DNA from: an uncultured Victivallales bacterium
Lineage (GTDB): Bacteria; Verrucomicrobiota; Lentisphaeria; Victivallales; UBA1829
Reading direction: 5' to 3'
DNA length: 64,000 bases
Assembly (NCBI GenBank): GCA_944390795.1
Contig: CALXRI010000002.1
Span: forward strand, 62,001-126,000
The notes beneath the pieces are model-generated. The model worked only from the letters and a program-made list of their open reading frames with translations. It was not told where the DNA came from and searched no databases. Position numbers and translations under genes: made by a program. This document shows positions 1-64,000 of the stretch, piece after piece. The first letter of the stretch is position 1. Every line of letters begins with the position of its first letter.

Positions 1-1
1 A

Positions 2-1612
2 AATGCAATCCGCCCGAAAGTTCTGCCGCTGCTCTACTGGACGCAGCGCGGACAGCTGGACCGTTTTTCCGGACTGCCGGATGTGCGGGAGTCCACGGCG
101 GACGCCATTCTCCCGGCGGACGCCTTCCGCCCCGTCGGAACGGTCTCTTTCGCAGGACGCACCGACTATCATGACGAACCGATGACCGAACATGAAGCTT
201 CCGGCGAGTTTCTGAACGGCAATCTTCTCTTCTGCGAGAACGCCTCCGGCGCAGGCTTCCTCTTTCTGCAGGAGGCTCCGCCCAGCGGCGAACGCCGCGA
301 CATGGAAGCTTATGACTTCCGGATTCGCGGCAATGAAATCCTCTCCTGCTCCTGGGGCGTTCACCCGTCTGAAATCCGTCCGGACAGAACGTTTCAGGGA
401 TACCGCCACGACCTCATCGTCTATCATTCGGCATCTGAACGGGATTCGCTCCTGAAGGCGTTTCTGAAAAAGCGTTTTTCCGCCAAACCCGCATCGGTCA
501 TGGTCAATCCCTGGGGATGCGGACAGTTCCCGAAACTGGTTTCCGAAGCGTTCCTGATCGAGGAGATGAAAGCCGCGCCGGAAGTCGGGGCGACGCATTA
601 TCAGATCGACGACGCATGGGAGGAAGGCGGAGCCCTGTTCGAGCTCGGTGTCCGGAACCGTCATGTCACGGAGCGGTTCTGGCGGATTTCCCGGGAGCGC
701 CTCAACGGCACATTCGCACCGATCATGAAGGCGGCCAAGGAGGCGGGAATTGAACCGGGGCTCTGGACGGCGCCCTCGTTCAACTGCGAGTATCAGGACT
801 GGAAGGCGTTTGCGGAAAGAATTCTCGAACTCCATCGTGAATACGGCTTCCGGGCCTTCAAGATCGACGCTGTCATGATCCGCACCAGCGAAGCGGAGGA
901 GAACCTGCGCAGTCTTCTGGACTTCGTCCGGGAGAAAACAGGCGGAACCGTCTACTTCAACCTTGACACGACCAACGGGCAGCGTCCCGGCTATTTCCTT
1001 TTTCTGGAATACGGGAATATTTTTCTGGAGAACCGCTACGTATGCCACACTTGGGGCGTCGGCTACCATCCTGAGAAGACTCTGCGCAATCTCTGGCGTC
1101 TTGCAAAATACATGCGGACGCAGGAGCTCCAGATTGAAGTGCCCTATGCGGGAGACATCAATCCGGAGTTTTACGCGAAAAAGACATGGGTTCCCCCGCA
1201 GACCTATCCGCAGGAATACTGGGCGGCAATCGCAATGTTCGCCAATCCCCTGCTCTGGTTTGCGCCTTCCAGAGTCAGGCCGGAAGACCGCGGGGCAATC
1301 CGCGGCGTCATGGAAATCCATAAAAAATACCGCGATGCCATTTTCGCCGGCGAGATTCTCCCGGTCGGACAGGAACCGTCGGGGAAAGCGCATACCGGGC
1401 TTCTCTCACGGAACGATGCTGCGGGCAAAGCCTGTCTGATCCTCTACCGCGAGGCGGGCGCTCCGGAAGGAAATGCGCAGTTCGCTCTTCCGGGAGTCCG
1501 GGCGGAACACTGGAGTGTCGTCACGGGAAGCGGCAATGTCATCCGGAGCGCTCCGGGACGGATCGCGGTCGCGATGCCGCGCGCCTCGTATCTGATGCTG
1601 GAATCCATCTGA
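2..1612 (+). CDS. Alpha-galactosidase-like glycoside hydrolase (clan GH-D, GH36/GH27-like), 5' partial
   Basis: The frame is open to the left edge of the window, so the true start lies upstream. A GTG at 83 is only an internal possible start, because the residues encoded before it (LPLLYWTQRG) also look like genuine protein. The visible 536 codons resemble retaining clan-D alpha-galactosidases: a barrel segment starting near MVNPWGCGQF, a THYQIDDAWEE strand, GLWTAPSFNCEY, then FKIDAVMI, where the Asp is in the position expected of the nucleophile, and NLDTTNGQRPGYF. A C-terminal beta-sandwich follows after about codon 440. Such enzymes release alpha-linked galactose or related sugars. No signal peptide can be judged because the N-terminus is missing. 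The gltS-like gene starts 30 bp downstream on the same strand. The family call comes from motif resemblance; the exact substrate is unknown. Confidence 0.66.
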   Translation, partial: NAIRPKVLPLLYWTQRGQLDRFSGLPDVRESTADAILPADAFRPVGTVSFAGRTDYHDEPMTEHEASGEFLNGNLLFCENASGAGFLFLQEAPPSGERRDMEAYDFRIRGNEILSCSWGVHPSEIRPDRTFQGYRHDLIVYHSASERDSLLKAFLKKRFSAKPASVMVNPWGCGQFPKLVSEAFLIEEMKAAPEVGATHYQIDDAWEEGGALFELGVRNRHVTERFWRISRERLNGTFAPIMKAAKEAGIEPGLWTAPSFNCEYQDWKAFAERILELHREYGFRAFKIDAVMIRTSEAEENLRSLLDFVREKTGGTVYFNLDTTNGQRPGYFLFLEYGNIFLENRYVCHTWGVGYHPEKTLRNLWRLAKYMRTQELQIEVPYAGDINPEFYAKKTWVPPQTYPQEYWAAIAMFANPLLWFAPSRVRPEDRGAIRGVMEIHKKYRDAIFAGEILPVGQEPSGKAHTGLLSRNDAAGKACLILYREAGAPEGNAQFALPGVRAEHWSVVTGSGNVIRSAPGRIAVAMPRASYLMLESI

Positions 1613-1642
1613 AAAAAACAATTCATGACGCCGAGCTAAAAC

Positions 1643-3004
1643 ATGGTGATCGTAATGTCGTTCTGCGGACTCTGTCTGCTGCTTGCGGCGGGAAAAATTC
1701 TCCGGAGTCTGATCCCGCTCTTCCAGAAACTCTATCTGCCCGCATCTGTAATCGGCGGCATTGTCGGACTGCTTCTGATCAATACGGCTGGGCCGCATCT
1801 GTCGCAGAACTGGTTTGCCGGATGGACGGCGCTGCCGGGATTTCTCATCAATGTCGTATTCGCATCGCTGTTTCTCGGCGCACCGACGCCGAAACTGCGC
1901 GGGATCTGGAACATCACGGCACCCCAGCTCTGCTTCGGTCAGATCATCGCCTGGGGGCAGTATGCGGTCGGGCTCGGGCTGACGGGGTTGGTGCTGATGC
2001 CGCTTTTCGGCGTGCCGATCCAGTTCGGCAATCTTCTGGAAATCGGATTTGAGGGGGGGCACGGCACTGTCGCAGGACTGACGGAATCCTTTGAAAAACT
2101 GCACTGGGAGGCGGGAAAGGATCTCGGTTTCGCGATGGCGACCGCCGGAATGATTCTCGGAATCGTCATCGGCATGTGCCTTATCAACTGGGCGGCGCGT
2201 CACGGGCACATCACCAGCATCCGCAGTTTTGCCGACCAGTCGAAACTGGAGCAGTGCGGAGTCTATCCACCCGGGGAACAGCCGTCCGCTGGGCGGCAGA
2301 CCGTCTTTTCCGACTCCGTCGACTCCCTTGCGCTTCACATCGCACTGATCGGAATCGCAGTGCTGATCGGCTACGGTTTCAAGGAGCTTCTCCTGCTGCT
2401 GGACACTGTCGCGCCGGAAGGGGTCAGGGAAATGCACATTCTTCCGAGCTTCCCGCTGTTTCCGCTGTGCATGATCGGCGGACTTCTGCTTCAGACGCTG
2501 CTGCGGATCACCAAACTGCACATCATCGCGGACCATGCGCAGATGCAGCGTCTTGCGGGAGCGGCCCTCGACTTTCTGGTGCTCTCGGCAGTGGCATCGA
2601 TCCGCATCGATTTTGTCGCGGCATACTGGCTGCCGCTGCTGCTCCTGATCGTCTTCGGCGCGCTCTGGAACGTCTTCGGCGTCCTGTATCTGGCGCCGCG
2701 GCTTTTCAAAGTGGCTTGGTTTGAACGCGCAATCGCGGAATTCGGTCAGGCTTCCGGCGTCACGGCGACGGGACTTCTGCTGCTGCGGACCGTCGATCCG
2801 GACAACAAAACCTGCGCAGCTTCGGCGTTCGGATACAAACAGCTCTTCCATGAACCCTTCATGGGAGGAGGAATCATCACCTCGCTGGCCCTGCCCGTCG
2901 TCATGGCCCGGGGCGGCGGTCTCCTTTTCTGGATCATCAGCGTGGCGGGCGTGATCTTCTGGTTTCTGCTCTGGTTCTTCCTGCTGCGCGGCAGAACGGA
3001 ATAA
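1643..3004 (+). CDS. gltS: Sodium:glutamate symporter (ESS/GltS family)
   Basis: This 453-residue, very hydrophobic inner-membrane protein has about eleven or twelve predicted helices. The family signature GGHGTVAG lies near residue 150 (FEGGHGTVAGLTESF), in the first of the two inverted halves that build the ESS fold. A second-half hairpin is seen around EFGQASGVTATGLLLLRTVDP. Family members import glutamate with Na+. At 453 residues it is somewhat longer than the E. coli protein (about 400), with a central polar loop around residues 195-230. An in-frame TAA at 1637 fixes the upstream limit, so ATG 1643 is the first start; ATG 1655 is an alternative. It lies 30 bp behind the alpha-galactosidase-like gene. 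A symmetric hairpin follows its stop. The family is secure; the substrate is inferred. Confidence 0.85.
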   Translation: MVIVMSFCGLCLLLAAGKILRSLIPLFQKLYLPASVIGGIVGLLLINTAGPHLSQNWFAGWTALPGFLINVVFASLFLGAPTPKLRGIWNITAPQLCFGQIIAWGQYAVGLGLTGLVLMPLFGVPIQFGNLLEIGFEGGHGTVAGLTESFEKLHWEAGKDLGFAMATAGMILGIVIGMCLINWAARHGHITSIRSFADQSKLEQCGVYPPGEQPSAGRQTVFSDSVDSLALHIALIGIAVLIGYGFKELLLLLDTVAPEGVREMHILPSFPLFPLCMIGGLLLQTLLRITKLHIIADHAQMQRLAGAALDFLVLSAVASIRIDFVAAYWLPLLLLIVFGALWNVFGVLYLAPRLFKVAWFERAIAEFGQASGVTATGLLLLRTVDPDNKTCAASAFGYKQLFHEPFMGGGIITSLALPVVMARGGGLLFWIISVAGVIFWFLLWFFLLRGRTE

Positions 3005-3036
3005 CATCGCTTCTGACTCCGACCATCGAAACAGAA

Positions 3037-3070
3037 AAGGCGGAAGCGCATTTCCTTACGCTTCCGCCTT
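3037..3070. terminator. Bidirectional hairpin between convergent gltS-like and SSS symporter genes
   Basis: A perfect 12-bp inverted repeat (AAGGCGGAAGCG / CGCTTCCGCCTT) has a 10-nt loop and lies between two converging genes. On the minus strand the stem is followed by TT and a short T-rich stretch; on the plus strand the T-tract is weak. It probably terminates both transcripts. Confidence 0.75.
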
Positions 3071-3110
3071 GATCCTCTCTCCCCGCAGGCCGCACGGGGA
3101 GGCACCACCT

Positions 3111-5438
3111 TCAGTTATTCTTTCCGGCGGATTCCGCCGCATTTTTCACATTCGGAAGCAGATCCTCTGGGGAAACCGGTATGACTACGCGCCCGTCATC
3201 CAGATAATCCTCTTCCTTCTCCTTGAGACGCCGAAAAAGACGGCAGAGATCGACAGTGCCGCCGATCGAGAACCAGATCGTGGACACCACGGCCACAATA
3301 CCCGGCACCAGGAGCATGGTGATATGAAATTTGATCGCCCACCAGTGATTCGGCCACTGATAGATGGAATTCCAGATCACAATCCCGACAAAGCAGAGGA
3401 GGAATCCCCAGCCGAAAGACCAGAGAAATACGCTCCAGGCAAGGATTTTGTCCCCGCGCGTATAATTCGAGTCGATGCCGATCAGTTTGGAAAAGACGGT
3501 ATGGATGTTCCACGGAATCTTTTCAAGCGTCTTCCCCTCCTCTGCATAGACACCGCGGTGAAGCATGCGTTCCAGATTGAAGGGCTTCCGGCAGGTCACA
3601 AGAGACAGTCCGACATAAAGCAGGATTGCCACCATCATCGCGATAAAGTAAATTTCCTGGGAGTTCACAGGGAAACGATCCGGCGTGACCTTCCAGACAA
3701 TATAGGGATTGAACGGAGCGGACACCGTTTCAAAGAACCAGGAAACCGGCTTGACCAGATTCGTATCCTCGAGGAAGGGATAAATGTACTTCGCCCAGGT
3801 CTGCTGGCAGAGAATGCCCGCGACGGCAAGGAACGATCCAGAGCCCAGCGCGGCGAATGCTCCGGCGGAGGTGCCGCGCTTCCAGTAGAGCCCGAAGACG
3901 ATGACCGGTCCCGCTCCGCCGAGCCAGATGGCTCCGGTAATGGCGAAAAACATCAGAATGTAATCCATCTGCGCAAAGAAGTAAGAGAAGAGGAAGGCGA
4001 AAACCGCCACCCCTGCAATGATGCCGCGCAGAAGATTCAGCTGCTGCCTGGGAGTGAATGGCGTCTTGCGGAACGGCAGAATGATATCCTGCACAATGAT
4101 GCTTCCCCAGGAGTGCATATAGGTCGTGTCCGTGGAAATCATCAGGAAGATCAGAAGGGCGCAGAGGACGCCCGTGATTCCCATGGGAAGCATTTCCCGC
4201 AGCGCGACGGGAACCAGCATCTGGTGATAGATCGTTCCGATCGTCTGCGCGGTACCCTTGTCCACGGTGGCGACCGCGGCCTGTGCGGCCTCCCTGTATT
4301 TTCCGGGATCAAGCGGCTTGGAAAGATCGAATTTCGGATCCTTCTTCAGGATTTCCTTCATGGCCGGCGTGACTGTGCCTGTTTTCGTCAGAGTCTCGAC
4401 ATCCTGGCGGATGGCATCGAAACGTTTCTCATGAGCCATCTCCGCCATGGTCTTGGCGGTCAGCTGGCGATGCACGGAATCAGCCTCCTTCTTGAAGTCG
4501 ATGTGTGTCATATAGGTATAGCCGGCGACCGCCAGGAGAACGATCATCATAGTGGAAAATCCGGCGCGCCATGTTCCCAGAAGTCCGCCCATTTTCTGTT
4601 CATGCGCATTGGCGGCCGCGACGTTGTAGCCCTGCGTTCCGCTCCACGCCATGCGGTTGAAGATCGAACTGAAAATGCCGACAAACACATAGAAGAGGTT
4701 GAAGGTGCGCATGTTCTTGATGTCATAGGGATTGAGCATGCTCTCGCCGGGTGCGCGGTCCATCAGAGCGGGCACCATCTCACCGTTCCAGGAGAAGCGG
4801 TAGAAAATATAGGCGACAATGATCGCATACAGCGGATAGGAAACCAGCCCCTGCACGCAGTCCGTCACCATGATGGTGATCTGACCGCCCATCGTCACGA
4901 TCCAGACGGCTATGCCGAGGAACAGCAGCATCAGAAGTCCGAAGGTGGAAAACTTCCAGCCGCAGACGTAGAAATGAACGGGAAGATCAAGAAAATACAT
5001 CATGCAGCGCGCGCCCACGGCGGGGAAAATCGCATAGTTGATCACGCCGGAAATGGATTGCAGAACCGCGGCGAAAATACGGAAGGCGCGGTTGTAGCGC
5101 ATTTCAAAGAACTGTCCCATTGTCATCGCCTTGGTCTCGCGGAAGCGATAGGTGCAGAATCCCGTCAGCCCGAAAATCAGTCCGAGCGGCGCGGCAATCG
5201 CACTCCAGAAGCTGACCGCGAATCCGCAGGAATAATACATTTCCCACATCGCGACAAGCGAAATCAGCCCCATGCCGGCCTCCCCGCTGGCGACACAGAT
5301 CACATAACGGCCCGCCACGCGGCCCGCGGCAAGAAAGTCGGCAACGCTTTTCACATACTTCTGCGATTTCAATCCGATCACCAGAACGACCAGCAACGGA
5401 ATGAACACGATAATCCAATCCAGCCAAAACATAAACAA
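3111..5438 (-). CDS. Sodium:solute symporter (SSS family), with long extramembrane insertion
   Basis: This 775-residue polytopic membrane protein has the SSS/SLC5 layout: a first helix right at the N-terminus, then RVAGRYVICVASGEAGMGLIS, which matches the conserved TM1-TM2 region, and a core of about thirteen helices. Members couple uptake of sugars, carboxylates, amino acids or similar solutes to Na+. Two features are unusual. A soluble stretch of roughly 100 residues (about 310-410, rich in Lys, Glu and Ala) interrupts the helices, and the C-terminal tail after the last helix is long and acidic. The substrate cannot be read from the sequence. The start at 5438 is preceded by only a weak AAGG. 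A good promoter lies about 190 bp upstream, giving a long leader. It converges with the gltS-like gene and diverges from ackA. Confidence 0.85.
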   Translation of the reverse strand: MFMFWLDWIIVFIPLLVVLVIGLKSQKYVKSVADFLAAGRVAGRYVICVASGEAGMGLISLVAMWEMYYSCGFAVSFWSAIAAPLGLIFGLTGFCTYRFRETKAMTMGQFFEMRYNRAFRIFAAVLQSISGVINYAIFPAVGARCMMYFLDLPVHFYVCGWKFSTFGLLMLLFLGIAVWIVTMGGQITIMVTDCVQGLVSYPLYAIIVAYIFYRFSWNGEMVPALMDRAPGESMLNPYDIKNMRTFNLFYVFVGIFSSIFNRMAWSGTQGYNVAAANAHEQKMGGLLGTWRAGFSTMMIVLLAVAGYTYMTHIDFKKEADSVHRQLTAKTMAEMAHEKRFDAIRQDVETLTKTGTVTPAMKEILKKDPKFDLSKPLDPGKYREAAQAAVATVDKGTAQTIGTIYHQMLVPVALREMLPMGITGVLCALLIFLMISTDTTYMHSWGSIIVQDIILPFRKTPFTPRQQLNLLRGIIAGVAVFAFLFSYFFAQMDYILMFFAITGAIWLGGAGPVIVFGLYWKRGTSAGAFAALGSGSFLAVAGILCQQTWAKYIYPFLEDTNLVKPVSWFFETVSAPFNPYIVWKVTPDRFPVNSQEIYFIAMMVAILLYVGLSLVTCRKPFNLERMLHRGVYAEEGKTLEKIPWNIHTVFSKLIGIDSNYTRGDKILAWSVFLWSFGWGFLLCFVGIVIWNSIYQWPNHWWAIKFHITMLLVPGIVAVVSTIWFSIGGTVDLCRLFRRLKEKEEDYLDDGRVVIPVSPEDLLPNVKNAAESAGKNN

Positions 5439-5876
5439 CCTTTTATTTCATTAGAATTCTGCACTTTCCGAAAAAACTTATGTTCCCCTCCCCTGTCCGT
5501 ATCCGGCATCTGTTATGTGGAATCATTCTTTTTCATGACGGGCTTTTCTTTCATAATCCTTGTTTTTGAAAAAAATCACAGTTCAGAAAATCCTCTGAAA
5601 AACGGCACGCAGCAAACGCGTTTCTACAATATAACAGGAATCTGAGGGAAAGTCAATCCGGCAAACCGGTTTCGGAATCATTTTTTATGGAACAATTTTC
5701 CGGCTCCGCATGCTTCTGAAGGCACGAGGGGAACCGTGACGGGAAAACAGGGAAAAAGAGTTTTTTTTCTGGAAAAGAGCCGTGAGACATTTTTCTTTCC
5801 GGGAAAATGTGCTATATTTTTTTCATTCTTTTATCAATGAAACGATAATAATGCAACAAGCCGAAGGAAACAAGAA
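5439..5876. other. Divergent control region between SSS symporter and ackA
   Basis: This 438-bp AT-richer stretch has no convincing gene. It holds the minus-strand promoter at 5628-5656, a small hairpin (TTCAGA/TCTGAA at 5582-5599) inside the symporter leader, and an A/T-rich segment before ackA. The ackA start has AAGGAA eight bases upstream. A possible weak -10 for ackA is TATATT at 5813-5818, without a clear -35. Confidence 0.5.
5628..5656 (-). promoter_or_regulatory. Sigma70-type promoter for the SSS symporter
   Basis: Read on the minus strand it is TTGACT, 17 bp, TATATT. Transcription would start near 5620 and leave an untranslated leader of about 180 nt before the start codon at 5438. 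Confidence 0.6.
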
Positions 5877-7085
5877 ATGAAAGTACTGGTTATCAATTCG
5901 GGAAGCTCCTCTCTGAAATTCACGCTTTTCTCCATGGCGGCAGGCGAGGAGAAAATGATCGCATCGGGCCAGGTGGAACGCGTCGGCAGCGACAAACCGA
6001 ACCTGATCTATAAACGCCCTGACGGATTCAAGCTGGAAGTCTCTCCAAAAGTGACCAATCACGCCGATGCGCTGAAGGCGGTCTGCGAAGAACTGGTCAA
6101 TCCCGAACACGGCGTGCTGAAAAGCCTTTCCGAAGTCTCCGCGATCGGGCACCGCGTCCTTCACGGCGGAGAAAAAGTCACGATGCCGGTTCTGGTTACC
6201 AAGGAGGTCAAGGACATCATTCTCGAATGCTTCCCGCTCGGCCCGCTTCACAATCCGGCGAATCTGACCGGCATCGAGGCCTGCGAGGAGATTTTCCCCG
6301 GCGTACCCAATGTCGCGGTGTTCGACACGCAGTTTCATCAGACGATGCCCCCGGAAGCCTATCTTTACGCCATTCCTTACGACTACTATAAAAAATACGG
6401 CATCCGCAAATACGGCTTCCATGGAACCAGCCATCATTTCGTCACCAAGGCGACGGCGGAATTCCTGGGCAAAAGCATGGAGGACACCACCATCATCACC
6501 TGCCATCTCGGAAACGGATGCAGCATGGCGGCGATCAAGAACGGCAAGGTCATTGACACGACCATGGGACTCACCCCGCTGGAAGGACTGATGATGGGAA
6601 CCAGAAGCGGAGACATGGATCCTGCCGCGGTCATCCGTCTTGTCCAGATCGGCAACACGCCGGATGAGGTCGACACGATCCTCAACAAGAAATCCGGTCT
6701 GCTCGGCATCGGCGGAATCGGAAGCGGAGACATGCGCGACATGCTCAACGCCGCGTCGGAAGGCAATCAGCAGGCGGAACTTGCGATCAAAATGTTTGTC
6801 CGTCGCGTCGTGAAATACGTCGGAGCCTACTTCGTGCTCCTCGGAGGGATCGACGCCCTTGTCTTCACCGGCGGAATCGGAGAATATTCTCTGCCGATCC
6901 GCGAGAAGATCGTCGACGGAATCGGCGCCCTCAATGTCCGTCTCGATCCGGAAAAGAACAAGGCATGCTTCGGAAAGAAAGGCATTATTTCAACGGATGA
7001 CAGCGCATGGAAACTGATCGTCATGCCGACCAATGAGGAGCTCATGATCGCGCGGCATGTCCTGAGCGTGCTCGCCGCGAAATAA
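5877..7085 (+). CDS. ackA: Acetate kinase
   Basis: A 402-residue protein of typical acetokinase length. It forms acetyl phosphate from acetate and ATP, or in fermentation makes ATP from acetyl phosphate, in the cytoplasm. The N-terminal signature VLVINSGSSSLKF is present, as are the central block GHRVLHGGEK, FDTQFHQTMP with the catalytic Asp, the HGTSH block, the phosphate-binding CHLGNGCSMAAIKNGK, and TRSGDMDP. The C-terminal VFTGGIGEYS is the adenosine motif. The gene stands alone; no phosphotransacetylase is beside it, although the two are often linked. A strong terminator follows. It points to acetate as a fermentation product. Confidence 0.97.
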   Translation: MKVLVINSGSSSLKFTLFSMAAGEEKMIASGQVERVGSDKPNLIYKRPDGFKLEVSPKVTNHADALKAVCEELVNPEHGVLKSLSEVSAIGHRVLHGGEKVTMPVLVTKEVKDIILECFPLGPLHNPANLTGIEACEEIFPGVPNVAVFDTQFHQTMPPEAYLYAIPYDYYKKYGIRKYGFHGTSHHFVTKATAEFLGKSMEDTTIITCHLGNGCSMAAIKNGKVIDTTMGLTPLEGLMMGTRSGDMDPAAVIRLVQIGNTPDEVDTILNKKSGLLGIGGIGSGDMRDMLNAASEGNQQAELAIKMFVRRVVKYVGAYFVLLGGIDALVFTGGIGEYSLPIREKIVDGIGALNVRLDPEKNKACFGKKGIISTDDSAWKLIVMPTNEELMIARHVLSVLAAK

Positions 7086-7128
7086 AGACAAACGGATCCG
7101 GCGCGGAAAACGACGGAATCGAAGAACT

Positions 7129-7161
7129 GCCCGGTGCGGATCAGCTCCGCATCGGGCTTTT
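7129..7161 (+). terminator. Rho-independent terminator of ackA
   Basis: A 12-bp stem (GCCCGGTGCGGA pairing with TCCGCATCGGGC, one G-U pair) with a 5-nt loop is followed directly by TTTT. It lies 43 bp after the ackA stop. Confidence 0.8.
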
Positions 7162-7186
7162 CCGTCTCCGGATCCGGAGACGGAAA
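7159..7186. repeat. Perfect 28-bp palindrome between ackA and the RidA-like gene
   Basis: TTTCCGTCTCCGGA followed by its exact reverse complement, centred on GGATCC at 7170-7175, gives a palindrome with no spacer. It abuts the ackA terminator and lies 9 bp from the stop of the converging minus-strand gene. It may end or stabilise the minus-strand mRNA, but no T-tract follows. Confidence 0.6.
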
Positions 7187-7194
7187 GGAATGAT

Positions 7195-8313
7195 TCAGGA
7201 GAAAGGCGCGAAGGCGGAATCCCCCTTCGCATTCACGGCAACGCACTCCATCTCCACAAGCCACGCGGGACGGCAGACGGGAGCGCGCACGGCAACAAGC
7301 GGCAGATCCGGAACAAGGCGTTTTTCCAGAATGTGCAGGACACGGGAAGCATCCGCCGGATCGCGCAGGTAGACGGTCGCCCATTTCAAATCGCCGAGCG
7401 TTCCGCCGGAACTCTCCAGCAGGGCGGAAACATTCTCCACAAGGCGTTCCGTCTGTTTCTCCACGTTGAACGGATGCACGACCTGCCCATCCGCGTCGAT
7501 GCTCGCGGTTCCCGAAATGAAGTAGTGGGAACGGTCGCCGAGCACCAGACGCGTCCCGCGCTCAAAACTCACACCATACAGCGCTGTCGGCGAGAGCATC
7601 GCAGGCGCGGAGAGATAGATCTGCTGGCCGCGCCGGAGGTTCATCCAGTTGACCGAATCCATCTGGACCAGACGGGAAGGCCTGGCCATCTGCCCCTCGA
7701 TTCCGGTGCTTGCTATGAAGTGTGTGGAGCTGGAAAGTCCGTTCGCGGCGAAGAATTCATTGCGCGCTGCGACCAGTCCTCTGTAATTGTTGTCCACGTC
7801 GCGGCAGTAGAGCCATGTGCGGACGGTATTGGCTTCGACGGTTCCCTGATGAGAAGCCAGCATGCGCTTGAGCGCCTCGAATTCCCCGGAGGTCTGCTCT
7901 GCGCTTCCCGCGACAGCGGGATCGGGCGTCTGAAACCAGAGGATTCTGTAATTTTTCGTCACACACTCCAGCGCCCCGTCATGAAGCTGTTTGAGTTTGC
8001 TTCCGCACCAGTGCCATGCCTCCAGCGCGATCCGGGAACCGCATGCGGGCGGTTGTCCCACGACGGAAATGAACGAGGAACGACCTTTGATCAGTTCGCA
8101 GAGAAACGGCATCTGATTCGTCACGTCGCTCAGATGAAAGCGCAGGAGAATTTCGCTTTCAAGCGAACAGCCGTGCGTCGCGAGAAATGCATGATACGCT
8201 TTGAAAAGCGCCTCTGCCTCCGCGGCGAAATCCTTTCCCGGGGCGGAAACGCCCGAGAAAAAATGTTCGGCAATACCGCCGTTTCCCGTGGAAAATTCCG
8301 AATGCCTGAACAT
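7195..8313 (-). CDS. Tandem-domain RidA/YjgF-like protein
   Basis: The 372-residue protein looks like two RidA-fold units. The C-terminal one (about residues 235-365) has the family pattern: HYFISGTASIDADG, a helix with LLESSGGTLGDLKWATVYLRD, then VRAPVCRPAWLVEMECVAV, which keeps the Arg that binds carboxylates in RidA and the LVE(I/M)E strand. The N-terminal unit (1-110) is more diverged. RidA proteins hydrolyse reactive enamine/imine intermediates, and tandem relatives include chorismatase-like enzymes. The start has AAGGAGG nine bases upstream and overlaps the stop of the preceding gene (TAATG), so it is translationally coupled to the PPC-domain gene. It is the last gene of the DUF1549-DUF1501-PPC operon. 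The catalytic role is unknown. Confidence 0.75.
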   Translation of the reverse strand: MFRHSEFSTGNGGIAEHFFSGVSAPGKDFAAEAEALFKAYHAFLATHGCSLESEILLRFHLSDVTNQMPFLCELIKGRSSFISVVGQPPACGSRIALEAWHWCGSKLKQLHDGALECVTKNYRILWFQTPDPAVAGSAEQTSGEFEALKRMLASHQGTVEANTVRTWLYCRDVDNNYRGLVAARNEFFAANGLSSSTHFIASTGIEGQMARPSRLVQMDSVNWMNLRRGQQIYLSAPAMLSPTALYGVSFERGTRLVLGDRSHYFISGTASIDADGQVVHPFNVEKQTERLVENVSALLESSGGTLGDLKWATVYLRDPADASRVLHILEKRLVPDLPLVAVRAPVCRPAWLVEMECVAVNAKGDSAFAPFS

Positions 8314-10469
8314 TAGAACGAACCTCCTTCCAGCCTTACCGCGGGAAGAACGATCTCCGAAGTAATGCGTCTGATTTTACCCTCTTTGTCGGGTCTGCTG
8401 TTGTATTTGTAAACCGCTTTGAATAGCTGGTTGACACTCTTTCCTTTGCCGCTTTGTCCGCGCGCGAGCGTCAGCGTGAGGGGATAGGGCTTCATGTTCC
8501 GACGGTTTTTCGGAGACACTATCCGTCCCGGTTTCACAGAGGAGGCTTCGTCCGGCACGACTTTGATCCAGTCCGGCGGATCCACGATTTCCAGACTCGC
8601 CTCGGCATCCGCCGGGAACCGCCAAGGATTCACGTTGAGCGTCAATTTCAGAAGCGCGCGCGCTTCTCCGGAAACTTTTCCTGCCGGCGGAGGCACGAAC
8701 TTCGCAACGGGATTCTTCGACGCCCAGGTGAACTTTTCCGCACCGCCGTATTTCCAGCGTTTGGTCGCAAGCATCCGCTCCGCCGGAACGATGTGGGTGT
8801 AGGCGAATGCCTGCATCGCCTCGTCGCCGGGAATCACATCCGTATGGAAAGAGCCGCCGGACGCCTCCATTTTCAGGGAACGGGGTTCGACTTTCCGGTT
8901 CGGCTTCGTTTTCAAGGTGACAAACGCACGGTCGCAGTTCGCGGGAATGCTTCGGATTCCGATCAGTTCGTAATCCCCGGCATTTTTCAGTTTCAGGGCA
9001 ATCTCTCCGGTGAAACCGTCCTGCCGTTCGACAACCAGCGTCAGCGCTTCCGCTCCGATCATCGGAACCTCCAGCGCGGACGGGACCGAATAGACCGTGA
9101 AACGCGGACGTGCACGGTCGATCCGGAGATAATATCCGTAGTCCGGTCCGCCGAGCCCGGTGGTATCCGAAACACGCACAGTGTAAGAGCCGTCCGCCGG
9201 AGCGGTGAAATCCAGACAGGAATCCGCGGCCCCGTGCAGGATGAGTCCCGCCTTCAGGCGTTCGCAGTCATCGTTGACGGCCACGACATTGCCTCTGCCG
9301 TCCAGCACCTGAAGCAGCGAATCAAGCGGCGATTTCAGACGGCGCGCGAAGATTTCCAGAATGATCCGCTCGCCCTTCTCCGCGTCGAAACGGTAATCAT
9401 CCTTCGCCCCCGGAGCGAGGACGCCCCGGATCATGACAGGCCTGACGACGGGAATGTTCTTCTTCAGGGAATCGCTCCGCACGGTTTTCACACCGGGGAA
9501 AACGGGGGGCGGATCCATCACGCAAGGGTCCGGCGCGCCTCGGACGGCGCGGATGCGGTAGACAAAATCCTCGCGTCCGCGGTAAAGAGCGTCGCGGACA
9601 AGAAGCCTGTATTCCCCGTCGGCGGGAGCCCGGAAGCAGAGCACGGGATCGGGATCGAAATAGCGGTCGTCGGCGAAAGCGAGCGTTTTCCCTTTCGCAT
9701 TGACGACCTCGAGCACGGCCTGGAAATGTCCGGGAACGCCGTCGCCGATAAAGGGCATCAGATAGCGTGCACTCATCGTGAAGGTGATCGCTTCGCCCTT
9801 CTTTGCGGAAAACTGATAAGAATCCGTTTCACCGGGCATGATCTGCCCGTTCAGAACCCCCGGCACAGCAAAGAGACCCGGTTCCGGCTTCTTCGGCGGA
9901 AGCGGGAAAAAGGGTTCCCGGCATTCCGGCAGCGTGTCCACGAAAAAGCGCAGCGGATTGCTGATCCTGCCGTTCCCGATGAGCCGGAACTCGCGTTCGC
10001 CCGGTTTCGCGTCCGGCGCGATCCGGAGCCGGACAATCGCGGTGCTCGCGATTGCGGGGCTCATCTGCAGGGGATTGCGCGGCACATAAAGAAAGCGTAG
10101 CGTGAGCTCGCGCTCCAGTTCCGTCAGATCATCCAGACGCTCCCAGTAGTAGTGCGTGACCCATCCTTCCGTATCGTCCGGCAGAGGCGGTTTTTCGTTG
10201 CATCCCCTCTCGATGCCGTCCAGCCATTTCTTGAGATACTGGCGCTGTTTCCATGGCGGATAAGGGAACCCACGCACGGACTCGACGGACTCGACGGTCA
10301 CGCCGCCGCCTGAAACAAGCGCTCCGGAAAGTCCCCAGAACTGCTGTCCGCCGACGAGCAGTTCGACGGTCCGGCCGCGCTGTCCGCCGGACGGCATCAG
10401 ATAGCCGATGTGAATGGCTGACGCGCCGAGGGCGGCGGCGCAGATCAGAACGGTCAGAAGTGTTTTCAT
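8313..10469 (-). CDS. Secreted PPC-domain protein of the DUF1501/DUF1553 operon
   Basis: This 718-residue exported protein begins with MKTLLTVLICAAALGASA, a good signal peptide. After an N-terminal beta-rich region that starts IGYLMPSGGQRG, typical of proteins encoded beside planctomycete DUF1501 genes, two bacterial pre-peptidase C-terminal (PPC) beta-sandwich domains can be seen. One is near residues 200-310 (GETDSYQFSAKKGE ... FRAPADGEYRLLVRD) and one near 345-455 (GAKDDYRFDAEKGE ... FTAPADGSYTVRVSD). No catalytic domain is visible. PPC domains usually bind carbohydrate or guide secretion. The start overlaps the DUF1501 stop by 4 bp (ATGA). It probably works in the envelope with the other products of the operon; the precise role is not known. 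Confidence 0.75.
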   Translation of the reverse strand: MKTLLTVLICAAALGASAIHIGYLMPSGGQRGRTVELLVGGQQFWGLSGALVSGGGVTVESVESVRGFPYPPWKQRQYLKKWLDGIERGCNEKPPLPDDTEGWVTHYYWERLDDLTELERELTLRFLYVPRNPLQMSPAIASTAIVRLRIAPDAKPGEREFRLIGNGRISNPLRFFVDTLPECREPFFPLPPKKPEPGLFAVPGVLNGQIMPGETDSYQFSAKKGEAITFTMSARYLMPFIGDGVPGHFQAVLEVVNAKGKTLAFADDRYFDPDPVLCFRAPADGEYRLLVRDALYRGREDFVYRIRAVRGAPDPCVMDPPPVFPGVKTVRSDSLKKNIPVVRPVMIRGVLAPGAKDDYRFDAEKGERIILEIFARRLKSPLDSLLQVLDGRGNVVAVNDDCERLKAGLILHGAADSCLDFTAPADGSYTVRVSDTTGLGGPDYGYYLRIDRARPRFTVYSVPSALEVPMIGAEALTLVVERQDGFTGEIALKLKNAGDYELIGIRSIPANCDRAFVTLKTKPNRKVEPRSLKMEASGGSFHTDVIPGDEAMQAFAYTHIVPAERMLATKRWKYGGAEKFTWASKNPVAKFVPPPAGKVSGEARALLKLTLNVNPWRFPADAEASLEIVDPPDWIKVVPDEASSVKPGRIVSPKNRRNMKPYPLTLTLARGQSGKGKSVNQLFKAVYKYNSRPDKEGKIRRITSEIVLPAVRLEGGSF

Positions 10470-11794
10470 GCCTTCCCCTCCGGATTTTTGTAGAGCTCCC
10501 TGATTCTGCTCTTTTTACCCTCGGGCGGCAGAATGGTCAGATCCAGTCCGCGCGGATTGGGAAGTTTTCCGGCGGGATCGATTCCGGCGAGTTCGTAGAT
10601 GCTCCAGAGAAGATCCACCGGGCTTACGGGGCGCTCCACAGGACGTTCCCCGCGCTCATCGGACGCTCCGAGCACGCGCCCGCCGGCAAAACCGCCGCCG
10701 GCCACAACCGTGCTGAAGCAGTGGCAGAAGTGGTTGCGCCCGCCATTCCACGGCTCCCCGTAATCCACGCGCGGCGTGCGCCCGAACTCTCCGGTACACC
10801 AGATCAGTGTCGAATCGAGCAGCTTTCTTTCGTTCAGATCGGAAAGCAGCGCGGCAAAGCCCTGATCCATTTCCGGACCGAGCTTCTTCATGGATTCGAA
10901 ATGTTTCTTGTGGGTGTCCCAGCCCTGCGCATTGATCGTAATGTAAGGCACACCGGCCTCGACGAGACGGCGCGCGGCAAGACAGCACTGCCCGAAGGTG
11001 TTGCGTCCGTAACGGTCGCGCATCTCCTTCGATTCAAGATTCAGGTCGAACGCCTTCGCGTCGTCGCCGTTGATGACGGTCTGCGCCTGATCGCCGGATT
11101 TTTCAAACGCGAGCAGTTCGGGGCATCCGCTCAGCGCGTGCCCGAAAGTGTCGAGCTCCGAGGCGAACCGGAGACGGCGCAGAATCTGCTCGGAAGTCAC
11201 ATTGCCGGGGGGGACGAAGCCGTCCACCTGGAACTTGGCGGCATTCGGATTCGATCCCGTCGCAAGCGGCTTGTATCTGTCGCTGAGGAATCCGTTCTCG
11301 GAGAAGCGGCCCTTGTTCGTGGTCAGCGCAATATAGGGGGGAAGTTTCCCCTTGTAATCCCGGCTTTTGAACATGGCGATCACCGCGCCGATCGCAGGAT
11401 AGGTGATGCCGTCGCCGGGCATTCGCCCGGTCTGCATCAGATAGGTGGCGGTCTCGTGGGCGTTGGTGCCGTGGCACATGCTGCGGATGATCGAAAACTT
11501 GTCCATCTGCTGCGCGAGCTTCGGCAGAAATTCGCTGATCCGGATGCCGGGAACATTCGTCGGAATGTCCCCGAAGCCGCCGTTGTAGGCATGCCCCGCA
11601 GCCGGCTTCGGATCAAAGGTCTCAAGATGGGAAGGCCCGCCCCAGATCCAGAGCTCGATGACGGAGCGCACGCCCGGAGAACTTTTCGGCGCACCCGGCG
11701 TGGGCGATGCGCCGAAGGCGTTTCCCGCGATTCTGTCCGCCGCGCCGCAGGCGGCGAGCAGCGCCATTGTTTTGAGAAAATCCCGTCTGTCCAT
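10466..11794 (-). CDS. DUF1501 (sulfatase-like) protein with Tat-type signal
   Basis: This 442-residue protein starts MDRRDFLKTMALLAACGAA, a twin-arginine-like RRDFLK export signal. It continues with the DUF1501 hallmarks: ELWIWGGPSHLETFDPKP, FSIIRSMCHGTNAHETATYLMQTG, YITINAQGWDTHKKHFE, TLIWCTGEFGRTPRVDYGEPWNGGRNHF. The family has the alkaline-phosphatase/sulfatase fold and is very abundant in Planctomycetes and Lentisphaerae, almost always next to DUF1549/DUF1553 genes as here. The conserved His/Asp/Gly-Arg-Thr residues suggest a metal-dependent hydrolase, but no activity is established as far as I know. GAGGAG precedes the ATG. The gene lies 11 bp downstream of the DUF1549/DUF1553 gene in the same operon. 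Confidence 0.9.
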   Translation of the reverse strand: MDRRDFLKTMALLAACGAADRIAGNAFGASPTPGAPKSSPGVRSVIELWIWGGPSHLETFDPKPAAGHAYNGGFGDIPTNVPGIRISEFLPKLAQQMDKFSIIRSMCHGTNAHETATYLMQTGRMPGDGITYPAIGAVIAMFKSRDYKGKLPPYIALTTNKGRFSENGFLSDRYKPLATGSNPNAAKFQVDGFVPPGNVTSEQILRRLRFASELDTFGHALSGCPELLAFEKSGDQAQTVINGDDAKAFDLNLESKEMRDRYGRNTFGQCCLAARRLVEAGVPYITINAQGWDTHKKHFESMKKLGPEMDQGFAALLSDLNERKLLDSTLIWCTGEFGRTPRVDYGEPWNGGRNHFCHCFSTVVAGGGFAGGRVLGASDERGERPVERPVSPVDLLWSIYELAGIDPAGKLPNPRGLDLTILPPEGKKSRIRELYKNPEGKA

Positions 11795-11805
11795 ATGCGC
11801 TCCTC

Positions 11806-13395
11806 TCAGTGATAATAAAGAAATTCCTTGGAATTCACCAGCACCCAGGCGACATCGGACCAGACGCGGTAGCGCTGCCGGGGAGCGAATGATTTACGGT
11901 AACGGTCGAAAATCTGAAACTCCTCCTTCGTCGGATAGCGCGAGAGCATCCGCAGATAAAGAAGGTTCAGACGCTCGCGGTCGTTGATCCGTCTCCGCCG
12001 GAAGAGCTTTCCGGGAAGGCTCGAAAGACGGCGGTAGAGCATTCCGGAATTCAGAAGATAAAGACGCTGGGACTCCGTGCTGAGCCCGTTGCGCTCGCTG
12101 TAACGGCCGGAATCCCGCGGCGGACGGCCGAAACTGTCCAGCACCCCGGAAGAGATGCTGCCGTCGGCGATCGTGACGGCGCGCGTCGCGGGGGGGAGAA
12201 ACGTGAACGGCTCGGGTATCACGCTCATGTAGCGGTCATAGCCGCCGCTTGCGTCGGCCAGCGCGTCGATCAGGATTTCGGAGTCCAGGCGGCGGACCGG
12301 ATACGAGGCGAAATGCGCCGCGGCCTTCGGGTCGGAGTTCATCGCACTCGCCTGGAAGGCTTCGGAATTGAGAATCGTGCGGTAGAGATGCTTGAAACTG
12401 TAGTTGGAGGAGCGGAACTCGTTCTCCAGGAAGGCGAGAAGCTCCGGATTGAAGGGGGGATTGCTCTCCTCTCCTCTCCCGAAGACGTTCCGGACGCGGT
12501 CCCAGAACGTGGGAAGCAATGCGAGGTTGTCGGTGTCCGGCATGATGCCGCGCCCGAAAATCCAGTGCCAGACGCGGTTGACCGCCGCGCGCGCAAAATA
12601 GGGATTGTCCTCCCGCAGAAGCCAGTCGGCGAACACCCTCCGCGGATCTGTATCAGGCGCGTCGATCGTGAACGTTTCGCCGTCGAGAGCGCGGGCTTTG
12701 ACGCGCGCCGGATGATAGTCGGTATAGACGATCTCCTCCTTCCATTCATAGGTGCTTTTATAGCGGATGCGCGAGAAGAATTCCGCAAAGGCCTTCTGAT
12801 CGTCTTCAGGAAGATTTTCAAGGCGGATGCAGAGAAAAGTCAGCGCAACCGCCTTGCCCAGACCGAGCGGCGAACGGTCCGCGGAGGCGCGGAAGAAATT
12901 TGCATGCGGAACGCGGAAATTGCTTCCCGAGGCAGTCAGCATGTCGCGTGCCATGTCGCGGTAGGAACGGTCCGCAAGCAGTTCGGCGCGGATCTGCCGG
13001 TGCCACGCCTGCACGCCGTTCGGCCAGAGATTGATCGGGAACTCGGATTTGATCCGGAGCATGTCGGCAAAACGCATGGCGAGAAGATCGCCGTAGCCGT
13101 CCGAATCAAGCAGGGCGTCGATCAGCCTTTCCCGTTTGTCTTTTGCCTTGTCGCGAAGAAAACGCCGCGCTTCGGCAATGCCGGGAATCCGTCCGGCGAC
13201 GGTCAGGTAGACGCGGCGCAGAAACACCGCATCCGAGGCGGTTTCCGGCGGCGCGAGATCCGCCTTTTTCCATCCCTCGCGGAGAATGACATTGATCTTT
13301 CCGGCGGGATCCGGACGCGGCCCGCCCTCGTATGGGGAAGCTCCCTCCAGGTTTGCAAGCAGCAGAAGTCCGAGAAAAAGAGAGACGGCACGCAT
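11806..13395 (-). CDS. DUF1549/DUF1553 secreted protein (short form, no cytochrome domain)
   Basis: I place the start at 13395 rather than at an upstream in-frame ATG (13521). There MRAVSLFLGLLLLANLEGAS forms a signal peptide, and GGAGG stands nine bases upstream. The 529-residue product has DUF1549 first (FLRRVYLTVAGRIPGIAEARRFL ... ERLIDALLDSDGYG) and DUF1553 after it (DNPYFARAAVNRVWHWIFGRGI, NYSFKHLYRTILNSEAFQ, RRLDSEILIDALADASGGY, ending DVAWVLVNSKEFLYYH). Planctomycete relatives are often 700-1000 residues and carry an N-terminal cytochrome-like domain with CxxCH; none is present here. This is the first gene of a four-gene operon. The function of the family is not established. Confidence 0.88.
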   Translation of the reverse strand: MRAVSLFLGLLLLANLEGASPYEGGPRPDPAGKINVILREGWKKADLAPPETASDAVFLRRVYLTVAGRIPGIAEARRFLRDKAKDKRERLIDALLDSDGYGDLLAMRFADMLRIKSEFPINLWPNGVQAWHRQIRAELLADRSYRDMARDMLTASGSNFRVPHANFFRASADRSPLGLGKAVALTFLCIRLENLPEDDQKAFAEFFSRIRYKSTYEWKEEIVYTDYHPARVKARALDGETFTIDAPDTDPRRVFADWLLREDNPYFARAAVNRVWHWIFGRGIMPDTDNLALLPTFWDRVRNVFGRGEESNPPFNPELLAFLENEFRSSNYSFKHLYRTILNSEAFQASAMNSDPKAAAHFASYPVRRLDSEILIDALADASGGYDRYMSVIPEPFTFLPPATRAVTIADGSISSGVLDSFGRPPRDSGRYSERNGLSTESQRLYLLNSGMLYRRLSSLPGKLFRRRRINDRERLNLLYLRMLSRYPTKEEFQIFDRYRKSFAPRQRYRVWSDVAWVLVNSKEFLYYH

Positions 13396-13624
13396 GTAAG
13401 TAAACCTCCGATTGATTTTGACGGACGAAAGGAATCCGGAACGGAAAGGAAAACGGACAGGACGGAACGCGGTGCGTCTTTCCGCGCCGGAACAGCGAGC
13501 AATGAGTAAAAAGCCGTACATATTTCAGAAAACTCTTTCCGCTTACACTCTCTCAGCAAAGCCACCTGAAGGCAAATATAAATGCGCGGCCGGATTTGTC
13601 AAGCCGGGGGAGACGCCTTTCCTG

Positions 13625-13662
13625 AAAAAAAAAGAACCGCCGGCATGGCAACCCTGCCGGCG
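13625..13662 (-). terminator. Rho-independent terminator of the Gfo/Idh/MocA gene
   Basis: On the minus strand an 8-bp GC-rich stem (CGCCGGCA/TGCCGGCG, 9-nt loop) is followed within five bases by a run of nine T. It separates the oxidoreductase transcript from the DUF1549 operon downstream. Confidence 0.85.
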
Positions 13663-13699
13663 ACTCCTGTAAAACAGTTTCCGAACTGGAAACGGAATC

Positions 13700-14758
13700 T
13701 CAGACTTCGACCTCGCAATTCATCTCGCTGGACTTGTAGATGGCGTCCAGCAGAGACATGGTGACCAGAGCTTCCTCTCCGGTTGCGGCGACTTCGCCCC
13801 TGCCCTGAACGGCATCGACAAACTTTTCCATTTCCGCGGCAAAACGGTCGCGGTCGTTCTGGAACTTAAGATCAATGTCCGCAATCATGTTGTCCACTTC
13901 GGTATGAAGCACGGTTCTGCTTTCCCCTACGCGGACGCCCCCCTTGTCGCCCAGAAGCTCCACGTAACTTTCATCCTCGGCGTTGCAGGCCCAGGCAACT
14001 TCAAAGGAAAGAGTCGCCTTTTCGCCGAAGCGCACAAAACCGGCGGCATAATCATCCACATCGAAGGTTCCCTCATAGTTCGGGGGTCCCGCCCACATGC
14101 TGACGTAATGATAGTCCTTCATGGGGCTGCCGAATTTCGCATACGTTCTGGCGCTGACCCGGGTCGGATTCCAGTAGCCGGTGATCCACATGACCAGATC
14201 CAGGAAATGGACCGCGATGTCAATCAGTCCGCCTCCGCCGGAGCGGGCTTTCGTGGTGAACCATCCGCCGAGTCCGGGAATGCCGCGGCGGCGGATCAGC
14301 TTCACGCGGATCTGATAGACCTCGCCCAGGCGCCCGTTGGCAATGGCGTCGCGGACCACTTCCGCCTGCGGCGTCTGGCGCCAGACCATGCCCATCTGCA
14401 GCTGTTTGCCGGAAGCGTCGCGCGCCTTGAGGATCTCTCTGCCGAGCCCGGCGTTGAGCGTCATGGGCTTTTCAAGCATGACATGCTTGCCGGCCTTGAA
14501 CGCGTCGATGGCGATCGGAGCGTGCATGTCATTGGGCACGCAGACGCTGACCGCGTCGATGTCCGGATTGGCAAGCAGCTCCTTGTAATCCGTATAAGTG
14601 AGGGCGACCTTGTGACGTTCCGCCTTTTCCTTCAGGCGGTCCGGCAGGATGTCGCAGAGCGCGACAAGTTCCGCATTTTTCACTTTGGCGTATGCATCCG
14701 CGTGAACGGAACCGATGGTTCCGCAGCCGATGATGCCGATTCTGATCTTTCCACTCAT
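13700..14758 (-). CDS. Gfo/Idh/MocA family NAD(P)-dependent oxidoreductase
   Basis: The start is set at 14758 because AGGAG lies seven bases upstream and the Rossmann strand begins right after it (IRIGIIGCGTIGSVHADAY); an in-frame ATG at 14797 would add 13 unlikely residues. The 352-residue enzyme shows the GxGxxG dinucleotide site and the typical VCVPNDMHAPIAIDAFKAGKHVMLEKPM segment with EKP. It also has GGGGLIDIAVHFLDLVMWITG, whose DIAVH includes the catalytic His/Asp region. Such enzymes oxidise or epimerise sugars and inositols in the cytoplasm. It has its own promoter (14875-14902) and terminator. It diverges from the regulator of the saccharide cluster, so it may belong to that regulon. 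The substrate is unknown. Confidence 0.9.
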   Translation of the reverse strand: MSGKIRIGIIGCGTIGSVHADAYAKVKNAELVALCDILPDRLKEKAERHKVALTYTDYKELLANPDIDAVSVCVPNDMHAPIAIDAFKAGKHVMLEKPMTLNAGLGREILKARDASGKQLQMGMVWRQTPQAEVVRDAIANGRLGEVYQIRVKLIRRRGIPGLGGWFTTKARSGGGGLIDIAVHFLDLVMWITGYWNPTRVSARTYAKFGSPMKDYHYVSMWAGPPNYEGTFDVDDYAAGFVRFGEKATLSFEVAWACNAEDESYVELLGDKGGVRVGESRTVLHTEVDNMIADIDLKFQNDRDRFAAEMEKFVDAVQGRGEVAATGEEALVTMSLLDAIYKSSEMNCEVEV

Positions 14759-14874
14759 TTCCCTGCTCCTTGCATCAGTAATTTTTGGGATTTTCATGAA
14801 CGGCGCATCTTCCCCGCAGGAACGGGAAAGGCAAACGGGAGAACACTTTTTCCGGATTTCCCCGCATGCCGGTA

Positions 14875-14902
14875 ATTATAGACAGGAAATTCAGAAATTC
14901 AA
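14875..14902 (-). promoter_or_regulatory. Sigma70-type promoter of the Gfo/Idh/MocA gene
   Basis: On the minus strand it reads TTGAAT, 16 bp, TATAAT. The transcript would start near 14868, about 110 nt before the ATG at 14758. Confidence 0.6.
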
Positions 14903-14952
14903 GGGATTGAAAGCTCTTTCCCGCAACAAAGATTTCCGGGGAGTCGTTCCGC

Positions 14953-14985
14953 AAAATATATAGGAAAAGAAATGCTATATATTTT
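14953..14985. promoter_or_regulatory. AT-rich inverted repeat, candidate operator between divergent promoters
   Basis: AAAATATATA (14953-14962) and its exact reverse complement TATATATTTT (14976-14985) are separated by 13 bp. The right arm overlaps the word GCTATATA, which recurs before both GntR-type regulator genes of this window. It sits between the divergent promoters, upstream of both -35 elements. Confidence 0.5.
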
Positions 14986-15041
14986 AAGCCTGAATCCGCG
15001 TCCCTCCCATCGAAAAAGCACAGAAAATATTTTTTCGCATC

Positions 15042-15069
15042 TTGACAAATCGGGAGTTCCGTTTATAAT
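15042..15069 (+). promoter_or_regulatory. Consensus sigma70 promoter of the regulator/pseudopilin operon
   Basis: TTGACA (15042-15047), 16 bp, TATAAT (15064-15069): both hexamers are perfect consensus. The start of transcription is expected near 15076. The same arrangement precedes the regulator at 63460. Confidence 0.85.
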
Positions 15070-15097
15070 TAATTCCGGGAGTCAGGATAAAATTATA

Positions 15098-15114
15098 TAG
15101 CATATATATAGCTA
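15098..15114. promoter_or_regulatory. Candidate autoregulatory operator TAGC-N9-GCTA
   Basis: TAGC and GCTA flank ATATATATA, giving an imperfect palindrome that ends three bases before the start codon. It lies in the expected early transcribed region and occupies the place of a Shine-Dalgarno sequence, so bound regulator could block transcription, and the site leaves translation weak. Confidence 0.5.
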
Positions 15115-15117
15115 AAA

Positions 15118-16212
15118 ATGTTGAACGCCGGAAAAGAAAAGTCAAGACCGCTGAAGCAGGATATTCTGAACTGGATACGCTCCGGAGAAATCCAGCCGGA
15201 AAACAGGCTGCCTTCCATCCAGAATCTGGCGGAAAGATATCATCTCTCCTATGTCACGGTTCAGAAAGCCCTGGCGGAACTGGAACGGGAAGGATATCTG
15301 CTGAGGCGGAATGGAGTCGGCGTTTTTGTCCGGAAGCAGGAAAAGCGCCGCGATATCCGGAAACTGGCAGTTCCGCTCCGTCTGAACAGCAATCCCGTTT
15401 TCGCCCGCTTTTACGAAACCATTGCGGACACCGCAACGGCGGGAAGCATCCCCTTTCTGTTCGGTTCTCCGGGGGAAGACGAAGTTTCCTTCATCCGGAA
15501 GGCGGCGGCGGCCGGCTGCGACGCAATAGTGCGTTTTCCCGGCCCGGCAAGACTCGAATCGCAGGTGTACGAGCAATTGAAAAAAAACTCCATGAGAACC
15601 GTGATTCTCAATGACTGGTGGCAGGAGGGCGGCGGATGCTTCCCCTGCGTCCGCAGCGACGAGGGCAAGGCAATGGACACTCTTCTCGAGCGCCTTTACG
15701 AACTGGGACACAGGCATGTCGCCCTGGTGCAGGAAGCCTTCTTCGCCAACCGCTTCGAACTGGAGAAAGCCTTTTCCCGATGGCAGATCCGCCACGGGAT
15801 GGTTCCGGAGCGGAAAGACCGCCTCTACACCATTGACTTTCCGAACCGCATCGAACTGCTCAAGGCGCTGAAGGCGGGCGGATACACGGCGGTCTGCTTC
15901 AGCTTCGATCTGGTCGCCCTGAAGCTGATGGAACTCGCCGGCGACTGCGGGTTCAATCTCTCCGATCTCTTCTGCATTGCAGGATTCGACGACATTCCGG
16001 AGGCGCGGGAATGCGGCTTGACCACGGTCCGGCACGACTGCGGAGGAATCGTCCGGGAGGCTTTCCGGATTCTCTCTTCTCCGGACTATCACAGGCATGA
16101 GGTCAGCATCGTGCCGGCGGAATGCGTCTTCCGGCAATCGGTCCGTCCTGTGACCGACTTGAAAAATATGGACGGGAAAATTGAAATTGCCGACTGGAAC
16201 AATCCAATATGA
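15118..16212 (+). CDS. GntR-type HTH regulator with LacI-like sensor domain
   Basis: A 364-residue transcription factor. Residues 8-75 are a GntR winged helix ([53 protein letters not shown]). Residues 80-350 look like the periplasmic-binding-protein fold of LacI regulators ([66 protein letters not shown]). This AraR-like combination binds operators as dimers and releases them on binding a sugar. No clear Shine-Dalgarno sequence precedes the ATG, whose leader instead holds the TAGC/GCTA repeat. The stop overlaps an ATG at 16209, and a pseudopilin gene follows. It most likely controls the downstream saccharide genes and itself. The effector is unknown. Confidence 0.88.
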
Positions 16213-16229
16213 ACAAGGGAGCGGAAAAA

Positions 16230-17000
16230 ATGAAATCCGGAAACTCGTCATTTACATTGATAGAGCTTTTAATCGTGATTGCGATCATCGCCATTCTCGC
16301 GGCGATGCTGCTTCCGGCTCTCCAGCAGGCGAAGGGAAAGGCGCAGGCCGTTCAATGTGTCGGCAATCTCAAGCAGATGGGGAGCGCCTTCGCCTTCTAT
16401 ATCGAAGATTACAGGGATTTTTATCCCTGCTGGAGCAACAAGGAAGACCGGGAGGCGTATATTGAAGGAGGAAACTGGCACAGGGGGCTCTGTCTGCTGA
16501 AGTATGCCTCCGCCGGAATTTTCCAGGACAGCGCGCTGATTGATCCGGACAGGCTTCAGGTGGAGGAGAACACGACCTATCGCCGGAAGCTGCCGACACC
16601 CTATACCGGATACGGATACAACGGACGCGGAATCGGACGCAATCAGCTTTTTCAGACGGATGTCAACCTGAGTTCAACCTTCCGTCCCGCGCGTTTGAAA
16701 GAGCTCCGCAAACCCTCCATCGTCTATATTGTCATGGACTGCAAGGACGCGATCGAGAACCGGGGATGCGAGGCGGTGCGCGAAACAACTTCAACTGATG
16801 CGGGAAACGGACAGGCGGACGCATACCGCCACAACGGCGTGGTCAATATTCTCAAAGGGGATTCCTCCGTCAGTGCGACCGCGGTTTCCAGCCGGGCCAA
16901 CCCCTATCTGACTCTGAAAACCGCTCCCACCGGAAACACCACGCCCAAGTATATGCAGTGGACCGGCGGACGAATCAAACATCCCATGGAATGCGAGTAA
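16230..17000 (+). CDS. Type II secretion-like pseudopilin (prepilin N-terminal domain)
   Basis: The 256-residue product has a short basic leader and then the class III signal [18 protein letters not shown], with the Glu at +5 of the mature protein and a long hydrophobic helix. The residue before Phe is Ser rather than the usual Gly. The globular part carries a Lentisphaerae/Planctomycetes-type H-X9-D element ([11 protein letters not shown]) near the C-terminus. I choose ATG 16230 because AAGGGAG lies eight bases upstream; ATG 16209, which overlaps the regulator stop, would give a seven-residue longer leader. Such proteins are processed by prepilin peptidase and are greatly expanded in Lentisphaerae next to glycosidase genes. 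No secretion machinery is encoded nearby. The role is probably extracellular or envelope binding or assembly, which is inference. Confidence 0.88.
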
Positions 17001-17018
17001 AAAGGAGATAGTTCCGCA

Positions 17019-18293
17019 ATGAACAACAACGTATTGAAAAAGATTCTTCTGTCTGCGGCGGCGCTTGTGCCGACGGCTTATGCGTCCGGAAACGAAACGC
17101 TTCCGGAAATCTCCTTCAACGGAAACGCCGGAATGCCGCCCCTCTACCGCTGCGGCGAAACGGCGGAATTCAGAATCCGGATGCCGGAAATTCCGGAGGC
17201 GGAAAAGACATTCCAAATCACCCTGCTGGACGACAGGAACAGGAAAGTCCTTCAGAAAGACTGCAATCTTGCGGAACACAGGGAAGTCTCCGTCTCCGGC
17301 ACACTTCAGGAACCGGGATTCCTCCGCTGCCGGATCCTGCTGAGGAAAAACCGAAAACCCGCATTCCGGCCGCTGGTTGCCGCGGCGGGATTCGATGTGG
17401 AAAAAATCCGCCCGGGAGCGGAGCCGGACGCCGACTTCATGGGATTCTGGAAAACGGCAAAAGAAAAGTTCGACCGGAAAATCCCCGCGGATTACCAGGT
17501 GAAATTCATGAAAAGCGCAGGAGGCTTCCGCCACTGCGAGGCGACATGCGCAAATTATGACGGAACAAGAACTTACAGTTTTATCAGCATCCCGGAAAAA
17601 CCGGGAAGATATCCGATTCTCGTGAAAATTCCGCCGGCGGGCCCCGGCATATGGCGTCCCTTCAACCGGGCGAACACCATCACGGCCACCGTCAACGTGC
17701 ATCACAGACGCATGGGCCTTCCGGACGGGAAACAGGATCAGAAGGCGTTCAAGGCGCTGAACACTCCCCTGCTCTACTCCTTCCAGGGGGCGCCGGACCG
17801 TGAAAAATATTATTATTACAAATCGATTCTGGGGGTGCAGAGGATTCTGGATTATCTTACGGCACGCCCGGAATGGGACGGCAGGCATCTGGTCATGGAC
17901 GGCCAGAGCCAGGGCGGAGCGTTTTCCCTGATGATGGCCGCACTGTATCCGAAAGTCACGGCCGCGGCTGCGGAAATCCCGGCGCTGTGCGATCACCGCG
18001 GACCTCAGGCGGGATGGCCCCGTCTGCTTGCAAAAATCAGAAACGCCGATGAAATGTCCGGATATTACGATACGGCTTTCTTCTGCCGGGAAATCCGCGT
18101 TCCGGTCATTGTCGCTGTCGGCATGATCGACACGCTCTGTCCGCCGCGTTCGGTGCTTGCAGCTTTCAACAGCATTCCCGGACAGGAAAAACGCCTTGTC
18201 TACGGACCCTTCACCGGACACGGATGGGGAAAGAAAATGAAGGATTTCGAGTCGCTCCGTCTGGAATTCATCCGGCAGCAGCTGACAAAATAA
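17019..18293 (+). CDS. Secreted acetylxylan esterase-like enzyme (AXE1, CE7)
   Basis: The 424-residue product starts with a signal peptide (KKILLSAAALVPTAYA) and an extra N-terminal beta-sandwich (about 25-125) before an alpha/beta hydrolase of the AXE1/cephalosporin-C deacetylase family. The nucleophile elbow GQSQGG gives Ser297. GMIDTLCPP gives Asp371 and TGHGWG gives His401, a complete triad. The pre-catalytic block KYYYYKSILGVQRILDYL and RPEWDGRHLVMDG is typical. CE7 enzymes remove acetyl groups from short xylo-oligosaccharides and other acetylated compounds. Usual length is about 320 residues; the excess is the N-terminal domain. An AAGGAG-like site precedes ATG 17019, 18 bp after the pseudopilin stop. 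It probably deacetylates the glycan handled by the cluster, outside the cytoplasm. Confidence 0.85.
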   Translation: MNNNVLKKILLSAAALVPTAYASGNETLPEISFNGNAGMPPLYRCGETAEFRIRMPEIPEAEKTFQITLLDDRNRKVLQKDCNLAEHREVSVSGTLQEPGFLRCRILLRKNRKPAFRPLVAAAGFDVEKIRPGAEPDADFMGFWKTAKEKFDRKIPADYQVKFMKSAGGFRHCEATCANYDGTRTYSFISIPEKPGRYPILVKIPPAGPGIWRPFNRANTITATVNVHHRRMGLPDGKQDQKAFKALNTPLLYSFQGAPDREKYYYYKSILGVQRILDYLTARPEWDGRHLVMDGQSQGGAFSLMMAALYPKVTAAAAEIPALCDHRGPQAGWPRLLAKIRNADEMSGYYDTAFFCREIRVPVIVAVGMIDTLCPPRSVLAAFNSIPGQEKRLVYGPFTGHGWGKKMKDFESLRLEFIRQQLTK

Positions 18294-18327
18294 TCCGCAA
18301 TATCATAAGATCAGAAAAAGGTGAAGA

Positions 18328-21300
18328 ATGAAACATCTGAAGACATTTCTGCTTCCGATTCTGACGGGAAGCATGCTCGCGGCATCCGGATTGGAAGGCA
18401 CAACGGTCTTCCGCCATCCGGAAAACCTCGAACTCCCCCGGACCGGGGAGGAAAACGCGAAGGAAATTCCATTTACCCTGCCTGTTCCGGGCGTGGACAA
18501 GCGGGCCGTTCTGCGCTTCAACGCATGGATCGGGCACTCCTCCGGAGGCTGGAACAACACCCTCAGAGTGGAGCTCAACGGGACCCGCCTGACGGAAAAG
18601 ACAAACTCCGGGGAGCAGCGGCTGCTGCGCCGCGGCATGTATCTGGAAAGCCGAACGAAAAATCCCCGCCGCGCATGGTGGAGCGGAAGCGGACTTCTGG
18701 TGCTTTTCGGAGACGGCAATCCGGAAAATCTCGATCGCCGCATCCTGGCTCCCCGGCAGGAGGGATACACCTATCACCTGGACATCACGGATCTGCTCCG
18801 GCGGGGCGGAAACACGCTCAAATTCATCAACAGCTTCAGGCTCGGGAACGACAACGACCCGCACAGGGATGCCGCCCTGCATGTGACGGACATTGCAATC
18901 CTGTTCCTGCAGGATCTGGATGTCAACGCCATGCGGAGCGCCGAACCCCGGAAGGAACCGGCGGCGCCCTGCTGGAAAACCGACGGAACATTCATCCCGT
19001 TCCATTCCCATCCCGGCAGGACATTCGCGCCGGACGAGAAAGACAAGCAGTTCACGGTCGAATTTCCCGCAATGCCGAGAAAAAAGGGATTCACTCCCGT
19101 GCTGGGCTGCCGTTTCTGGCTTGCCACGCCGGCTCCCGGCGGATGGAACTACCACACCGGACTGCTGCTCAATGAAAGCAAACTGGACAAGATGACCGTG
19201 CAGGGGGAAAGCCGTCTGCTGCGCCGCGGCTCCTTCATGGACACAACGCTCCCGAAAGATCCGAAACGCGACTGGTGGCGCGAAGGACAGTTCGTCACTT
19301 TTTTCGGCAACGGGCGCGATGTGGACAGGCGTCTGAAAAACGGACCGGAAGAGGGATACAACTTCCTGTTCGACATTTCCGACCGTGTTCATTATGTGGA
19401 AATCGGCGCCGACAACCGGATTGAAAAAGCGGAAACAAACCGCCTGACTCTGCTCTCCTCCTACAGCACGGAACGGAAAAAAGGGGCGCTTGCGACAGCT
19501 TCCTCCGTGTTTCAGGATATCTTCATCGGATACGTTCCGGACGCGGAGCTTGAGAAAATGCGCCCCCCGGAAACGGATTCCGTGGCGAACCGCAGTATCG
19601 GAACCCGCCTTTTCACACTCGAAGGAAGAGGCTATCTCCTGGATTTCCACCGGAACGGCGGCTTCGTCATCCGCTGCGACGGCATGGAATATTACGTGCA
19701 GGACGCCTTCTCCTTCCCCGGAAAGGGAAAAATGAACTTCACGGAGTGGAATCTGGCGGACGGAAAGACGCCTCCGGAAATCAGACGGAACGGAGGACGC
19801 GTCACCATTCGCCAGAGCAATCCCTTCTTCCGCATGGAACGCACCGTCGAAATTCTGGGGGAGCAGTTCCATGTGACCGATGAAATCACGAATCTTTCCG
19901 GGGCGGATCAGGGCATGCGCACCCGTTTCATCACCACTGCGAGAGACCCGCTGAACGCTCCGCAGACCTTTCTGGGAGGACTCCTGGAAAAGAGCGTCAA
20001 GGACGGGATGAGCGGCCAGAATCCGAGCTTCTTCACCCGGCCTCTCAAGGGCGGATCCCTTGGCATTTACGTCGCCGACGACCTGCTGCGGAATCAGTCC
20101 GGATTCCATCGCACTAGACGGGATCTGATTCTGGACAATCCCCATCTGGGATTTCCCGCCTCCGGCCCGCTCGCGAAAAAGACCCTCGTCCGCCGCTTCT
20201 ATCCCAAAGCCGGCGCGACTTATTTCGACTTCGTCAACCAGGTCCGCCGCGACCTGAATCTGAACCGGACAATGACCGGATATTTCGGATTCGGCTCCCG
20301 CCCCTCCAAAATGCCCGCGGTGGATCACTATGCGCTTTCCCAGTGGTTTGAATGGGACGCCAATTCCCGCTGGACAAACCGCGAGGACTACCGGATCAAA
20401 AAACAGGCCGAGATGGCGCGGATCAAAAAAGCGATTCCATGGGCGAAATGTCTCGCGCGTCTGGAATCGAACATTCTCAACATCAAACGCAGTTCCGTTC
20501 CAGGCGGGGAGAAGCTGCCTGACGGGCGGCGCGGAAAAGGCGGCGGCGTCTATGGACTGGAGCTCAACGATGAACAGAACGCCATTCTCCGGAACTCCCC
20601 CTTTTCCGATTCCCTCATGCGCAATGCCAAAGGGCATGCCGTGGTGGACACCAGCTACGCCCATCCGGGGGATCTGAATCTCCTCGTGCATTTCGCGGAA
20701 GGCAATTACCGCCTCAGGCATGTTCTGGAACAGATCGACTATGTTCTCGACGTGGTCGGACTGGACGGCGTCTATCTGGATCAGTTCGTCCCCGGATGCG
20801 ATCAGGAGCTCGACAACAACAAACGCTGCAGTTACGACAAATGGGATCGCCTCACCGTCGACCTGAATCCGGACGGCACGATCAGGCGGAAAATCTACGA
20901 CTACATCAACGCCGGAAGCTCCGCGCGGGCGAAGATCGTGAAACATGTCGCTTCCAAGGGAAAAATCATGTACAACAACAACCATCCCGTCACCATGGAA
21001 ACCAACGGGCTGCCCTCCTACAGCTTCTGCGAAAGCGGGGGCCCCGGCACAGCAATGGAGGTCAAACATACGGCGAAGCCTGCCATCGTGCGCTGCCACG
21101 CGCTGGCGCAGCTTTCCGGCAGTCCGCTCACGCTGGGCTATCAGGAACGGACGCCGAAGGAACTCAGCGGGAAATATTACAACCGGGCGGTCATCGTCGG
21201 GCTCCGGCACGGCGTGCTCTATGCGCGCTACGGACTGGAACCCGATCCGGAATTCGGCGGAGCGTTCGCCACCGACCACATGTATCCGATCACGCCGCTG

Positions 21301-21537
21301 GAACTGGGGGAAGGATTCATCATCGGAAAAGAACGGATCATCAGCTGCGTTTCGCGGAAGTTCACGGTCCGCTCGGCGGAAAAACCGCAGGTTCTCTGCG
21401 GGGATGAAAACGGGCGCCGGAAACAGGCGTTTCATGCGGACGTCACGCGCTCGGGAGATGCCTGGGTGGTGGATCTGAAGCTCAAAGACTGGAACGAGGT
21501 CGCCGTGATTCTGATTCTTCCCGGCGGGAAACGGTGA
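18328..21537 (+). CDS. Large secreted protein with duplicated beta-domain and putative glycosidase barrel
   Basis: This 1069-residue protein has a signal peptide (MKHLKTFLLPILTGSMLAAS). Two related beta-rich modules follow, at about residues 46-190 and 241-370. They share GGWN, RLLRRG, a KxPxRxWW-type block, LFG/FFG followed by xG, VDRR/LDRR, and EGYxxxxDI(T/S)D. The middle (about 390-610) looks like a glycan-binding or supersandwich region. The C-terminal half resembles a TIM barrel, with DYVLDVVGLDGVYLDQFVPG near 805-825, YNNNHPVTMETNGLPS and a following MEVKHTAKP segment; Asp817 and Asp820 vicinity are candidate acidic residues. I do not recognise a CAZy family. Position in the operon, 34 bp after the esterase and 21 bp before the next gene, implies action on the same extracellular glycan. 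The glycosidase role is inference. Confidence 0.62.
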   Translation: MKHLKTFLLPILTGSMLAASGLEGTTVFRHPENLELPRTGEENAKEIPFTLPVPGVDKRAVLRFNAWIGHSSGGWNNTLRVELNGTRLTEKTNSGEQRLLRRGMYLESRTKNPRRAWWSGSGLLVLFGDGNPENLDRRILAPRQEGYTYHLDITDLLRRGGNTLKFINSFRLGNDNDPHRDAALHVTDIAILFLQDLDVNAMRSAEPRKEPAAPCWKTDGTFIPFHSHPGRTFAPDEKDKQFTVEFPAMPRKKGFTPVLGCRFWLATPAPGGWNYHTGLLLNESKLDKMTVQGESRLLRRGSFMDTTLPKDPKRDWWREGQFVTFFGNGRDVDRRLKNGPEEGYNFLFDISDRVHYVEIGADNRIEKAETNRLTLLSSYSTERKKGALATASSVFQDIFIGYVPDAELEKMRPPETDSVANRSIGTRLFTLEGRGYLLDFHRNGGFVIRCDGMEYYVQDAFSFPGKGKMNFTEWNLADGKTPPEIRRNGGRVTIRQSNPFFRMERTVEILGEQFHVTDEITNLSGADQGMRTRFITTARDPLNAPQTFLGGLLEKSVKDGMSGQNPSFFTRPLKGGSLGIYVADDLLRNQSGFHRTRRDLILDNPHLGFPASGPLAKKTLVRRFYPKAGATYFDFVNQVRRDLNLNRTMTGYFGFGSRPSKMPAVDHYALSQWFEWDANSRWTNREDYRIKKQAEMARIKKAIPWAKCLARLESNILNIKRSSVPGGEKLPDGRRGKGGGVYGLELNDEQNAILRNSPFSDSLMRNAKGHAVVDTSYAHPGDLNLLVHFAEGNYRLRHVLEQIDYVLDVVGLDGVYLDQFVPGCDQELDNNKRCSYDKWDRLTVDLNPDGTIRRKIYDYINAGSSARAKIVKHVASKGKIMYNNNHPVTMETNGLPSYSFCESGGPGTAMEVKHTAKPAIVRCHALAQLSGSPLTLGYQERTPKELSGKYYNRAVIVGLRHGVLYARYGLEPDPEFGGAFATDHMYPITPLELGEGFIIGKERIISCVSRKFTVRSAEKPQVLCGDENGRRKQAFHADVTRSGDAWVVDLKLKDWNEVAVILILPGGKR

Positions 21538-21558
21538 CATGGAAGGAGAGGGGAAAAC

Positions 21559-23715
21559 ATGAACAAACGGGACATCAGGCCGATTGTCGGGTATTCCTAT
21601 CCGGTCACAGTGGAAAAACTCCGCGAGATGCTGGATCTCAAGGGCGGACTGCTGGTCCGCGGCGCGCTTCCCCGGAAAAAGGAGGAGGCGCTGGCGGCGG
21701 TCCGCTTCTGCCGGGAGAACGGCATCCGGATTCTGCTCGGGGAAATCGTTCCGCGCGGCGAACTCCGGAAAAGCTCGGTTTACTCTCCGGAGGATTTTCA
21801 GGAGATCGTGAAAGAGGCCGGCGACGCGCTGCTGGGAGTCTACGGGCTCGGAGAAGCGGGCGGCATTCTCTACTGGCCCAAATACTATACGATGAACCGC
21901 GCGGCGAAAACCTGGAAAAACCTGGAAAAGGCGGATTCTCCGGCGGACGCGAGAAAAAAACTGGTGGAGTATTTCCGGAAGTTCGTGGAGCTGCAGCGTT
22001 CCGTCATGGGCTCCGAAACGCCCCTGAGCATTGTGGAGTCCTCCCAGATTCTGCAGTACCAGAAGGAGGCGGGCGCCGATTTCTTCGTTCATGAGATGTG
22101 TCCCGGCAATCCCCTCGAGCTGCTTCCCGCCTACCGGGGCATGGCGCGCGCCTGCCACAGCATATGGGGAACCCACATCGCCATCGGCTGGTACGGCGGA
22201 ATCCGCATGGACGAGCTCTGGATGAAACGCTGGAAACTGTGCCTGTATCTTGCCTTTCTGCAGGGCGCCGACATCATTTATCCGGAGAGCGGACACTATA
22301 CCTACCAGGTGGACAAGTGGGGGGAAACGCGCTGGAACATGTTCGACCGCGATCATCCGAACCTGCTGCGCGCCCGGCGGATTCTGCGGGAGTTCTACCG
22401 CTTCTGCATGATTCACCAGCGTCCGACATCCGATCCGGAAACCCGCATCGGGATTCTCTTCGGCAACAACGAGGGTTTTCCGAATCTCTGGAATCCCTAT
22501 GCCTGGGGCCAGTATGAAAACGGGAAGGAGTGGGAGGCCGGTCCGCCCGAACAGGGATGGAAGCTTCCGCAGGCTCTGCTCCGCAAGGAGAACGTGTTCC
22601 ATGAAACCGTCATGGGGGAGTGCAACCGTTCCGGCAATCCGGCGGGAGGGCAGTATGACGTGGTCCCGCTGGAAACGGCGGAGGATCTTTCCCGCTACAA
22701 GGCGCTCGCATTCGTCGGCTGGAACGACATGAACGACGCGCAATACGCAAAACTGCTCGAATACGTCCGGAACGGCGGACATCTGCTGATCTGGCCGGCC
22801 CACTGCAATGTTTCGGGAAAGCGGACGGAACTGCGCCTTTACAGGGACGGCGATCTTTCGGAGCTGTGCGGAATCCGGATCAAGGGATGGAAGACGACGG
22901 ATGTCCGCGGATTCAAATTCGTTTCGGCGGATTCTCTGCTCGGCGACGCCATCCCCTACTGGGGCAGCCGACACGATCCGTGGTGGATGGGCAGAATCAC
23001 GCCGGCGGAAATTGAAATCAGCGGAGAAGACGCCCGGATTCTGGCGGGATTCTCCTACCATATCCGGGAATACGACTCGGATCTGCTGGCGGAACCGGCC
23101 CTGATCGAGCACCGTGTCGGAAAGGGAATGGTCTGGACCGTGGCCGTCAGGGAGTATCCCGGCGACGGCGGCGCCTTTCCTTTTGCCGAAGCGCTCCTGC
23201 GGATCCTCAACACCGGCGAAATGTCCGACCCCGACGCCGTCTGCCCGGAGCAGATCCGTTATGCAATCTATCATACGGAAATCAGCGGGGTTCCGGTCCG
23301 GATTTTCTATCTTCTGAACACGGAAACGGAGTGCAGCGTCGGATTCCGGTTCCGGGCCGGCGGAAAACTTTCGCGGGAATACCGTCTGGAACCGGCCGGC
23401 TTCACAGCGGCTTATCTGATCGACTCGATGCTGATCCTGCCAAGCTGTGCCGCCCACAGACTGCATGAAGTGCACAGGTACGGAGACTCGCTCCGCCTGG
23501 AGTTCCATATGCTCGAAGAGTGCGCCGTTCTGCAGGAAGACCTCTCCGGAAAAAAACGCAAGCTCTTCTGCAACGGACGGGAAGGACGCTGTCCGGCGCG
23601 CAGGGAAGAGGAGCTGGCGGAGTACTACGCGCCGGATTTTCTGGAGGAACCGGACATCACGCAGTATCCCCATCACGCGCCGTTTGTGCACCTTACCCAA
23701 AAACTGCAGAGCTGA
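21559..23715 (+). CDS. Cytoplasmic glycosidase-like protein with GH42-type amidotransferase-like domain
   Basis: The 718-residue protein has no signal peptide. The first 330 residues look like a TIM barrel: FCRENGIRILLGEIVPRG, VYGLGEAGGILYWPKY, SIVESSQILQY, FFVHEMCPGNPLELLPAYRG, GADIIYPESGHYTY. Glu99, Glu179 and Glu243 are candidate catalytic acids. Residues about 400-560 (YKALAFVGWNDMNDAQYAKL, LLEYVRNGGHLLIWPA) resemble the class-I-glutamine-amidotransferase-like trimerisation domain of GH42 beta-galactosidases. A beta C-terminus follows. Homology to a named family is not certain. The ATG is preceded by GGAGAGG. It is the last gene of the operon, and its cytoplasmic location suggests it cleaves imported oligosaccharides. 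Similarity in layout to the preceding secreted protein suggests a pair acting inside and outside. Confidence 0.6.
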   Translation: MNKRDIRPIVGYSYPVTVEKLREMLDLKGGLLVRGALPRKKEEALAAVRFCRENGIRILLGEIVPRGELRKSSVYSPEDFQEIVKEAGDALLGVYGLGEAGGILYWPKYYTMNRAAKTWKNLEKADSPADARKKLVEYFRKFVELQRSVMGSETPLSIVESSQILQYQKEAGADFFVHEMCPGNPLELLPAYRGMARACHSIWGTHIAIGWYGGIRMDELWMKRWKLCLYLAFLQGADIIYPESGHYTYQVDKWGETRWNMFDRDHPNLLRARRILREFYRFCMIHQRPTSDPETRIGILFGNNEGFPNLWNPYAWGQYENGKEWEAGPPEQGWKLPQALLRKENVFHETVMGECNRSGNPAGGQYDVVPLETAEDLSRYKALAFVGWNDMNDAQYAKLLEYVRNGGHLLIWPAHCNVSGKRTELRLYRDGDLSELCGIRIKGWKTTDVRGFKFVSADSLLGDAIPYWGSRHDPWWMGRITPAEIEISGEDARILAGFSYHIREYDSDLLAEPALIEHRVGKGMVWTVAVREYPGDGGAFPFAEALLRILNTGEMSDPDAVCPEQIRYAIYHTEISGVPVRIFYLLNTETECSVGFRFRAGGKLSREYRLEPAGFTAAYLIDSMLILPSCAAHRLHEVHRYGDSLRLEFHMLEECAVLQEDLSGKKRKLFCNGREGRCPARREEELAEYYAPDFLEEPDITQYPHHAPFVHLTQKLQS

Positions 23716-23757
23716 AGGTCCGGCGCCTGCATCCGTCCGTCCGACGGGCCGCGTTCC

Positions 23758-24612
23758 TTATTGCGCTCCCCACCAGAAGGGCAGGAGGTCGCCGAGACGC
23801 ACCGTCCGGAGGCAGCCGGATGCGGAAACGAGGATTTCCATTCCGCTGTTTTCCGGCGCAAGCTGCATGAAGAATTCCCGGCATGCGCCGCAGGGAAGTC
23901 CGGGCGCGCCGGAGGGCATCAGACACACAAGTTTCACGGCGCGGCATTCGCCCGCCGAGATCATGGATGCCGCCGCGGCGCGCTCCGCGCACATTCCGAG
24001 GGAACAGGCGGTATCGATGCACACTCCGATGTGGATGTTTCCGCGGTCCGTCAGAAGCGCGGCGGAAACGCCGCCGGCTTCCACGAACGGAGAGAGTTTC
24101 CGCGGAAACTGTCTCTGTTTTGCTGCAAGCGTCAGGAAATCCCAGACAGGCAGTGTTTCCGCACGGTAGATCCTTGACACCCCGCCGGAGAGATCCCGCG
24201 CCATGCCGGCAAATTCAAATCCGTATTTTTCATAATATCCGATGAGATCCGTGCAGAGAAAAATCTCGCGGAAGGAAAGGCGTGCCGCCTCCTGCTTCAG
24301 ATGGGCGATCAGAAGCGCGCCGCAGCCGCGGGTGCGATACTCCTCCCTGACGAAAAGCGCGCACAGCCAGGGCCGGAGATCGGCGCGCGAAGTGAAATCA
24401 CTGATGACCAGCCCCGCTCCGCCGGCAATATCCCCGTCCGTATTCCGAAGCAGATACCACTGCGGCAGCGGCAAAGCGGAATCCAGGGAGGCTCTCATGC
24501 AGTCTGCATAAAATTCCTTCCGTTGCCAGACGGATGAAAAGGCGTCGACAAAACATTGCAGATCCTGCGGATTTTCCCGCAGCGAGAAAATCGTCCAGGC
24601 GCTCGGCTTCAT
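23758..24612 (-). CDS. GNAT acetyltransferase-cytidine deaminase-like fusion
   Basis: A single 284-residue frame joins two enzymes. Residues 1-155 are a GNAT domain: LCALFVREEYRTRGCGALLI carries the RxxGxGA acetyl-CoA loop, and IGYYEKYGFEFAG is the usual C-terminal strand. Residues 165-284 match the cytidine deaminase fold: MCAERAA supplies a zinc Cys208 and the proton-shuttle Glu210, and PCGACREFF supplies Cys241 and Cys244. All four catalytic positions are intact. The fusion point lies around LPVWDFLTLAAKQ. GGAGGA is six bases before the ATG. It ends 43 bp from the converging saccharide operon and is 120 bp downstream of recQ. The combined activity is unknown; one guess is modification of a nucleoside-like antibiotic or metabolite. 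Confidence 0.82.
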   Translation of the reverse strand: MKPSAWTIFSLRENPQDLQCFVDAFSSVWQRKEFYADCMRASLDSALPLPQWYLLRNTDGDIAGGAGLVISDFTSRADLRPWLCALFVREEYRTRGCGALLIAHLKQEAARLSFREIFLCTDLIGYYEKYGFEFAGMARDLSGGVSRIYRAETLPVWDFLTLAAKQRQFPRKLSPFVEAGGVSAALLTDRGNIHIGVCIDTACSLGMCAERAAAASMISAGECRAVKLVCLMPSGAPGLPCGACREFFMQLAPENSGMEILVSASGCLRTVRLGDLLPFWWGAQ

Positions 24613-24731
24613 GTGTTCCTCCTTCTGAATTTTCCTGTCAAAAACGAAGACCGGATGCGCCGGCGATTCCGTCCGCAGCCTTGCATTTTCAGCGACAGCT
24701 TCTCCGCGGCATCAATCCCCCATGTCATGTC

Positions 24732-27077
24732 TCAGGAGCTCCACTCCTGCACTGCCGCAAGAAAAACAGGAACAATCGTGCGGATCTTCGATGCGCCGAC
24801 TCCGCGGAGCGCCGCGGCCTCCGGGATCGAAATCGGCCGCCGGGCGGCAAACTCCCGCAACGCGGCATCCGTCAGGATGCAGTAAGGGGGAACGCCTTTT
24901 TTCGCCGCAAGACCGGCACGGATCTTCCGCAGATGTTCGAAAAGCTCCTCGTCACTGCCGAAAAGCGCGCGTTCCGCCTGTTTTTCCCGTACGGCGGCGA
25001 CTCTCCTTTTCACCGTCCTCCCCCGATCCGGCGTTCCGGCGTTCCGCATCTCCGGAATGGCCAGTTCCGGCAGCACACCATCGCGAAGCGCCCCCTGCCC
25101 CGCGGGGCTCAGTCCGAGACAGGGATATTCCGGATTTCCGACACGTTCGAGATACCCGGCGGCCTCCAGGGATTTGAGAATGAGCAGAAGATTGCTCTGG
25201 CCCCACTCTTTCAGCTTCCCGAAGAACGGACTCCGCACAAATCCGCTCCGGAGAATCTCCGGACGGCGTGCTCCGGCGAGAATCAGACTCAGGCGTCCGC
25301 TCCCGATCCGGCCTTCAAACGAACGGACCGCGCGCAGAACCGTCAGAACAGCATCTCGTTCGGATCCGGAAAGAGTCCGGGCGCATGCGGCGGATTCCGT
25401 GCAGGTGTCGCAGTTTCCGCACTTCCAGGCGCCGGGCTTTTCGCCGAAATAGGAGATGAGATACGCCTGACGGCATGTCCCCTGCCGCGTATAGCGGATC
25501 ATGTCCTCCAGACGCTCAAGCTCCAGATTCCGCTTGTAATCCAGCTCTCCGAAATCGACGGCAAGCTTCTCCTCCTCCGGACGGAGCAGCGTCACGGCCC
25601 GTCCGCGGAACGGAAGCGTGTACTGCAGAACGGAACCGTTCAGACTGGCAAGCACGCGTTTCACCTGGTCGGTCCGGAGCCCGCTGACGGCGGCAAGTTC
25701 CTCATAGGCGTATTCCTTCTCCAGAAGCGCGCGGCTCCCGTTTGCGGCAAGGAAACGCGCAAGAAAGCGCGAACGCTGGGTATTCTGCGCTTCATGTTCG
25801 CGGAACAGCGCATCGGGATCTCCCGTGATGCGCAGCGTCACACGGTCATGCGCATTCGGCGCGCGCTCCAGATAGCCGTTCTGTTCCAGAATGTTCAGGG
25901 ATGTCCCGATCTGTCCCTCGGCTCTGGCCTCCGGAATCCGTTCCAGAAGCTGCGCATGGGTCAGTTCCAGGGTTGCGGAGGAGCGTCTGCGGGATTCCGC
26001 CAGAAGCGCGGCATAGACGGCTTCCACCACCTCCTGAGGCGGATTGCTGAGATCGATCAGAAACTCCTGCACGAAACGGTCCGCGGCGGAATAGAAAAGG
26101 ATGCATTCGGCGGCTTCGCCGTCGCGTCCGGCGCGCCCGGCTTCCTGATAATAGGCCTCAATCGAACCCGGAATGTTGTAGTGGATCACACGCCGGACAT
26201 CCGGACGGTCGATTCCCATTCCGAAGGCGTTGGTCGCAACGAGGAGCGGACTTTCCTCGTTCATGAAACGCTCCTGCGCCGCGCTCCGGTCGGCGTCGGA
26301 CATTCCGGCATGATAGGCGATGCAGGCGAACTCCTCGCGCAGCTGCTCTACGGCCTTGCGCGTGGACGTGTAGATGATGGAAGGAAGCTTCCTTCCGGAA
26401 AGGATTCTGCGAAGATGCGCGTTTTTCTGTTCCGCGCCGCCGGCATGCACAACGGAAAAAGCCAGATTCGGACGCCGGAATCCCGCCGCGTGGAGAATCA
26501 TATCCGGACGCCGGAGCTGGCGGAGAATGTCCTCCCGCACCTGCGGAGTCGCAGTGGCGGTGAACGCGCAGACCTGCGGAATCCGGTATGCCTCGATCAT
26601 TTCCCCGAGCCGCAGGTAGGAAGGACGGAAATCATGCCCCCACTGACTGATGCAGTGCGCCTCGTCAACAACAAGCGCCTCGGGAGGATTCGACTCGAGA
26701 AATGCGCGGAAGGAGTTCGACTGAAAACGTTCCGGTGCGACATATAAAAGCTTTATGCGACAGTTTATGATATCATTCAGTATCATATTCTGTTCCGAAA
26801 ACGCAAGACTCGTATTGATGAAGGCGGCCGGAATGCCGCGCTCGCGCAGGGAGTCCACCTGATCCTTCATCAATGAGATCAGCGGGGAAACGATGATGCT
26901 GTAACCGTTCCGCAGCAGAAGCGGCAGCTGGTAGCAGAGCGACTTTCCCGCTCCGGTCGGCATGATGACGCAGACGTCCTCCCCGTTCAGAATGTCGCGG
27001 ACAACCGCTTCCTGATGGTCCAGAAAGGAATCGAAGGAGAAATAACGCTTCAGGGCAAGTCGGAGTTCTTCGCTCAT
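24732..27077 (-). CDS. recQ: ATP-dependent DNA helicase RecQ
   Basis: A 781-residue SF2 helicase. Walker A is [13 protein letters not shown] (residues 40-52), the DEAH box at 138-141 is followed by [17 protein letters not shown], typical of RecQ, and motif VI reads [13 protein letters not shown]. The zinc-binding region has the pattern WKCGNCDTC after an upstream CRQAY. A winged-helix RQC part follows, and the C-terminus is an HRDC domain ([17 protein letters not shown] ... [15 protein letters not shown]). The length exceeds E. coli RecQ (about 610) because of an enlarged region between helicase and HRDC. It unwinds 3'-5' in recombination and fork repair. GGAGG lies 11 bases before ATG 27077. 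It follows the aguA gene with a 96-bp gap on the same strand. Confidence 0.95.
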
Positions 27078-27173
27078 CGGAGAAACGGCCTCCTGCGGAA
27101 AGGGAAAGTCTCAACCGGTCCGCGGCAGCGGCGGCAAATACGTTGGAACAACAGGCGGCACATGATTTCCAGG

Positions 27174-28238
27174 TCACCGCGGCTGCTGCTGGCTCAGACA
27201 GTGCAGCGCGCCTCCTTCCAGAATGATGTCGCTGCAGTCGATCGGAATCACCGTGCGGCCCGGATAGGCCTGCGCAATGACGGCAAGCGCCTCGGAATCG
27301 GCAAAATACTGACGGTAGGTCGGCACCAGAACCGCCTGATTGATGAGCAGGAAATTGGCATAGGTTGCCGGAAGAATCTCCTCGCGCCAGCCTTCGGGGC
27401 GGATCGGACGCGGCGAATTCAGAGGAATGACTTCCAGCAGGGAACCGCTGTCCGCCGTGCGCATTCTCCGGAGTGCGCGGATGTTGTCACGGAGCACGTC
27501 ATGATTCGGATTCCATGCCGGCGCGGAGGGTGCGAGAACGACATCCTCGGAAACGAATCTCGCCAGAGTGTCGATGTGTCCGTCCGTATCGTCTCCGGCC
27601 AGTCCGCGGTCCAGCCACAGCACCTGTTCGACGCCGAGCGATTCGCGGAGAATCCGTTCCGCCTCAGGCTCGGTGATCTCCGGATTCCGGTTCGGGTTCA
27701 GGATCACGGAACGGGTGGTCAGGAGATCGCCCGCGCCGTTCACTTCCAGCGCGCCGCCTTCGCAGACGAAGGGAATGCGGAAACGGCGGAACCCCAGCTG
27801 TTCGGCGACCTGCGCGGGGACGGCGTCATCCCTGTCCCAGGGCGGGAATTTCCCGCCCCATGCATTGTATGTGAAGTCGAGAACAGCCCGTTCCCCGGTC
27901 TGCGGATTTTTCACGAAAACCGGGCCGTGATCCCGGCACCAGGCGTCATTGGTCGGAATGTCCAGAAGTTCAATCCGCCCGAAATGCGCATCGGCGTCCG
28001 CCAGAGCGTCATTGACGCGGTCGAATTCGGACGCGGCGCACAGAATGCGGACCCGTTCATATTGCGAAATCGCGGAAGCAAAAGTCGCATACGCCTCTTC
28101 GGCGCGGCGGAACACGCCCGGCCAGGTCTCCGGATTCGACGGCCAGCTCAGAAAGACGGCCTCCTGCGCGCTCCATTCCGGCGGCATGACAAAGCCGAGG
28201 GCCTTCGGAGATTCACCGTTTGCAAAGGAATCAATCAT
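27174..28238 (-). CDS. aguA: Agmatine deiminase
   Basis: This 354-residue cytoplasmic enzyme belongs to the PAD_porph/agmatine deiminase family. It hydrolyses agmatine to N-carbamoylputrescine and ammonia. Diagnostic blocks are MPPEWSAQEAVFLSWPSNPETWPG at the start, NDAWCRDHGPVFV, GGALEVNGAGDLLTT, GDDTDGHIDTLARFV with the catalytic His/Asp, and the terminal GGALHCLSQQQP, which holds the nucleophilic Cys. The start overlaps the end of aguB by 8 bp. The pair therefore forms a putrescine pathway from agmatine. No arginine decarboxylase gene is in the window. Confidence 0.93.
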   Translation of the reverse strand: MIDSFANGESPKALGFVMPPEWSAQEAVFLSWPSNPETWPGVFRRAEEAYATFASAISQYERVRILCAASEFDRVNDALADADAHFGRIELLDIPTNDAWCRDHGPVFVKNPQTGERAVLDFTYNAWGGKFPPWDRDDAVPAQVAEQLGFRRFRIPFVCEGGALEVNGAGDLLTTRSVILNPNRNPEITEPEAERILRESLGVEQVLWLDRGLAGDDTDGHIDTLARFVSEDVVLAPSAPAWNPNHDVLRDNIRALRRMRTADSGSLLEVIPLNSPRPIRPEGWREEILPATYANFLLINQAVLVPTYRQYFADSEALAVIAQAYPGRTVIPIDCSDIILEGGALHCLSQQQPR

Positions 28239-29124
28239 TGAAGCGCCTCGTCAGGTTTTCATATGCGTCGATCCGCCGGTCGCGGAAGAAGGGCCACATT
28301 CTTCTGTGCTCCTCCATTGCGCGGAAGTCGCATTCGGCATACAGGACGGCACATTCCTCTTCGGGTCCCAGGGTCATGTGGTTGCCGTAGAAGTCGCAGA
28401 CGAACGAAGAACCCCAGAATTTCGTCCCGTGCTCGACGCCGACGCGGTTGACCGCGGCGTAATAGCATCCGTTCGCAACCGCATGCCCGCGCTGGACGTT
28501 CAGCCATGCGTCGCGCTGAAGCGCGGCAAGTTCGGCTCCTTCTCCGGCAATCCCGCCGATCGCCGTCGGACAGAAAATGATTTTCGCCCCCCGGAGCGCG
28601 GTCAGACGCGCCGACTCCGGATACCACTGATCCCAGCAGACGATCACGCCGATCCTGCCGTATTTCGTATCGAAGGCGCGGAATCCGAGATCTCCCGGTG
28701 CGAAATAGAATTTTTCTTCAAAACCGGGATCCTGCGGGATATGCATCTTGCGGTATTTCCCGAGAAAGGAGCCGTCCGCGTCGATCACGGCCGCCGTATT
28801 GTGATACAGGCCCGGAGCGCGGAATTCAAAAAGGGAGAGAATCAGCACCACAGCGTGTTTTGCAGCGATCCCGCGGAAACGGTCCGTCAGCGCCGACGGA
28901 ACCGGATGCGAAAGGTCAAAAAAGGCCGGATCCTGCTTCCAGCAGAAATATTCCGTCAGGAAAAGCTCCTGCGTGCAGATGATTTTCGCTCCGTTCGCGG
29001 CTGCTTCGGCAATCAGCGACTCCGTCACATCCGCCGCTTCGGCGACGGACGCGCGCGCCTTGTCCTGAAGCAGTGCAATTTTCACAATCCCGCATTCCAT
29101 CGTGATCCGCCATCCTTCCGTCAT
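28231..29124 (-). CDS. aguB: N-carbamoylputrescine amidase
   Basis: A nitrilase-superfamily amidohydrolase of 297 residues that converts N-carbamoylputrescine to putrescine, CO2 and ammonia. The catalytic triad is readable: Glu in IICTQELFLTEYFCW, Lys in LGKYRKMHIPQDPGF, Cys in GVIVCWDQWYPESAR. The sequence EEKFYFAPGDLGF and GVEHGTKFWGSSFVCD are typical of AguB. ATG 29124 overlaps the recR stop (ATGA), which argues for coupled translation; ATG 29100 (MECGIVKIALLQ) would better match the usual family N-terminus. It overlaps aguA downstream by 8 bp. Confidence 0.92.
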   Translation of the reverse strand: MTEGWRITMECGIVKIALLQDKARASVAEAADVTESLIAEAAANGAKIICTQELFLTEYFCWKQDPAFFDLSHPVPSALTDRFRGIAAKHAVVLILSLFEFRAPGLYHNTAAVIDADGSFLGKYRKMHIPQDPGFEEKFYFAPGDLGFRAFDTKYGRIGVIVCWDQWYPESARLTALRGAKIIFCPTAIGGIAGEGAELAALQRDAWLNVQRGHAVANGCYYAAVNRVGVEHGTKFWGSSFVCDFYGNHMTLGPEEECAVLYAECDFRAMEEHRRMWPFFRDRRIDAYENLTRRFND

Positions 29125-29738
29125 TCAAAACTGGTTCTTCCGCTGAGCGCGGCTGCGATTGTCGCGGGGTCGGCATAACTCAAATCCGATCCGGCGGGGA
29201 GTCCCTGCGCCAGACGGCTGATCTTCACGCCCCGTTCCTTCAGACGCCGGGCCAGGTAAATCGCGGTCGCCTGCCCCTCCACATCGGGACTCAGCGCAAG
29301 AATGATTTCGCGGATGGTTCCTTCTGCAATCCGTTTTTCCAACCCGTCCGCGTCAATCGAATCAATCCCCCTGCCCTCGAGCGGAGCGATGCGGCCGCCG
29401 AGCACATGATAAACGCCTTTGAACACGCCGCTGGACTCGATATTCCGGATCCGGGCTGCCTCCTCCACCACGCAGACGACCGACGCGTCACGAACCGGAG
29501 AGGCACAGATCGGGCAAAGACCGTCCTCACTGTCGTCGCCGGACAGATTGCCGCAGCGCGGACACTTCCCGACTCGCTGTTTGAGCGTATGCAGATTCGA
29601 GGAAAGCGCGTCGAGCTTCTCGCCGTCCCAGGAATAAAGGCTGAGGGCCATGCGTTCCGCACTGCGCCTTCCGACGCCGGGCAGACTCCGGAGCAGTTCC
29701 ATGAGCTCCTCAAGCGCCTGTGGATATTTTCCCGTCAT
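29121..29738 (-). CDS. recR: Recombination mediator protein RecR
   Basis: This 205-residue protein has the full RecR layout. The N-terminal helix-hairpin-helix is LRSLPGVGRRSAERMALSL, the four-Cys zinc finger is CPRCGNLSGDDSEDGLCPIC (residues 57-76), the Toprim segment starts VCVVEEAARIRNIE, and YHVLGGRIAPLEGRG and DVEGQATAIYLARRL follow. With RecF and RecO it helps load RecA on gapped DNA. It lies 6 bp after ybaB, the classical dnaX-ybaB-recR order, but dnaX is not here. Confidence 0.96.
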   Translation of the reverse strand: MTGKYPQALEELMELLRSLPGVGRRSAERMALSLYSWDGEKLDALSSNLHTLKQRVGKCPRCGNLSGDDSEDGLCPICASPVRDASVVCVVEEAARIRNIESSGVFKGVYHVLGGRIAPLEGRGIDSIDADGLEKRIAEGTIREIILALSPDVEGQATAIYLARRLKERGVKISRLAQGLPAGSDLSYADPATIAAALSGRTSFE

Positions 29739-29744
29739 GCCTTC

Positions 29745-30077
29745 CTACTCTGTCAATCCGGGAATGCTGATCCCTCCGGTCGCCTCGGAAAGTTTCTTCA
29801 CACTTTCCGTTTTCGCCTGAAGAAGCGCATTGTTCACGGCTTCGAAGACGGCGGATTCCAGAACCGCGGCATCCTTCATTTCAACGAGGGAGGATGCGAT
29901 GAAAACTTTCTTCAGCTGGAAATCGCCGGAAACCACCACCTCGACCTGTCCGGTCGCATTTTTTCCGGACACCTCGATTCCGGCCAGATCCTCCTTCATT
30001 TTCTTCATATTTTTCTGGATCTCGCCGAATTTCTTCATGAGACCCGCCATTTCACCGAGATTGCCGAACATGGACAT
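29745..30077 (-). CDS. YbaB/EbfC family nucleoid-associated protein
   Basis: A 110-residue DNA-binding protein of normal family length. The N-terminal helix has the usual Met/Lys-rich pattern (MAGLMKKFGEIQKNMKKMKEDL). The central VSGKNATGQVEVVVSGDFQLKKVFIA is the conserved beta-hairpin, and the C-terminal helix follows (VFEAVNNALLQAKTESVKKL). Dimers bind and bridge DNA. It is just upstream of recR, the standard neighbour, and 28 bp downstream of the large coiled-coil gene. Confidence 0.93.
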   Translation of the reverse strand: MSMFGNLGEMAGLMKKFGEIQKNMKKMKEDLAGIEVSGKNATGQVEVVVSGDFQLKKVFIASSLVEMKDAAVLESAVFEAVNNALLQAKTESVKKLSEATGGISIPGLTE

Positions 30078-30105
30078 CTTTCATTTTCCTGTCGTTATTT
30101 TCACA

Positions 30106-33100
30106 TTATTTGAATTGATCTTCAAGCGACATGTCGCGCTCCGCTCCGTTCTGAAGCGCCTTGCGGTATGCCTTTTCCGCTGAGTCCTTCTCCTTGCGGA
30201 GGAGATGAATCCGAACCAGATTCAGATACGGTTCCGGTCTCTCCACTGCAATATCAGCCGCGCGCCAGTACTGCCAGAGCGCCGTCCCCAGATCCTTTTT
30301 CGCCTCCGCGGCACGGGCATTCGCCATTGCCTCCAGATACGCCTTTTCGTCATAAGACTGCTTCTTTACAGGCGCCGGAGCGGTTTTTTCCGGTGTTTTC
30401 GCTTCGGTCACCGTGACGGAAGCCTGCGGTGCGGAAGAAGATTTCGAAGCGATCATGCCGTCTTCAATGTCGGCGCGGAGCGTTGTCAGCTCGCGGCGAT
30501 AGCGCCGTGCGTCGTCAACCGCTTTTTTCGCCGTTTCCACAGCCTTGTCCGACCGGTTCTTCAGACGGGAGACTTCATTGCGCAAATCGGTGATCTGCAG
30601 TTCCAGCTGTTTTTTCGTATTTTTCCCGGCTTCGAGCTCCCGGATTAATTCATCAATCGCCTGATTTTTCTTGGCGATCGCGTCGGAAGCGGTTCCGCCG
30701 GCGCCCTCGGACCAGCGTTTGAGATCCGCCTTCAGCAGCGTTTCGCTCTTGGTCAGCGCCTCATTGTCCTGTCTGAGCCTTACGACCTCCTTGTCAAGGG
30801 CGATGCGTCTTGCCGCAAGCTCGTCGCGTTCCGCCTTCAGCTCGGCATAAAGTTTCTCGCTGCGGACGGCCTTCTCCTTGAGTTCCAGATTCTCCCTTGC
30901 AATCAGCGAATTGTTCGGAGCGGCATCCCGGGATGCAAGAACCTTCTTCGCTTCGGCAAGCTCTTTTGCAAGCGATTCCTTTTCCGCCTGGAGCTTTTTG
31001 CCGGAGGCGGTCAGGTTCCGGACCGCGTTTTCATATTGCGCATTCGCTTCCCGCAGTTCAATCAGTGACGCCGTCAGTTTGGTCAGTTCCGCTTTCGCCG
31101 CATCCGGAGAAGGCGCCGGCTGCGCCGCGCGGTCCGCAAGTTTCCCCTTGAGAGAGGCTACTTCCGTTTCAAGCGATTTCCGCACCGCTTCCAAGGCCGT
31201 TTTCGACTGTTCCGCGGAAGCCAGTTTCCCGGAAAGATTCGTCACGCGGGCTTTCAAGTCCGCATTGTCCCGGAGGGCCGCGGCGGCCTCGGCGGAGTTC
31301 TCCTGAAGGGACTTGAGGCGCTTCTCCAGATCCGCGCGGGAGGAATTCGCCTCCTTCAGAGATTGTTCCGTCACCGTCAGTTTTCCGGTCAATGCAGCAA
31401 TGGCGGACTCCAGACGGGCTTTGTCCAGCCCCTTTGATTCGGAGGAGGCTTTTTTCATGGAATCCAGCGAAAGTTTCAGCGTCTCCATTTCCCGCGCCTG
31501 CGCCTTCCCTGCACTTTCCGCTTCCGAAAGCTGTTTCCGCAGACGCGCAAGCTCGGCATCCTTCGCGGAAAGCGAGTTCGTCAGTTCATTCGTCTTCGAT
31601 TCTCCGGCCTTCCTGAGCTCCGCAAGCTGCGCCTTCCCTGCACTTTCCGCTTCCGAAAGCTGTTTCCGCAGACGCGCAAGCTCGGCATCCTTCGCGGAAA
31701 GCGAGTTCGTCAGTTCATTCGTCTTCGATTCTCCGGCCTTCCTGAGCTCCGCAAGCTGCGCCTTCCCTGCACTTTCCGCTTCCGAAAGCTGTTTCCGCAG
31801 ACGCGCAAGCTCGGCATCCTTCGCGGAAAGCGAGTTCGTCAGTTCATTCGTCTTCGATTCTCCGGCCTTCCTGAGCTCCGCAAGCTGAAGTTTCAGCTCG
31901 GAAATGCGCTTGTCGCTCATTTCGTTGAATCTTTCATTGACTTTGCGGGCAAAAAGATCGCGGTCCGCCGTGACTTTGACCAGATCTTTCCGGACTGCGG
32001 CATTCTCATCGGCAAGACGTCGTGAAGTTTTTTCCAGTTCAGCAAGACGTTTGGACAGAGTGTCATTCGTCTTGGCAAAGGAGTTGCGCTGTTCGATGTT
32101 CGAAACCAGATCTTTTTTCAGCCTGGCGCTTTCGGCAAGCGCGGCGGCAAGCTTTTCGTTCGCATCCGTTTTTTCCGTAATGGCGGCGGCAACCGCCTTT
32201 TTCAGTGTCTCGTTGTCCTTTCTGACCGCGGCGGCCTCGGCTTCAATTCTGCGGGAGGCGGCGGCGACGCTCTGTTCGGCCTTCAGTCTGCGGATCTGCT
32301 CGGCGGCTTCCTCGGCGGCCCGGGTTTTTTCGGCAAGTTCCCTGGCGGAAGTCGAAAGACGCTTTTCCGTTTCGCGGAGTCTGCTGTTTGCCGCGGCAAG
32401 ATCATCCTGGAGTTTTTTTCGTTCGACCTCGGCAAAGGTCTTTTCGTTGGAAAGCGTTCTGGAAACGTCCTCGAGCATCTTGTCGCGTTTTTCCTTTTCC
32501 GCAGTCAGTTCGCCGTATTGTTTCCGGATGTTCGCAAGCTCCTCGTTCTGCTCCTTGACAAGCTTCATGAAAGCGGCGGTCTTCGCCTGTTCGGTAGTCA
32601 GAAGTTTTTCGGTCTCGGCCGAGATGGAAACTTTTTTATGTTTTTCCAGCAGTTCGGTATACTGCAGATTCAGGAGGGCGAGCTTCTTTTCCAGAACGTC
32701 CCGCTCGGAAAGCAGTCCCTTAATCTGCCTGATGGCGGCATTGCCGCGTTCGGCGCTGTAGCGGACGCTTTTCAATTCGCCCTGAAGCGCTTCCAGCTGT
32801 TTCTTCAGCTTCTCGTTCTCAACGCTGACAGCCCTGTATTTTTCGTCTTTCTCGCGGATCGCCTTCGCCTCCGCCTCGTATTTTTTCCGCTGTTCCATGC
32901 GTTTCGCGGACTCCACGGCCTCCTTCGCCTTGCGTTTCGCCGAAGCGATTCTCCGGGTGGAAAGACTGATCCGGTAATCAATCACGCTCCGGTTCCAGTC
33001 CGGATTCCGCTTCCGGACCTGATTGAAGGCGTCGAGGGACTGCTGATAGAGGGGAATGGACTCCTCGTATCTGCCGGAGATCATTTTCATTTCACCTTTT

Positions 33101-33267
33101 TCAAACAGCTCGAATCCCTTGCGCCAGAGATTCCAGAGCTCCTGTGAAAGCTGACGGTTTGCCGTCGACGTCCGGGCTCCCTGCGCCAGAACTTCGGGAG
33201 CCGCCATAAGCGCTGCCGCGAGAACCAGCGCCAGGACGCGTCCATTCCAGAATACGTGTTTCTGCAT
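30106..33267 (-). CDS. Exported giant coiled-coil protein with terminal TPR-like regions
   Basis: The 1053-residue protein starts with a signal peptide (LALVLAAALMAAPEVLA). Residues 35-110 resemble a TPR unit (GRYEESIPLYQQSLDAFNQV). From about 115 to 930 the sequence is almost continuous heptad-rich, highly charged coiled coil (Ala, Glu, Lys, Arg, Leu). The end (about 975-1050) again looks like TPR (ALWQYWRAADIAVERPEPYL, DSAEKAYRKALQNGAERDM). Residues 461-589 are three identical 43-residue repeats, encoded by identical DNA. It probably forms a long rod in the periplasm; no enzyme domain is seen. ATG 33267 follows a GGAATAG-like site. It sits between hflX and ybaB on the same strand. Similar coiled-coil/TPR proteins occur in PVC bacteria, but I do not recognise a named family. 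Confidence 0.8.
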   Translation of the reverse strand: MQKHVFWNGRVLALVLAAALMAAPEVLAQGARTSTANRQLSQELWNLWRKGFELFEKGEMKMISGRYEESIPLYQQSLDAFNQVRKRNPDWNRSVIDYRISLSTRRIASAKRKAKEAVESAKRMEQRKKYEAEAKAIREKDEKYRAVSVENEKLKKQLEALQGELKSVRYSAERGNAAIRQIKGLLSERDVLEKKLALLNLQYTELLEKHKKVSISAETEKLLTTEQAKTAAFMKLVKEQNEELANIRKQYGELTAEKEKRDKMLEDVSRTLSNEKTFAEVERKKLQDDLAAANSRLRETEKRLSTSARELAEKTRAAEEAAEQIRRLKAEQSVAAASRRIEAEAAAVRKDNETLKKAVAAAITEKTDANEKLAAALAESARLKKDLVSNIEQRNSFAKTNDTLSKRLAELEKTSRRLADENAAVRKDLVKVTADRDLFARKVNERFNEMSDKRISELKLQLAELRKAGESKTNELTNSLSAKDAELARLRKQLSEAESAGKAQLAELRKAGESKTNELTNSLSAKDAELARLRKQLSEAESAGKAQLAELRKAGESKTNELTNSLSAKDAELARLRKQLSEAESAGKAQAREMETLKLSLDSMKKASSESKGLDKARLESAIAALTGKLTVTEQSLKEANSSRADLEKRLKSLQENSAEAAAALRDNADLKARVTNLSGKLASAEQSKTALEAVRKSLETEVASLKGKLADRAAQPAPSPDAAKAELTKLTASLIELREANAQYENAVRNLTASGKKLQAEKESLAKELAEAKKVLASRDAAPNNSLIARENLELKEKAVRSEKLYAELKAERDELAARRIALDKEVVRLRQDNEALTKSETLLKADLKRWSEGAGGTASDAIAKKNQAIDELIRELEAGKNTKKQLELQITDLRNEVSRLKNRSDKAVETAKKAVDDARRYRRELTTLRADIEDGMIASKSSSAPQASVTVTEAKTPEKTAPAPVKKQSYDEKAYLEAMANARAAEAKKDLGTALWQYWRAADIAVERPEPYLNLVRIHLLRKEKDSAEKAYRKALQNGAERDMSLEDQFK
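31500..31886. repeat. Three identical 129-bp direct tandem repeats
   Basis: Units start at 31500, 31629 and 31758 and are identical base for base over 129 bp each. They encode 43 residues per unit (containing AELRKAGESKTNELTNSLSA) and stay in frame with the coiled coil. Perfect identity at third codon positions indicates recent expansion. Confidence 0.95.
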
Positions 33268-33328
33268 CTATTCCATTCCTTTGTTCCAACCGGCCTCTCG
33301 TTCCGCCGGCGATTGATTGTCCATCCGG

Positions 33329-34642
33329 TCAAGGCTCCCGGGGAGCCCGCCTTGCAAATCGTGAGAAAAGCTCCCGGCACTCCGGAGGGACATCGGCAAC
33401 GGCTTCAAAGTGGCCGGATTCGGACCATGAAGACTCGAAGATGCGTCCTCTGGAATGCAGCAGGGCAATAATATCGGACCTCGAAGGCGGAATTTCAAGT
33501 TCCAAAATGCAACTTTGTCCGCGAGAAAAGGAAGAAAGTGCGTCCAGAAGCTCCGGAAAACCCTCTTTCGTGACGCAGGAGATGAAAATCCCATCCCGTG
33601 CAATCGAACGGATTCTCGCCAGCGCCACGGGATCTTTCTGCAGATCGCATTTGTTGAAGACGACGAGCATCCTCTTGTCCGAGGCTCCAAGTTCGGACAG
33701 AACGGAAAGGGTCGTCTCCCAGTGGGACTCCATATGCGGGCTGGAAATATCCAGCACCAGCAGCAGAAAGTCCGCGATAACGGCCTCCTCCAGGGTCGAT
33801 TTGAACGCTTCCACAAGGGAATGCGGCAGCTTCCGGACAAAACCGACGGTATCCGTCAGCAGAAGCTCCCGCCTGTCGGGAAGCACGAGACGGCGGGTCG
33901 TCGGATCCAGCGTTGCGAACAGTTTGTTTTCCGCAAGCACTCCGGCATTGGTGAGCGCATTCAGAAGAGAGGATTTTCCCGCGTTGGTGTAGCCGATGAT
34001 CGCACAGTTGCAGACCGGGTTCCGGAGACGGCCCTTGCGCTGGGTGGCCCGCTGCCTGCGCACAAGTTTCAGCTCCTCCTCAAGAGCGGAGATGCGGCGC
34101 TTGACCATGCGCCGGTCGTATTCGATCTGCTTCTCGCCCTCTCCGCGCGTGCCGAGCGCTCCGCCGCGCTGTCTCGAGAGATGCGACCATGCGCCGGTCA
34201 GACGCGGCAGATAGTAGCGGTTCCGTGCAAGCTCCACCTGAAGCACGGCCTCGCGCGTTCTGGCTCGTTCCGCAAAGATGTCCAGAATCACCTCCTGGCG
34301 GTCGAACACCTTCATGGAACACTCCTTTTCGATGTTGCGCTGCTGGGACGGGCCGAGTTCGCAGTCAAAGATCAGAATCGACGCTCCGAGGGAAAGAGCC
34401 TCTGCCTTCAGCTCCCGGATCTTGCCGCTGCCGACATAGAACTTCGGATTGACCTGCCTGACGGAAACGGCCTTCTCTCCGGCAACGGGAATTCCCAGGG
34501 TGTTTACCAGTTCCCCGAGCTCCGCAAGATATTCCAGGGCCGAGGCATGTGAACTGTCCGCGTCCTGAATTCCGATCAGAAAGGCGGACGCCCTCCCTTC
34601 CCCGGCGGTCTCCGTTTTCAATGTCTCGTCGTCAATGGCCAT
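33329..34642 (-). CDS. hflX: Ribosome-associated GTPase HflX
   Basis: A 437-residue GTPase. The N-terminal HflX domain has VRQVNPKFYVGSGKIRELK and LIFDCELGPSQQRNIEKE, then ILDIFAERARTREAVLQVEL and the Arg-rich LSRQRGGALGTRGEGEKQIE linker. The G domain contains G1 GYTNAGKSSLLNAL, G2 FATLDPTTR, G3 DTVGFVRKLPHSLVEAF and G4 VFNKCDL. HflX splits or rescues stalled 70S ribosomes and binds 50S subunits. It lies 3 bp after pgsA and continues the rimO-pgsA-hflX transcript. Confidence 0.96.
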   Translation of the reverse strand: MAIDDETLKTETAGEGRASAFLIGIQDADSSHASALEYLAELGELVNTLGIPVAGEKAVSVRQVNPKFYVGSGKIRELKAEALSLGASILIFDCELGPSQQRNIEKECSMKVFDRQEVILDIFAERARTREAVLQVELARNRYYLPRLTGAWSHLSRQRGGALGTRGEGEKQIEYDRRMVKRRISALEEELKLVRRQRATQRKGRLRNPVCNCAIIGYTNAGKSSLLNALTNAGVLAENKLFATLDPTTRRLVLPDRRELLLTDTVGFVRKLPHSLVEAFKSTLEEAVIADFLLLVLDISSPHMESHWETTLSVLSELGASDKRMLVVFNKCDLQKDPVALARIRSIARDGIFISCVTKEGFPELLDALSSFSRGQSCILELEIPPSRSDIIALLHSRGRIFESSWSESGHFEAVADVPPECRELFSRFARRAPREP

Positions 34643-34645
34643 GAA

Positions 34646-35251
34646 TCAGAACTTGTTCCGGAACAGCTTGTAGTTTTTGACAAAGTAGGATACGCCGGAA
34701 TAAAGCGTGACGAACATCACGAGAAGAATGAGCGCATACCAGAGGTTCCAGATCACAGGATCCATGATGTCGAAGAGATTGATCCAGCCCGCGCCGGCAA
34801 TCAGCAGCGCGAACATCTGGAGCGCAGTCTTGATTTTGCCGGACTTGTCGGCGGAAATCACGATCCCCTCGCTGAGAGCCAGAAGACGCAGACCCGTCAC
34901 CATGAATTCGCGTGCAATGACAATCACCACAATCCACGCGGGAATGATCCGGTAATCCGAGAACATCACAAAAGTCGCCACAATGAAAATCTTGTCCGCC
35001 AGCGGATCCATCAGGCGCCCGAAATCGCTTTCGCATTTGTACTTGCGCGCGAGGAATCCGTCAAACCAGTCCGTAATGCCGGCGATGATGGCGACAATGT
35101 ATGCGATCACATGCGAAATATGAGAAACCGTCGGGGAAATGTAGACGAAATTAATTTTACTGGCGTCGATATTCGCCAGCAGGACGAAAACAGTAATCAG
35201 GACAATCCGGCTGATCGTCAGCTGGTTCGGCAGATTCTTCATCCAGTTCAT
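34646..35251 (-). CDS. pgsA: CDP-diacylglycerol-glycerol-3-phosphate 3-phosphatidyltransferase
   Basis: A 201-residue integral membrane enzyme that makes phosphatidylglycerol phosphate, the committed step to phosphatidylglycerol and cardiolipin. The CDP-alcohol phosphotransferase motif DGx2ARx8Gx3Dx3D is intact: DGFLARKYKCESDFGRLMDP followed by LADK. The N-terminus MNWMKNLPNQLTISRIVLI is typical of PgsA. Its start overlaps the rimO stop by 4 bp, indicating coupled translation. Confidence 0.95.
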   Translation of the reverse strand: MNWMKNLPNQLTISRIVLITVFVLLANIDASKINFVYISPTVSHISHVIAYIVAIIAGITDWFDGFLARKYKCESDFGRLMDPLADKIFIVATFVMFSDYRIIPAWIVVIVIAREFMVTGLRLLALSEGIVISADKSGKIKTALQMFALLIAGAGWINLFDIMDPVIWNLWYALILLVMFVTLYSGVSYFVKNYKLFRNKF

Positions 35252-36609
35252 TTGCGGACACCTCTCTTCTTTCCGCAGACACAGCGTGCGGCAAGTTCAT
35301 ATTCGGACGCGGAAATCACTTCCGCCTTCACAACCTCTCCGGGCAGCAGCCTCCGTCTCGACTTCAGGAACACCTGATTGTCGATGTCCGGCGCATCGGA
35401 AAGCGTTCTTCCGATCGCCTCGGAAGGAGAAAGCGTCTCGTCGACAATCACGTCTATGACGCTTCCTACAAGCGCCTTGTTGTGCTTCAGACTGATGGCG
35501 CGCTGCAGCTTCAGAAGCCGGCCGCGGCGCCGTTTTGCAGTCGCGGCGGGGATTTGTCCGGGCAGCGCCGCCGCCGGAGTTCCTTCTTCGCGCGAATAGG
35601 CGAAAACCCCCAGGCGTTCAAATTCCGTCTCCTCGACAAAGCGGCACAGAGTTTGAAAATCCTCCTCCGTCTCTCCGGGGAAACCGGTCATGAAAGTCGT
35701 CCTCACGGCATATCCGGCCTCACGCATCTGCCTCACGAGTTCGCGTGTGCGCGATTCGAACACCTTCCGGTGCATCGCCCGGAGAACGGGTTCGGCGATA
35801 TGCTGAAGCGGCATCTCAATGCACCGGACCAGATGGCGCGAGCGCTTCATGGCGTCCAGCAGGGCGTCATTCACGCTTGCAGGATGCAGATACATCAGGC
35901 GCAGCAGAAAATCGCCTTCAATCGCATCCAGACGGTCCAGCAGTTCCGCCAGCCGGGAAACTCCGCCCCCGTCGCGGCCGAACGCTCCGCTGTCCTGTGC
36001 AATCAGAATCAGTTCCCGGACGCCGTTCTCCAGCAGCCGGCGGGCCTCCTCGACGACATCGTCGACCTTACGGCTCCGCAGGGTTCCGCGAATGGCGGGA
36101 ATCCGGCAGTAGGTGCAGCAGTTGTCGCACCCGTCCGCAATTTTGAGATAGGCGTAATGCGCAGGCGTCAGCTGAAGGCGCGGCGTTTCATGGGTATACA
36201 GCCAGGAGGGGCGGGAGCTTCCGCGCGGAACGCTCTTTTTTCCGTCCAGAAGGCGCCGGGCGACATTTCCCGCCTCCGCGACAGCATCGATCCGCAGCCA
36301 TGCGTCAACCCACGGGAACTTTTCCAGTTCGGATTTTTCCGCCCATTCCACGAAGCATCCCGCGACAATCACGTGACGGACGCCCGGCGCGGACTCCTTC
36401 CAGCGCCGGACGGAACGAATCACCCCGGCTGCCTCCGTTCTGGCTTCCTCCAGAAACGCACAGGTGTTGATGAACTGCACATCCGCATCGGCGTCCGAGG
36501 ACGTAAGACCGAATCCGGCGCAGAGCAGAGAAGCGGAAGCCACTTCGGTATCGACAAAATTCTTCGCGCATCCGAGACTGGTCACCTTGACCATTCCCGG
36601 CAGTTCCAT
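35248..36609 (-). CDS. rimO: Ribosomal protein S12 methylthiotransferase RimO
   Basis: A radical-SAM methylthiotransferase that modifies an Asp of S12. I set the start at 36609, where GGAGG stands eight bases upstream and the protein begins MELPGMVKVTSLGCAKNFVD; the longer in-frame ATG at 36669 adds 20 unlikely residues. The 453-residue product has the N-terminal UPF0004 domain with its three Cys (SLGCAKN, NTCAFLEEAR, AGCFVE), the radical-SAM CxxxCxxC in DGCDNCCTYCRIPAIRG, and a C-terminal TRAM region (GSVIDVIVDE ... VVKAEVISASEYELAA). It leads the rimO-pgsA-hflX operon. Confidence 0.96.
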   Translation of the reverse strand: MELPGMVKVTSLGCAKNFVDTEVASASLLCAGFGLTSSDADADVQFINTCAFLEEARTEAAGVIRSVRRWKESAPGVRHVIVAGCFVEWAEKSELEKFPWVDAWLRIDAVAEAGNVARRLLDGKKSVPRGSSRPSWLYTHETPRLQLTPAHYAYLKIADGCDNCCTYCRIPAIRGTLRSRKVDDVVEEARRLLENGVRELILIAQDSGAFGRDGGGVSRLAELLDRLDAIEGDFLLRLMYLHPASVNDALLDAMKRSRHLVRCIEMPLQHIAEPVLRAMHRKVFESRTRELVRQMREAGYAVRTTFMTGFPGETEEDFQTLCRFVEETEFERLGVFAYSREEGTPAAALPGQIPAATAKRRRGRLLKLQRAISLKHNKALVGSVIDVIVDETLSPSEAIGRTLSDAPDIDNQVFLKSRRRLLPGEVVKAEVISASEYELAARCVCGKKRGVRK

Positions 36610-36992
36610 GGCGGATTCCTCCGCGTTCCGTTTTCCCGTTCTCAAAATATCCTCCGCTTCCGCAAGCAAAATAAATTCACGTGATAATCTACACCAAGAT
36701 TCCCGTTTCGCAAGCCCCTGCCGGGGAAAACCGGGAAAAGCGCCCGGAAAAGACGTGAAAACGCATTGAATCTGTTCCCGTTTTTCCCTTCAGGCGGAGA
36801 GGATGACCGTCTGGTTTGAATGAGGGAATAACGCCAGGGCATGCAAAACAGCGGCGGACCGAACGGACACTCATGTGAAAAGAGCATATATTTTTCAGAT
36901 TTGTCTTGAAAAACAGTTGGAACACATGTAAAGTCCGGATAATCAAGGGTCCTAACCAAGAAAAATCAGAAACTGCAAAAAGGAGAGCTGAA
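36610..36992. other. Divergent intergenic region, rimO / small lipoprotein
   Basis: This 383-bp stretch holds a plus-strand promoter at 36906-36934 and the rimO Shine-Dalgarno site. I see no gene in it; short frames on both strands lack a ribosome site and recognisable content. Confidence 0.5.
36906..36934 (+). promoter_or_regulatory. Sigma70-like promoter of the small lipoprotein gene
   Basis: TTGAAA (36906-36911), 17 bp, TAAAGT (36929-36934). Transcription would begin about 50 nt before the start codon. Confidence 0.5.
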
Positions 36993-37382
36993 ATGTTCAG
37001 AAAGACAATGATGACCGTCCTTGCCGGAACCCTCTTACTCCAACTCACCGCGTGCGGAACCCTCTTTCACGGGGAACGCAAAGGCCAGCAGGCCTCCAAC
37101 CAGGTGGACCCCACCGTGCTGATTCTTGACTGCTGCGGATTCCTCTTCGGAATCATCCCCGGTGTCGTCGCCCTGGTCATTGACTACAGCAACAATACCA
37201 TCTATTACACAAAGGCCGAAGTCAGAGCGAACCAGCACTCTTCCATCCGGGACATTGACCGCTCCGGAATGATCGCCCTCAAGATGGAGGACATGAGCAA
37301 CGAGGCCATTGAAAAGGCGCTCAGCAGAGAACTTGGCAGAACGGTCAGCCTGGCCGATCTTCAGGTTGTCGCCGCGCAGTAA
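36993..37382 (+). CDS. Small lipoprotein of unknown function
   Basis: ATG 36993 is chosen because AGGAGAG lies just upstream and the protein then opens with a lipoprotein signal, MFRKTMMTVLAGTLLLQLTACG, lipobox LTAC. An upstream in-frame ATG at 36906 lies inside the proposed promoter. The mature part begins GTLFHGERKGQ, followed by a hydrophobic segment (LILDCCGFLFGIIPGVVALVI) and DYSNNTIYY. This resembles, from memory, a group of short proteobacterial lipoproteins with CGT...ERxGQ and IIPGVIAFAVDF patterns that databases often mislabel as polyribonucleotide nucleotidyltransferase. No enzyme activity is implied. A strong terminator follows, so the gene is monocistronic. Confidence 0.75.
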   Translation: MFRKTMMTVLAGTLLLQLTACGTLFHGERKGQQASNQVDPTVLILDCCGFLFGIIPGVVALVIDYSNNTIYYTKAEVRANQHSSIRDIDRSGMIALKMEDMSNEAIEKALSRELGRTVSLADLQVVAAQ

Positions 37383-37403
37383 TCCGCAGCCGCAATCGGA
37401 CAG

Positions 37404-37436
37404 AAAACCGGATTCTTCGCGGAATCCGGTTTTTTT
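37404..37436 (+). terminator. Rho-independent terminator of the small lipoprotein gene
   Basis: AAAACCGGATTC pairs with GAATCCGGTTTT around a 6-nt loop, and the stem runs into a tract of seven T. It lies 22 bp after the stop. Confidence 0.85.
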
Positions 37437-37564
37437 ATTGTCCTTTCCTTCACTCCGCCGGAACCGGCGGGCCTGAAAACCGGAAATCCGCAAAGGGAAA
37501 AACCGCGGCAGGGGGAATACTGCGCGCGGTTTCTTCATTCCGACGGAAACAGGGGATGGGGATC

Positions 37565-39592
37565 TTAATCCTCCTCTTCGGCGTGTTCCGCCTTGAATTT
37601 GGCAATGATCTCGTTCGCGACATTCGCCGGAACCATCTCATAGCGTGCAAAGGACATCTCAAACGTGCCCTGCCCCTGCGTCATGGAGCGGAGTTCCGTC
37701 GCGTATTTTGCCAGTTCCGCCTGCGGGATTTCCGCAAGAAGCACCTGCATGCCGTCCTCGCTGTCCATGCCGAGAATGCGTCCGCGCTTGTGATTCAGAT
37801 GGCCCGTGATGTCTCCCATGTATTCGCCCGGAATGATGATCTTCACGGACATGACCGGCTCAAGCAGCACGGGATTCGCCTTGGCCATTGCGTCATTGAA
37901 TGCGCGGCGCGCGGCGATCTTGAAGGCCATCTCCGAGGAGTCCACATCATGGAACTTGCCGTCATAGACGGTCACCTTCACGTTCTCCACAACGCATCCC
38001 GCGAGCGGGCCGCGCTCCATCGCCTCGAGAACGCCCTTTTCCACGGCGGGAATGAAGTTCTTCGGAATCGCGCCGCCGACAACCTCGTTGGCGAACTGGA
38101 ATTTTTCCTCGCTCGGCTCGATCCGCAGATAAACTTCCGCGAACTGTCCGTGTCCGCCGGACTGTTTCTTGTGGCGGTAATGGCCTTCGGCCCTGCCGTT
38201 GATCGCTTCGCGGTACGGCACCTTCGGCGTGGAAACGACCACATCGGTCTTGGTCAGTTCCTTGAGACGGCGCAGCGCGATCTGCAGATGCTGTTCGCCC
38301 ATGCCGCTGAAGATCGCCTCGTGGGTTTCATGATTCGTCGTGATATGCAGCGTCGGATCGCATTCGCAGAGTTTCTGAAGTCCGGACATGATTTTCTCCT
38401 CGTCGCCGCTCTTGGCCGCCGTGATCGCGTAGGAGATCACGGGCGCGGGAAATTCCATCTGGGACATCACATGACACTGATTGTTCTCGCCGAGCGTATC
38501 TCCGGTTTTTGTCGCACGCAGCTTGGCGACGCCGCAGATGCATCCCGGGCACGCCTCCTCGATCGGAATCTGATTCTTGCCGTTCAGGAAAATCAGATGG
38601 CCGAGCCGTTCCTTCGTGCCGTTGTTCAGATTCAGCATGTCGCAGTTTTCCCGGATCTTTCCGGTCAGGACGCGGAAGAAGGCGAACTGCCCGACGTGCG
38701 GATCAATCACGGTCTTGAAGACGAATGCGGCGGCGGGACCGTCCTCGGCGGGTTTCACGACCGTTCCGTCGCTGGCGACACGCGTACGCTCAAGCGGGCT
38801 CTGACTGATGTTGATAATGCCGTTCATAACCTCCTCGACACCGATATCCTTCGCAACGCTGCCGGCGAAAATCGGGATCAGCGCACCGCTCTTGAGCGCA
38901 TCATGAAGTCCGTGCAGGATTTCCGCCTCGGTCAGCGCCTCGCCGCCGAGATAACGCTCCATCAGCGCCTCGTCGGCCTCCGCGACGGTGTCAAGCAGAA
39001 TCTCCCTGCATTTCGCGGCGTAGTCCTTCAGGTCGTCGGGAATCTGCGAGGGGTCGCCGAGCACGCTCACGACGCGTTCGAATTTCGCGCCGCTTCCGAC
39101 GGGCAGCGTCATCGGGACGGCGACGTTCTTTCCATAGGCGTCCTGAAGCTGCCGGACCACCTGGAAGAAATCCGCGTTGTCGCGGTCCATGCGGTTCACA
39201 AGCGCCAGTTTCGGAATGTCGAAGGCTTTTCCAAGCTTGAATGCGCGGACGGCGCCGATCTCAAGTCCGTTCGCCGCGTCAAGGACAACCAGCGCCGCTC
39301 CGCTGGCGCGGTAGGCGGGGATCACTTCGCCGATGAAAGGACCGTATCCCGGAGTGTCGGAAAAGAAAAAGCGATATCCGTTCCATTCGCAGCTCATGTA
39401 TGAAGTATAGATGCTCGAACCCTTTTCCTGTTCGTCCGGCGTGAAATCCGATACGCTCGTTTTGGTATCGACGGAGCCCAGGCGCTCGACGGCTTTCGCC
39501 TTGAAGAGCATCAGGTCGCAGAGAGAGGTTTTACCGCTGCCGCTGTGGCCGGCCACAACGAAATTTCTGATTTTGCTTGGTTCAAACTTCAT
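37565..39592 (-). CDS. EF-G-like translational GTPase (FusA2-type paralogue)
   Basis: A 675-residue protein with EF-G architecture. G1 is AGHSGSGKTSL (residues 14-24), G2 region EKGSSIYTS replaces RGITI, and G3 is DTPGYGPFIGEV, with Tyr83 where canonical EF-G and EF-Tu have the catalytic His. G4 is NRMDRDNADF. Domains II-V follow, including HYRHKKQSGGHGQFAEVYL and the domain IV/V regions ending LRSMTQGQGTFEMSFARYE. These replacements mark the FusA2/EF-G-like subgroup, which usually coexists with a true EF-G. Its role in translation is uncertain, and slow or altered GTPase is expected. A GGGAG site precedes ATG 39592, and a near-consensus promoter lies at 39707-39735. Confidence 0.9.
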   Translation of the reverse strand: MKFEPSKIRNFVVAGHSGSGKTSLCDLMLFKAKAVERLGSVDTKTSVSDFTPDEQEKGSSIYTSYMSCEWNGYRFFFSDTPGYGPFIGEVIPAYRASGAALVVLDAANGLEIGAVRAFKLGKAFDIPKLALVNRMDRDNADFFQVVRQLQDAYGKNVAVPMTLPVGSGAKFERVVSVLGDPSQIPDDLKDYAAKCREILLDTVAEADEALMERYLGGEALTEAEILHGLHDALKSGALIPIFAGSVAKDIGVEEVMNGIINISQSPLERTRVASDGTVVKPAEDGPAAAFVFKTVIDPHVGQFAFFRVLTGKIRENCDMLNLNNGTKERLGHLIFLNGKNQIPIEEACPGCICGVAKLRATKTGDTLGENNQCHVMSQMEFPAPVISYAITAAKSGDEEKIMSGLQKLCECDPTLHITTNHETHEAIFSGMGEQHLQIALRRLKELTKTDVVVSTPKVPYREAINGRAEGHYRHKKQSGGHGQFAEVYLRIEPSEEKFQFANEVVGGAIPKNFIPAVEKGVLEAMERGPLAGCVVENVKVTVYDGKFHDVDSSEMAFKIAARRAFNDAMAKANPVLLEPVMSVKIIIPGEYMGDITGHLNHKRGRILGMDSEDGMQVLLAEIPQAELAKYATELRSMTQGQGTFEMSFARYEMVPANVANEIIAKFKAEHAEEED

Positions 39593-39903
39593 ACTTGTCT
39601 CCCGTTTATTTTGGGTTGAGAAAACAAAGGCGGAAAAACAGAAATCAGCCTCTGCCTCCTGAAAAATTCAACTGGAAAACACGGTTTCCCGGACAGTTCG
39701 ATTTTGACTATAGCATCACTGAAAGTTGATGTCAAATCCGTTTTCAGACGGAATTTCAAATTTTGCGGCCATTCTTCGGTCCCGCTGAAAAAACGGGAAA
39801 AGCAGGCGGACGGATTCTTTGAAATCCCGCCGGATCATGCTACGTTAACGCATCCCCGGATCAAGCAGACCCTCTGAACGGGAGACAAGGGATATGATGA
39901 ATC
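39593..39903. other. Divergent intergenic region, EF-G-like gene / P-loop kinase gene
   Basis: These 311 bp hold the minus-strand promoter at 39707-39735 and no gene that I can support. The EF-G-like leader would be about 105 nt. Confidence 0.5.
39707..39735 (-). promoter_or_regulatory. Strong sigma70 promoter of the EF-G-like gene
   Basis: On the minus strand: TTGACA, 17 bp, TATAGT. The transcript would start near 39700. Confidence 0.75.
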
Positions 39904-40407
39904 ATGAAACGAATCCTGGTCATCGGATGCTGCGGCGCGGGCAAAAGCGTGTTTTCACGGAAACTCGGAGATAAACTCGGGCTTCCGGCGGTTCATCTTG
40001 ACCGCCTCTTCTGGCTCCCGGGCTGGAAGGAGCGGCCCCGGGAAGAGTTTGACGCCCTGCTGGAAAAAGAACTGGCTCGAAGTCAATGGATCATGGACGG
40101 CAATTACAAAAGGACACTGCCGCGGAGGCTGGAATTTGCCGACACGGTGATCTTCCTGCGTTTCTCCCGCTTCCGCTGCCTTGCGGGAGTCCTGCTCCGC
40201 CGTCTCCGCCATTCCGGAGGGCACCGGCCGGAGCTTGATCCGGGATGCCCGGAAAAAATCGACCTCCCGTTTCTGCGCTTCATCTGGAATTATGAACGCG
40301 TCACGGCTCCGAAGATGGAAGAATGTCTTGCCGCCCGTCCGCCGGAGTGCCGCCTGATCCGCCTTTCCTCCCGGCGAGAGGCCGAAAAATTTCTGAAGAG
40401 TCTTTGA
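39904..40407 (+). CDS. P-loop kinase of the FlaR / topology-modulation protein type
   Basis: This 167-residue protein resembles small adenylate-kinase-like proteins annotated as DNA topology modulation protein. Walker A is IGCCGAGKSVFSRKL, followed by LGLPAVHLDRLFWLPGWKERP and WIMDGNYKRTLPRRLEFADTVIFLRFSR, which are diagnostic of that group. The presumed role is nucleotide or small-molecule phosphorylation; the name topology modulation is historical and weakly supported. The Cys-Cys in the P-loop is unusual but harmless. Its stop is 38 bp from the converging lnt gene. Confidence 0.8.
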   Translation: MKRILVIGCCGAGKSVFSRKLGDKLGLPAVHLDRLFWLPGWKERPREEFDALLEKELARSQWIMDGNYKRTLPRRLEFADTVIFLRFSRFRCLAGVLLRRLRHSGGHRPELDPGCPEKIDLPFLRFIWNYERVTAPKMEECLAARPPECRLIRLSSRREAEKFLKSL

Positions 40408-40445
40408 AACGCCTTCCCCCGCCTTTTTCCGGGCGGAAGCATTTC

Positions 40446-42230
40446 TCATACAGGCGGATTGCTTCCGGAAGATGCGGAGGGAGAATTGTCCGTTCCGGCC
40501 AGAGCCGCACGGAGAAGCGTTTTCTCCGTTTTCCATCCCAGCGCGGCGCCGGCCAGCGTCAACAGAAACAGCACGGCGCAGAAACCGATGAAGACATCGC
40601 CGTAAAGTGTGTAGAATGTCGGCTCCGGACTGCGCGGCACGGGAACGGAAAGCGTTGCGGAAACGCGCCCGCGCCAGGCTGGATCGGGCCGCCCGTCCTT
40701 TTCCGCCGGAGCCGCGGCAATCCGTCCGTTCGGCAGGATCACCGCGGAATAATCCAGATTGCCGCAGCGGATCATGGGAAGACGCGTCTCGACGGTCCGG
40801 AAGATGGAATTGGCGAAATGCTGGGCGGGTTCGGAACTCGTCGGATACCACGCGTCGTTGGTGATGACCAGCAGCACGTTCGCCCCGTTCTTCGCATGGT
40901 TCCGCGACACATATGCGTAAACGTCCTCATAGCAGATCGAAACGCCGGCCCGGACATCCGGGGCAAGTTCCAGCGGATTGAAGCGTTTGCCGCGCGTGAG
41001 ATTGCGCCCCATGCCGGCGGCTCTGGCCAGCCAGGGAAAGGTCTCGCTGTACGGCACGTATTCCCCGAACGGAACGATATGCTCCTTGCTGTATCGGTCC
41101 GCGATCCCGCGCCCCGGCTTCAGGAGAAGCGCGGAGTTGTAGATGTCGATTTTTTCAGGATCGACCGCGTCCCGCTCCAGAAAAATCGTTCCGACCAGAA
41201 AGGGCACCTGATACTTCAGGAGCATGGAAAAAAGTTCCGTCCGGTAGCGGGCGGAAAATGCCGACGCCGCATTATAGGAACAGGGAACCGCCGTCTCCGG
41301 CCAGATCACCGCGTCGGGACGCGTTTTTCCCGGCTGGAACAGCGAGCGGCTCAGCGATACGCAGACATCAAGAGCCTCGGACGCCTTTTCCATATTCGCC
41401 TGGCGGCGCTGCGAAAGATTCGGCTGAACGATGCCCGCCTGAAAGGAAATCGTGTCGGCATACTGATTCCGCCGCTGTTTCAGAAGCGACGCGCCGACAG
41501 TCATTGCCGTCAGGAGCAGCGCGCAGGCGAAGATCAGCGAATAAGGCCGGCGGTAAATGCGCTCCTGCGACGGTGCAGAGAGCGTTTTCAGGAAGATTCC
41601 GAGAGCGGCGTTCACTGTCACGATCAGGAAACTCACGCCGTAAACTCCCGTGTATTCGCAGATCTGGATCACGGAAAGATTTCTCCACTGGCTGGCGGCG
41701 AGATAATTCCACGGCAGTCCCGTGAAGAGCCAGGATTTCGTCCATTCGAGAATGCACCACCATCCGGCCAGCGCAAGGCAGAATGCAATCTCCAGAAACG
41801 GATTGAATTTCCGGAAAGACCGGACCGCTTCAGCGCCTTCGAGCCGGACCTCCGCGGGAATCAGAAGATTGCGGTAGAGGAAAGGCACGGAGAGGGCCCA
41901 GAGAGTCGGAAACACGGCAAGAAGCAGACAGAGCGCAAACGGAATGAACCACATGATCTCGCGCAGCCAGAAGAAACTGGTCAGGCTCCATGCGTAACTC
42001 CAGACAAAGGCGGGAAGAATCAGATGCTTCGGACGGCGGCAGAGCGCAAACGTCAGAAGGGGAAGAAGCCCGAACCAGGCGAGAAAAGAGAGCGACACCT
42101 CCTCGAAAATCCCGGCATATCCCCATCCGCAGAACGCCGCGAGCAGCAGTTCCAGCAGGATTCTGAACCTTCCCGATGCGAAGGCAAGACGCCGCGCCTG
42201 CCTCATTTCCGGGCTGTCGGACACTTCCAT
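40446..42230 (-). CDS. lnt: Apolipoprotein N-acyltransferase
   Basis: A membrane enzyme that adds the third acyl chain to lipoproteins. After several N-terminal helices comes the periplasmic nitrilase-like domain with the expected triad: Glu in DAVIWPETAVP, Lys in ADRYSKEHIVPFGEYVP, Cys in AGVSICYEDVYAYV. A last helix (GFCAVLFLLTLAGAALG) and a short polar tail follow. At 594 residues it is longer than the E. coli protein (about 510). The start is uncertain. I use ATG 42230, but no clear ribosome site precedes it; a TTG at 42278 extends the frame by 16 residues. Presence of Lnt fits the several lipoproteins of this window and a Gram-negative envelope. It diverges from nadB. Confidence 0.93.
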   Translation of the reverse strand: MEVSDSPEMRQARRLAFASGRFRILLELLLAAFCGWGYAGIFEEVSLSFLAWFGLLPLLTFALCRRPKHLILPAFVWSYAWSLTSFFWLREIMWFIPFALCLLLAVFPTLWALSVPFLYRNLLIPAEVRLEGAEAVRSFRKFNPFLEIAFCLALAGWWCILEWTKSWLFTGLPWNYLAASQWRNLSVIQICEYTGVYGVSFLIVTVNAALGIFLKTLSAPSQERIYRRPYSLIFACALLLTAMTVGASLLKQRRNQYADTISFQAGIVQPNLSQRRQANMEKASEALDVCVSLSRSLFQPGKTRPDAVIWPETAVPCSYNAASAFSARYRTELFSMLLKYQVPFLVGTIFLERDAVDPEKIDIYNSALLLKPGRGIADRYSKEHIVPFGEYVPYSETFPWLARAAGMGRNLTRGKRFNPLELAPDVRAGVSICYEDVYAYVSRNHAKNGANVLLVITNDAWYPTSSEPAQHFANSIFRTVETRLPMIRCGNLDYSAVILPNGRIAAAPAEKDGRPDPAWRGRVSATLSVPVPRSPEPTFYTLYGDVFIGFCAVLFLLTLAGAALGWKTEKTLLRAALAGTDNSPSASSGSNPPV

Positions 42231-42344
42231 AAAAAAAAATCCCGTGAAAATATTGTTAAGAATTCGCAAAAACGCCAAACGGGATGTAATTTACCCGTCT
42301 TATGCGAAAAGTAAAAGCGCAAATGGAAATAAGGCATAAAAAAA

Positions 42345-44015
42345 ATGGATTCCAACCAAGAAATATTTTTTGAGCATCTGGTCATCGGGAGCGGTCTTGC
42401 CGGTCTTTCCAGCGCTCTGATGCTTGCGGAAAAATGCGCCGGGGAAATCGCCGTTGTCACGAAGGGCGCAGTGGAAGACTGCAACAGCAGACTCGCGCAG
42501 GGCGGCATCGCCTGCGTCACCGATCAGGAGGACTCCTTCGACGAACATATCGCCGACACCATCAACGCGGGCGACCGTCTCTGCAATCCGGAAAGCGTCC
42601 GGAGCATCGTGGAGGCGGGTCCGGAACGCATCCGCTGGCTCACGGAAATCGGGACGCACTTCACAACCCGCGGCGAACTCGGAGACCAGAACGAGGCGCA
42701 CAAGGACGAATTCGACCTCGGACGAGAAGGCGGTCACAAGAAACGACGCGTGATCCACGCGGGAGACATCACCGGCGAGGAGGTCGAACGCGCCCTCATC
42801 GAGGCATGCCGCAAGAATCCGCGCATCCACATCTTCGAGCATCACAGCGCAATCGACCTGATCACGACCGCGCGGCTCGGCTGGATGGGCGCGGACACCT
42901 GTCTCGGCGCCTATGTGCTCGACATCAGGAATGAAACGGTCAGGACATTCCTGTCCTACAGCACCTCGCTTGCGACCGGCGGCTGCGGCAAGGTCTATCT
43001 GTGCACCTGCAATTCGGACGTCGCCTGCGGCGCGGGCGTCGCGATGGGCTACCGCGCCCATGCGAAAATCGCGAACATGGAGTTCTACCAGTTCCATCCG
43101 ACGCTCCTTTACCATCCGAAGGTGCGCTCCTTCCTCATCAGCGAAGCGCTGCGCGGCGAAGGCGGCACGCTCAAGATGCAGTACCGCAGAGGGGAATTCA
43201 CGCCCTTCATGCAGAATTATCATGAAATGAAGAGCCTTGCCCCGCGCGACGTTGTGGCGCGCGCGATCGACAATGAACTCAAACGCACCGGGCAGGTCTG
43301 TGCGTATCTGGACATGACGCACAAAAGCGAAGACTTCCTGAAAAAGCGTTTCCCGCGCATTTTCGCGCAGTGCCTGGAACTCGGGATCAACATCGCCGAG
43401 CAGCCGATTCCGGTTGTGCCCGGCGCGCATTTCAGCTGCGGCGGTGTGCAGACCGATCTCCACGGATTCTCCGGCATCAACGGGCTGTATGTGGTCGGCG
43501 AAACCGCCTGCACGGGACTGCACGGGGCGAACCGTCTTGCCAGCAACAGCCTGCTTGAAGCGATCGTGATGCCGAACCGCTCCGCGCAGCACATCGCGGA
43601 GAACCTCGAACATCTCCGGACGATCCGCCCGAGCCATCCGATCCCGACCTGGACGACCGGAAACGCCAGAAACTCCGACGAGCAGATCGTCATCTCCCAC
43701 AACTGGGATGAAATCCGCCGCTTCATGTGGGACTACGTCGGCATCGTCCGCACGGACAAGCGTCTCGAACGGGCGAAAACGCGCATCCGGAACATTCAGA
43801 AGGAAATTGAAAAATATTACTGGGACTTCCATATCACCAGCGATCTGATCGAACTGCGCAACATTGCGACGGTCGCCGAACTCATCATCGATTCCGCCAT
43901 GCTCCGCCACGAAAGCCGCGGCCTTCATTACAATGCGGACTACCCGCGCCGCGATCCGGCGATGGACGGAGTCGACACCGTCATCCAGAAACCGTACTCC
44001 ACGCAGTACCAGTAA
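42345..44015 (+). CDS. nadB: L-aspartate oxidase
   Basis: A 556-residue FAD enzyme that oxidises aspartate to iminoaspartate, the first step of de novo NAD synthesis. The dinucleotide site is HLVIGSGLAGLSSAL. AVVTKGAVEDCNSRLAQGGIA and the DSFDEHIADTINAGD block follow. HFSCGGVQTDLHGFSGINGL, then VVGETACTGLHGANRLASNSL, are typical of NadB and its active-site loop. The C-terminal three-helix domain is present. No nadA or nadC is near. AAGG precedes the ATG. pcnB follows after 19 bp. Confidence 0.95.
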   Translation: MDSNQEIFFEHLVIGSGLAGLSSALMLAEKCAGEIAVVTKGAVEDCNSRLAQGGIACVTDQEDSFDEHIADTINAGDRLCNPESVRSIVEAGPERIRWLTEIGTHFTTRGELGDQNEAHKDEFDLGREGGHKKRRVIHAGDITGEEVERALIEACRKNPRIHIFEHHSAIDLITTARLGWMGADTCLGAYVLDIRNETVRTFLSYSTSLATGGCGKVYLCTCNSDVACGAGVAMGYRAHAKIANMEFYQFHPTLLYHPKVRSFLISEALRGEGGTLKMQYRRGEFTPFMQNYHEMKSLAPRDVVARAIDNELKRTGQVCAYLDMTHKSEDFLKKRFPRIFAQCLELGINIAEQPIPVVPGAHFSCGGVQTDLHGFSGINGLYVVGETACTGLHGANRLASNSLLEAIVMPNRSAQHIAENLEHLRTIRPSHPIPTWTTGNARNSDEQIVISHNWDEIRRFMWDYVGIVRTDKRLERAKTRIRNIQKEIEKYYWDFHITSDLIELRNIATVAELIIDSAMLRHESRGLHYNADYPRRDPAMDGVDTVIQKPYSTQYQ

Positions 44016-44034
44016 ACATTAATGACTCATATCC

Positions 44035-45273
44035 ATGCAGTTACAACCCAAAATCGCCCCTTATATCGTTGAAATCGTCTCCCGGCTTCAGGAAGCCGGA
44101 TATGAAGCCTATGTCGTCGGCGGCGCGGTCCGCGATTTTTTCCTGAACCGCCAGCCGAAGGATTACGATCTGTCCACGTCGGCGACGCCGGAACAGATCA
44201 GGAAAGTCTTCCGGGACCGTCATGTCCTGATTATCGGGAAACGCTTCCGCCTCGTGCACCTGCACCACCGCGGAGAAATTATCGAAATCAGCACATTCCG
44301 CAGGCGTCCGCCGGATCAGACGGAACTGCGCAGACCCGGAAAACAGGCGCCCGCCCACATGATTTTCCAGGACAACGAATTCGGCACGGCCGAGGAGGAC
44401 GCCTGGAGGCGCGACTTCACAATCAATGCGATTTTCTACGATCCGGTCAACGACAGGATTGTGGACTACACGGGCATGGGCATGAAGGATCTCGCGGAAA
44501 AGACGGTCCGTTCGATCGGGGATCCGGTTCTCCGCTTCGAGGAGGATCCCGTCCGAATTCTGCGCGCGCTCAAGCTGGTCGGACAGTATGGTTTCTCGAT
44601 GGACTCCGCGACAGAGTGCGCCGTTCTCAAATGTCTCCCGTTCATCCTTCACGCATCGGCGTCCCGGATGACACTGGAACTGGAAAAGATTCTGAAAAAC
44701 CCCTACGGGCATCTGATTCTGGAAACCTTTCACAAATACGGATTTCTGAAACTCTTCCTGCCTTTCGTGGAATCCGGCTGGGGAACTCCGCAGTGCGATT
44801 ACATGATGAAGCTGCTTGCGGAACGAAACCGCCGCATTCTGGAAGGGAAATACCGCGACAGCATTTCCCTGGCGATGTCGATCATGACCCTTCCCTTTGC
44901 CGAAAAACTGATCTCCGGCCGCGCTCCCGGACAGCTCTGGGACTATGTGCCGGATCTTCCCGTCCGGCTGCACCAGATTCTCCTGCAGGCGCTTCAGCCG
45001 GGAACGCCGACCCGCCGTGCGGTTGCGGCGGCCGTCCGCACTCTTCTTCTTCAGGAACGTGTCAAGACACTCCAGCTGAAAAGGCTTTCTTCGCATCCCG
45101 GTTATCCTCATGCGCGGGAACTTGCAATCATCCAGAACAGCGTCATGTGGAAATTCTGGCGCTACGAGGAGCAGCTTCCTCCGCCTGAACTCCGCAGGGA
45201 GAAGCGCCGGCGCGGACGCGTCCGCCCCGACCGGTCCGGGGGAGCCGGGGAAGCCACCGGAACATGCGACTGA
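44035..45273 (+). CDS. pcnB: Poly(A) polymerase PcnB / tRNA nucleotidyltransferase family
   Basis: A 412-residue class II nucleotidyltransferase. The head domain shows YEAYVVGGAVRDFFL, then KDYDLSTSATPEQIRKVF with the metal-binding Asp-x-Asp. FRLVHLHHRGEIIEISTFR and DNEFGTAEEDAWRRDFTINA follow, the latter a PcnB-type insertion between active-site motifs. ILRALKLVGQYGFSMD is the following helix. The C-terminus is rich in Arg/Lys (REKRRRGRVRP), as in PcnB enzymes that bind RNA. It adds 3' A tails that promote RNA decay; a CCA-adding role cannot be excluded from sequence alone. It is co-directional with nadB and the following small gene. Confidence 0.88.
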   Translation: MQLQPKIAPYIVEIVSRLQEAGYEAYVVGGAVRDFFLNRQPKDYDLSTSATPEQIRKVFRDRHVLIIGKRFRLVHLHHRGEIIEISTFRRRPPDQTELRRPGKQAPAHMIFQDNEFGTAEEDAWRRDFTINAIFYDPVNDRIVDYTGMGMKDLAEKTVRSIGDPVLRFEEDPVRILRALKLVGQYGFSMDSATECAVLKCLPFILHASASRMTLELEKILKNPYGHLILETFHKYGFLKLFLPFVESGWGTPQCDYMMKLLAERNRRILEGKYRDSISLAMSIMTLPFAEKLISGRAPGQLWDYVPDLPVRLHQILLQALQPGTPTRRAVAAAVRTLLLQERVKTLQLKRLSSHPGYPHARELAIIQNSVMWKFWRYEEQLPPPELRREKRRRGRVRPDRSGGAGEATGTCD

Positions 45274-45307
45274 CCGGAACCCGCACGAAATCTGACGGAG
45301 CCAATAC

Positions 45308-45637
45308 ATGAAACCTTACCTGAAACTTCTTCTGATTCTGATCTGCGTGCCGGTATGCGCAGTCCTTTTTCTTCTGCTGATTCCGCTTCTTCTGGTGCTG
45401 ATGCTCTTTTTCTCGCTTCTTTCCAACCGCAGATGGAACGGCGGACTGCGCTGGTACAGCAGCACGACCTTCCCGCGCGGAGGCCGCGGCTTCTCCGCTT
45501 CCTCCGCACAGGAGGACGCGGCGGACTGCGACATCGAATGCACCGTCATCGATTCGAAAGTCGTCGATCCCGCCGCCCCCCGCCAGGCAGGAACCCCGGA
45601 AACAAAGCACGGAAAAGAGAATACGGGAAAGTCCTGA
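45308..45637 (+). CDS. Small single-span membrane protein, unknown
   Basis: A 109-residue protein with one long N-terminal hydrophobic helix (residues 5-40, mostly Leu, Val and Ile) and a polar tail that is Arg/Gly-rich and then acidic. I do not recognise it. The helix may be an anchor or two close spans. It lies 34 bp after pcnB and 21 bp before the SIS-domain gene on the same strand, so it is probably transcribed with them. Codon use matches the neighbours, which supports its being real. Confidence 0.55.
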   Translation: MKPYLKLLLILICVPVCAVLFLLLIPLLLVLMLFFSLLSNRRWNGGLRWYSSTTFPRGGRGFSASSAQEDAADCDIECTVIDSKVVDPAAPRQAGTPETKHGKENTGKS

Positions 45638-45658
45638 GCGCCTGAAAAGGAATTCAGC

Positions 45659-46432
45659 ATGCATCAACCACAAACACGGGAGCAAAGCATGAACCGGATC
45701 ATCGCGGATTATCGGAGAAATGTCGAACATCTTCTTGAGAAGCTCGCCGGAGAGGAGGAAACTCTCGAAAAAGCGGCGGAACTCATCGCGGACGCATACA
45801 AGACAGGACGCACCATCTATATTTTCGGGTGCACCCACTCGGCGATCCTGGCGGAAGACGTCTTCTACCGCGCGGGAGCTCCGGCGTTCTGGCGTCCGCT
45901 GTGGGGCCCCGGCATGAGCATCGCGACAACGCCGGGAGTGCTGACCAGCGCCGTGGAACACAGCGAGGAAGTCGGCAATGCGATCGTCCGCTGTTCGCGG
46001 ATCAGGCGGGATGACGTGCTGCTCATCGTCTCCACCTCCGGCAAGAACGGCGCGCCGGTGGCGGTCGCGGATGCCGCTTTGAAACGCGGCGCAAAACTGA
46101 TTCTCGTGACCTCGTCCGCCTATAAGGATCAGAAGGGGAACCACTCCGCCGTTCCGAATCTACACGCCCTCGCGGACCGGGCCATTCTCATTGACAACCA
46201 CGTTCCATGCGGCGACGCCTCCATCCGGGTCGGCGCATACATGATGGGGCCTCTCTCGACAATCGCCGGGTCGTTTCTCCTGCATGCGCTCTCCGCGCTT
46301 GCCGTGGAAAAAATCGCGGCGGCGGGGAAAACCCCGCCGGTCTTTCTGAGCTCCAATGCGCCGGGCGGACTTGAGCATAATGAAAAACTTCTGGAGGATC
46401 CGGTCCTCCAGAACGCCTATCTCCTTCCGTAA
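45659..46432 (+). CDS. SIS-domain sugar-phosphate-binding protein (UPF0309-like)
   Basis: The 257-residue protein has one SIS fold: IYIFGCTHSAILAEDVFYRAG, then DVLLIVSTSGKNGAPVAVADAAL with the Ser-rich phosphate loop, and AKLILVTSSAYK. The sequence VGAYMMGPLSTIAGSFLLHAL matches the C-terminal part of UPF0309 proteins. Such domains isomerise or bind phosphorylated sugars, often amino sugars. AAGGAA precedes ATG 45659; a second start at 45689 also has a site. A sugar kinase gene follows after 11 bp and a macrodomain gene after that, so the three products may treat one sugar. The substrate is unknown. Confidence 0.82.
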   Translation: MHQPQTREQSMNRIIADYRRNVEHLLEKLAGEEETLEKAAELIADAYKTGRTIYIFGCTHSAILAEDVFYRAGAPAFWRPLWGPGMSIATTPGVLTSAVEHSEEVGNAIVRCSRIRRDDVLLIVSTSGKNGAPVAVADAALKRGAKLILVTSSAYKDQKGNHSAVPNLHALADRAILIDNHVPCGDASIRVGAYMMGPLSTIAGSFLLHALSALAVEKIAAAGKTPPVFLSSNAPGGLEHNEKLLEDPVLQNAYLLP

Positions 46433-46443
46433 GGCGGTGCAGC

Positions 46444-47871
46444 ATGCCGCGGATTCTCTCCATCGACATCGGAACCAGCCGGATCAAAGTCGCAGCCTTC
46501 GATGAAGCGGGCCGGATGGACACGCTTCTGAGCAGAAGACTCAACCGCGCGGCCGCGCCGGACACCCAGAATGCCGCGGAATGGTTCGACGCGGCAGGCG
46601 CCCTGCTCCGTGAGCATACAGAAAAATCAGAAAAAACGCCAGATGCCGTCGCGCTGACGGGAAACATGCACGCGCTGCTCGGCGTTTCTTCCGACTCACG
46701 CCCTGTCGCCCCCGCGACGCTCTGGAGTTCAAATATCGCACAGACGGAATCCGACGAGCTCAACGCCCGTTACGGCACCCTGCTTCCGGAACGCTTCGGC
46801 AATGCCTCGATCCCCGTGTTCACGCTTCCGAAGATCCTTCACATGAAACGCCATGCGCCGGAACGCTATGCGAAAACCTGCCGTTTTCTGCAGAGCAAGG
46901 ACTACATAGCCTTGTGTCTGACCGGCAATTTCGCAACCGACCCATCCGACGCATCCGGCACGCTGGCAATGGAACTGGAAACAAGACAATGGTCAAACTC
47001 TCTTCTGGGCGACCTGGGAATCGATTCCGCGAAAATGCCGCAGATTCTTCCTTCCTGCTCCATTTGCGGAACGGTCACAGCCGCAGCATCCGCGGCAACC
47101 GGCATTCCGCGCGGGACGCCGGTGGTCATCGGCGCAGGGGATCTGGCGAGCGCGGCGCTCGGAAGCGGCGTCAACGACACCACGCTGTCGCTGACACTCG
47201 GAACGGCGGGACAGCTTCTCGGCACGGGCAAGCCGGGCACGGGGAAAAAACTGGCGGGAAAGCTTTTTGTCTTCGCACATGCCGATCCGGAGAAAGAGCT
47301 CTATCTGGGATCCGTCCCCTCCGGCGGTTTCTCCTTCGAATGGCTCGCAAACCTCCACAACATCTCCATGGATGAATTTTTCCGCCTTGCGCAGAGCGTT
47401 CCGCTCTCGGAGGAGCAGCCTCTTTTTCTTCCCTATATTCTCGGGCGCGGCGCCCCCAGCATGGACTATGCGCCGAACGGCGCGTGGCTGCACATGAAGG
47501 CCTCCCACACTCTGCCGGACTTCTGCCGCGCGGCAGTGTTCGGCGCGCTCTGTCCCCTGCGGCAGTGCGCCGATCTTCTGGAGGATCTTGCGGGAAAGCG
47601 CCCGAATCTGACGCTGCAGGCTCTGGCCTGCCGCGAGGCCGCGGTCAGGGAGACGGCTGGAGCTCTTTTCCGCCAGCGGAAGCTGCTTCCGGCCAATTCC
47701 GAAGCCTCGCTGCTCGGAGCCGCCATGATCGCCATGACCGCACTCGGCGTTTATCCAGACCTCGAAACCGCCGCCAGAACAATGGTGCGGAGCACGACCG
47801 CGGAAGCAAAACACACGGACTGCGCGGAACGTCTGTTCCGGCGTTTTCTGCAACAGGAGGCGATCTCATGA
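46444..47871 (+). CDS. FGGY-family carbohydrate kinase
   Basis: A 475-residue sugar kinase of the FGGY family, with the ribonuclease-H-like ATPase fold. ILSIDIGTSRIKVAAFDEAG is the first phosphate-binding hairpin, VALTGNMHALLGV and LWSSNIAQTESDEL follow, then GTPVVIGAGDLASAALGSG and LSLTLGTAGQLLGTG, the second phosphate loop. The later PLFLPYILGRGAPSMD is the usual FGGY segment. Closest in feel are xylulokinase- and sedoheptulokinase-like members, but the substrate pocket cannot be read. The stop overlaps the macrodomain start (ATGA). Together with the SIS protein it probably makes and converts a sugar phosphate. Confidence 0.86.
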   Translation: MPRILSIDIGTSRIKVAAFDEAGRMDTLLSRRLNRAAAPDTQNAAEWFDAAGALLREHTEKSEKTPDAVALTGNMHALLGVSSDSRPVAPATLWSSNIAQTESDELNARYGTLLPERFGNASIPVFTLPKILHMKRHAPERYAKTCRFLQSKDYIALCLTGNFATDPSDASGTLAMELETRQWSNSLLGDLGIDSAKMPQILPSCSICGTVTAAASAATGIPRGTPVVIGAGDLASAALGSGVNDTTLSLTLGTAGQLLGTGKPGTGKKLAGKLFVFAHADPEKELYLGSVPSGGFSFEWLANLHNISMDEFFRLAQSVPLSEEQPLFLPYILGRGAPSMDYAPNGAWLHMKASHTLPDFCRAAVFGALCPLRQCADLLEDLAGKRPNLTLQALACREAAVRETAGALFRQRKLLPANSEASLLGAAMIAMTALGVYPDLETAARTMVRSTTAEAKHTDCAERLFRRFLQQEAIS

Positions 47872-48401
47872 AACTCCACGCAATCGCAGGCGACATCACC
47901 GGACTCGCCGTGGACGCCATCGTCAACGCGGCGAACTGCAGACTGAACGGAGGCGGCGGCGTGGACGGCGCAATCCACCGCGCGGCCGGTCCGGAACTGC
48001 TGAAGGAATGCCTTCAGATCGGCGGCTGTCCCACGGGAGAGGCCGTCATCACATCCGCCTACAACCTGCCCTGCCGCTATGTGATCCACACGCCTGGACC
48101 TGTCTGGCGCGGAGGCGGCCGTCAGGAGGCGGAACGTCTGGCCGCATGCTACCGGAACTCCCTGATGCGCGCGGCGGAAAAACACTGCCGCACCGTGGCG
48201 TTTCCCTGCATTTCCACCGGCGTATACCGCTTTCCCGCGGAAGCGGCCGCGCGGATCGCCGTGGAAACAGTCCGGAAATGGGACGGAAATTTTCCCGAAG
48301 AGGTGTTCTTCTGCTGCTTCCGGGAATCCGACCTGAATCTTTACAGAAAATATCTGAGCGGCCCGGATGGTGGTCACAATCCGGACTCTCCCCGCGCCTG
48401 A
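47868..48401 (+). CDS. Macrodomain protein (YmdB-like ADP-ribose hydrolase)
   Basis: I start this gene at ATG 47868, with GGAGG eight bases upstream and a 4-bp overlap with the kinase stop; a longer frame back to 47484 only reads through the kinase gene. The 177-residue protein is a single macrodomain: KLHAIAGDITGLAVDAIVNAAN with the Asp that binds adenine, LNGGGGVDGAIHRAAGPEL with the catalytic Asn/Asp region, and PCISTGVYRFPAEAAARIA as the phosphate loop. Such proteins hydrolyse O-acetyl-ADP-ribose or remove ADP-ribose. Coupling to a sugar kinase is unusual and may mean a phosphorylated or nucleotide-linked sugar substrate. Confidence 0.92.
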   Translation: MKLHAIAGDITGLAVDAIVNAANCRLNGGGGVDGAIHRAAGPELLKECLQIGGCPTGEAVITSAYNLPCRYVIHTPGPVWRGGGRQEAERLAACYRNSLMRAAEKHCRTVAFPCISTGVYRFPAEAAARIAVETVRKWDGNFPEEVFFCCFRESDLNLYRKYLSGPDGGHNPDSPRA

Positions 48402-48479
48402 CACCTTCTCCATTGCGGGGATTCTCCCTGAAAGGGAGCGGGAAAAGAGAAAATATGCCGCTTTTTCGTAAATCCGGTA

Positions 48480-48508
48480 TTGAAAAATGGCTTTTGAAAG
48501 CGTACAAT
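48480..48508 (+). promoter_or_regulatory. Sigma70 promoter of the LysM lipoprotein gene
   Basis: TTGAAA (48480-48485), 17 bp, TACAAT (48503-48508), about 90 bp before the GTG start. It begins a new transcript after the sugar kinase cassette. Confidence 0.65.
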
Positions 48509-48596
48509 ACGCCATGGCGCGTTTTCGGGACCGCGCCATGCTGCATTTCCCTGAAAAGAATAGCAATGCAAATATATCAACTGGAGGCACGGAACC

Positions 48597-49805
48597 GTGA
48601 AAGCAAAAGTCATCATCATCTTATCCACTGTGGCGGTACTTCATCTCGTATTGGGCGGCATGTTCCTGACCGGCGGCTGCGCCCCGGAAGATCCGCCGAT
48701 GCCTCCTGGAATTTATGTGCCGCAGCCGACGGCGAAAACGGAGCCGCAGCAGCAGGAAACCTCCGGCGACCTTTCCGCTCCGTCGCTGGAAACGGAGGAT
48801 TACAAGCTGCAGATCGACCACAGAAAAGAAGCCGATCCGCTTGACCTTTCCAGTCAGTCCGCTCCAGATGACAGGATGAAAGACACGCCCGCAGAGAAAA
48901 AAGCGCCGGAACCGAAGAAAACGGCTCCTGTCATGACGGAAAAGGACACGACTTATGTCGTTCAGAAAGGCGACTCCCTCTGGAAAATCGCGCGGACATA
49001 CGGCATCTCCGTCGCCGAACTTGCCGCCTACAACAACATTGTACCGAGCAAACCGATCAGGATCGGCCAGAAATTGATCATTCCCGCCGGCGCCAAGGCT
49101 GTCAAACCGCAGAAGGCATCCGCCGGAACTGCCGATAAGAAAGCAGTGAGGAAATCCGGAAGGAAAAAAGCCTCCGGAGCCAAATCGGCCGGGAAAAAAG
49201 CCGGAGCAGCCATCCCCGCCGATGGAATTTATATTGTGAAGGAAGGCGACAGCTTCTCTAAGATTGCGGCGAAATATGGCGTCACGGTCTCCGCAATTGC
49301 AGCGGTCAATCCGGGCGTTTCCTCCAACCGTCTCCAGATCGGTCAGAAACTGAATCTGCCGGTCGGCGGCAGGAAGGCCGCACCGCAGGCTCCCGCAGAG
49401 AAGAGGGCCTTCGGGAATGTTCCCGCCAGCACACCTGCTCCCATTGACGAAGAACTTCTCCTGAAGGACATCCAGAATCCGGATACGGCGACCGCGCCGC
49501 TGAACGCCACCGCGCCGGGTTCCGTCCCCGCGCCTGAAGGGCAGGAAACGGCTCCGGCCGCTCCCGCAGGCGACAAGCCGCTTGCCTCCGAAGAGGCGGT
49601 CAAGGCTGTGTCCGGCACCGCGGTTCCGGCGGCAGGGACGGATCTGCCCGCCTCGCTGACGGATACGGCGGTTCCCCCGGCAGACACTACGATTGACGCA
49701 CTTGCCGCGCAATACGGGATCAAAGCCGACGATATCAAGACCTTGAATCCGGCGCTTCCCGCCGACGGCAAAATCAAAGCGGGAACGGTCGTCCAGCTTC
49801 CCTGA
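48597..49805 (+). CDS. LysM-repeat lipoprotein
   Basis: GTG 48597 is used because GGAGG lies nine or ten bases upstream. The 402-residue product has a lipoprotein signal ending LTGGC, with Cys28 as the lipidation site. Two clear LysM domains follow, at residues 119-163 (YVVQKGDSLWKIARTYGISV) and 211-255 (IYIVKEGDSFSKIAAKYGVT). A third, degenerate one lies at the C-terminus (IDALAAQYGIKADDIKTLNP), which lacks the first strand. Between them are long Ala/Pro/Lys-rich linkers. LysM binds peptidoglycan glycan strands, so this is probably an outer-membrane or periplasmic anchor that grips the wall. No hydrolase domain is present. Confidence 0.88.
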   Translation: MKAKVIIILSTVAVLHLVLGGMFLTGGCAPEDPPMPPGIYVPQPTAKTEPQQQETSGDLSAPSLETEDYKLQIDHRKEADPLDLSSQSAPDDRMKDTPAEKKAPEPKKTAPVMTEKDTTYVVQKGDSLWKIARTYGISVAELAAYNNIVPSKPIRIGQKLIIPAGAKAVKPQKASAGTADKKAVRKSGRKKASGAKSAGKKAGAAIPADGIYIVKEGDSFSKIAAKYGVTVSAIAAVNPGVSSNRLQIGQKLNLPVGGRKAAPQAPAEKRAFGNVPASTPAPIDEELLLKDIQNPDTATAPLNATAPGSVPAPEGQETAPAAPAGDKPLASEEAVKAVSGTAVPAAGTDLPASLTDTAVPPADTTIDALAAQYGIKADDIKTLNPALPADGKIKAGTVVQLP

Positions 49806-49884
49806 TCCATGCTGATTTCATCCGGCGGCATTCGTTCCAGCAGACCGAGTGCCGTCTTTTTCTTTGCAACGGAAAGGGATACAC

Positions 49885-52095
49885 ATGGAATCCGGGATTG
49901 ACAGACCGAACGGGGACCCTTTCCTGGTGAAACGTCTTCCGCTGCTTTTTTTCAACAGCGCATTCGCCGTCGCCTACGCGGGGTTTCTCCTCCGGGAAAC
50001 ATCCGTCCGCACCTACGCTACGGAACTGGCTTATCTGATTCCGGGTTTCCTCTGTCTGTTTTTCGCCGCATGCGGCGGCATTGCCGGCTGTCATCTCCGG
50101 AAAACACATTTTGGAAACATCGGAGCAATTCTCTCTCCGGTTCCGATTCTGGCAGTCTCTCTTCTGGTTCCGTTTCTGCTGCCGCTGCTGTCGATGACAC
50201 GGAAAAATCTCACACCGGCTGCGCTGATTCTTCCTCTTCTGGCACTGCCGCTCTTTTTCTCCGGCCTGAACTTCGCGTTTGCACTCCGCACGCCAGACGT
50301 GCCGCGCACTCCTCTTCTGTCCGGGGTGCACAATTTCGGCGCGGCTTTTTCCGGAATGCTTCTTGCGCTTCTGATTCACAGTTTTGACAATATGCTGCTT
50401 CTGCTGCTTCTGAGCGGTCTCTTTCTTCTTTTCCCTGCACTCATCCTTTATCTTCCCGGACTGAAGCGGAATATGCTGCGCGTGGCATTCGGGCTTCTTG
50501 CGCTCCTCAGTGCGGCATTCCTGATTCACACCACCTGCGGTTTTCTGGAGAAGCGTCTGTCTCAGACCGATCCGCTGCGGGCGGGGAAGGATACGATCCG
50601 CATTGATACTCCGGGCGGCCGCTCCGAACTCCTGCGCCTGCCGGACGGACGTTTCCTTCTCACGCTGAACGGACAAAGCGTCACAACCATTCCGGACAAT
50701 CCGGAACGGCACCGTCTGACGGCGCTGATCTGCGGAATTCAGCCGGACAAAAAGCGTCTGCGGGTGCTTCTGATCTGCAGTGTCTTCTCCGGATTGCCGG
50801 AAGCGTTCGCCGCACTCCCGCTCACGGCCTCCCTGGATCTTGTCGTCCGGGACGGGGAACTGCTGAAACTGGCCGCAGATCTCGACCTCCTTCCGCCGGA
50901 ATCGCAGCGTTTCCGGATCGTCATTGACGACCCCGTCCGATTCATGGATCGGACATACCGCACTTATGACATGATCCTCGTCGATCCTCCCCTGCCCCAG
51001 AATCTGGATGCGGACCGGCTGTTTTCCAGTGAATTCTACCGCAGCGCCTCCAGACATCTTGCGGAGGGCGGAGTTTTCGCCACGACTCTGCCGTGCCCGT
51101 TCGGCTATACGCGCGAAAGTATCGCGGAGCTGCATGGAATCATCACCGCAACCATGCGCAGAATCTTCCCGAATGTTGTCTTTGCCCCGGGATCCGTGCA
51201 GATCGCCTTCGGCGGAGAAAGGAATATTACAAACGATCTCGACACGCTGGATGCCCGGGCGGCGGCCCTGATGCGGGACAGCGACATCTTCCCGGAAGGG
51301 CTCCTCGTGATTCTCCATTCGCAGCCGGAACTTCAGAGGCAGGCAAGAAACATCATAGGGCGCTCCATCGTTTCGGAATCCAACAGCCGTGCCGCCGCAC
51401 CGCTCCTTCTCAGCTACTGGCGGAGGCATCCGGTCTTCGCACAGGAAGCTCCGGCCGGAACCATCCTCCGAATCTTCGATTTCTGTCTTTTCCACCGCGG
51501 GGCTCTGACCGGAGGAATTCTGCTTCTTTATCTGCTGTTCCGCTATTTTGCATCAGCAACCGTCACGGGGAAAATGCAGTTCAGAGCCGTGGAAAACGGT
51601 TTTTATCTCGCCGGTCTCTTCACGCTGACCATGATTCTTTTTCAGACAGCATACGGTTCCCTGTACCGGACACTGGGACTTTACGGAGCCCTCCTCTGGA
51701 CAGGAATCGGAATCGGGCTTTCTCTCGGCGGACGGTTCCGGATTCCGGAACACTGCCTCAAACTTCTGTCCTTCGTTCTGCCAGTGTTTCCCGCGCTGCC
51801 GCTGCTGACGGAAGGGATCCCGGCGCCTCTGCTGTCCGGCACGATTCTTTTTGCCGCCGGCTTGTCCAGCGGCTTCCTGCTGCGCGAAATGACCGCAGGA
51901 ACGGATGAAGATGCCGCAGCCCTCTTCTGGAGCATGGAGACGGCCGGTGCGGCAGCCGGCGTGATCCTGACGGCATTCTTCATGATTGCCGGAGACGGCA
52001 TTCTTCCCTGCGTCGGAATGCTGATGCTGAGCAGAATCGCCTGTCTGCTCCGCCCGTGGCGGATCTCCAGTGCGGAATCCGTTCCAAAATCCTGA
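49885..52095 (+). CDS. Membrane protein with embedded spermidine-synthase-like domain
   Basis: ATG 49885 has GGAAAGGGA upstream; ATG 49849 would add 12 residues without a site. In the 736-residue product, about six helices (residues 15-200) are followed by a Rossmann region (about 215-445) like spermine/spermidine synthases (LVVRDGELLKLAADLDLLPP, RIVIDDPVRFMD, YDMILVDPPLP, GGVFATTLPCP). Another set of helices ends the protein. The glycine-rich SAM loop normally seen (GGGDG type) is replaced by CSVFSGLPEAF, so methyl- or aminopropyl-transfer is doubtful. Such fused membrane proteins are widespread and unstudied. It lies 79 bp after the LysM gene on the same strand. Function unknown. Confidence 0.72.
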   Translation: MESGIDRPNGDPFLVKRLPLLFFNSAFAVAYAGFLLRETSVRTYATELAYLIPGFLCLFFAACGGIAGCHLRKTHFGNIGAILSPVPILAVSLLVPFLLPLLSMTRKNLTPAALILPLLALPLFFSGLNFAFALRTPDVPRTPLLSGVHNFGAAFSGMLLALLIHSFDNMLLLLLLSGLFLLFPALILYLPGLKRNMLRVAFGLLALLSAAFLIHTTCGFLEKRLSQTDPLRAGKDTIRIDTPGGRSELLRLPDGRFLLTLNGQSVTTIPDNPERHRLTALICGIQPDKKRLRVLLICSVFSGLPEAFAALPLTASLDLVVRDGELLKLAADLDLLPPESQRFRIVIDDPVRFMDRTYRTYDMILVDPPLPQNLDADRLFSSEFYRSASRHLAEGGVFATTLPCPFGYTRESIAELHGIITATMRRIFPNVVFAPGSVQIAFGGERNITNDLDTLDARAAALMRDSDIFPEGLLVILHSQPELQRQARNIIGRSIVSESNSRAAAPLLLSYWRRHPVFAQEAPAGTILRIFDFCLFHRGALTGGILLLYLLFRYFASATVTGKMQFRAVENGFYLAGLFTLTMILFQTAYGSLYRTLGLYGALLWTGIGIGLSLGGRFRIPEHCLKLLSFVLPVFPALPLLTEGIPAPLLSGTILFAAGLSSGFLLREMTAGTDEDAAALFWSMETAGAAAGVILTAFFMIAGDGILPCVGMLMLSRIACLLRPWRISSAESVPKS

Positions 52096-52113
52096 TTAAA
52101 CTGGAAAAGCCTA

Positions 52114-52141
52114 TTGAAATTTCGGATTTATCAAATAAAAT
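52114..52141 (+). promoter_or_regulatory. Sigma70-like promoter of the SurA-like gene
   Basis: TTGAAA (52114-52119), 16 bp, TAAAAT (52136-52141), in a short AT-rich gap. The AGGAGA and AAGGA ribosome site follows before ATG 52181. Confidence 0.6.
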
Positions 52142-52180
52142 ATGAGATTGTAAAAAACTCTGTCAGGAGAAAAATAAGGA

Positions 52181-53164
52181 ATGATGAAGAAACTGTCTGC
52201 TCTCTGGATTTTCGCCTTTCTGCTCCATACGCTTCCGCTTGCCGCCCAGGATATCGGCAGGGAAACACGCGTTGACTCCGTTCTCGCATCGGTCAACGGG
52301 GACCCGATCACCCTGCTGGATGTCCTGATTGAGAGCGGACGCGAGGAAATGCGCCTGGCCAGCATGTTCACCGGAGCCCGCCTCTACAGTGAAATCGCCA
52401 AACTCCGCAAGGAGGTCATAGATGAAATCATTGTCCGGAAACTCGTCTATGATTCCTACAAGGAGAAACCCTTTCCGATCGACGAGCAGTATATCGAAAA
52501 TCTGATGGACTCCCTCGCCGTATCCATGGGAGGCGGATCGCGCGGCGGACTCCTGAAAAAAGCCAAGGAACTCGGGACAACCATGGCGGAACTCAGGGAA
52601 AAAGTCAAGGAAAAGCTCGCCGTCGACATCCTGCTCTCGGAATACTGCGACCGTCCGATCTATATCACGCCCAAAGAAGTTTATGAATATTACACCGCCC
52701 ATCAGAAGCAGTGGACGAAACCCGCCCGATATGAGCTGCAGCTCCTCCACATCGCAAACACAGGGGGACGCTCCGGGCTGGATCCCGAAACAACCTGCAG
52801 GAAACTCTCGGAACAGCTTGCGGGAGCGGACGCAGCGCACTTCGCACGGATCGTTCGGGACAATTCCGACGCGGCAAATTCGGAAAGCGGCGGAAGTGTC
52901 GGATTCGTGGATCAGGACAAGCTACGTCCGGAATTCGCCGCGGCCTTGAGGAATATCGAGCCCGGCCGAATTGTCGGCCCGGTAAAAACACCGGAAGGAT
53001 ATTATTTCATCCGCCTCGCCTCCATTGTCCCCGGAGAACACATTCCATTTGAAAAGGCGTCGGAGGATATCCGGCAGCAGCTCGACAGGAAGGCGAAAAA
53101 CGAAATGCGGGCAAAATACGCGGACAATCTGAAATCCAGAGCGCTGATCCGCTATTATTTCTGA
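52181..53164 (+). CDS. SurA-like periplasmic peptidyl-prolyl isomerase
   Basis: A 327-residue exported chaperone. A signal peptide (LSALWIFAFLLHTLPLAAQ) precedes a SurA N-like helical region (VDSVLASVNGDPITLLDVLIE, residues 30-150) and a parvulin domain (about 180-285). The parvulin part has YELQLLHIANTGG, FARIVRDNSDAANSESGGSV, GFVDQDKLRPEFAAALRNIE and GPVKTPEGYYFIRL, and keeps the usual Gly/Phe core. The last 40 residues are a charged helix. It should help fold outer-membrane or secreted proteins, which suits a window rich in exported enzymes. Only one parvulin domain is present, against two in E. coli SurA. Start ATG 52181 or 52184. Confidence 0.88.
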   Translation: MMKKLSALWIFAFLLHTLPLAAQDIGRETRVDSVLASVNGDPITLLDVLIESGREEMRLASMFTGARLYSEIAKLRKEVIDEIIVRKLVYDSYKEKPFPIDEQYIENLMDSLAVSMGGGSRGGLLKKAKELGTTMAELREKVKEKLAVDILLSEYCDRPIYITPKEVYEYYTAHQKQWTKPARYELQLLHIANTGGRSGLDPETTCRKLSEQLAGADAAHFARIVRDNSDAANSESGGSVGFVDQDKLRPEFAAALRNIEPGRIVGPVKTPEGYYFIRLASIVPGEHIPFEKASEDIRQQLDRKAKNEMRAKYADNLKSRALIRYYF

Positions 53165-53199
53165 CACCGTCCCATTCGGCGGAAAGCATGCGTCCGGAC

Positions 53200-53229
53200 T
53201 TGAACTTTCCGCAAATTGGGCAATATTAT
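53200..53229 (+). promoter_or_regulatory. Candidate promoter of the second Gfo/Idh/MocA gene
   Basis: TTGAAC (53200-53205), 18 bp, TATTAT (53224-53229). The leader to ATG 53356 would be about 120 nt. An 8-bp stem (GCGGAAAG 53179-53186, CTTTCCGC 53205-53212) overlaps the -35. Confidence 0.4.
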
Positions 53230-53355
53230 TCCTCCGTAAAAATGGAAATGCCGCCGGAACGGCAGTTTGCATGAACGGAGACGGCATGACGGAACTTTCG
53301 GACTGCTGCATTCGGCGCAGGATGCAGCAGGACATGTCACAGCAAAGGATCGGAA

Positions 53356-54492
53356 ATGAAGATAAATGCGGCACTTGTCGGCATCAACGGATATGCAAGA
53401 GTTCATCTGAACACTCTGAAGGGGCTGATGAAATCAGGAGAGGCAGCCCTGTCTGCGGCAGTGGTGCTGCCCCGGGAAAGAACTCCGGAAGACATGGATT
53501 ATTTCCGGTCTCTCGGATGCGAAGTTTTCGACTCTGTCGATGATCTGCTCGCAAAACGCGCAGACTCCCTTGACCTGATCTGTCTGCCGACGGGCATCGC
53601 CTCGCATGAACCGCTGACGGCAACCTGTCTGGCGCACGGCGTGAATGTTCTGGTGGAAAAGCCCGCGGCCGGGTCGCTTGCGGCAGTCGACCGCATGCGC
53701 CGGGCGGAAGCCGCCTCCAGCTGCTTTGTCGCCGTCGGATTCCAGCACATCTATTCCCGGGAATTTCAGAAAATCAAAAAAGAGCTTGCCGCAGGACGCT
53801 ACGGGAAACTGAAGTCCATCGCCGTCATGGGCATATGGCCGAGGGGAGATGCTTACTACGCGCGGAACAACTGGGCGGGAAAGATCAGAACCGCGGCGGG
53901 CGACCTGGTTCTGGACTCCCCCGCAAACAACGCCTTCGCACACTATCTGAATCTGCCGCTTTTCCTCGCGGGAAGACATTTTGCATGTTCCGCTCATCCG
54001 ATTGAACTCGACGGGCAGCTCTACCGGGCCCGGAGAAGCATCGAATATTTCGACACCTGCGCAATCCGCCTCCGGACGGAAGACGGAGTCGTCATCCGCG
54101 CCTGTTTCAGTCACGCTTCGAATCAGACGGTTCAGCCCGGAATCCGGATACAATGCACAGAAGCTTTGATTCTCATTGACTTCAGTGACAACACCTGCCG
54201 CATTTGCGACGGGAACGGCGCTCTGCGGGAAACACTTGAAATTTCCTCTCCGCATCCGGATATGTTCCGGGACGTGGCCGCCAAGGTTTCCGACCGCTCG
54301 GTCTTCACCTGCACACTGGACATCGCGCGGGAACACACATGGTGCATGGATGAACTGTATCGCAGATTCGTCCCCCGGGATGTGCCGCAAAATCTGATTT
54401 CCGTGGAAAAAGAGAGCGGACAGGTCGTCATCCGCGGTCTGGAGGAGTCGTTCAGAGCATTTTTTGAAACCGGAGCCAAACTCGTATTCTGA
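53356..54492 (+). CDS. Gfo/Idh/MocA family oxidoreductase
   Basis: A 378-residue Rossmann oxidoreductase. The start INAALVGINGYARVHLNTL has the dinucleotide fold, with GxNG instead of the common GxGxxG. SLDLICLPTGIASHEPLTATCL then GVNVLVEKPAAGSLAAVDRM supplies the EKP motif. Later segments (VGFQHIYSREFQKIKKELA, DSPANNAFAHYLNLPLF) place the His of the active site in NAFAHYL. Such enzymes act on sugars or inositols with NAD(P). It shares only the family with the 13700-14758 gene. AAAGGA precedes the ATG. It has its own promoter region; the gene beyond it converges. Confidence 0.85.
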   Translation: MKINAALVGINGYARVHLNTLKGLMKSGEAALSAAVVLPRERTPEDMDYFRSLGCEVFDSVDDLLAKRADSLDLICLPTGIASHEPLTATCLAHGVNVLVEKPAAGSLAAVDRMRRAEAASSCFVAVGFQHIYSREFQKIKKELAAGRYGKLKSIAVMGIWPRGDAYYARNNWAGKIRTAAGDLVLDSPANNAFAHYLNLPLFLAGRHFACSAHPIELDGQLYRARRSIEYFDTCAIRLRTEDGVVIRACFSHASNQTVQPGIRIQCTEALILIDFSDNTCRICDGNGALRETLEISSPHPDMFRDVAAKVSDRSVFTCTLDIAREHTWCMDELYRRFVPRDVPQNLISVEKESGQVVIRGLEESFRAFFETGAKLVF

Positions 54493-54991
54493 CACAGGAT
54501 TTTCCGCCGGTAGAATCCCCCCGTGACGGCAAAGCGCCGGATCGGCATGCTTCCGCGCATTCCGGAAAGTCCTGCACGCAGGTAGCATGTCCGTTCCGGA
54601 ATCTCCTCAAGGACACTGTCGCCCGCATGGCTGATACAATACACCGATGCAGAGCACACGCTCGTATCGGGGATTTCGTCCGCACCGACCAGTCTGCGCA
54701 GCTGGACCGCACCGGTACTCACAGGAGAGCACGACACTATTTCTGCGATGCCGAGCGTCACACTATGAATCCTTCAAATAAAAGACTGCGACGGAGGAGG
54801 CATTTCCTGCCGCCGGGGCAGACAAGAGGCACTGCCGGATTCTCTCGCGCCCCTCTGCGGGAGGATGCGGAATCCCGATGCGGAAAAGGATCGTCACAGA
54901 CATCGGACGGCAGCTCATCCGCATGCAGTCCTTCCTGGCGACTGCGGAAAGGAGCCGCACCGTTCCCGCAGAGTGAAAGCGTGAAAAAACG
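54493..54991. other. Unassigned 499-bp region between convergent genes
   Basis: No gene can be supported. The minus-strand frame from 54761 continues into the upstream oxidoreductase in antisense and has no ribosome site. Codon use is unlike the neighbours, with more stops in all frames. A small hairpin (AGCG/CGCT around GTGAAAAAA, 54979-54994) overlaps the dinB stop and may aid termination. It could be remnant coding sequence or a structured RNA, but I see no known RNA signature. Confidence 0.45.
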
Positions 54992-56098
54992 CTAGAGTTC
55001 CTCGCCGAAATCGAATTCCGGCTGAAGCCAGACCCCGGTCGGAGTCTCAATTTTTTCTTCCTCGGGAAAATTGGAAACCGTGACGCCCAGCAGTCTGACT
55101 GCAACGGTTCCGGCCTCCGTGGCAAGCAGCAGTTCCCGGGCGACGGAGGCGATGATATCGGCATTGTCCGTGCAGGCGTCCAGCGTGCGGCTCCGCGTGA
55201 TGGACTTGAAGTTGAAGAACTTGACTTTGAGCGTGACCGTCCGTCCCGCAAGCCCTTTTCTGCGGAGCTCGTCCGAGACCTCCTGCGACTGCCGCTGCAG
55301 AACGGGAATCATTTCCGTCAGATCGCTGATATCGCTCTGGAACGTCACCTCGGTGCCGAGGGATTTCCGTTCGCGGTTCGGCTCGACCATGCGCGTATCG
55401 ATGCCGCGCGCGATGTCATAATAGAATCCGCCTGTTTTCCCGAAGGCCTTCATCAGCTCCAGGCGGGAACGTTTTTTCAGATCGCCTCCGTTTTTAATTC
55501 CCATTTTCAGAAAATGCTTCTCGGTCACTTTTCCGACGCCGTAGAATTTCCCGATCGGAAGCGTTTCGAGAAATTCGTCCGCAGCGGCGGGAGGGATCAC
55601 GGTCAGGCCGTCCGGCTTGTGCATGTCGGAGGCCACCTTTGCGAAAAACTTATTGAAGGAGACTCCGGCGGAAGCCGTCAGTCCGCCGGTTTCGCGGAAA
55701 ATCCTCTCCTTGATTTCGCGGGCAATTCTCGTGGCATAGGGAATGCCCCGCTTGTTGTCGGTCACATCCAGATAGGCTTCGTCGAGGGAAAGCGGCTCGA
55801 CGAGATCCGTATAGTCGAAGAAGATTCTCCGGATCCGGCGGGATACTTCGCTGTAGACATCAAAGCGGGGGTGCAGGAAGATCCCCCGGGGGCAGAGCTG
55901 ATGCGCCCGCGCGGCGGGCATGGCGGAACGGACCCCGAACTTTCTAGCCTCATAGGAACAGGTGCAGACCACGCCCCGCGTATTCGGCATGCCGCCGACA
56001 ATCACGGGCTTCCCCCGAAGGGAGGGATTGTCGCGGATCTCCACGGAGGCGTAAAAGGCGTCCATGTCGACATGTATGATTTTTCTCATTTTCTTCAT
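54992..56098 (-). CDS. dinB: DNA polymerase IV (Y family)
   Basis: A 368-residue translesion polymerase. The N-terminus IIHVDMDAFYASVEIRDNP gives the first metal Asp and the steric-gate aromatic residue. GVVCTCSYEARKFGVRSAMP and VEPLSLDEAYLDVTDN (second metal site Asp-Glu) follow, then the helix-hairpin-helix LPIGKFYGVGKVTEKHFLKM. The little-finger domain ends LLGVTVSNFPEEEK. The C-terminus has an EF-DFGEEL tail that may be the clamp-binding site. It copies past damaged bases. It lies 21 bp after the GPH symporter gene, an unexpected partner, and converges with the oxidoreductase. Confidence 0.96.
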   Translation of the reverse strand: MKKMRKIIHVDMDAFYASVEIRDNPSLRGKPVIVGGMPNTRGVVCTCSYEARKFGVRSAMPAARAHQLCPRGIFLHPRFDVYSEVSRRIRRIFFDYTDLVEPLSLDEAYLDVTDNKRGIPYATRIAREIKERIFRETGGLTASAGVSFNKFFAKVASDMHKPDGLTVIPPAAADEFLETLPIGKFYGVGKVTEKHFLKMGIKNGGDLKKRSRLELMKAFGKTGGFYYDIARGIDTRMVEPNRERKSLGTEVTFQSDISDLTEMIPVLQRQSQEVSDELRRKGLAGRTVTLKVKFFNFKSITRSRTLDACTDNADIIASVARELLLATEAGTVAVRLLGVTVSNFPEEEKIETPTGVWLQPEFDFGEEL

Positions 56099-56119
56099 AA
56101 AGGCTGCGGTTCGGCGCAG

Positions 56120-57490
56120 TCAGGATTCCCCGGCGTCCCTGCGGTCGCGGCAGGCCTGCTTGACGGTCTGAAGATATGCGCCGTCCAGGCGATAGAACTT
56201 CCAGTAGACCGCCAGGTAGGCCAGCGAAAAGACGATGGGAATTCCGCCCATGATTCCGCGGATTCCCGCCGCTGCCGCGGGCGTCTGAACCGCATCGGCG
56301 ACAAATCCGACGAGAGAAAGTCCCGCTCCGGTCAGGAATCCGCTCAGCGCGCCGGCAAGTTTCACGACAAATGTCTGGGTCGAAAACAGGATGCTCTCGT
56401 TCCTCGTCCCGAGTTTGAACTCGCCGTAATCCACGACATCGGCCAGCATGACGGTCAGGATCCCGAGGGAAAGCCCGATGCCGAAGTTGATGATTCCGCC
56501 CGTCAGGAATACCGCACCCCACAGGAGAGAGGCGTTTGACGGAAACACGCCGAGAAGCAGAACGGAAAATCCGGCGACGGGAAAGAGCGCGGAAACGGCA
56601 AACACGGTTTTTCTGCCGGCCTGCGCGGCAAAAAACGGATAGCCGAACAGTCCCCCGAGCTGCGCGATCCCGGCGGCCAGAAGATAGACCGACACCATCT
56701 CCGGAATTCCGACGGCGTATTTGAAGTAGAAGACGGCAAATCCGTTGGAGAGCTGAAAGGAGAGATTGAAGAGAAGCGAAAGAATCAACACAACAATCAC
56801 CTGGTCGTTCCGCGCCAGAATCCGGACCATCTCCTTGAGCGAAGTCGTGTTTTTTCTTTCCGGCGCGGCTCCGGCGCGGTCCTTCACGAAGAAAAAGGTG
56901 ATCAGGGAGCAGAGGCAGAAGATTCCGGCAATGACTCCGCTCAGACGGGTGAATCCGGCCGCCTGGTCCCCGCCTCCGAACGCTTTCACCAGCGGCAGTC
57001 CGAAATATCCGACCAGCATCCACGCGACGCTGGCGAAAATCCGGGGAATCACGGAAATTGTGTCGCGCTCCTTTTCATCGTCGGTCAGGGCGGGGATCAT
57101 GGACCAGTAGGGAATGTCCATCAGGGTGTAGGTCACGCCCCACAGGAAGTAGGTGACGGCGATATACGTGAGCTGCCGGGAACCGCTCAGGCCGGGATTC
57201 AGGAACAGAAAGACAAGCACGATCGCGTTCAGGATCGTTCCCAGCAGAATCCACGGGCGGAACCTGCCCCAGCGGGTCCGGGTGTTGTCCACCACAAGCC
57301 CCATGACGGGATCGTTGACAGCATCGAAGAGGCGCGCCGCAAGAAACAGATTTCCGACGAAAACCGGGCTGACTTTGCAGATGTCGGTCAGATAGAACAT
57401 GAAAAAGGTGGCGACAATCGCGTAAACGAGATCCTTCCCGAAGGCTCCCGCACCGTAAGAAATTTTTGCAGTCCACGTCAGTCTTTGCAT
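56120..57490 (-). CDS. Glycoside-pentoside-hexuronide (GPH) cation symporter
   Basis: ATG 57490 is preferred: GGAGGG lies just upstream and the protein begins MQRLTWTAKISYGAGAFG, the usual GPH N-terminus; ATG 57535 adds 15 polar residues. The 456-residue, 12-helix protein shows ARLFDAVNDPVMGLVVDNTR, then GRFRPWILLGTILNA, the signature of MelB-like symporters with the Asp of the cation site, and YIAVTYFLWGVTYTLMDIPY. It brings in glycosides or uronides with H+ or Na+. The substrate is unknown. It would supply sugars to cytoplasmic enzymes such as those in the window. dinB follows. Confidence 0.9.
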   Translation of the reverse strand: MQRLTWTAKISYGAGAFGKDLVYAIVATFFMFYLTDICKVSPVFVGNLFLAARLFDAVNDPVMGLVVDNTRTRWGRFRPWILLGTILNAIVLVFLFLNPGLSGSRQLTYIAVTYFLWGVTYTLMDIPYWSMIPALTDDEKERDTISVIPRIFASVAWMLVGYFGLPLVKAFGGGDQAAGFTRLSGVIAGIFCLCSLITFFFVKDRAGAAPERKNTTSLKEMVRILARNDQVIVVLILSLLFNLSFQLSNGFAVFYFKYAVGIPEMVSVYLLAAGIAQLGGLFGYPFFAAQAGRKTVFAVSALFPVAGFSVLLLGVFPSNASLLWGAVFLTGGIINFGIGLSLGILTVMLADVVDYGEFKLGTRNESILFSTQTFVVKLAGALSGFLTGAGLSLVGFVADAVQTPAAAAGIRGIMGGIPIVFSLAYLAVYWKFYRLDGAYLQTVKQACRDRRDAGES

Positions 57491-57846
57491 GCTCCCTCCA
57501 GCTCCCCGCGTTTTCTTTTCTTCGATCCTCCGCACACTCCGGCGGGAGAATATCCAGACAATCTGCCGTAAAGTAGCATGGGCGTTCCCGATTTCAAATT
57601 CTCCGCATGAGAAAAGGGAAAAAACACGCAGCGGCGCTTTCTCAGGAAAGCGGCAGCCGGGAGATTAAATATAATAGCCGACTGCAATGTCCCGCATCTC
57701 CGGAAACACCTGAAACAGACGGAGCGGATGCGGAACGGTTTTATTATTTTAAACGCCCGGAAAGACGTTGGCGGCTTGTTTTCCCCGGCAGAACGAGATA
57801 TATTATGCGGTCATTGTTCTTTCAACACAAACAGGAGCTGCAACTT
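57491..57846. other. Divergent region, GPH symporter / leuC
   Basis: These 356 bp hold the plus-strand promoter at 57776-57804, an AGGAG site for leuC, and a short AT-rich tract around 57664-57680. The leuC frame is open through the region, but residues encoded before 57847 do not fit the family. I see no leader peptide or T-box. Confidence 0.5.
57776..57804 (+). promoter_or_regulatory. Sigma70-like promoter of leuCD
   Basis: TTGTTT (57776-57781), 17 bp, TATATT (57799-57804), about 40 bp before ATG 57847. It lies inside the upstream open frame, supporting the shorter gene. Confidence 0.55.
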
Positions 57847-59133
57847 ATGGGAAAAACAACTGCGCAGAAAATTTTCGCGGCACATCTGATCGACACTCCC
57901 GCCGAAGGTGTTTCCGTGCTCTCTCTCGACCGGGTGTTCTGTCATGAAATAACCACGCCGATCGCGATCAACGATCTTGTCGCAAAAGGCAAGGACCGCG
58001 TCTTTGACGCCACGAAGATCAAAGCGGTGATCGACCATGTGACGCCCGCCAAGGACTCCAAGACGGCGGAACAGGGGAAAACGCTCCGCGACTGGGCGAA
58101 GCGCCATGGAATCAAGGACTTCTTCGACATCGGCGCGAACGGCGTCTGCCATGCGATCTTTCCGGAAAAGGGATTTGTCCGTCCCGGCTTCACGGTCATC
58201 ATGGGCGACTCCCACACCTGCACGCACGGCGCGTTCTGCGCATTCGCCGCAGGCGTCGGCTCCACGGACCTCGAGGTCGGCATCCTGAAGGGCGTCTGCA
58301 CGATGCGCTCCCCCGACACGATCCGGATCACGGTCACGGGAAAACTGCGCGACGGCGTCTACGCCAAGGACCTGATCCTGGCGCTCATCAAAATGCTCAC
58401 GGTGAACGGCGCGACCGACAAGGTCATCGAGTTCGCGGGTCCCGTCATCTCCGACATGTCCATGGAGGCGCGCATGACGCTCTGCAACATGGCGATCGAG
58501 GCGGGCGCGACCTGCGGCATCTGCTATCCGGACATGACCACGGTCGAATATCTCTGGCCCTTCATCAAGGACGAGTTCCGGACGAAGGAGGACGCGCTCC
58601 GGGAATATTCCAGATGGCTTCCCGACGCCGACGCCGAATACGTACGCGACATCACGTTCGACGCCTCCGCGCTCGAACCGATGGTCACGTTCAACTACAA
58701 GCCGGACCAGGTCAGGACGGTCCGGGAAATGGAAGGCACTCCGGTCAACCAGATCTACATCGGCTCCTGCACGAACGGGCGCATTGAGGATCTCCGCATC
58801 GCGGCAGGCATCCTGAAAGGGAAGAAGATCAGCCCGAATGTGCGCGCGATCGTCTCGCCCGCCACACCGAAAATCTATGCGCAGGCGCTGGACGAGGGAC
58901 TCATCAAAATCTTCATGGAAGCCGGATTCTGCGTGACGAACCCGACCTGCGGCGCCTGTCTCGGCATGAGCAACGGCGTGCTCGCCAAAGGGGAATCCTG
59001 CGCATCCACGACCAACCGCAACTTCAACGGACGCATGGGCAAGGGCGGCATGGTACACCTGATGAGCCCCGCCACGGCCGCCGCGACCGCGATCGCCGGC
59101 GTCATCACGAATTCACCGCTCTTCAAAGGCTGA
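57847..59133 (+). CDS. leuC: 3-isopropylmalate dehydratase large subunit
   Basis: The start is ATG 57847, with AGGAG upstream and the family N-terminus GKTTAQKIFAAHL directly after; the frame open to 57607 is not coding. The 428-residue aconitase-family enzyme shows DRVFCHEITTPIAIND, IMGDSHTCTHGAFCAFAAGVGSTD, and three iron-sulfur Cys: one in HTCTHG or, by position, YIGSCTNGRIEDL, and two in NPTCGACLGMSNG. The length is that of the small two-subunit (HACN/LeuC2) class. It isomerises 2- and 3-isopropylmalate in leucine synthesis; the related homoaconitase role is possible. leuD follows after 17 bp. Confidence 0.92.
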   Translation: MGKTTAQKIFAAHLIDTPAEGVSVLSLDRVFCHEITTPIAINDLVAKGKDRVFDATKIKAVIDHVTPAKDSKTAEQGKTLRDWAKRHGIKDFFDIGANGVCHAIFPEKGFVRPGFTVIMGDSHTCTHGAFCAFAAGVGSTDLEVGILKGVCTMRSPDTIRITVTGKLRDGVYAKDLILALIKMLTVNGATDKVIEFAGPVISDMSMEARMTLCNMAIEAGATCGICYPDMTTVEYLWPFIKDEFRTKEDALREYSRWLPDADAEYVRDITFDASALEPMVTFNYKPDQVRTVREMEGTPVNQIYIGSCTNGRIEDLRIAAGILKGKKISPNVRAIVSPATPKIYAQALDEGLIKIFMEAGFCVTNPTCGACLGMSNGVLAKGESCASTTNRNFNGRMGKGGMVHLMSPATAAATAIAGVITNSPLFKG

Positions 59134-59150
59134 GAAAGGACTACGGAATC

Positions 59151-59675
59151 ATGAAAAACTTCAGCGGAAAAATTCTGTTTCTCGACCGTTCGGACATCAA
59201 CACAGACGAAATCATTCCCGCAAAATACCTGACCGAACTGACCAAGGCGGCGCTCAAGCCCTACTGCCTGGAGGATCTCTCGATCCCCGGATTCGATCCG
59301 AAAAAGGACATTGCGGGAAAGAGCGTCATCATCACGCGCGCCAACTTCGGATGCGGCTCCTCGCGCGAGCACGCCCCCTGGGTGCTGGAGTGCAACGACA
59401 TCAATCTGGTGATCGCCGAGAACTTCGCGCGCATCTTCCGGCAGAACATGTTCAACTGCGGCCTGATGGCCGTCCAGATGGACGCCGGTGTCATCGACGA
59501 CATGTTCAGGACCTTCGCGGGAACCGACGCCGTCTGCTCGACGGATATGGAAAAATTCACATTCACCATCTCCAACGGGAAAACGGAAAAGGTCTATCCG
59601 TTCCACATCGGCGCGTTCGATCTGGAACTCGTCAAGGCCGGCGGCTGGGTGGATTACGCCGACAGAAAATACTGA
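59151..59675 (+). CDS. leuD: 3-isopropylmalate dehydratase small subunit
   Basis: This 174-residue swivel domain partners the large subunit. Diagnostic blocks are GKILFLDRSDINTDEIIPAKYL and ANFGCGSSREHAPWVLE, the latter carrying the substrate-binding loop, followed by VIAENFARIFRQNMFNCGLM. Its length fits the LeuD2 class. Only leuC and leuD are in the window; leuA and leuB must be elsewhere. A GGAAAGGA site precedes the ATG. Confidence 0.93.
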   Translation: MKNFSGKILFLDRSDINTDEIIPAKYLTELTKAALKPYCLEDLSIPGFDPKKDIAGKSVIITRANFGCGSSREHAPWVLECNDINLVIAENFARIFRQNMFNCGLMAVQMDAGVIDDMFRTFAGTDAVCSTDMEKFTFTISNGKTEKVYPFHIGAFDLELVKAGGWVDYADRKY

Positions 59676-59692
59676 CCCGGCCTCGCGGACAA

Positions 59693-59720
59693 GGCCGCCG
59701 GTTCCTCTGGCGGCCTGTTT
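59693..59720 (+). terminator. Hairpin terminator after leuD
   Basis: GGCCGCC pairs with GGCGGCC across a 9-nt loop and is followed by TGTTT, a weak T-tract. It lies 18 bp after the stop. Confidence 0.5.
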
Positions 59721-59849
59721 CCGCCTTCCCGGGAAACGCACTCCGCTCTCCGCGCCGCCAGGCGGACTCCGCTCCGAAGCTGCGAAACAGAAACCGTTCT
59801 CCCGGGACATTCATCCCTTCCATTTTCTCAAAACTTTTCGCCCGCCCTC

Positions 59850-59877
59850 TTGAAAACTTATGATTTCCGGTATATTT
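59850..59877 (+). promoter_or_regulatory. Candidate promoter of the Ser/Thr kinase gene
   Basis: TTGAAA (59850-59855), 15-16 bp, TATATT or ATATTT (59871-59877). It covers the ATG at 59860, which therefore cannot be the start, and supports ATG 59917. Confidence 0.5.
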
Positions 59878-59916
59878 AGTTGGCGTGCATTGAAAGCGAG
59901 GAAGCGAATCGGGCAA

Positions 59917-62076
59917 ATGAAAGAAAACAATGCGGAACAATCTGTCTCCCATGGAGATACGACGCGGGAAATCGACGCCACGGTCGTTCTTGCCGGTGTG
60001 CTGCATCAGCAGCGGGAAAATCCCATTGCCTCAGAGCATCCTGAACAGGCACAAAAAAAGGAATTCTCCGAACGTTACCGTTTCATCTGCGATTTCGGCG
60101 CAGGAGGAGTCGGAAAGGTGGGAAAGGCCAGGGACCTGGTCTTCGACCGGGTTGTTGCGGTCAAGTGCCTGAATGAAACCTTCCGCGACAATGCCGAAGC
60201 AATCCGCTCCTTTGTCGAGGAATGCCGACTGAACGCAAAGCTCGACCATCCGTCCATCGTGCCGGTCTACGATCTTGGCAAAGACGCGGACGGCCACTGG
60301 AAGGTGGCGATGAAATTCATCAGCGGTTCTTCTCTGAAACGCTTCATCAACACTGTCCGCGTCACTTACGACAGGAAGAAAGTGAATGCCGCGCAGGAAC
60401 GCCATGCGCTGATCTCGCGCCTGGAATACTTTCTGAAAATCTGCGCGGTCGTGGAATACTGTCACAGTTTGAAGATCGTGCACGGCGATATCAAGCCGGA
60501 AAACATCCTCATGGGCAATTTCGGCGAAGTCTACCTGATGGACTGGGGCTGTGCGCGAACCTTCGGAACCGTTCCGGAATGCCTGAGCGGAACGCCGAAC
60601 TACCTGCCGCCGGAATTTCTGGAGAACAAGATCGTGACACCGCTCGTGGATGTCTATTCCCTCGGCATGCTTCTCTTCGAGATGACGACCCTGCGCCGCG
60701 GGGACAGTTGCTGTTCCGCCGCGCCGGAGGACAGCACAACCAGCTGCGACGTGCACGACGAACAGAGCTACCGCCATTATCTGCCCGATCTCAGGATCGC
60801 TCCGAGAATCAAGGCGGTCATACAGAAGGCGGTGAATCCCGATCCGGCCGGACGCTATCCGAGCGTCGCGGCGCTCGCCGCCGACGTCCGGCACTTCATT
60901 TACGACGAAGAGGTTTCCGCCGCGCCGGACAATTTATTCCAGAAGTTTTTCCGCCTGATCTACCGCAACCGGATCAAATCGATCCTCATCACGGGTCTGC
61001 TTTTCGCGCTGCTCTGCGGGGAACTCTTCTACTCCTACTACCGCGCAAACCGGGACAATGAACTGCGCGCCGTCAACACAATGCGCCGTCTTCGTCTTCA
61101 GGGCTACACGGATATTCTCGCCACCGCCGTCGGAAGAAACCTCCTCCAGACTCAGGCGCAGCTCCTGATCTTCGCCGACAACCTGATCGAGGACGTGCAG
61201 GAGTGCGCCTCCGGCGCCACACCCTACCCCGATGCGAAATTCTACGACAACAGGGATTATGAAAAGGCGGAAACCTCTCCTCCGGGAATGCTGAACTCCC
61301 CTCTCTATCCCAAACCGGTGAGTCTGGCCTATATGACCCGCCTCCTGCCGGATTCCCCGTCGGAAGTTCCGCAGCTGCTGCCGGATGCGAAACAGTTTGT
61401 ACAGATCTGCAGCAAAGTGGCAGGCTATGACCTCGGCAGCTCCGACATCAATGAAACCCGTTTTCTCGGACGCAGAATTCTCGACCCGTCCACAATGATT
61501 CAGCGTCTTTTCGTTCTCTGGGCAAACGGCGTCCGTTACAGCTATCCCGGCACGTGCGAAGATCCGGACTCGGATGCCTTCAAGCGACGCTGGAGCTCCG
61601 GCGCGGATCTGAAGGGACACCGGAAAATCATCTGGTCGGCGCCATACAAGGCATCGCAGGACGCGCTTCGCATCACCTGCCGTTATCCGATGTACGGACG
61701 GGACGGAAGATTTCTCGGAGTGGCGGGACTGGAGCTGCGTCTGGAACGCCTGCTGGATCCGCTCATCCGGGCTCACGACGCAGATTCGATTCACGAACTC
61801 TATCTGCTTGACCGTGAGGGGTGTGTCGTGACAGTCCGGAATGGGAAACTCATCCTTCTCGGAGAAACTCCTGCAAACGGACTTCCTGCGGCCGGGGAAG
61901 TCCGGGCGCTGGCCGATACGCTTGCCGCGGGCAACATGGAACAGTTTGAACGGCATGTCGGGGGAAAGAATTATTTCGCTTCCGGCTACCGGATCCGTAC
62001 AACCGACGCCGTGCTGATTCAGATGATCGAAGAAAACGCCATGGCGCATCACGATCATAGAGACATCACGCTGTGA
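59917..62076 (+). CDS. Membrane Ser/Thr protein kinase with extracytoplasmic Cache-like sensor
   Basis: The start is placed at ATG 59917, since the earlier frame start at 59860 falls in the promoter. The 719-residue protein has a Hanks-type kinase at residues 54-330: Gly loop FGAGGVGKVGKA, Lys83 in VAVKCL, the catalytic HGDIKPEN (Asp191), and DWG (Asp209) in place of DFG. A transmembrane helix lies at about 354-374. The outer part (380-700) resembles a dCache sensor, with GRDGRFLGVAGLELRLERLL as the typical beta-strand and helix near the end. The kinase domain is cytoplasmic and the sensor would lie outside the inner membrane. HGD replaces the usual HRD. It follows leuCD but is separated from it. 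The ligand and target are unknown. Confidence 0.88.
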   Translation: MKENNAEQSVSHGDTTREIDATVVLAGVLHQQRENPIASEHPEQAQKKEFSERYRFICDFGAGGVGKVGKARDLVFDRVVAVKCLNETFRDNAEAIRSFVEECRLNAKLDHPSIVPVYDLGKDADGHWKVAMKFISGSSLKRFINTVRVTYDRKKVNAAQERHALISRLEYFLKICAVVEYCHSLKIVHGDIKPENILMGNFGEVYLMDWGCARTFGTVPECLSGTPNYLPPEFLENKIVTPLVDVYSLGMLLFEMTTLRRGDSCCSAAPEDSTTSCDVHDEQSYRHYLPDLRIAPRIKAVIQKAVNPDPAGRYPSVAALAADVRHFIYDEEVSAAPDNLFQKFFRLIYRNRIKSILITGLLFALLCGELFYSYYRANRDNELRAVNTMRRLRLQGYTDILATAVGRNLLQTQAQLLIFADNLIEDVQECASGATPYPDAKFYDNRDYEKAETSPPGMLNSPLYPKPVSLAYMTRLLPDSPSEVPQLLPDAKQFVQICSKVAGYDLGSSDINETRFLGRRILDPSTMIQRLFVLWANGVRYSYPGTCEDPDSDAFKRRWSSGADLKGHRKIIWSAPYKASQDALRITCRYPMYGRDGRFLGVAGLELRLERLLDPLIRAHDADSIHELYLLDREGCVVTVRNGKLILLGETPANGLPAAGEVRALADTLAAGNMEQFERHVGGKNYFASGYRIRTTDAVLIQMIEENAMAHHDHRDITL

Positions 62077-62086
62077 TGCGGAGCTC

Positions 62087-62596
62087 TTACATGCGCCTGC
62101 TGTCATATGCCCAGTTCAGGAGGGCCTGGCGCTGTCTCCGGCGGCAGGTGAAATCTCCGGGACGGCAATTCCAGTGAATCTGCGCCACATGCCGGATCAT
62201 GGCGCGCCAGCGCCTGATCTGGCGTTCGTCATCGGCGGAACGCCTTCCCATGTAATAGCGGCAGTACCATTGGAACCAGCCTCGCGGATCCTCCGCACGT
62301 ATCCACCCTTTGGCGCGCCAGACCGCCAGCGGAAGCGAAGCCTCGACATGAAAAAAATTCAGCTCCGGATCATGACGTTCATGACAGAGTTTCGCATGAT
62401 CGAACCAGTCGGACGGAAACTCTCCGGTGCAGTCGGTCATGTATTTCCCTCCGAAAACACCGAGCGCGAGCATCTCCTTCGGCGTCAGTTCCGGCTGGAA
62501 ACCCGCATGAAAATGCTCTCCCGGCTTCTCCGTGAGAAAATAGACGTAATTTTTCTGCATCAGATCGTTTACAACGACTTCTCGCCGGAACATCAT
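62087..62596 (-). CDS. Conserved hypothetical protein
   Basis: A 169-residue soluble, Trp- and Arg-rich protein that I recognise, from memory, as a conserved family without a known function. Conserved stretches are LTPKEMLALGVFGGKYMTDC, FPSDWFDHAKL, EASLPLAVWRAKGWI, GWFQWYCRYYMGRR and CRRRQRQALLNWAYDSRRM. His, Cys and Trp residues are dense; there is no signal peptide. The start overlaps the lipocalin stop by 4 bp, so it is translated with it. The functional link is not known. Confidence 0.75.
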   Translation of the reverse strand: MMFRREVVVNDLMQKNYVYFLTEKPGEHFHAGFQPELTPKEMLALGVFGGKYMTDCTGEFPSDWFDHAKLCHERHDPELNFFHVEASLPLAVWRAKGWIRAEDPRGWFQWYCRYYMGRRSADDERQIRRWRAMIRHVAQIHWNCRPGDFTCRRRQRQALLNWAYDSRRM

Positions 62597-63117
62597 GGCA
62601 CCTTCTGTTTCGGATATTCCAGTTTTTCCGTTTCGAATCCCATAGATTTCAGGCGGTCTGTCAGTCCGGAAAGCAGAGGTGCGGGCAGCTGCGGCGAGCG
62701 GGAGAGTATCCAGAGGTAATCCTTCGAGGAGGAGGTCACAACCGCATAGCTGTAATCTCCGGACAGCTCTATGATCCGATAGTCTCCGTAAAACGGGCCG
62801 AAAAAAGAGACGCGCAGCTCTCCGGAGACAGGTCTGGCATCAGGATCCTTCAATTTGGCGACGCCTTCCGCCCGGCTCTGCGCGCCGTTCCGCATCCCCT
62901 GATTGACCACGCGGATCCGCCCGTCGTCACGGAGGGTATACTCCGCCGTGACAAAATCCAGATCCTTTTCAAACGTATGCGGCAGACGCGCGATTTCATA
63001 CCATTTCCCCATATAGCGCGGCACATCCAGTCCGCTGACGGATGGAATGTCCTGCGTGCCGGATCCAGCGCAGGCGCCGAGCAGAAGCAGCAGACAGAAC
63101 GGAACGATTTGTTTCAT
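62593..63117 (-). CDS. blc: Lipocalin-family lipoprotein (Blc-like)
   Basis: A 174-residue outer-membrane lipoprotein with lipobox LLGAC at about residue 15. The lipocalin fold is clear: LDVPRYMGKWYEIARLPHTF with the G-x-W strand, DGRIRVVNQGMRNG, ELRVSFFGPFYGDYRIIEL and YLWILSRSP. It binds lipids or other hydrophobic ligands, as does bacterial Blc. A very strong AAAGGAGGTG site lies six bases before ATG 63117. It precedes the conserved hypothetical gene on the same transcript. Confidence 0.92.
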   Translation of the reverse strand: MKQIVPFCLLLLLGACAGSGTQDIPSVSGLDVPRYMGKWYEIARLPHTFEKDLDFVTAEYTLRDDGRIRVVNQGMRNGAQSRAEGVAKLKDPDARPVSGELRVSFFGPFYGDYRIIELSGDYSYAVVTSSSKDYLWILSRSPQLPAPLLSGLTDRLKSMGFETEKLEYPKQKVP

Positions 63118-63390
63118 CGGAACACCTCCTTTGCGTTATGATTGCCGGGACGGCATCCGCGGAAAACGCGCAGGTCCCCTTTCCCTTCCCGCTACCATAT
63201 CACGGATTCCGGAAATATCAACCGGAAAAACAAAGCAAACTTCCGCCGGAAGCAACAGTTCTCCCCGCATCCCGGGGACAGCACATTCCGGGCGCGGATC
63301 GCGATATTCCCGATGCCGTATGCCGTTCCATCCATCTCCACCATGCCGGAGCGGAGATCCGCAAAAAGCAGTTTTTTTTCTTTTTCGCTA

Positions 63391-63418
63391 TTGACAATCT
63401 CTTTTTTTCAAGTATAAT
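63391..63418 (+). promoter_or_regulatory. Consensus sigma70 promoter of the second GntR/LacI regulator
   Basis: TTGACA (63391-63396), 16 bp, TATAAT (63413-63418): both hexamers are perfect and the spacing equals that of the promoter at 15042. Confidence 0.85.
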
Positions 63419-63421
63419 TAA

Positions 63422-63441
63422 TAGCAAACTGCTATATAGCA
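63422..63441. promoter_or_regulatory. Candidate operator with TGCTATATAGCA palindrome
   Basis: TAGC (63422-63425) is followed by the perfect 12-bp palindrome TGCTATATAGCA (63430-63441). It begins three bases after the -10, across the expected transcription start. It shares TAGC/GCTA arms and the word GCTATATA with the region before the first regulator. Confidence 0.55.
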
Positions 63442-63459
63442 ATTTATCAAGAGCGCGTC

Positions 63460-64000
63460 ATGGAAGAAGAAAAAAAATATCTGCGGATCAGTGAAAGCAT
63501 CCTGAAAAAAATCCAGTCCGGGGAATTTCCTCCGGGCAGCCGTCTCCCGACCTATCGGCGCCTCGCGGCGGATTTCCACACCACGCAGGTGACGCTTGCC
63601 AACGCGATCCGGGAACTGGAAACGCAAGGCTGGCTCAGGCGGCATCCGGGCAAAGGCGTCTTCATCGAAAATCAGGAAACGGACATGGATCCGGGAAAGG
63701 CCGACGGAAAAAGACATCATCAGGTGGGCCTCATCCTCGGCGAAGGAGACGATCTCTTCTCCAACCTGCGCGCCAGCATGGCCTCTGTCCTGGAACCCTG
63801 CGGACGCTATCTTGTCAGCCTCTGTTCCCTCGAACCCATGACCTTCATGGAACGCGACAAACGGATCCGCAGCTTTGTGGAAAACGACTTTGAATCGCTT
63901 GTCGTCTACGGCAGCCGCCACAACCGTTTCCGGACCCTGCGCCGCCTCCTGCGTAAAATACGCCAGCTGAACTTTGTGGTTTTCCAGGAAACGGAACTTG
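63460..64000 (+). CDS. GntR-type regulator with LacI-like sensor domain, 3' partial
   Basis: The frame opens at ATG 63460 and runs off the window end, so 180 codons are visible. Residues 8-72 are a GntR winged helix: ISESILKKIQSGEFPPGSRL, LAADFHTTQVTLANAIREL and GWLRRHPGKGVFI. After an acidic/basic linker, HQVGLILGEGDDLFSNLR begins the periplasmic-binding-protein-like effector domain, as in the first regulator. It is probably another autoregulated controller of a saccharide gene set to the right of the window. The ribosome site is weak (CAAGAG). It is related to, but only distantly similar to, the 15118 protein. Confidence 0.88.
   Translation, partial: MEEEKKYLRISESILKKIQSGEFPPGSRLPTYRRLAADFHTTQVTLANAIRELETQGWLRRHPGKGVFIENQETDMDPGKADGKRHHQVGLILGEGDDLFSNLRASMASVLEPCGRYLVSLCSLEPMTFMERDKRIRSFVENDFESLVVYGSRHNRFRTLRRLLRKIRQLNFVVFQETEL

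Follow-up and report, generated by a model that had tools for sequence, protein, structure and literature searches.

What would a bacterium do with one protein that carries an acetyltransferase at one end and a deaminase at the other? The question is raised by a gene in the stretch of DNA analyzed here (the window, 64,000 nucleotides from a contig of an uncultured Victivallales bacterium), for which the original prediction had described a single 284-residue frame with a GNAT domain and a cytidine deaminase-like domain. That description is borne out, and the strand, which the prediction had not given, is the minus strand: the frame runs from window position 24612 down to 23758, starts with ATG and has zero internal stops over its 284 aa, and the plus-strand reading of the same bases (23758-24612) in that register contains stops. 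The AlphaFold2 model of the whole protein consists of two folded domains and is confident (mean pLDDT 92.0, pTM 0.87). A promoter scan for the fused gene gave nothing exceeding chance. The gene, its domains and its motifs are as follows.

23758-24612, minus strand: fused gene, 284 aa, with an N-terminal GNAT acetyltransferase and a C-terminal cytidine-deaminase-fold domain
24618-24624, minus strand: AAGGAGG, likely ribosome-binding site, 5 bases before the ATG, as read from the sequence
24157-24612, minus strand: GNAT domain, residues 1-152 (PF00583, phmmer and Foldseek)
24319-24336, minus strand: acetyl-CoA loop R93-T-R-G-C-G98 (R-x-x-G-x-G), from the alignment
23761-24156, minus strand: deaminase domain, residues 153-284, cytidine-deaminase fold (NCBIfam, model and structure comparison)
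24013-24027, minus strand: G196-V-C198-I-D200, at the place of Gly40-x-Asn42-x-Glu44 of cytidine deaminases
23983-23991, minus strand: C208-A-E210, the first zinc ligand together with the catalytic glutamate, present throughout the 100 aligned rows
23881-23895, minus strand: P240-C241-G-A-C244, which holds the second and the third zinc ligand, each of them Cys in all 100 aligned rows

The positions predicted for the motifs (the RTRGCGA loop, Cys208-Ala-Glu210 and Pro-Cys241-x-x-Cys244) are exact as given, and the accompanying claim that both active sites are intact holds at the level of sequence, where the motif residues of both halves are kept. The GNAT half scores 42.4 bits against PF00583 (Acetyltransf_1), for which the cut-off is 20.7, and thus belongs to the GNAT superfamily. 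Its nearest solved structure is 9y12 from Bacteroides fragilis (Foldseek rank 1; phmmer 2.6e-34), which has the same fold and is 43% identical across the GNAT half; that protein differs in being a stand-alone domain of 154 residues, and its title, 'N-acetyl transferase domain-containing protein', gives no substrate. The acetyl-CoA loop of GNATs follows the pattern R/Q-x-x-G-x-G/A, to which the loop of the window protein conforms. All 41 aligned rows (39 of them different) have Arg at position 93, 36 of the 41 have Gly at position 94, where the window protein has Thr, and the corresponding loop in the sister genome G002 reads R-S-R-S-C-G.

The deaminase half is matched by established models below their thresholds: dCMP_cyt_deam_1 of Pfam gives 14.8 bits (cut-off 25), the models of NCBIfam for cytidine deaminase reach 2.2e-13, below their cut-offs, and TIGR01354, the model for tetrameric cytidine deaminases (CDAs), gives 50.4 bits as against a family cut-off of 113.65. 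For the window protein as a whole, 0 of 16 NCBIfam matches (listed up to E 10) pass the curated cut-offs, resistance models included. Modelled on its own, the deaminase part reaches a pLDDT of 91.8, and the three-Cys zinc site and catalytic Glu that mark cytidine deaminases are present in 100 of 100 aligned members of its family. The substrate pocket has changed. According to a report on CDA_F14 (PMC9897663), the substrate contacts of that enzyme are Tyr24, Asn42, Glu44, Ala46 and Tyr48, the last four of which contact the ribose. In B. subtilis 1jtk, position 24 is Phe. The corresponding residues of the window protein are Cys198, Asp200, Ala202 and Ser204, with Gly180 at position 24, i.e., Asn is replaced by Cys and Glu by Asp, an acid is retained at position 44 and Ala at 46, and Asn42, Tyr48 and the aromatic residue at 24 are missing. 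Among the 100 aligned members of the family, 93 have His or Gly at position 24 (3 have Tyr), 98 have Cys in place of Asn42, 54 have Ala at position 46, and all have Gly, Ser or Thr at position 48; an acid, Glu or Asp, is retained at position 44 in all 100, which counts against the detoxification reading proposed below. With two ribose contacts lost, plain cytidine is unlikely to be the natural substrate. Compared with the tetrameric cytidine deaminases (TIGR01354; B. subtilis 1jtk and M. tuberculosis 3ijf), the window protein has the fold, zinc site and catalytic Glu in common, but it lacks the ribose-binding Asn42 and Tyr48, is changed at position 24, falls far under the family cut-off and is joined to a GNAT domain. 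Its own profile sets the family apart from housekeeping CDAs, giving members 145-220 bits and other matches at most 63 in the 20 genomes to which the loci described below led.

The explanation that we favor, with moderate confidence, is that the gene encodes an accessory enzyme with two activities, which serves to detoxify small molecules or to confer resistance and does so by modifying a small amino compound. The N-terminal GNAT domain would bind acetyl-CoA and acetylate a free amine, and the C-terminal zinc domain would hydrolytically deaminate a ring, cytosine-like or of another amino-heterocyclic type, at its exocyclic amino group; given the altered pocket, the substrate is more likely to be a modified nucleoside-like compound or other natural product than cytidine. 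Both sites are presumed to be active, with one compound or one class of compounds as their common target and resistance or detoxification as the benefit to the cell; that the two domains act in succession on one molecule, as the original prediction had it, is an inference. By analogy with the bifunctional aminoglycoside-modifying enzymes, a single polypeptide would tie the expression of the two activities together and offer two routes by which a compound can be inactivated. A known enzyme of that type is AAC(6')-Ie/APH(2'')-Ia (PMC5722643), which likewise places two drug-modifying domains on one polypeptide, an arrangement predicted from sequence for the window protein, and which, as described there, differs in that its acetyltransferase is joined to a phosphotransferase rather than to a deaminase. 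The observations on which this detoxification reading is based are the fusion itself, the presence of both motif sets, selection over the whole frame, a patchy and relocating distribution, and fusion partners of drug-modifying type. Any single named drug is an improbable target. Both domain superfamilies and bifunctional drug-modifying enzymes are known; a GNAT-cytidine deaminase fusion was not found in searches of an open-access library.

An unlikely alternative, though one with evidence of its own, is pyrimidine salvage, in which the C-terminal domain would simply supply this lineage with its cytidine deaminase, the GNAT domain being carried along for some metabolic or N-acetylcytidine-related use. 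With the model for tetrameric cytidine deaminases, the host genome gives no further match and 0 of 197 genomes of the window's class have a tetrameric CDA above the curated cut-off, which leaves room for a salvage role in the window's lineage; the domain agrees with CDAs in its fold and in its zinc site, and CDAs can also act on N4-acylcytidines (PMC9897663). Nevertheless, the pocket that would have to hold cytidine has lost Asn42 and Tyr48 in nearly all and in all aligned members of the family, respectively, and is changed at position 24 in most of them, the score against the CDA model is less than half of its cut-off, and most of the 197 class genomes are without the deaminase domain. The family is also found beside ordinary enzymes. 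Among 391 genomes of Clostridia, the class to which Konateibacter (G205) belongs, in which members score 105-210 against the family profile, 45 carry the deaminase, and 27 of these 45 own an ordinary tetrameric CDA as well, approximately the level expected by chance (227 of the 391 genomes have one).

The same fusion is intact in 4 of 4 genus genomes compared, with identities to the window protein of 93% (G002), 69% (G003) and 61% (G001), and the Nei-Gojobori dN/dS ratios of the whole gene against the window are 0.30, 0.19 and 0.23, respectively. For the GNAT and deaminase parts taken separately the ratios are 0.35 and 0.29 (G002), 0.24 and 0.16 (G003), and 0.29 and 0.18 (G001), and in the linker pN is lower than pS in all three comparisons (the linker dS for G003 being saturated). 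Purifying selection acts on GNAT, linker and deaminase alike. A missing stop or other assembly artefact is ruled out by the intact frame in four genomes together with the dN/dS values, and we consider it confirmed that the gene is a genuine GNAT-deaminase fusion with both catalytic motif sets kept in one conserved frame. Relatives thus do carry the fusion, a matter on which the original prediction had staked itself, and they include, beyond the four genus members, G087 of another family, which has the same domain order at 43% identity; this GNAT-deaminase order is present in 5 of 197 class genomes. Trees of both halves unite the four genus members (support 100/96 and 96/89). Grouping G087 with the genus gives a p-AU of 0.042 in the deaminase tree, where G087 stands apart, and of 0.103 in the GNAT tree, where the grouping is not rejected, so that a second, independent origin of the same domain pair in G087 is likely on these trees but not secure.

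Outside the fusion, each half is a widespread accessory gene that mostly stands alone. From 106 loci found in other genomes we kept 80 and fetched up to 6 kb of flanking DNA on each side; 2 of the 80 hold the fusion, 26 only the GNAT and 52 only the deaminase, and in all 78 single-half loci the other half is absent within the fetched flanks. The genomes with the GNAT loci belong to Bacillota, Bacteroidota, Ignavibacteriota and Lentisphaerota, and those with the deaminase loci mainly to Clostridia. Both halves are present in 11 of the 391 Clostridia genomes, the GNAT being found in 39, as against 4.5 co-occurrences expected (Fisher p 0.002, by a test that ignores kinship and genome size), an excess that speaks for the detoxification reading. 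The neighbors of stand-alone copies are mostly unremarkable, with PF00583 in 5 of 88, 2 of 45 and 5 of 66 neighbor proteins (raw counts). In Clostridia the deaminase lies in a frame of at least 250 aa in 1 of 46 matches, as compared to 3 of 150 for ordinary CDAs among the matches listed, i.e., it is fused no more often than they are, which counts against the resistance reading; long frames with ordinary CDAs were seen in G450, G573 and G563. In Lentisphaeria, fusions account for 7 of the 35 deaminase matches that exceed 69 bits (one of these seven, G148, by frame length only), and a high fusion rate of the deaminase is a feature of this class. The 324-aa frame of G057 (L017) was not counted as a fusion, as the part preceding its deaminase looks like out-of-frame sequence. 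A different arrangement was observed in G042, G049 and G054, all from one Lentisphaeria family, in which two CDA-like matches lie inside one frame of 303-338 aa.

It could be argued from these counts that the domains were joined by chance, two unrelated activities without a common substrate having been brought together in a neutral fusion that one genus happens to have kept, and the 78 of 80 loci with one half alone, together with the unexceptional rate of long frames in Clostridia, speak for such an accident. We regard this as distinctly unlikely, as the fusion has been kept down to 61% identity within the genus, the pair has probably formed a second time in G087 (with the disagreement between the two trees noted above), and the deaminase is also fused to GNATs of other kinds, which may precede or follow it: a RimJ-like GNAT stands at its N-terminus in L102 and L134, and another GNAT at its C-terminus in L117 (= G149), with a frame of the same 290-aa length in G148.

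Where the gene lies bears on whom it might protect. A search of relatives for the domain pair, which the original prediction had proposed together with a look at the neighbors, found the pair, and in the window it is flanked by the following genes.

24732-27077, minus strand: recQ helicase, the upstream neighbor, adjoining the fused gene also in G002 and not in G001 or G003
27174-28238, minus strand: agmatine deiminase-family gene (context)
28231-29124, minus strand: carbon-nitrogen hydrolase (context)

The fused gene follows recQ on the same strand, with recR beyond the hydrolase, and sugar-degradation-type genes lie on its opposite side. The block that includes the fused gene is common to the window and G002. 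G001 and G003 both possess recQ and the agmatine deiminase gene, but the fused gene is missing from the DNA downstream of them (about 1.5 kb seen) and is located elsewhere; it thus occupies three places in four genomes, in the manner of an accessory gene that can move and unlike a component of a producer's cluster. A polyamine acetylation operon with putrescine genes, considered because the agmatine deiminase gene lies two genes upstream, was dropped on account of the same arrangement in G001 and G003. The fusion was not found on plasmids or phages, 0 of 53 matching plasmid records and 0 of 8 phage records covering 80% of the protein; single halves do occur in such records. Near the fused gene in the window, no antibiotic biosynthesis or nucleoside-antibiotic cluster was recognised (13 proteins, including the fused one, were scanned with Pfam and the remaining ones were read from the gene list).

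The original prediction had gone further and proposed self-protection against blasticidin- or puromycin-like compounds. Self-protection of a producer finds no footing in these surroundings, neither in the neighbors of the gene nor in its different location in G001 and G003. It is very unlikely that nucleosides of the blasticidin S or puromycin type, which the pairing of deaminase and acetyltransferase would fit, are the specific compounds against which the enzyme gives resistance or self-protection. Blasticidin S deaminases (1wn6, 2z3g, 3oj6) do have the top score when the model of the deaminase domain is compared by VIA-align (Z 17.7, with mycobacterial CDAs up to 17.3 and the B. subtilis CDA at 14.5), but structure scores within Z 1 count as tied, as are those of blasticidin S deaminase and the mycobacterial CDAs. 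By sequence, the window protein is far nearer to ordinary cytidine deaminases (E 3.9e-10) than to blasticidin S deaminase, to which its similarity is weak (E 0.0016), and in the family-profile search blasticidin S deaminase ranks beneath the CDAs; nothing in the sequence favors either named drug. The stretch preceding the CAE motif is shorter in the window protein than in CDAs, like that of 3oj6, and 3oj6 is the first sequence match of one relative (L017, G057). Glu246 (CRE instead of CRQ) was dropped as a mark of blasticidin deaminases, since 3oj6 itself has CRQ. What stands of the predicted modification enzyme is a two-domain protein with a putative role in detoxification, which fits the fusion partners of both halves, without the self-protection and the specific drugs. 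An anti-phage enzyme of nucleotide depletion would be in keeping with the service in defence of dCTP deaminases, which belong to the same superfamily, and with weak PADLOC matches of the nucleotidyltransferase part of the G001 protein to candidate PDC-S09 models (9.4e-08), but it is extremely improbable, as the window protein matches no PADLOC model and, in the structure comparison, dCMP deaminases reach a Z of about 8, far short of the cytidine and blasticidin S deaminases.

The fusion partners of the two halves extend the detoxification reading and also set limits to it. In G001, of the same genus as the window, an ANT(9)/AadA-like domain, the GNAT and the deaminase form a triple frame of 532 aa, in which the ANT-like domain scores 48.0 bits with AadA_C (cut-off 22.2) and 73.6 bits with the ANT(9) model, far under its cut-off of 340. 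An AGGGAG, which is a fair ribosome site, precedes an internal ATG at the AadA/GNAT junction, and the triple frame may be translated in two parts from this internal start. A search of the window's own genome with AadA_C gave no match, and is uninformative as control genomes were equally silent. As a separate observation, the locus in G001 (L123:6227-8261) holds a further GNAT frame that overlaps the end of the triple frame by 17 bases, making up a small cluster of drug-modifying type. Elsewhere, GrpB is fused to the deaminase in L133 and to the GNAT in L127 (by Pfam; L128 and L129 are alike by reading), and the GNAT is joined to a methyltransferase in L106 and L158, to a second GNAT in L155 and L156 (L157 is alike by reading), and in L110 to a nucleotidyltransferase-like domain that is 42% identical to one in L130. 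Fusions of this last type were seen in Lentisphaeria in both orders (L130:4411-5442, L131:4265-5290 and L110:634-1941), and their nucleotidyltransferase part is poorly covered by Pfam. Apart from GrpB, the partner types represent reaction types by which bacteria inactivate antibiotics. Against the resistance reading, the GrpB and RimJ-like partner domains are only about 30% alike across different fusions, and GNATs are promiscuous in fusion, which counts against reading much into their partners.

A bolder and rather unlikely extension would be that drug-modifying domains (GNAT, altered cytidine deaminase, methyltransferases, and nucleotidyltransferases of ANT-like and GrpB type) form an interchangeable stock common to Lentisphaerota and Clostridia and have repeatedly been welded into two- or three-enzyme proteins, and that the window gene is one of these, a new resistance enzyme that would acetylate and deaminate the same amino-heterocyclic antibiotic. 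If so, multi-enzyme candidates for resistance would make up a recurring set, the fused proteins of which, as far as they were scanned with NCBIfam, pass no resistance-model cut-off, and there would be a deaminase family with its pocket changed for another substrate, which models match only as a sub-threshold 'cytidine deaminase'; the ANT-like/GNAT/deaminase relative in G001 would then be a direct lead to the class of compound.

Some minor observations may be recorded here. At L162:4064-5418, a gene resembling 23S rRNA G745/G748-N1 methyltransferases lies 47 bp before a stand-alone deaminase of the family, which speaks for the detoxification reading; the methyltransferase-like gene scores 172.9 bits with NF008300, below the cut-off of 303, and its next matches are Erm(32), ChrB and MyrA. 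In the window, an open frame of 1810 aa (18268-23700, minus strand) lies opposite two sugar-degradation-type genes and is most likely spurious, as can occur in DNA of high G+C content. A protein of 1069 aa encoded at 18328-21537 has no Pfam match at 1e-4, and its neighbor has a borderline match to a beta-galactosidase-trimerisation domain.
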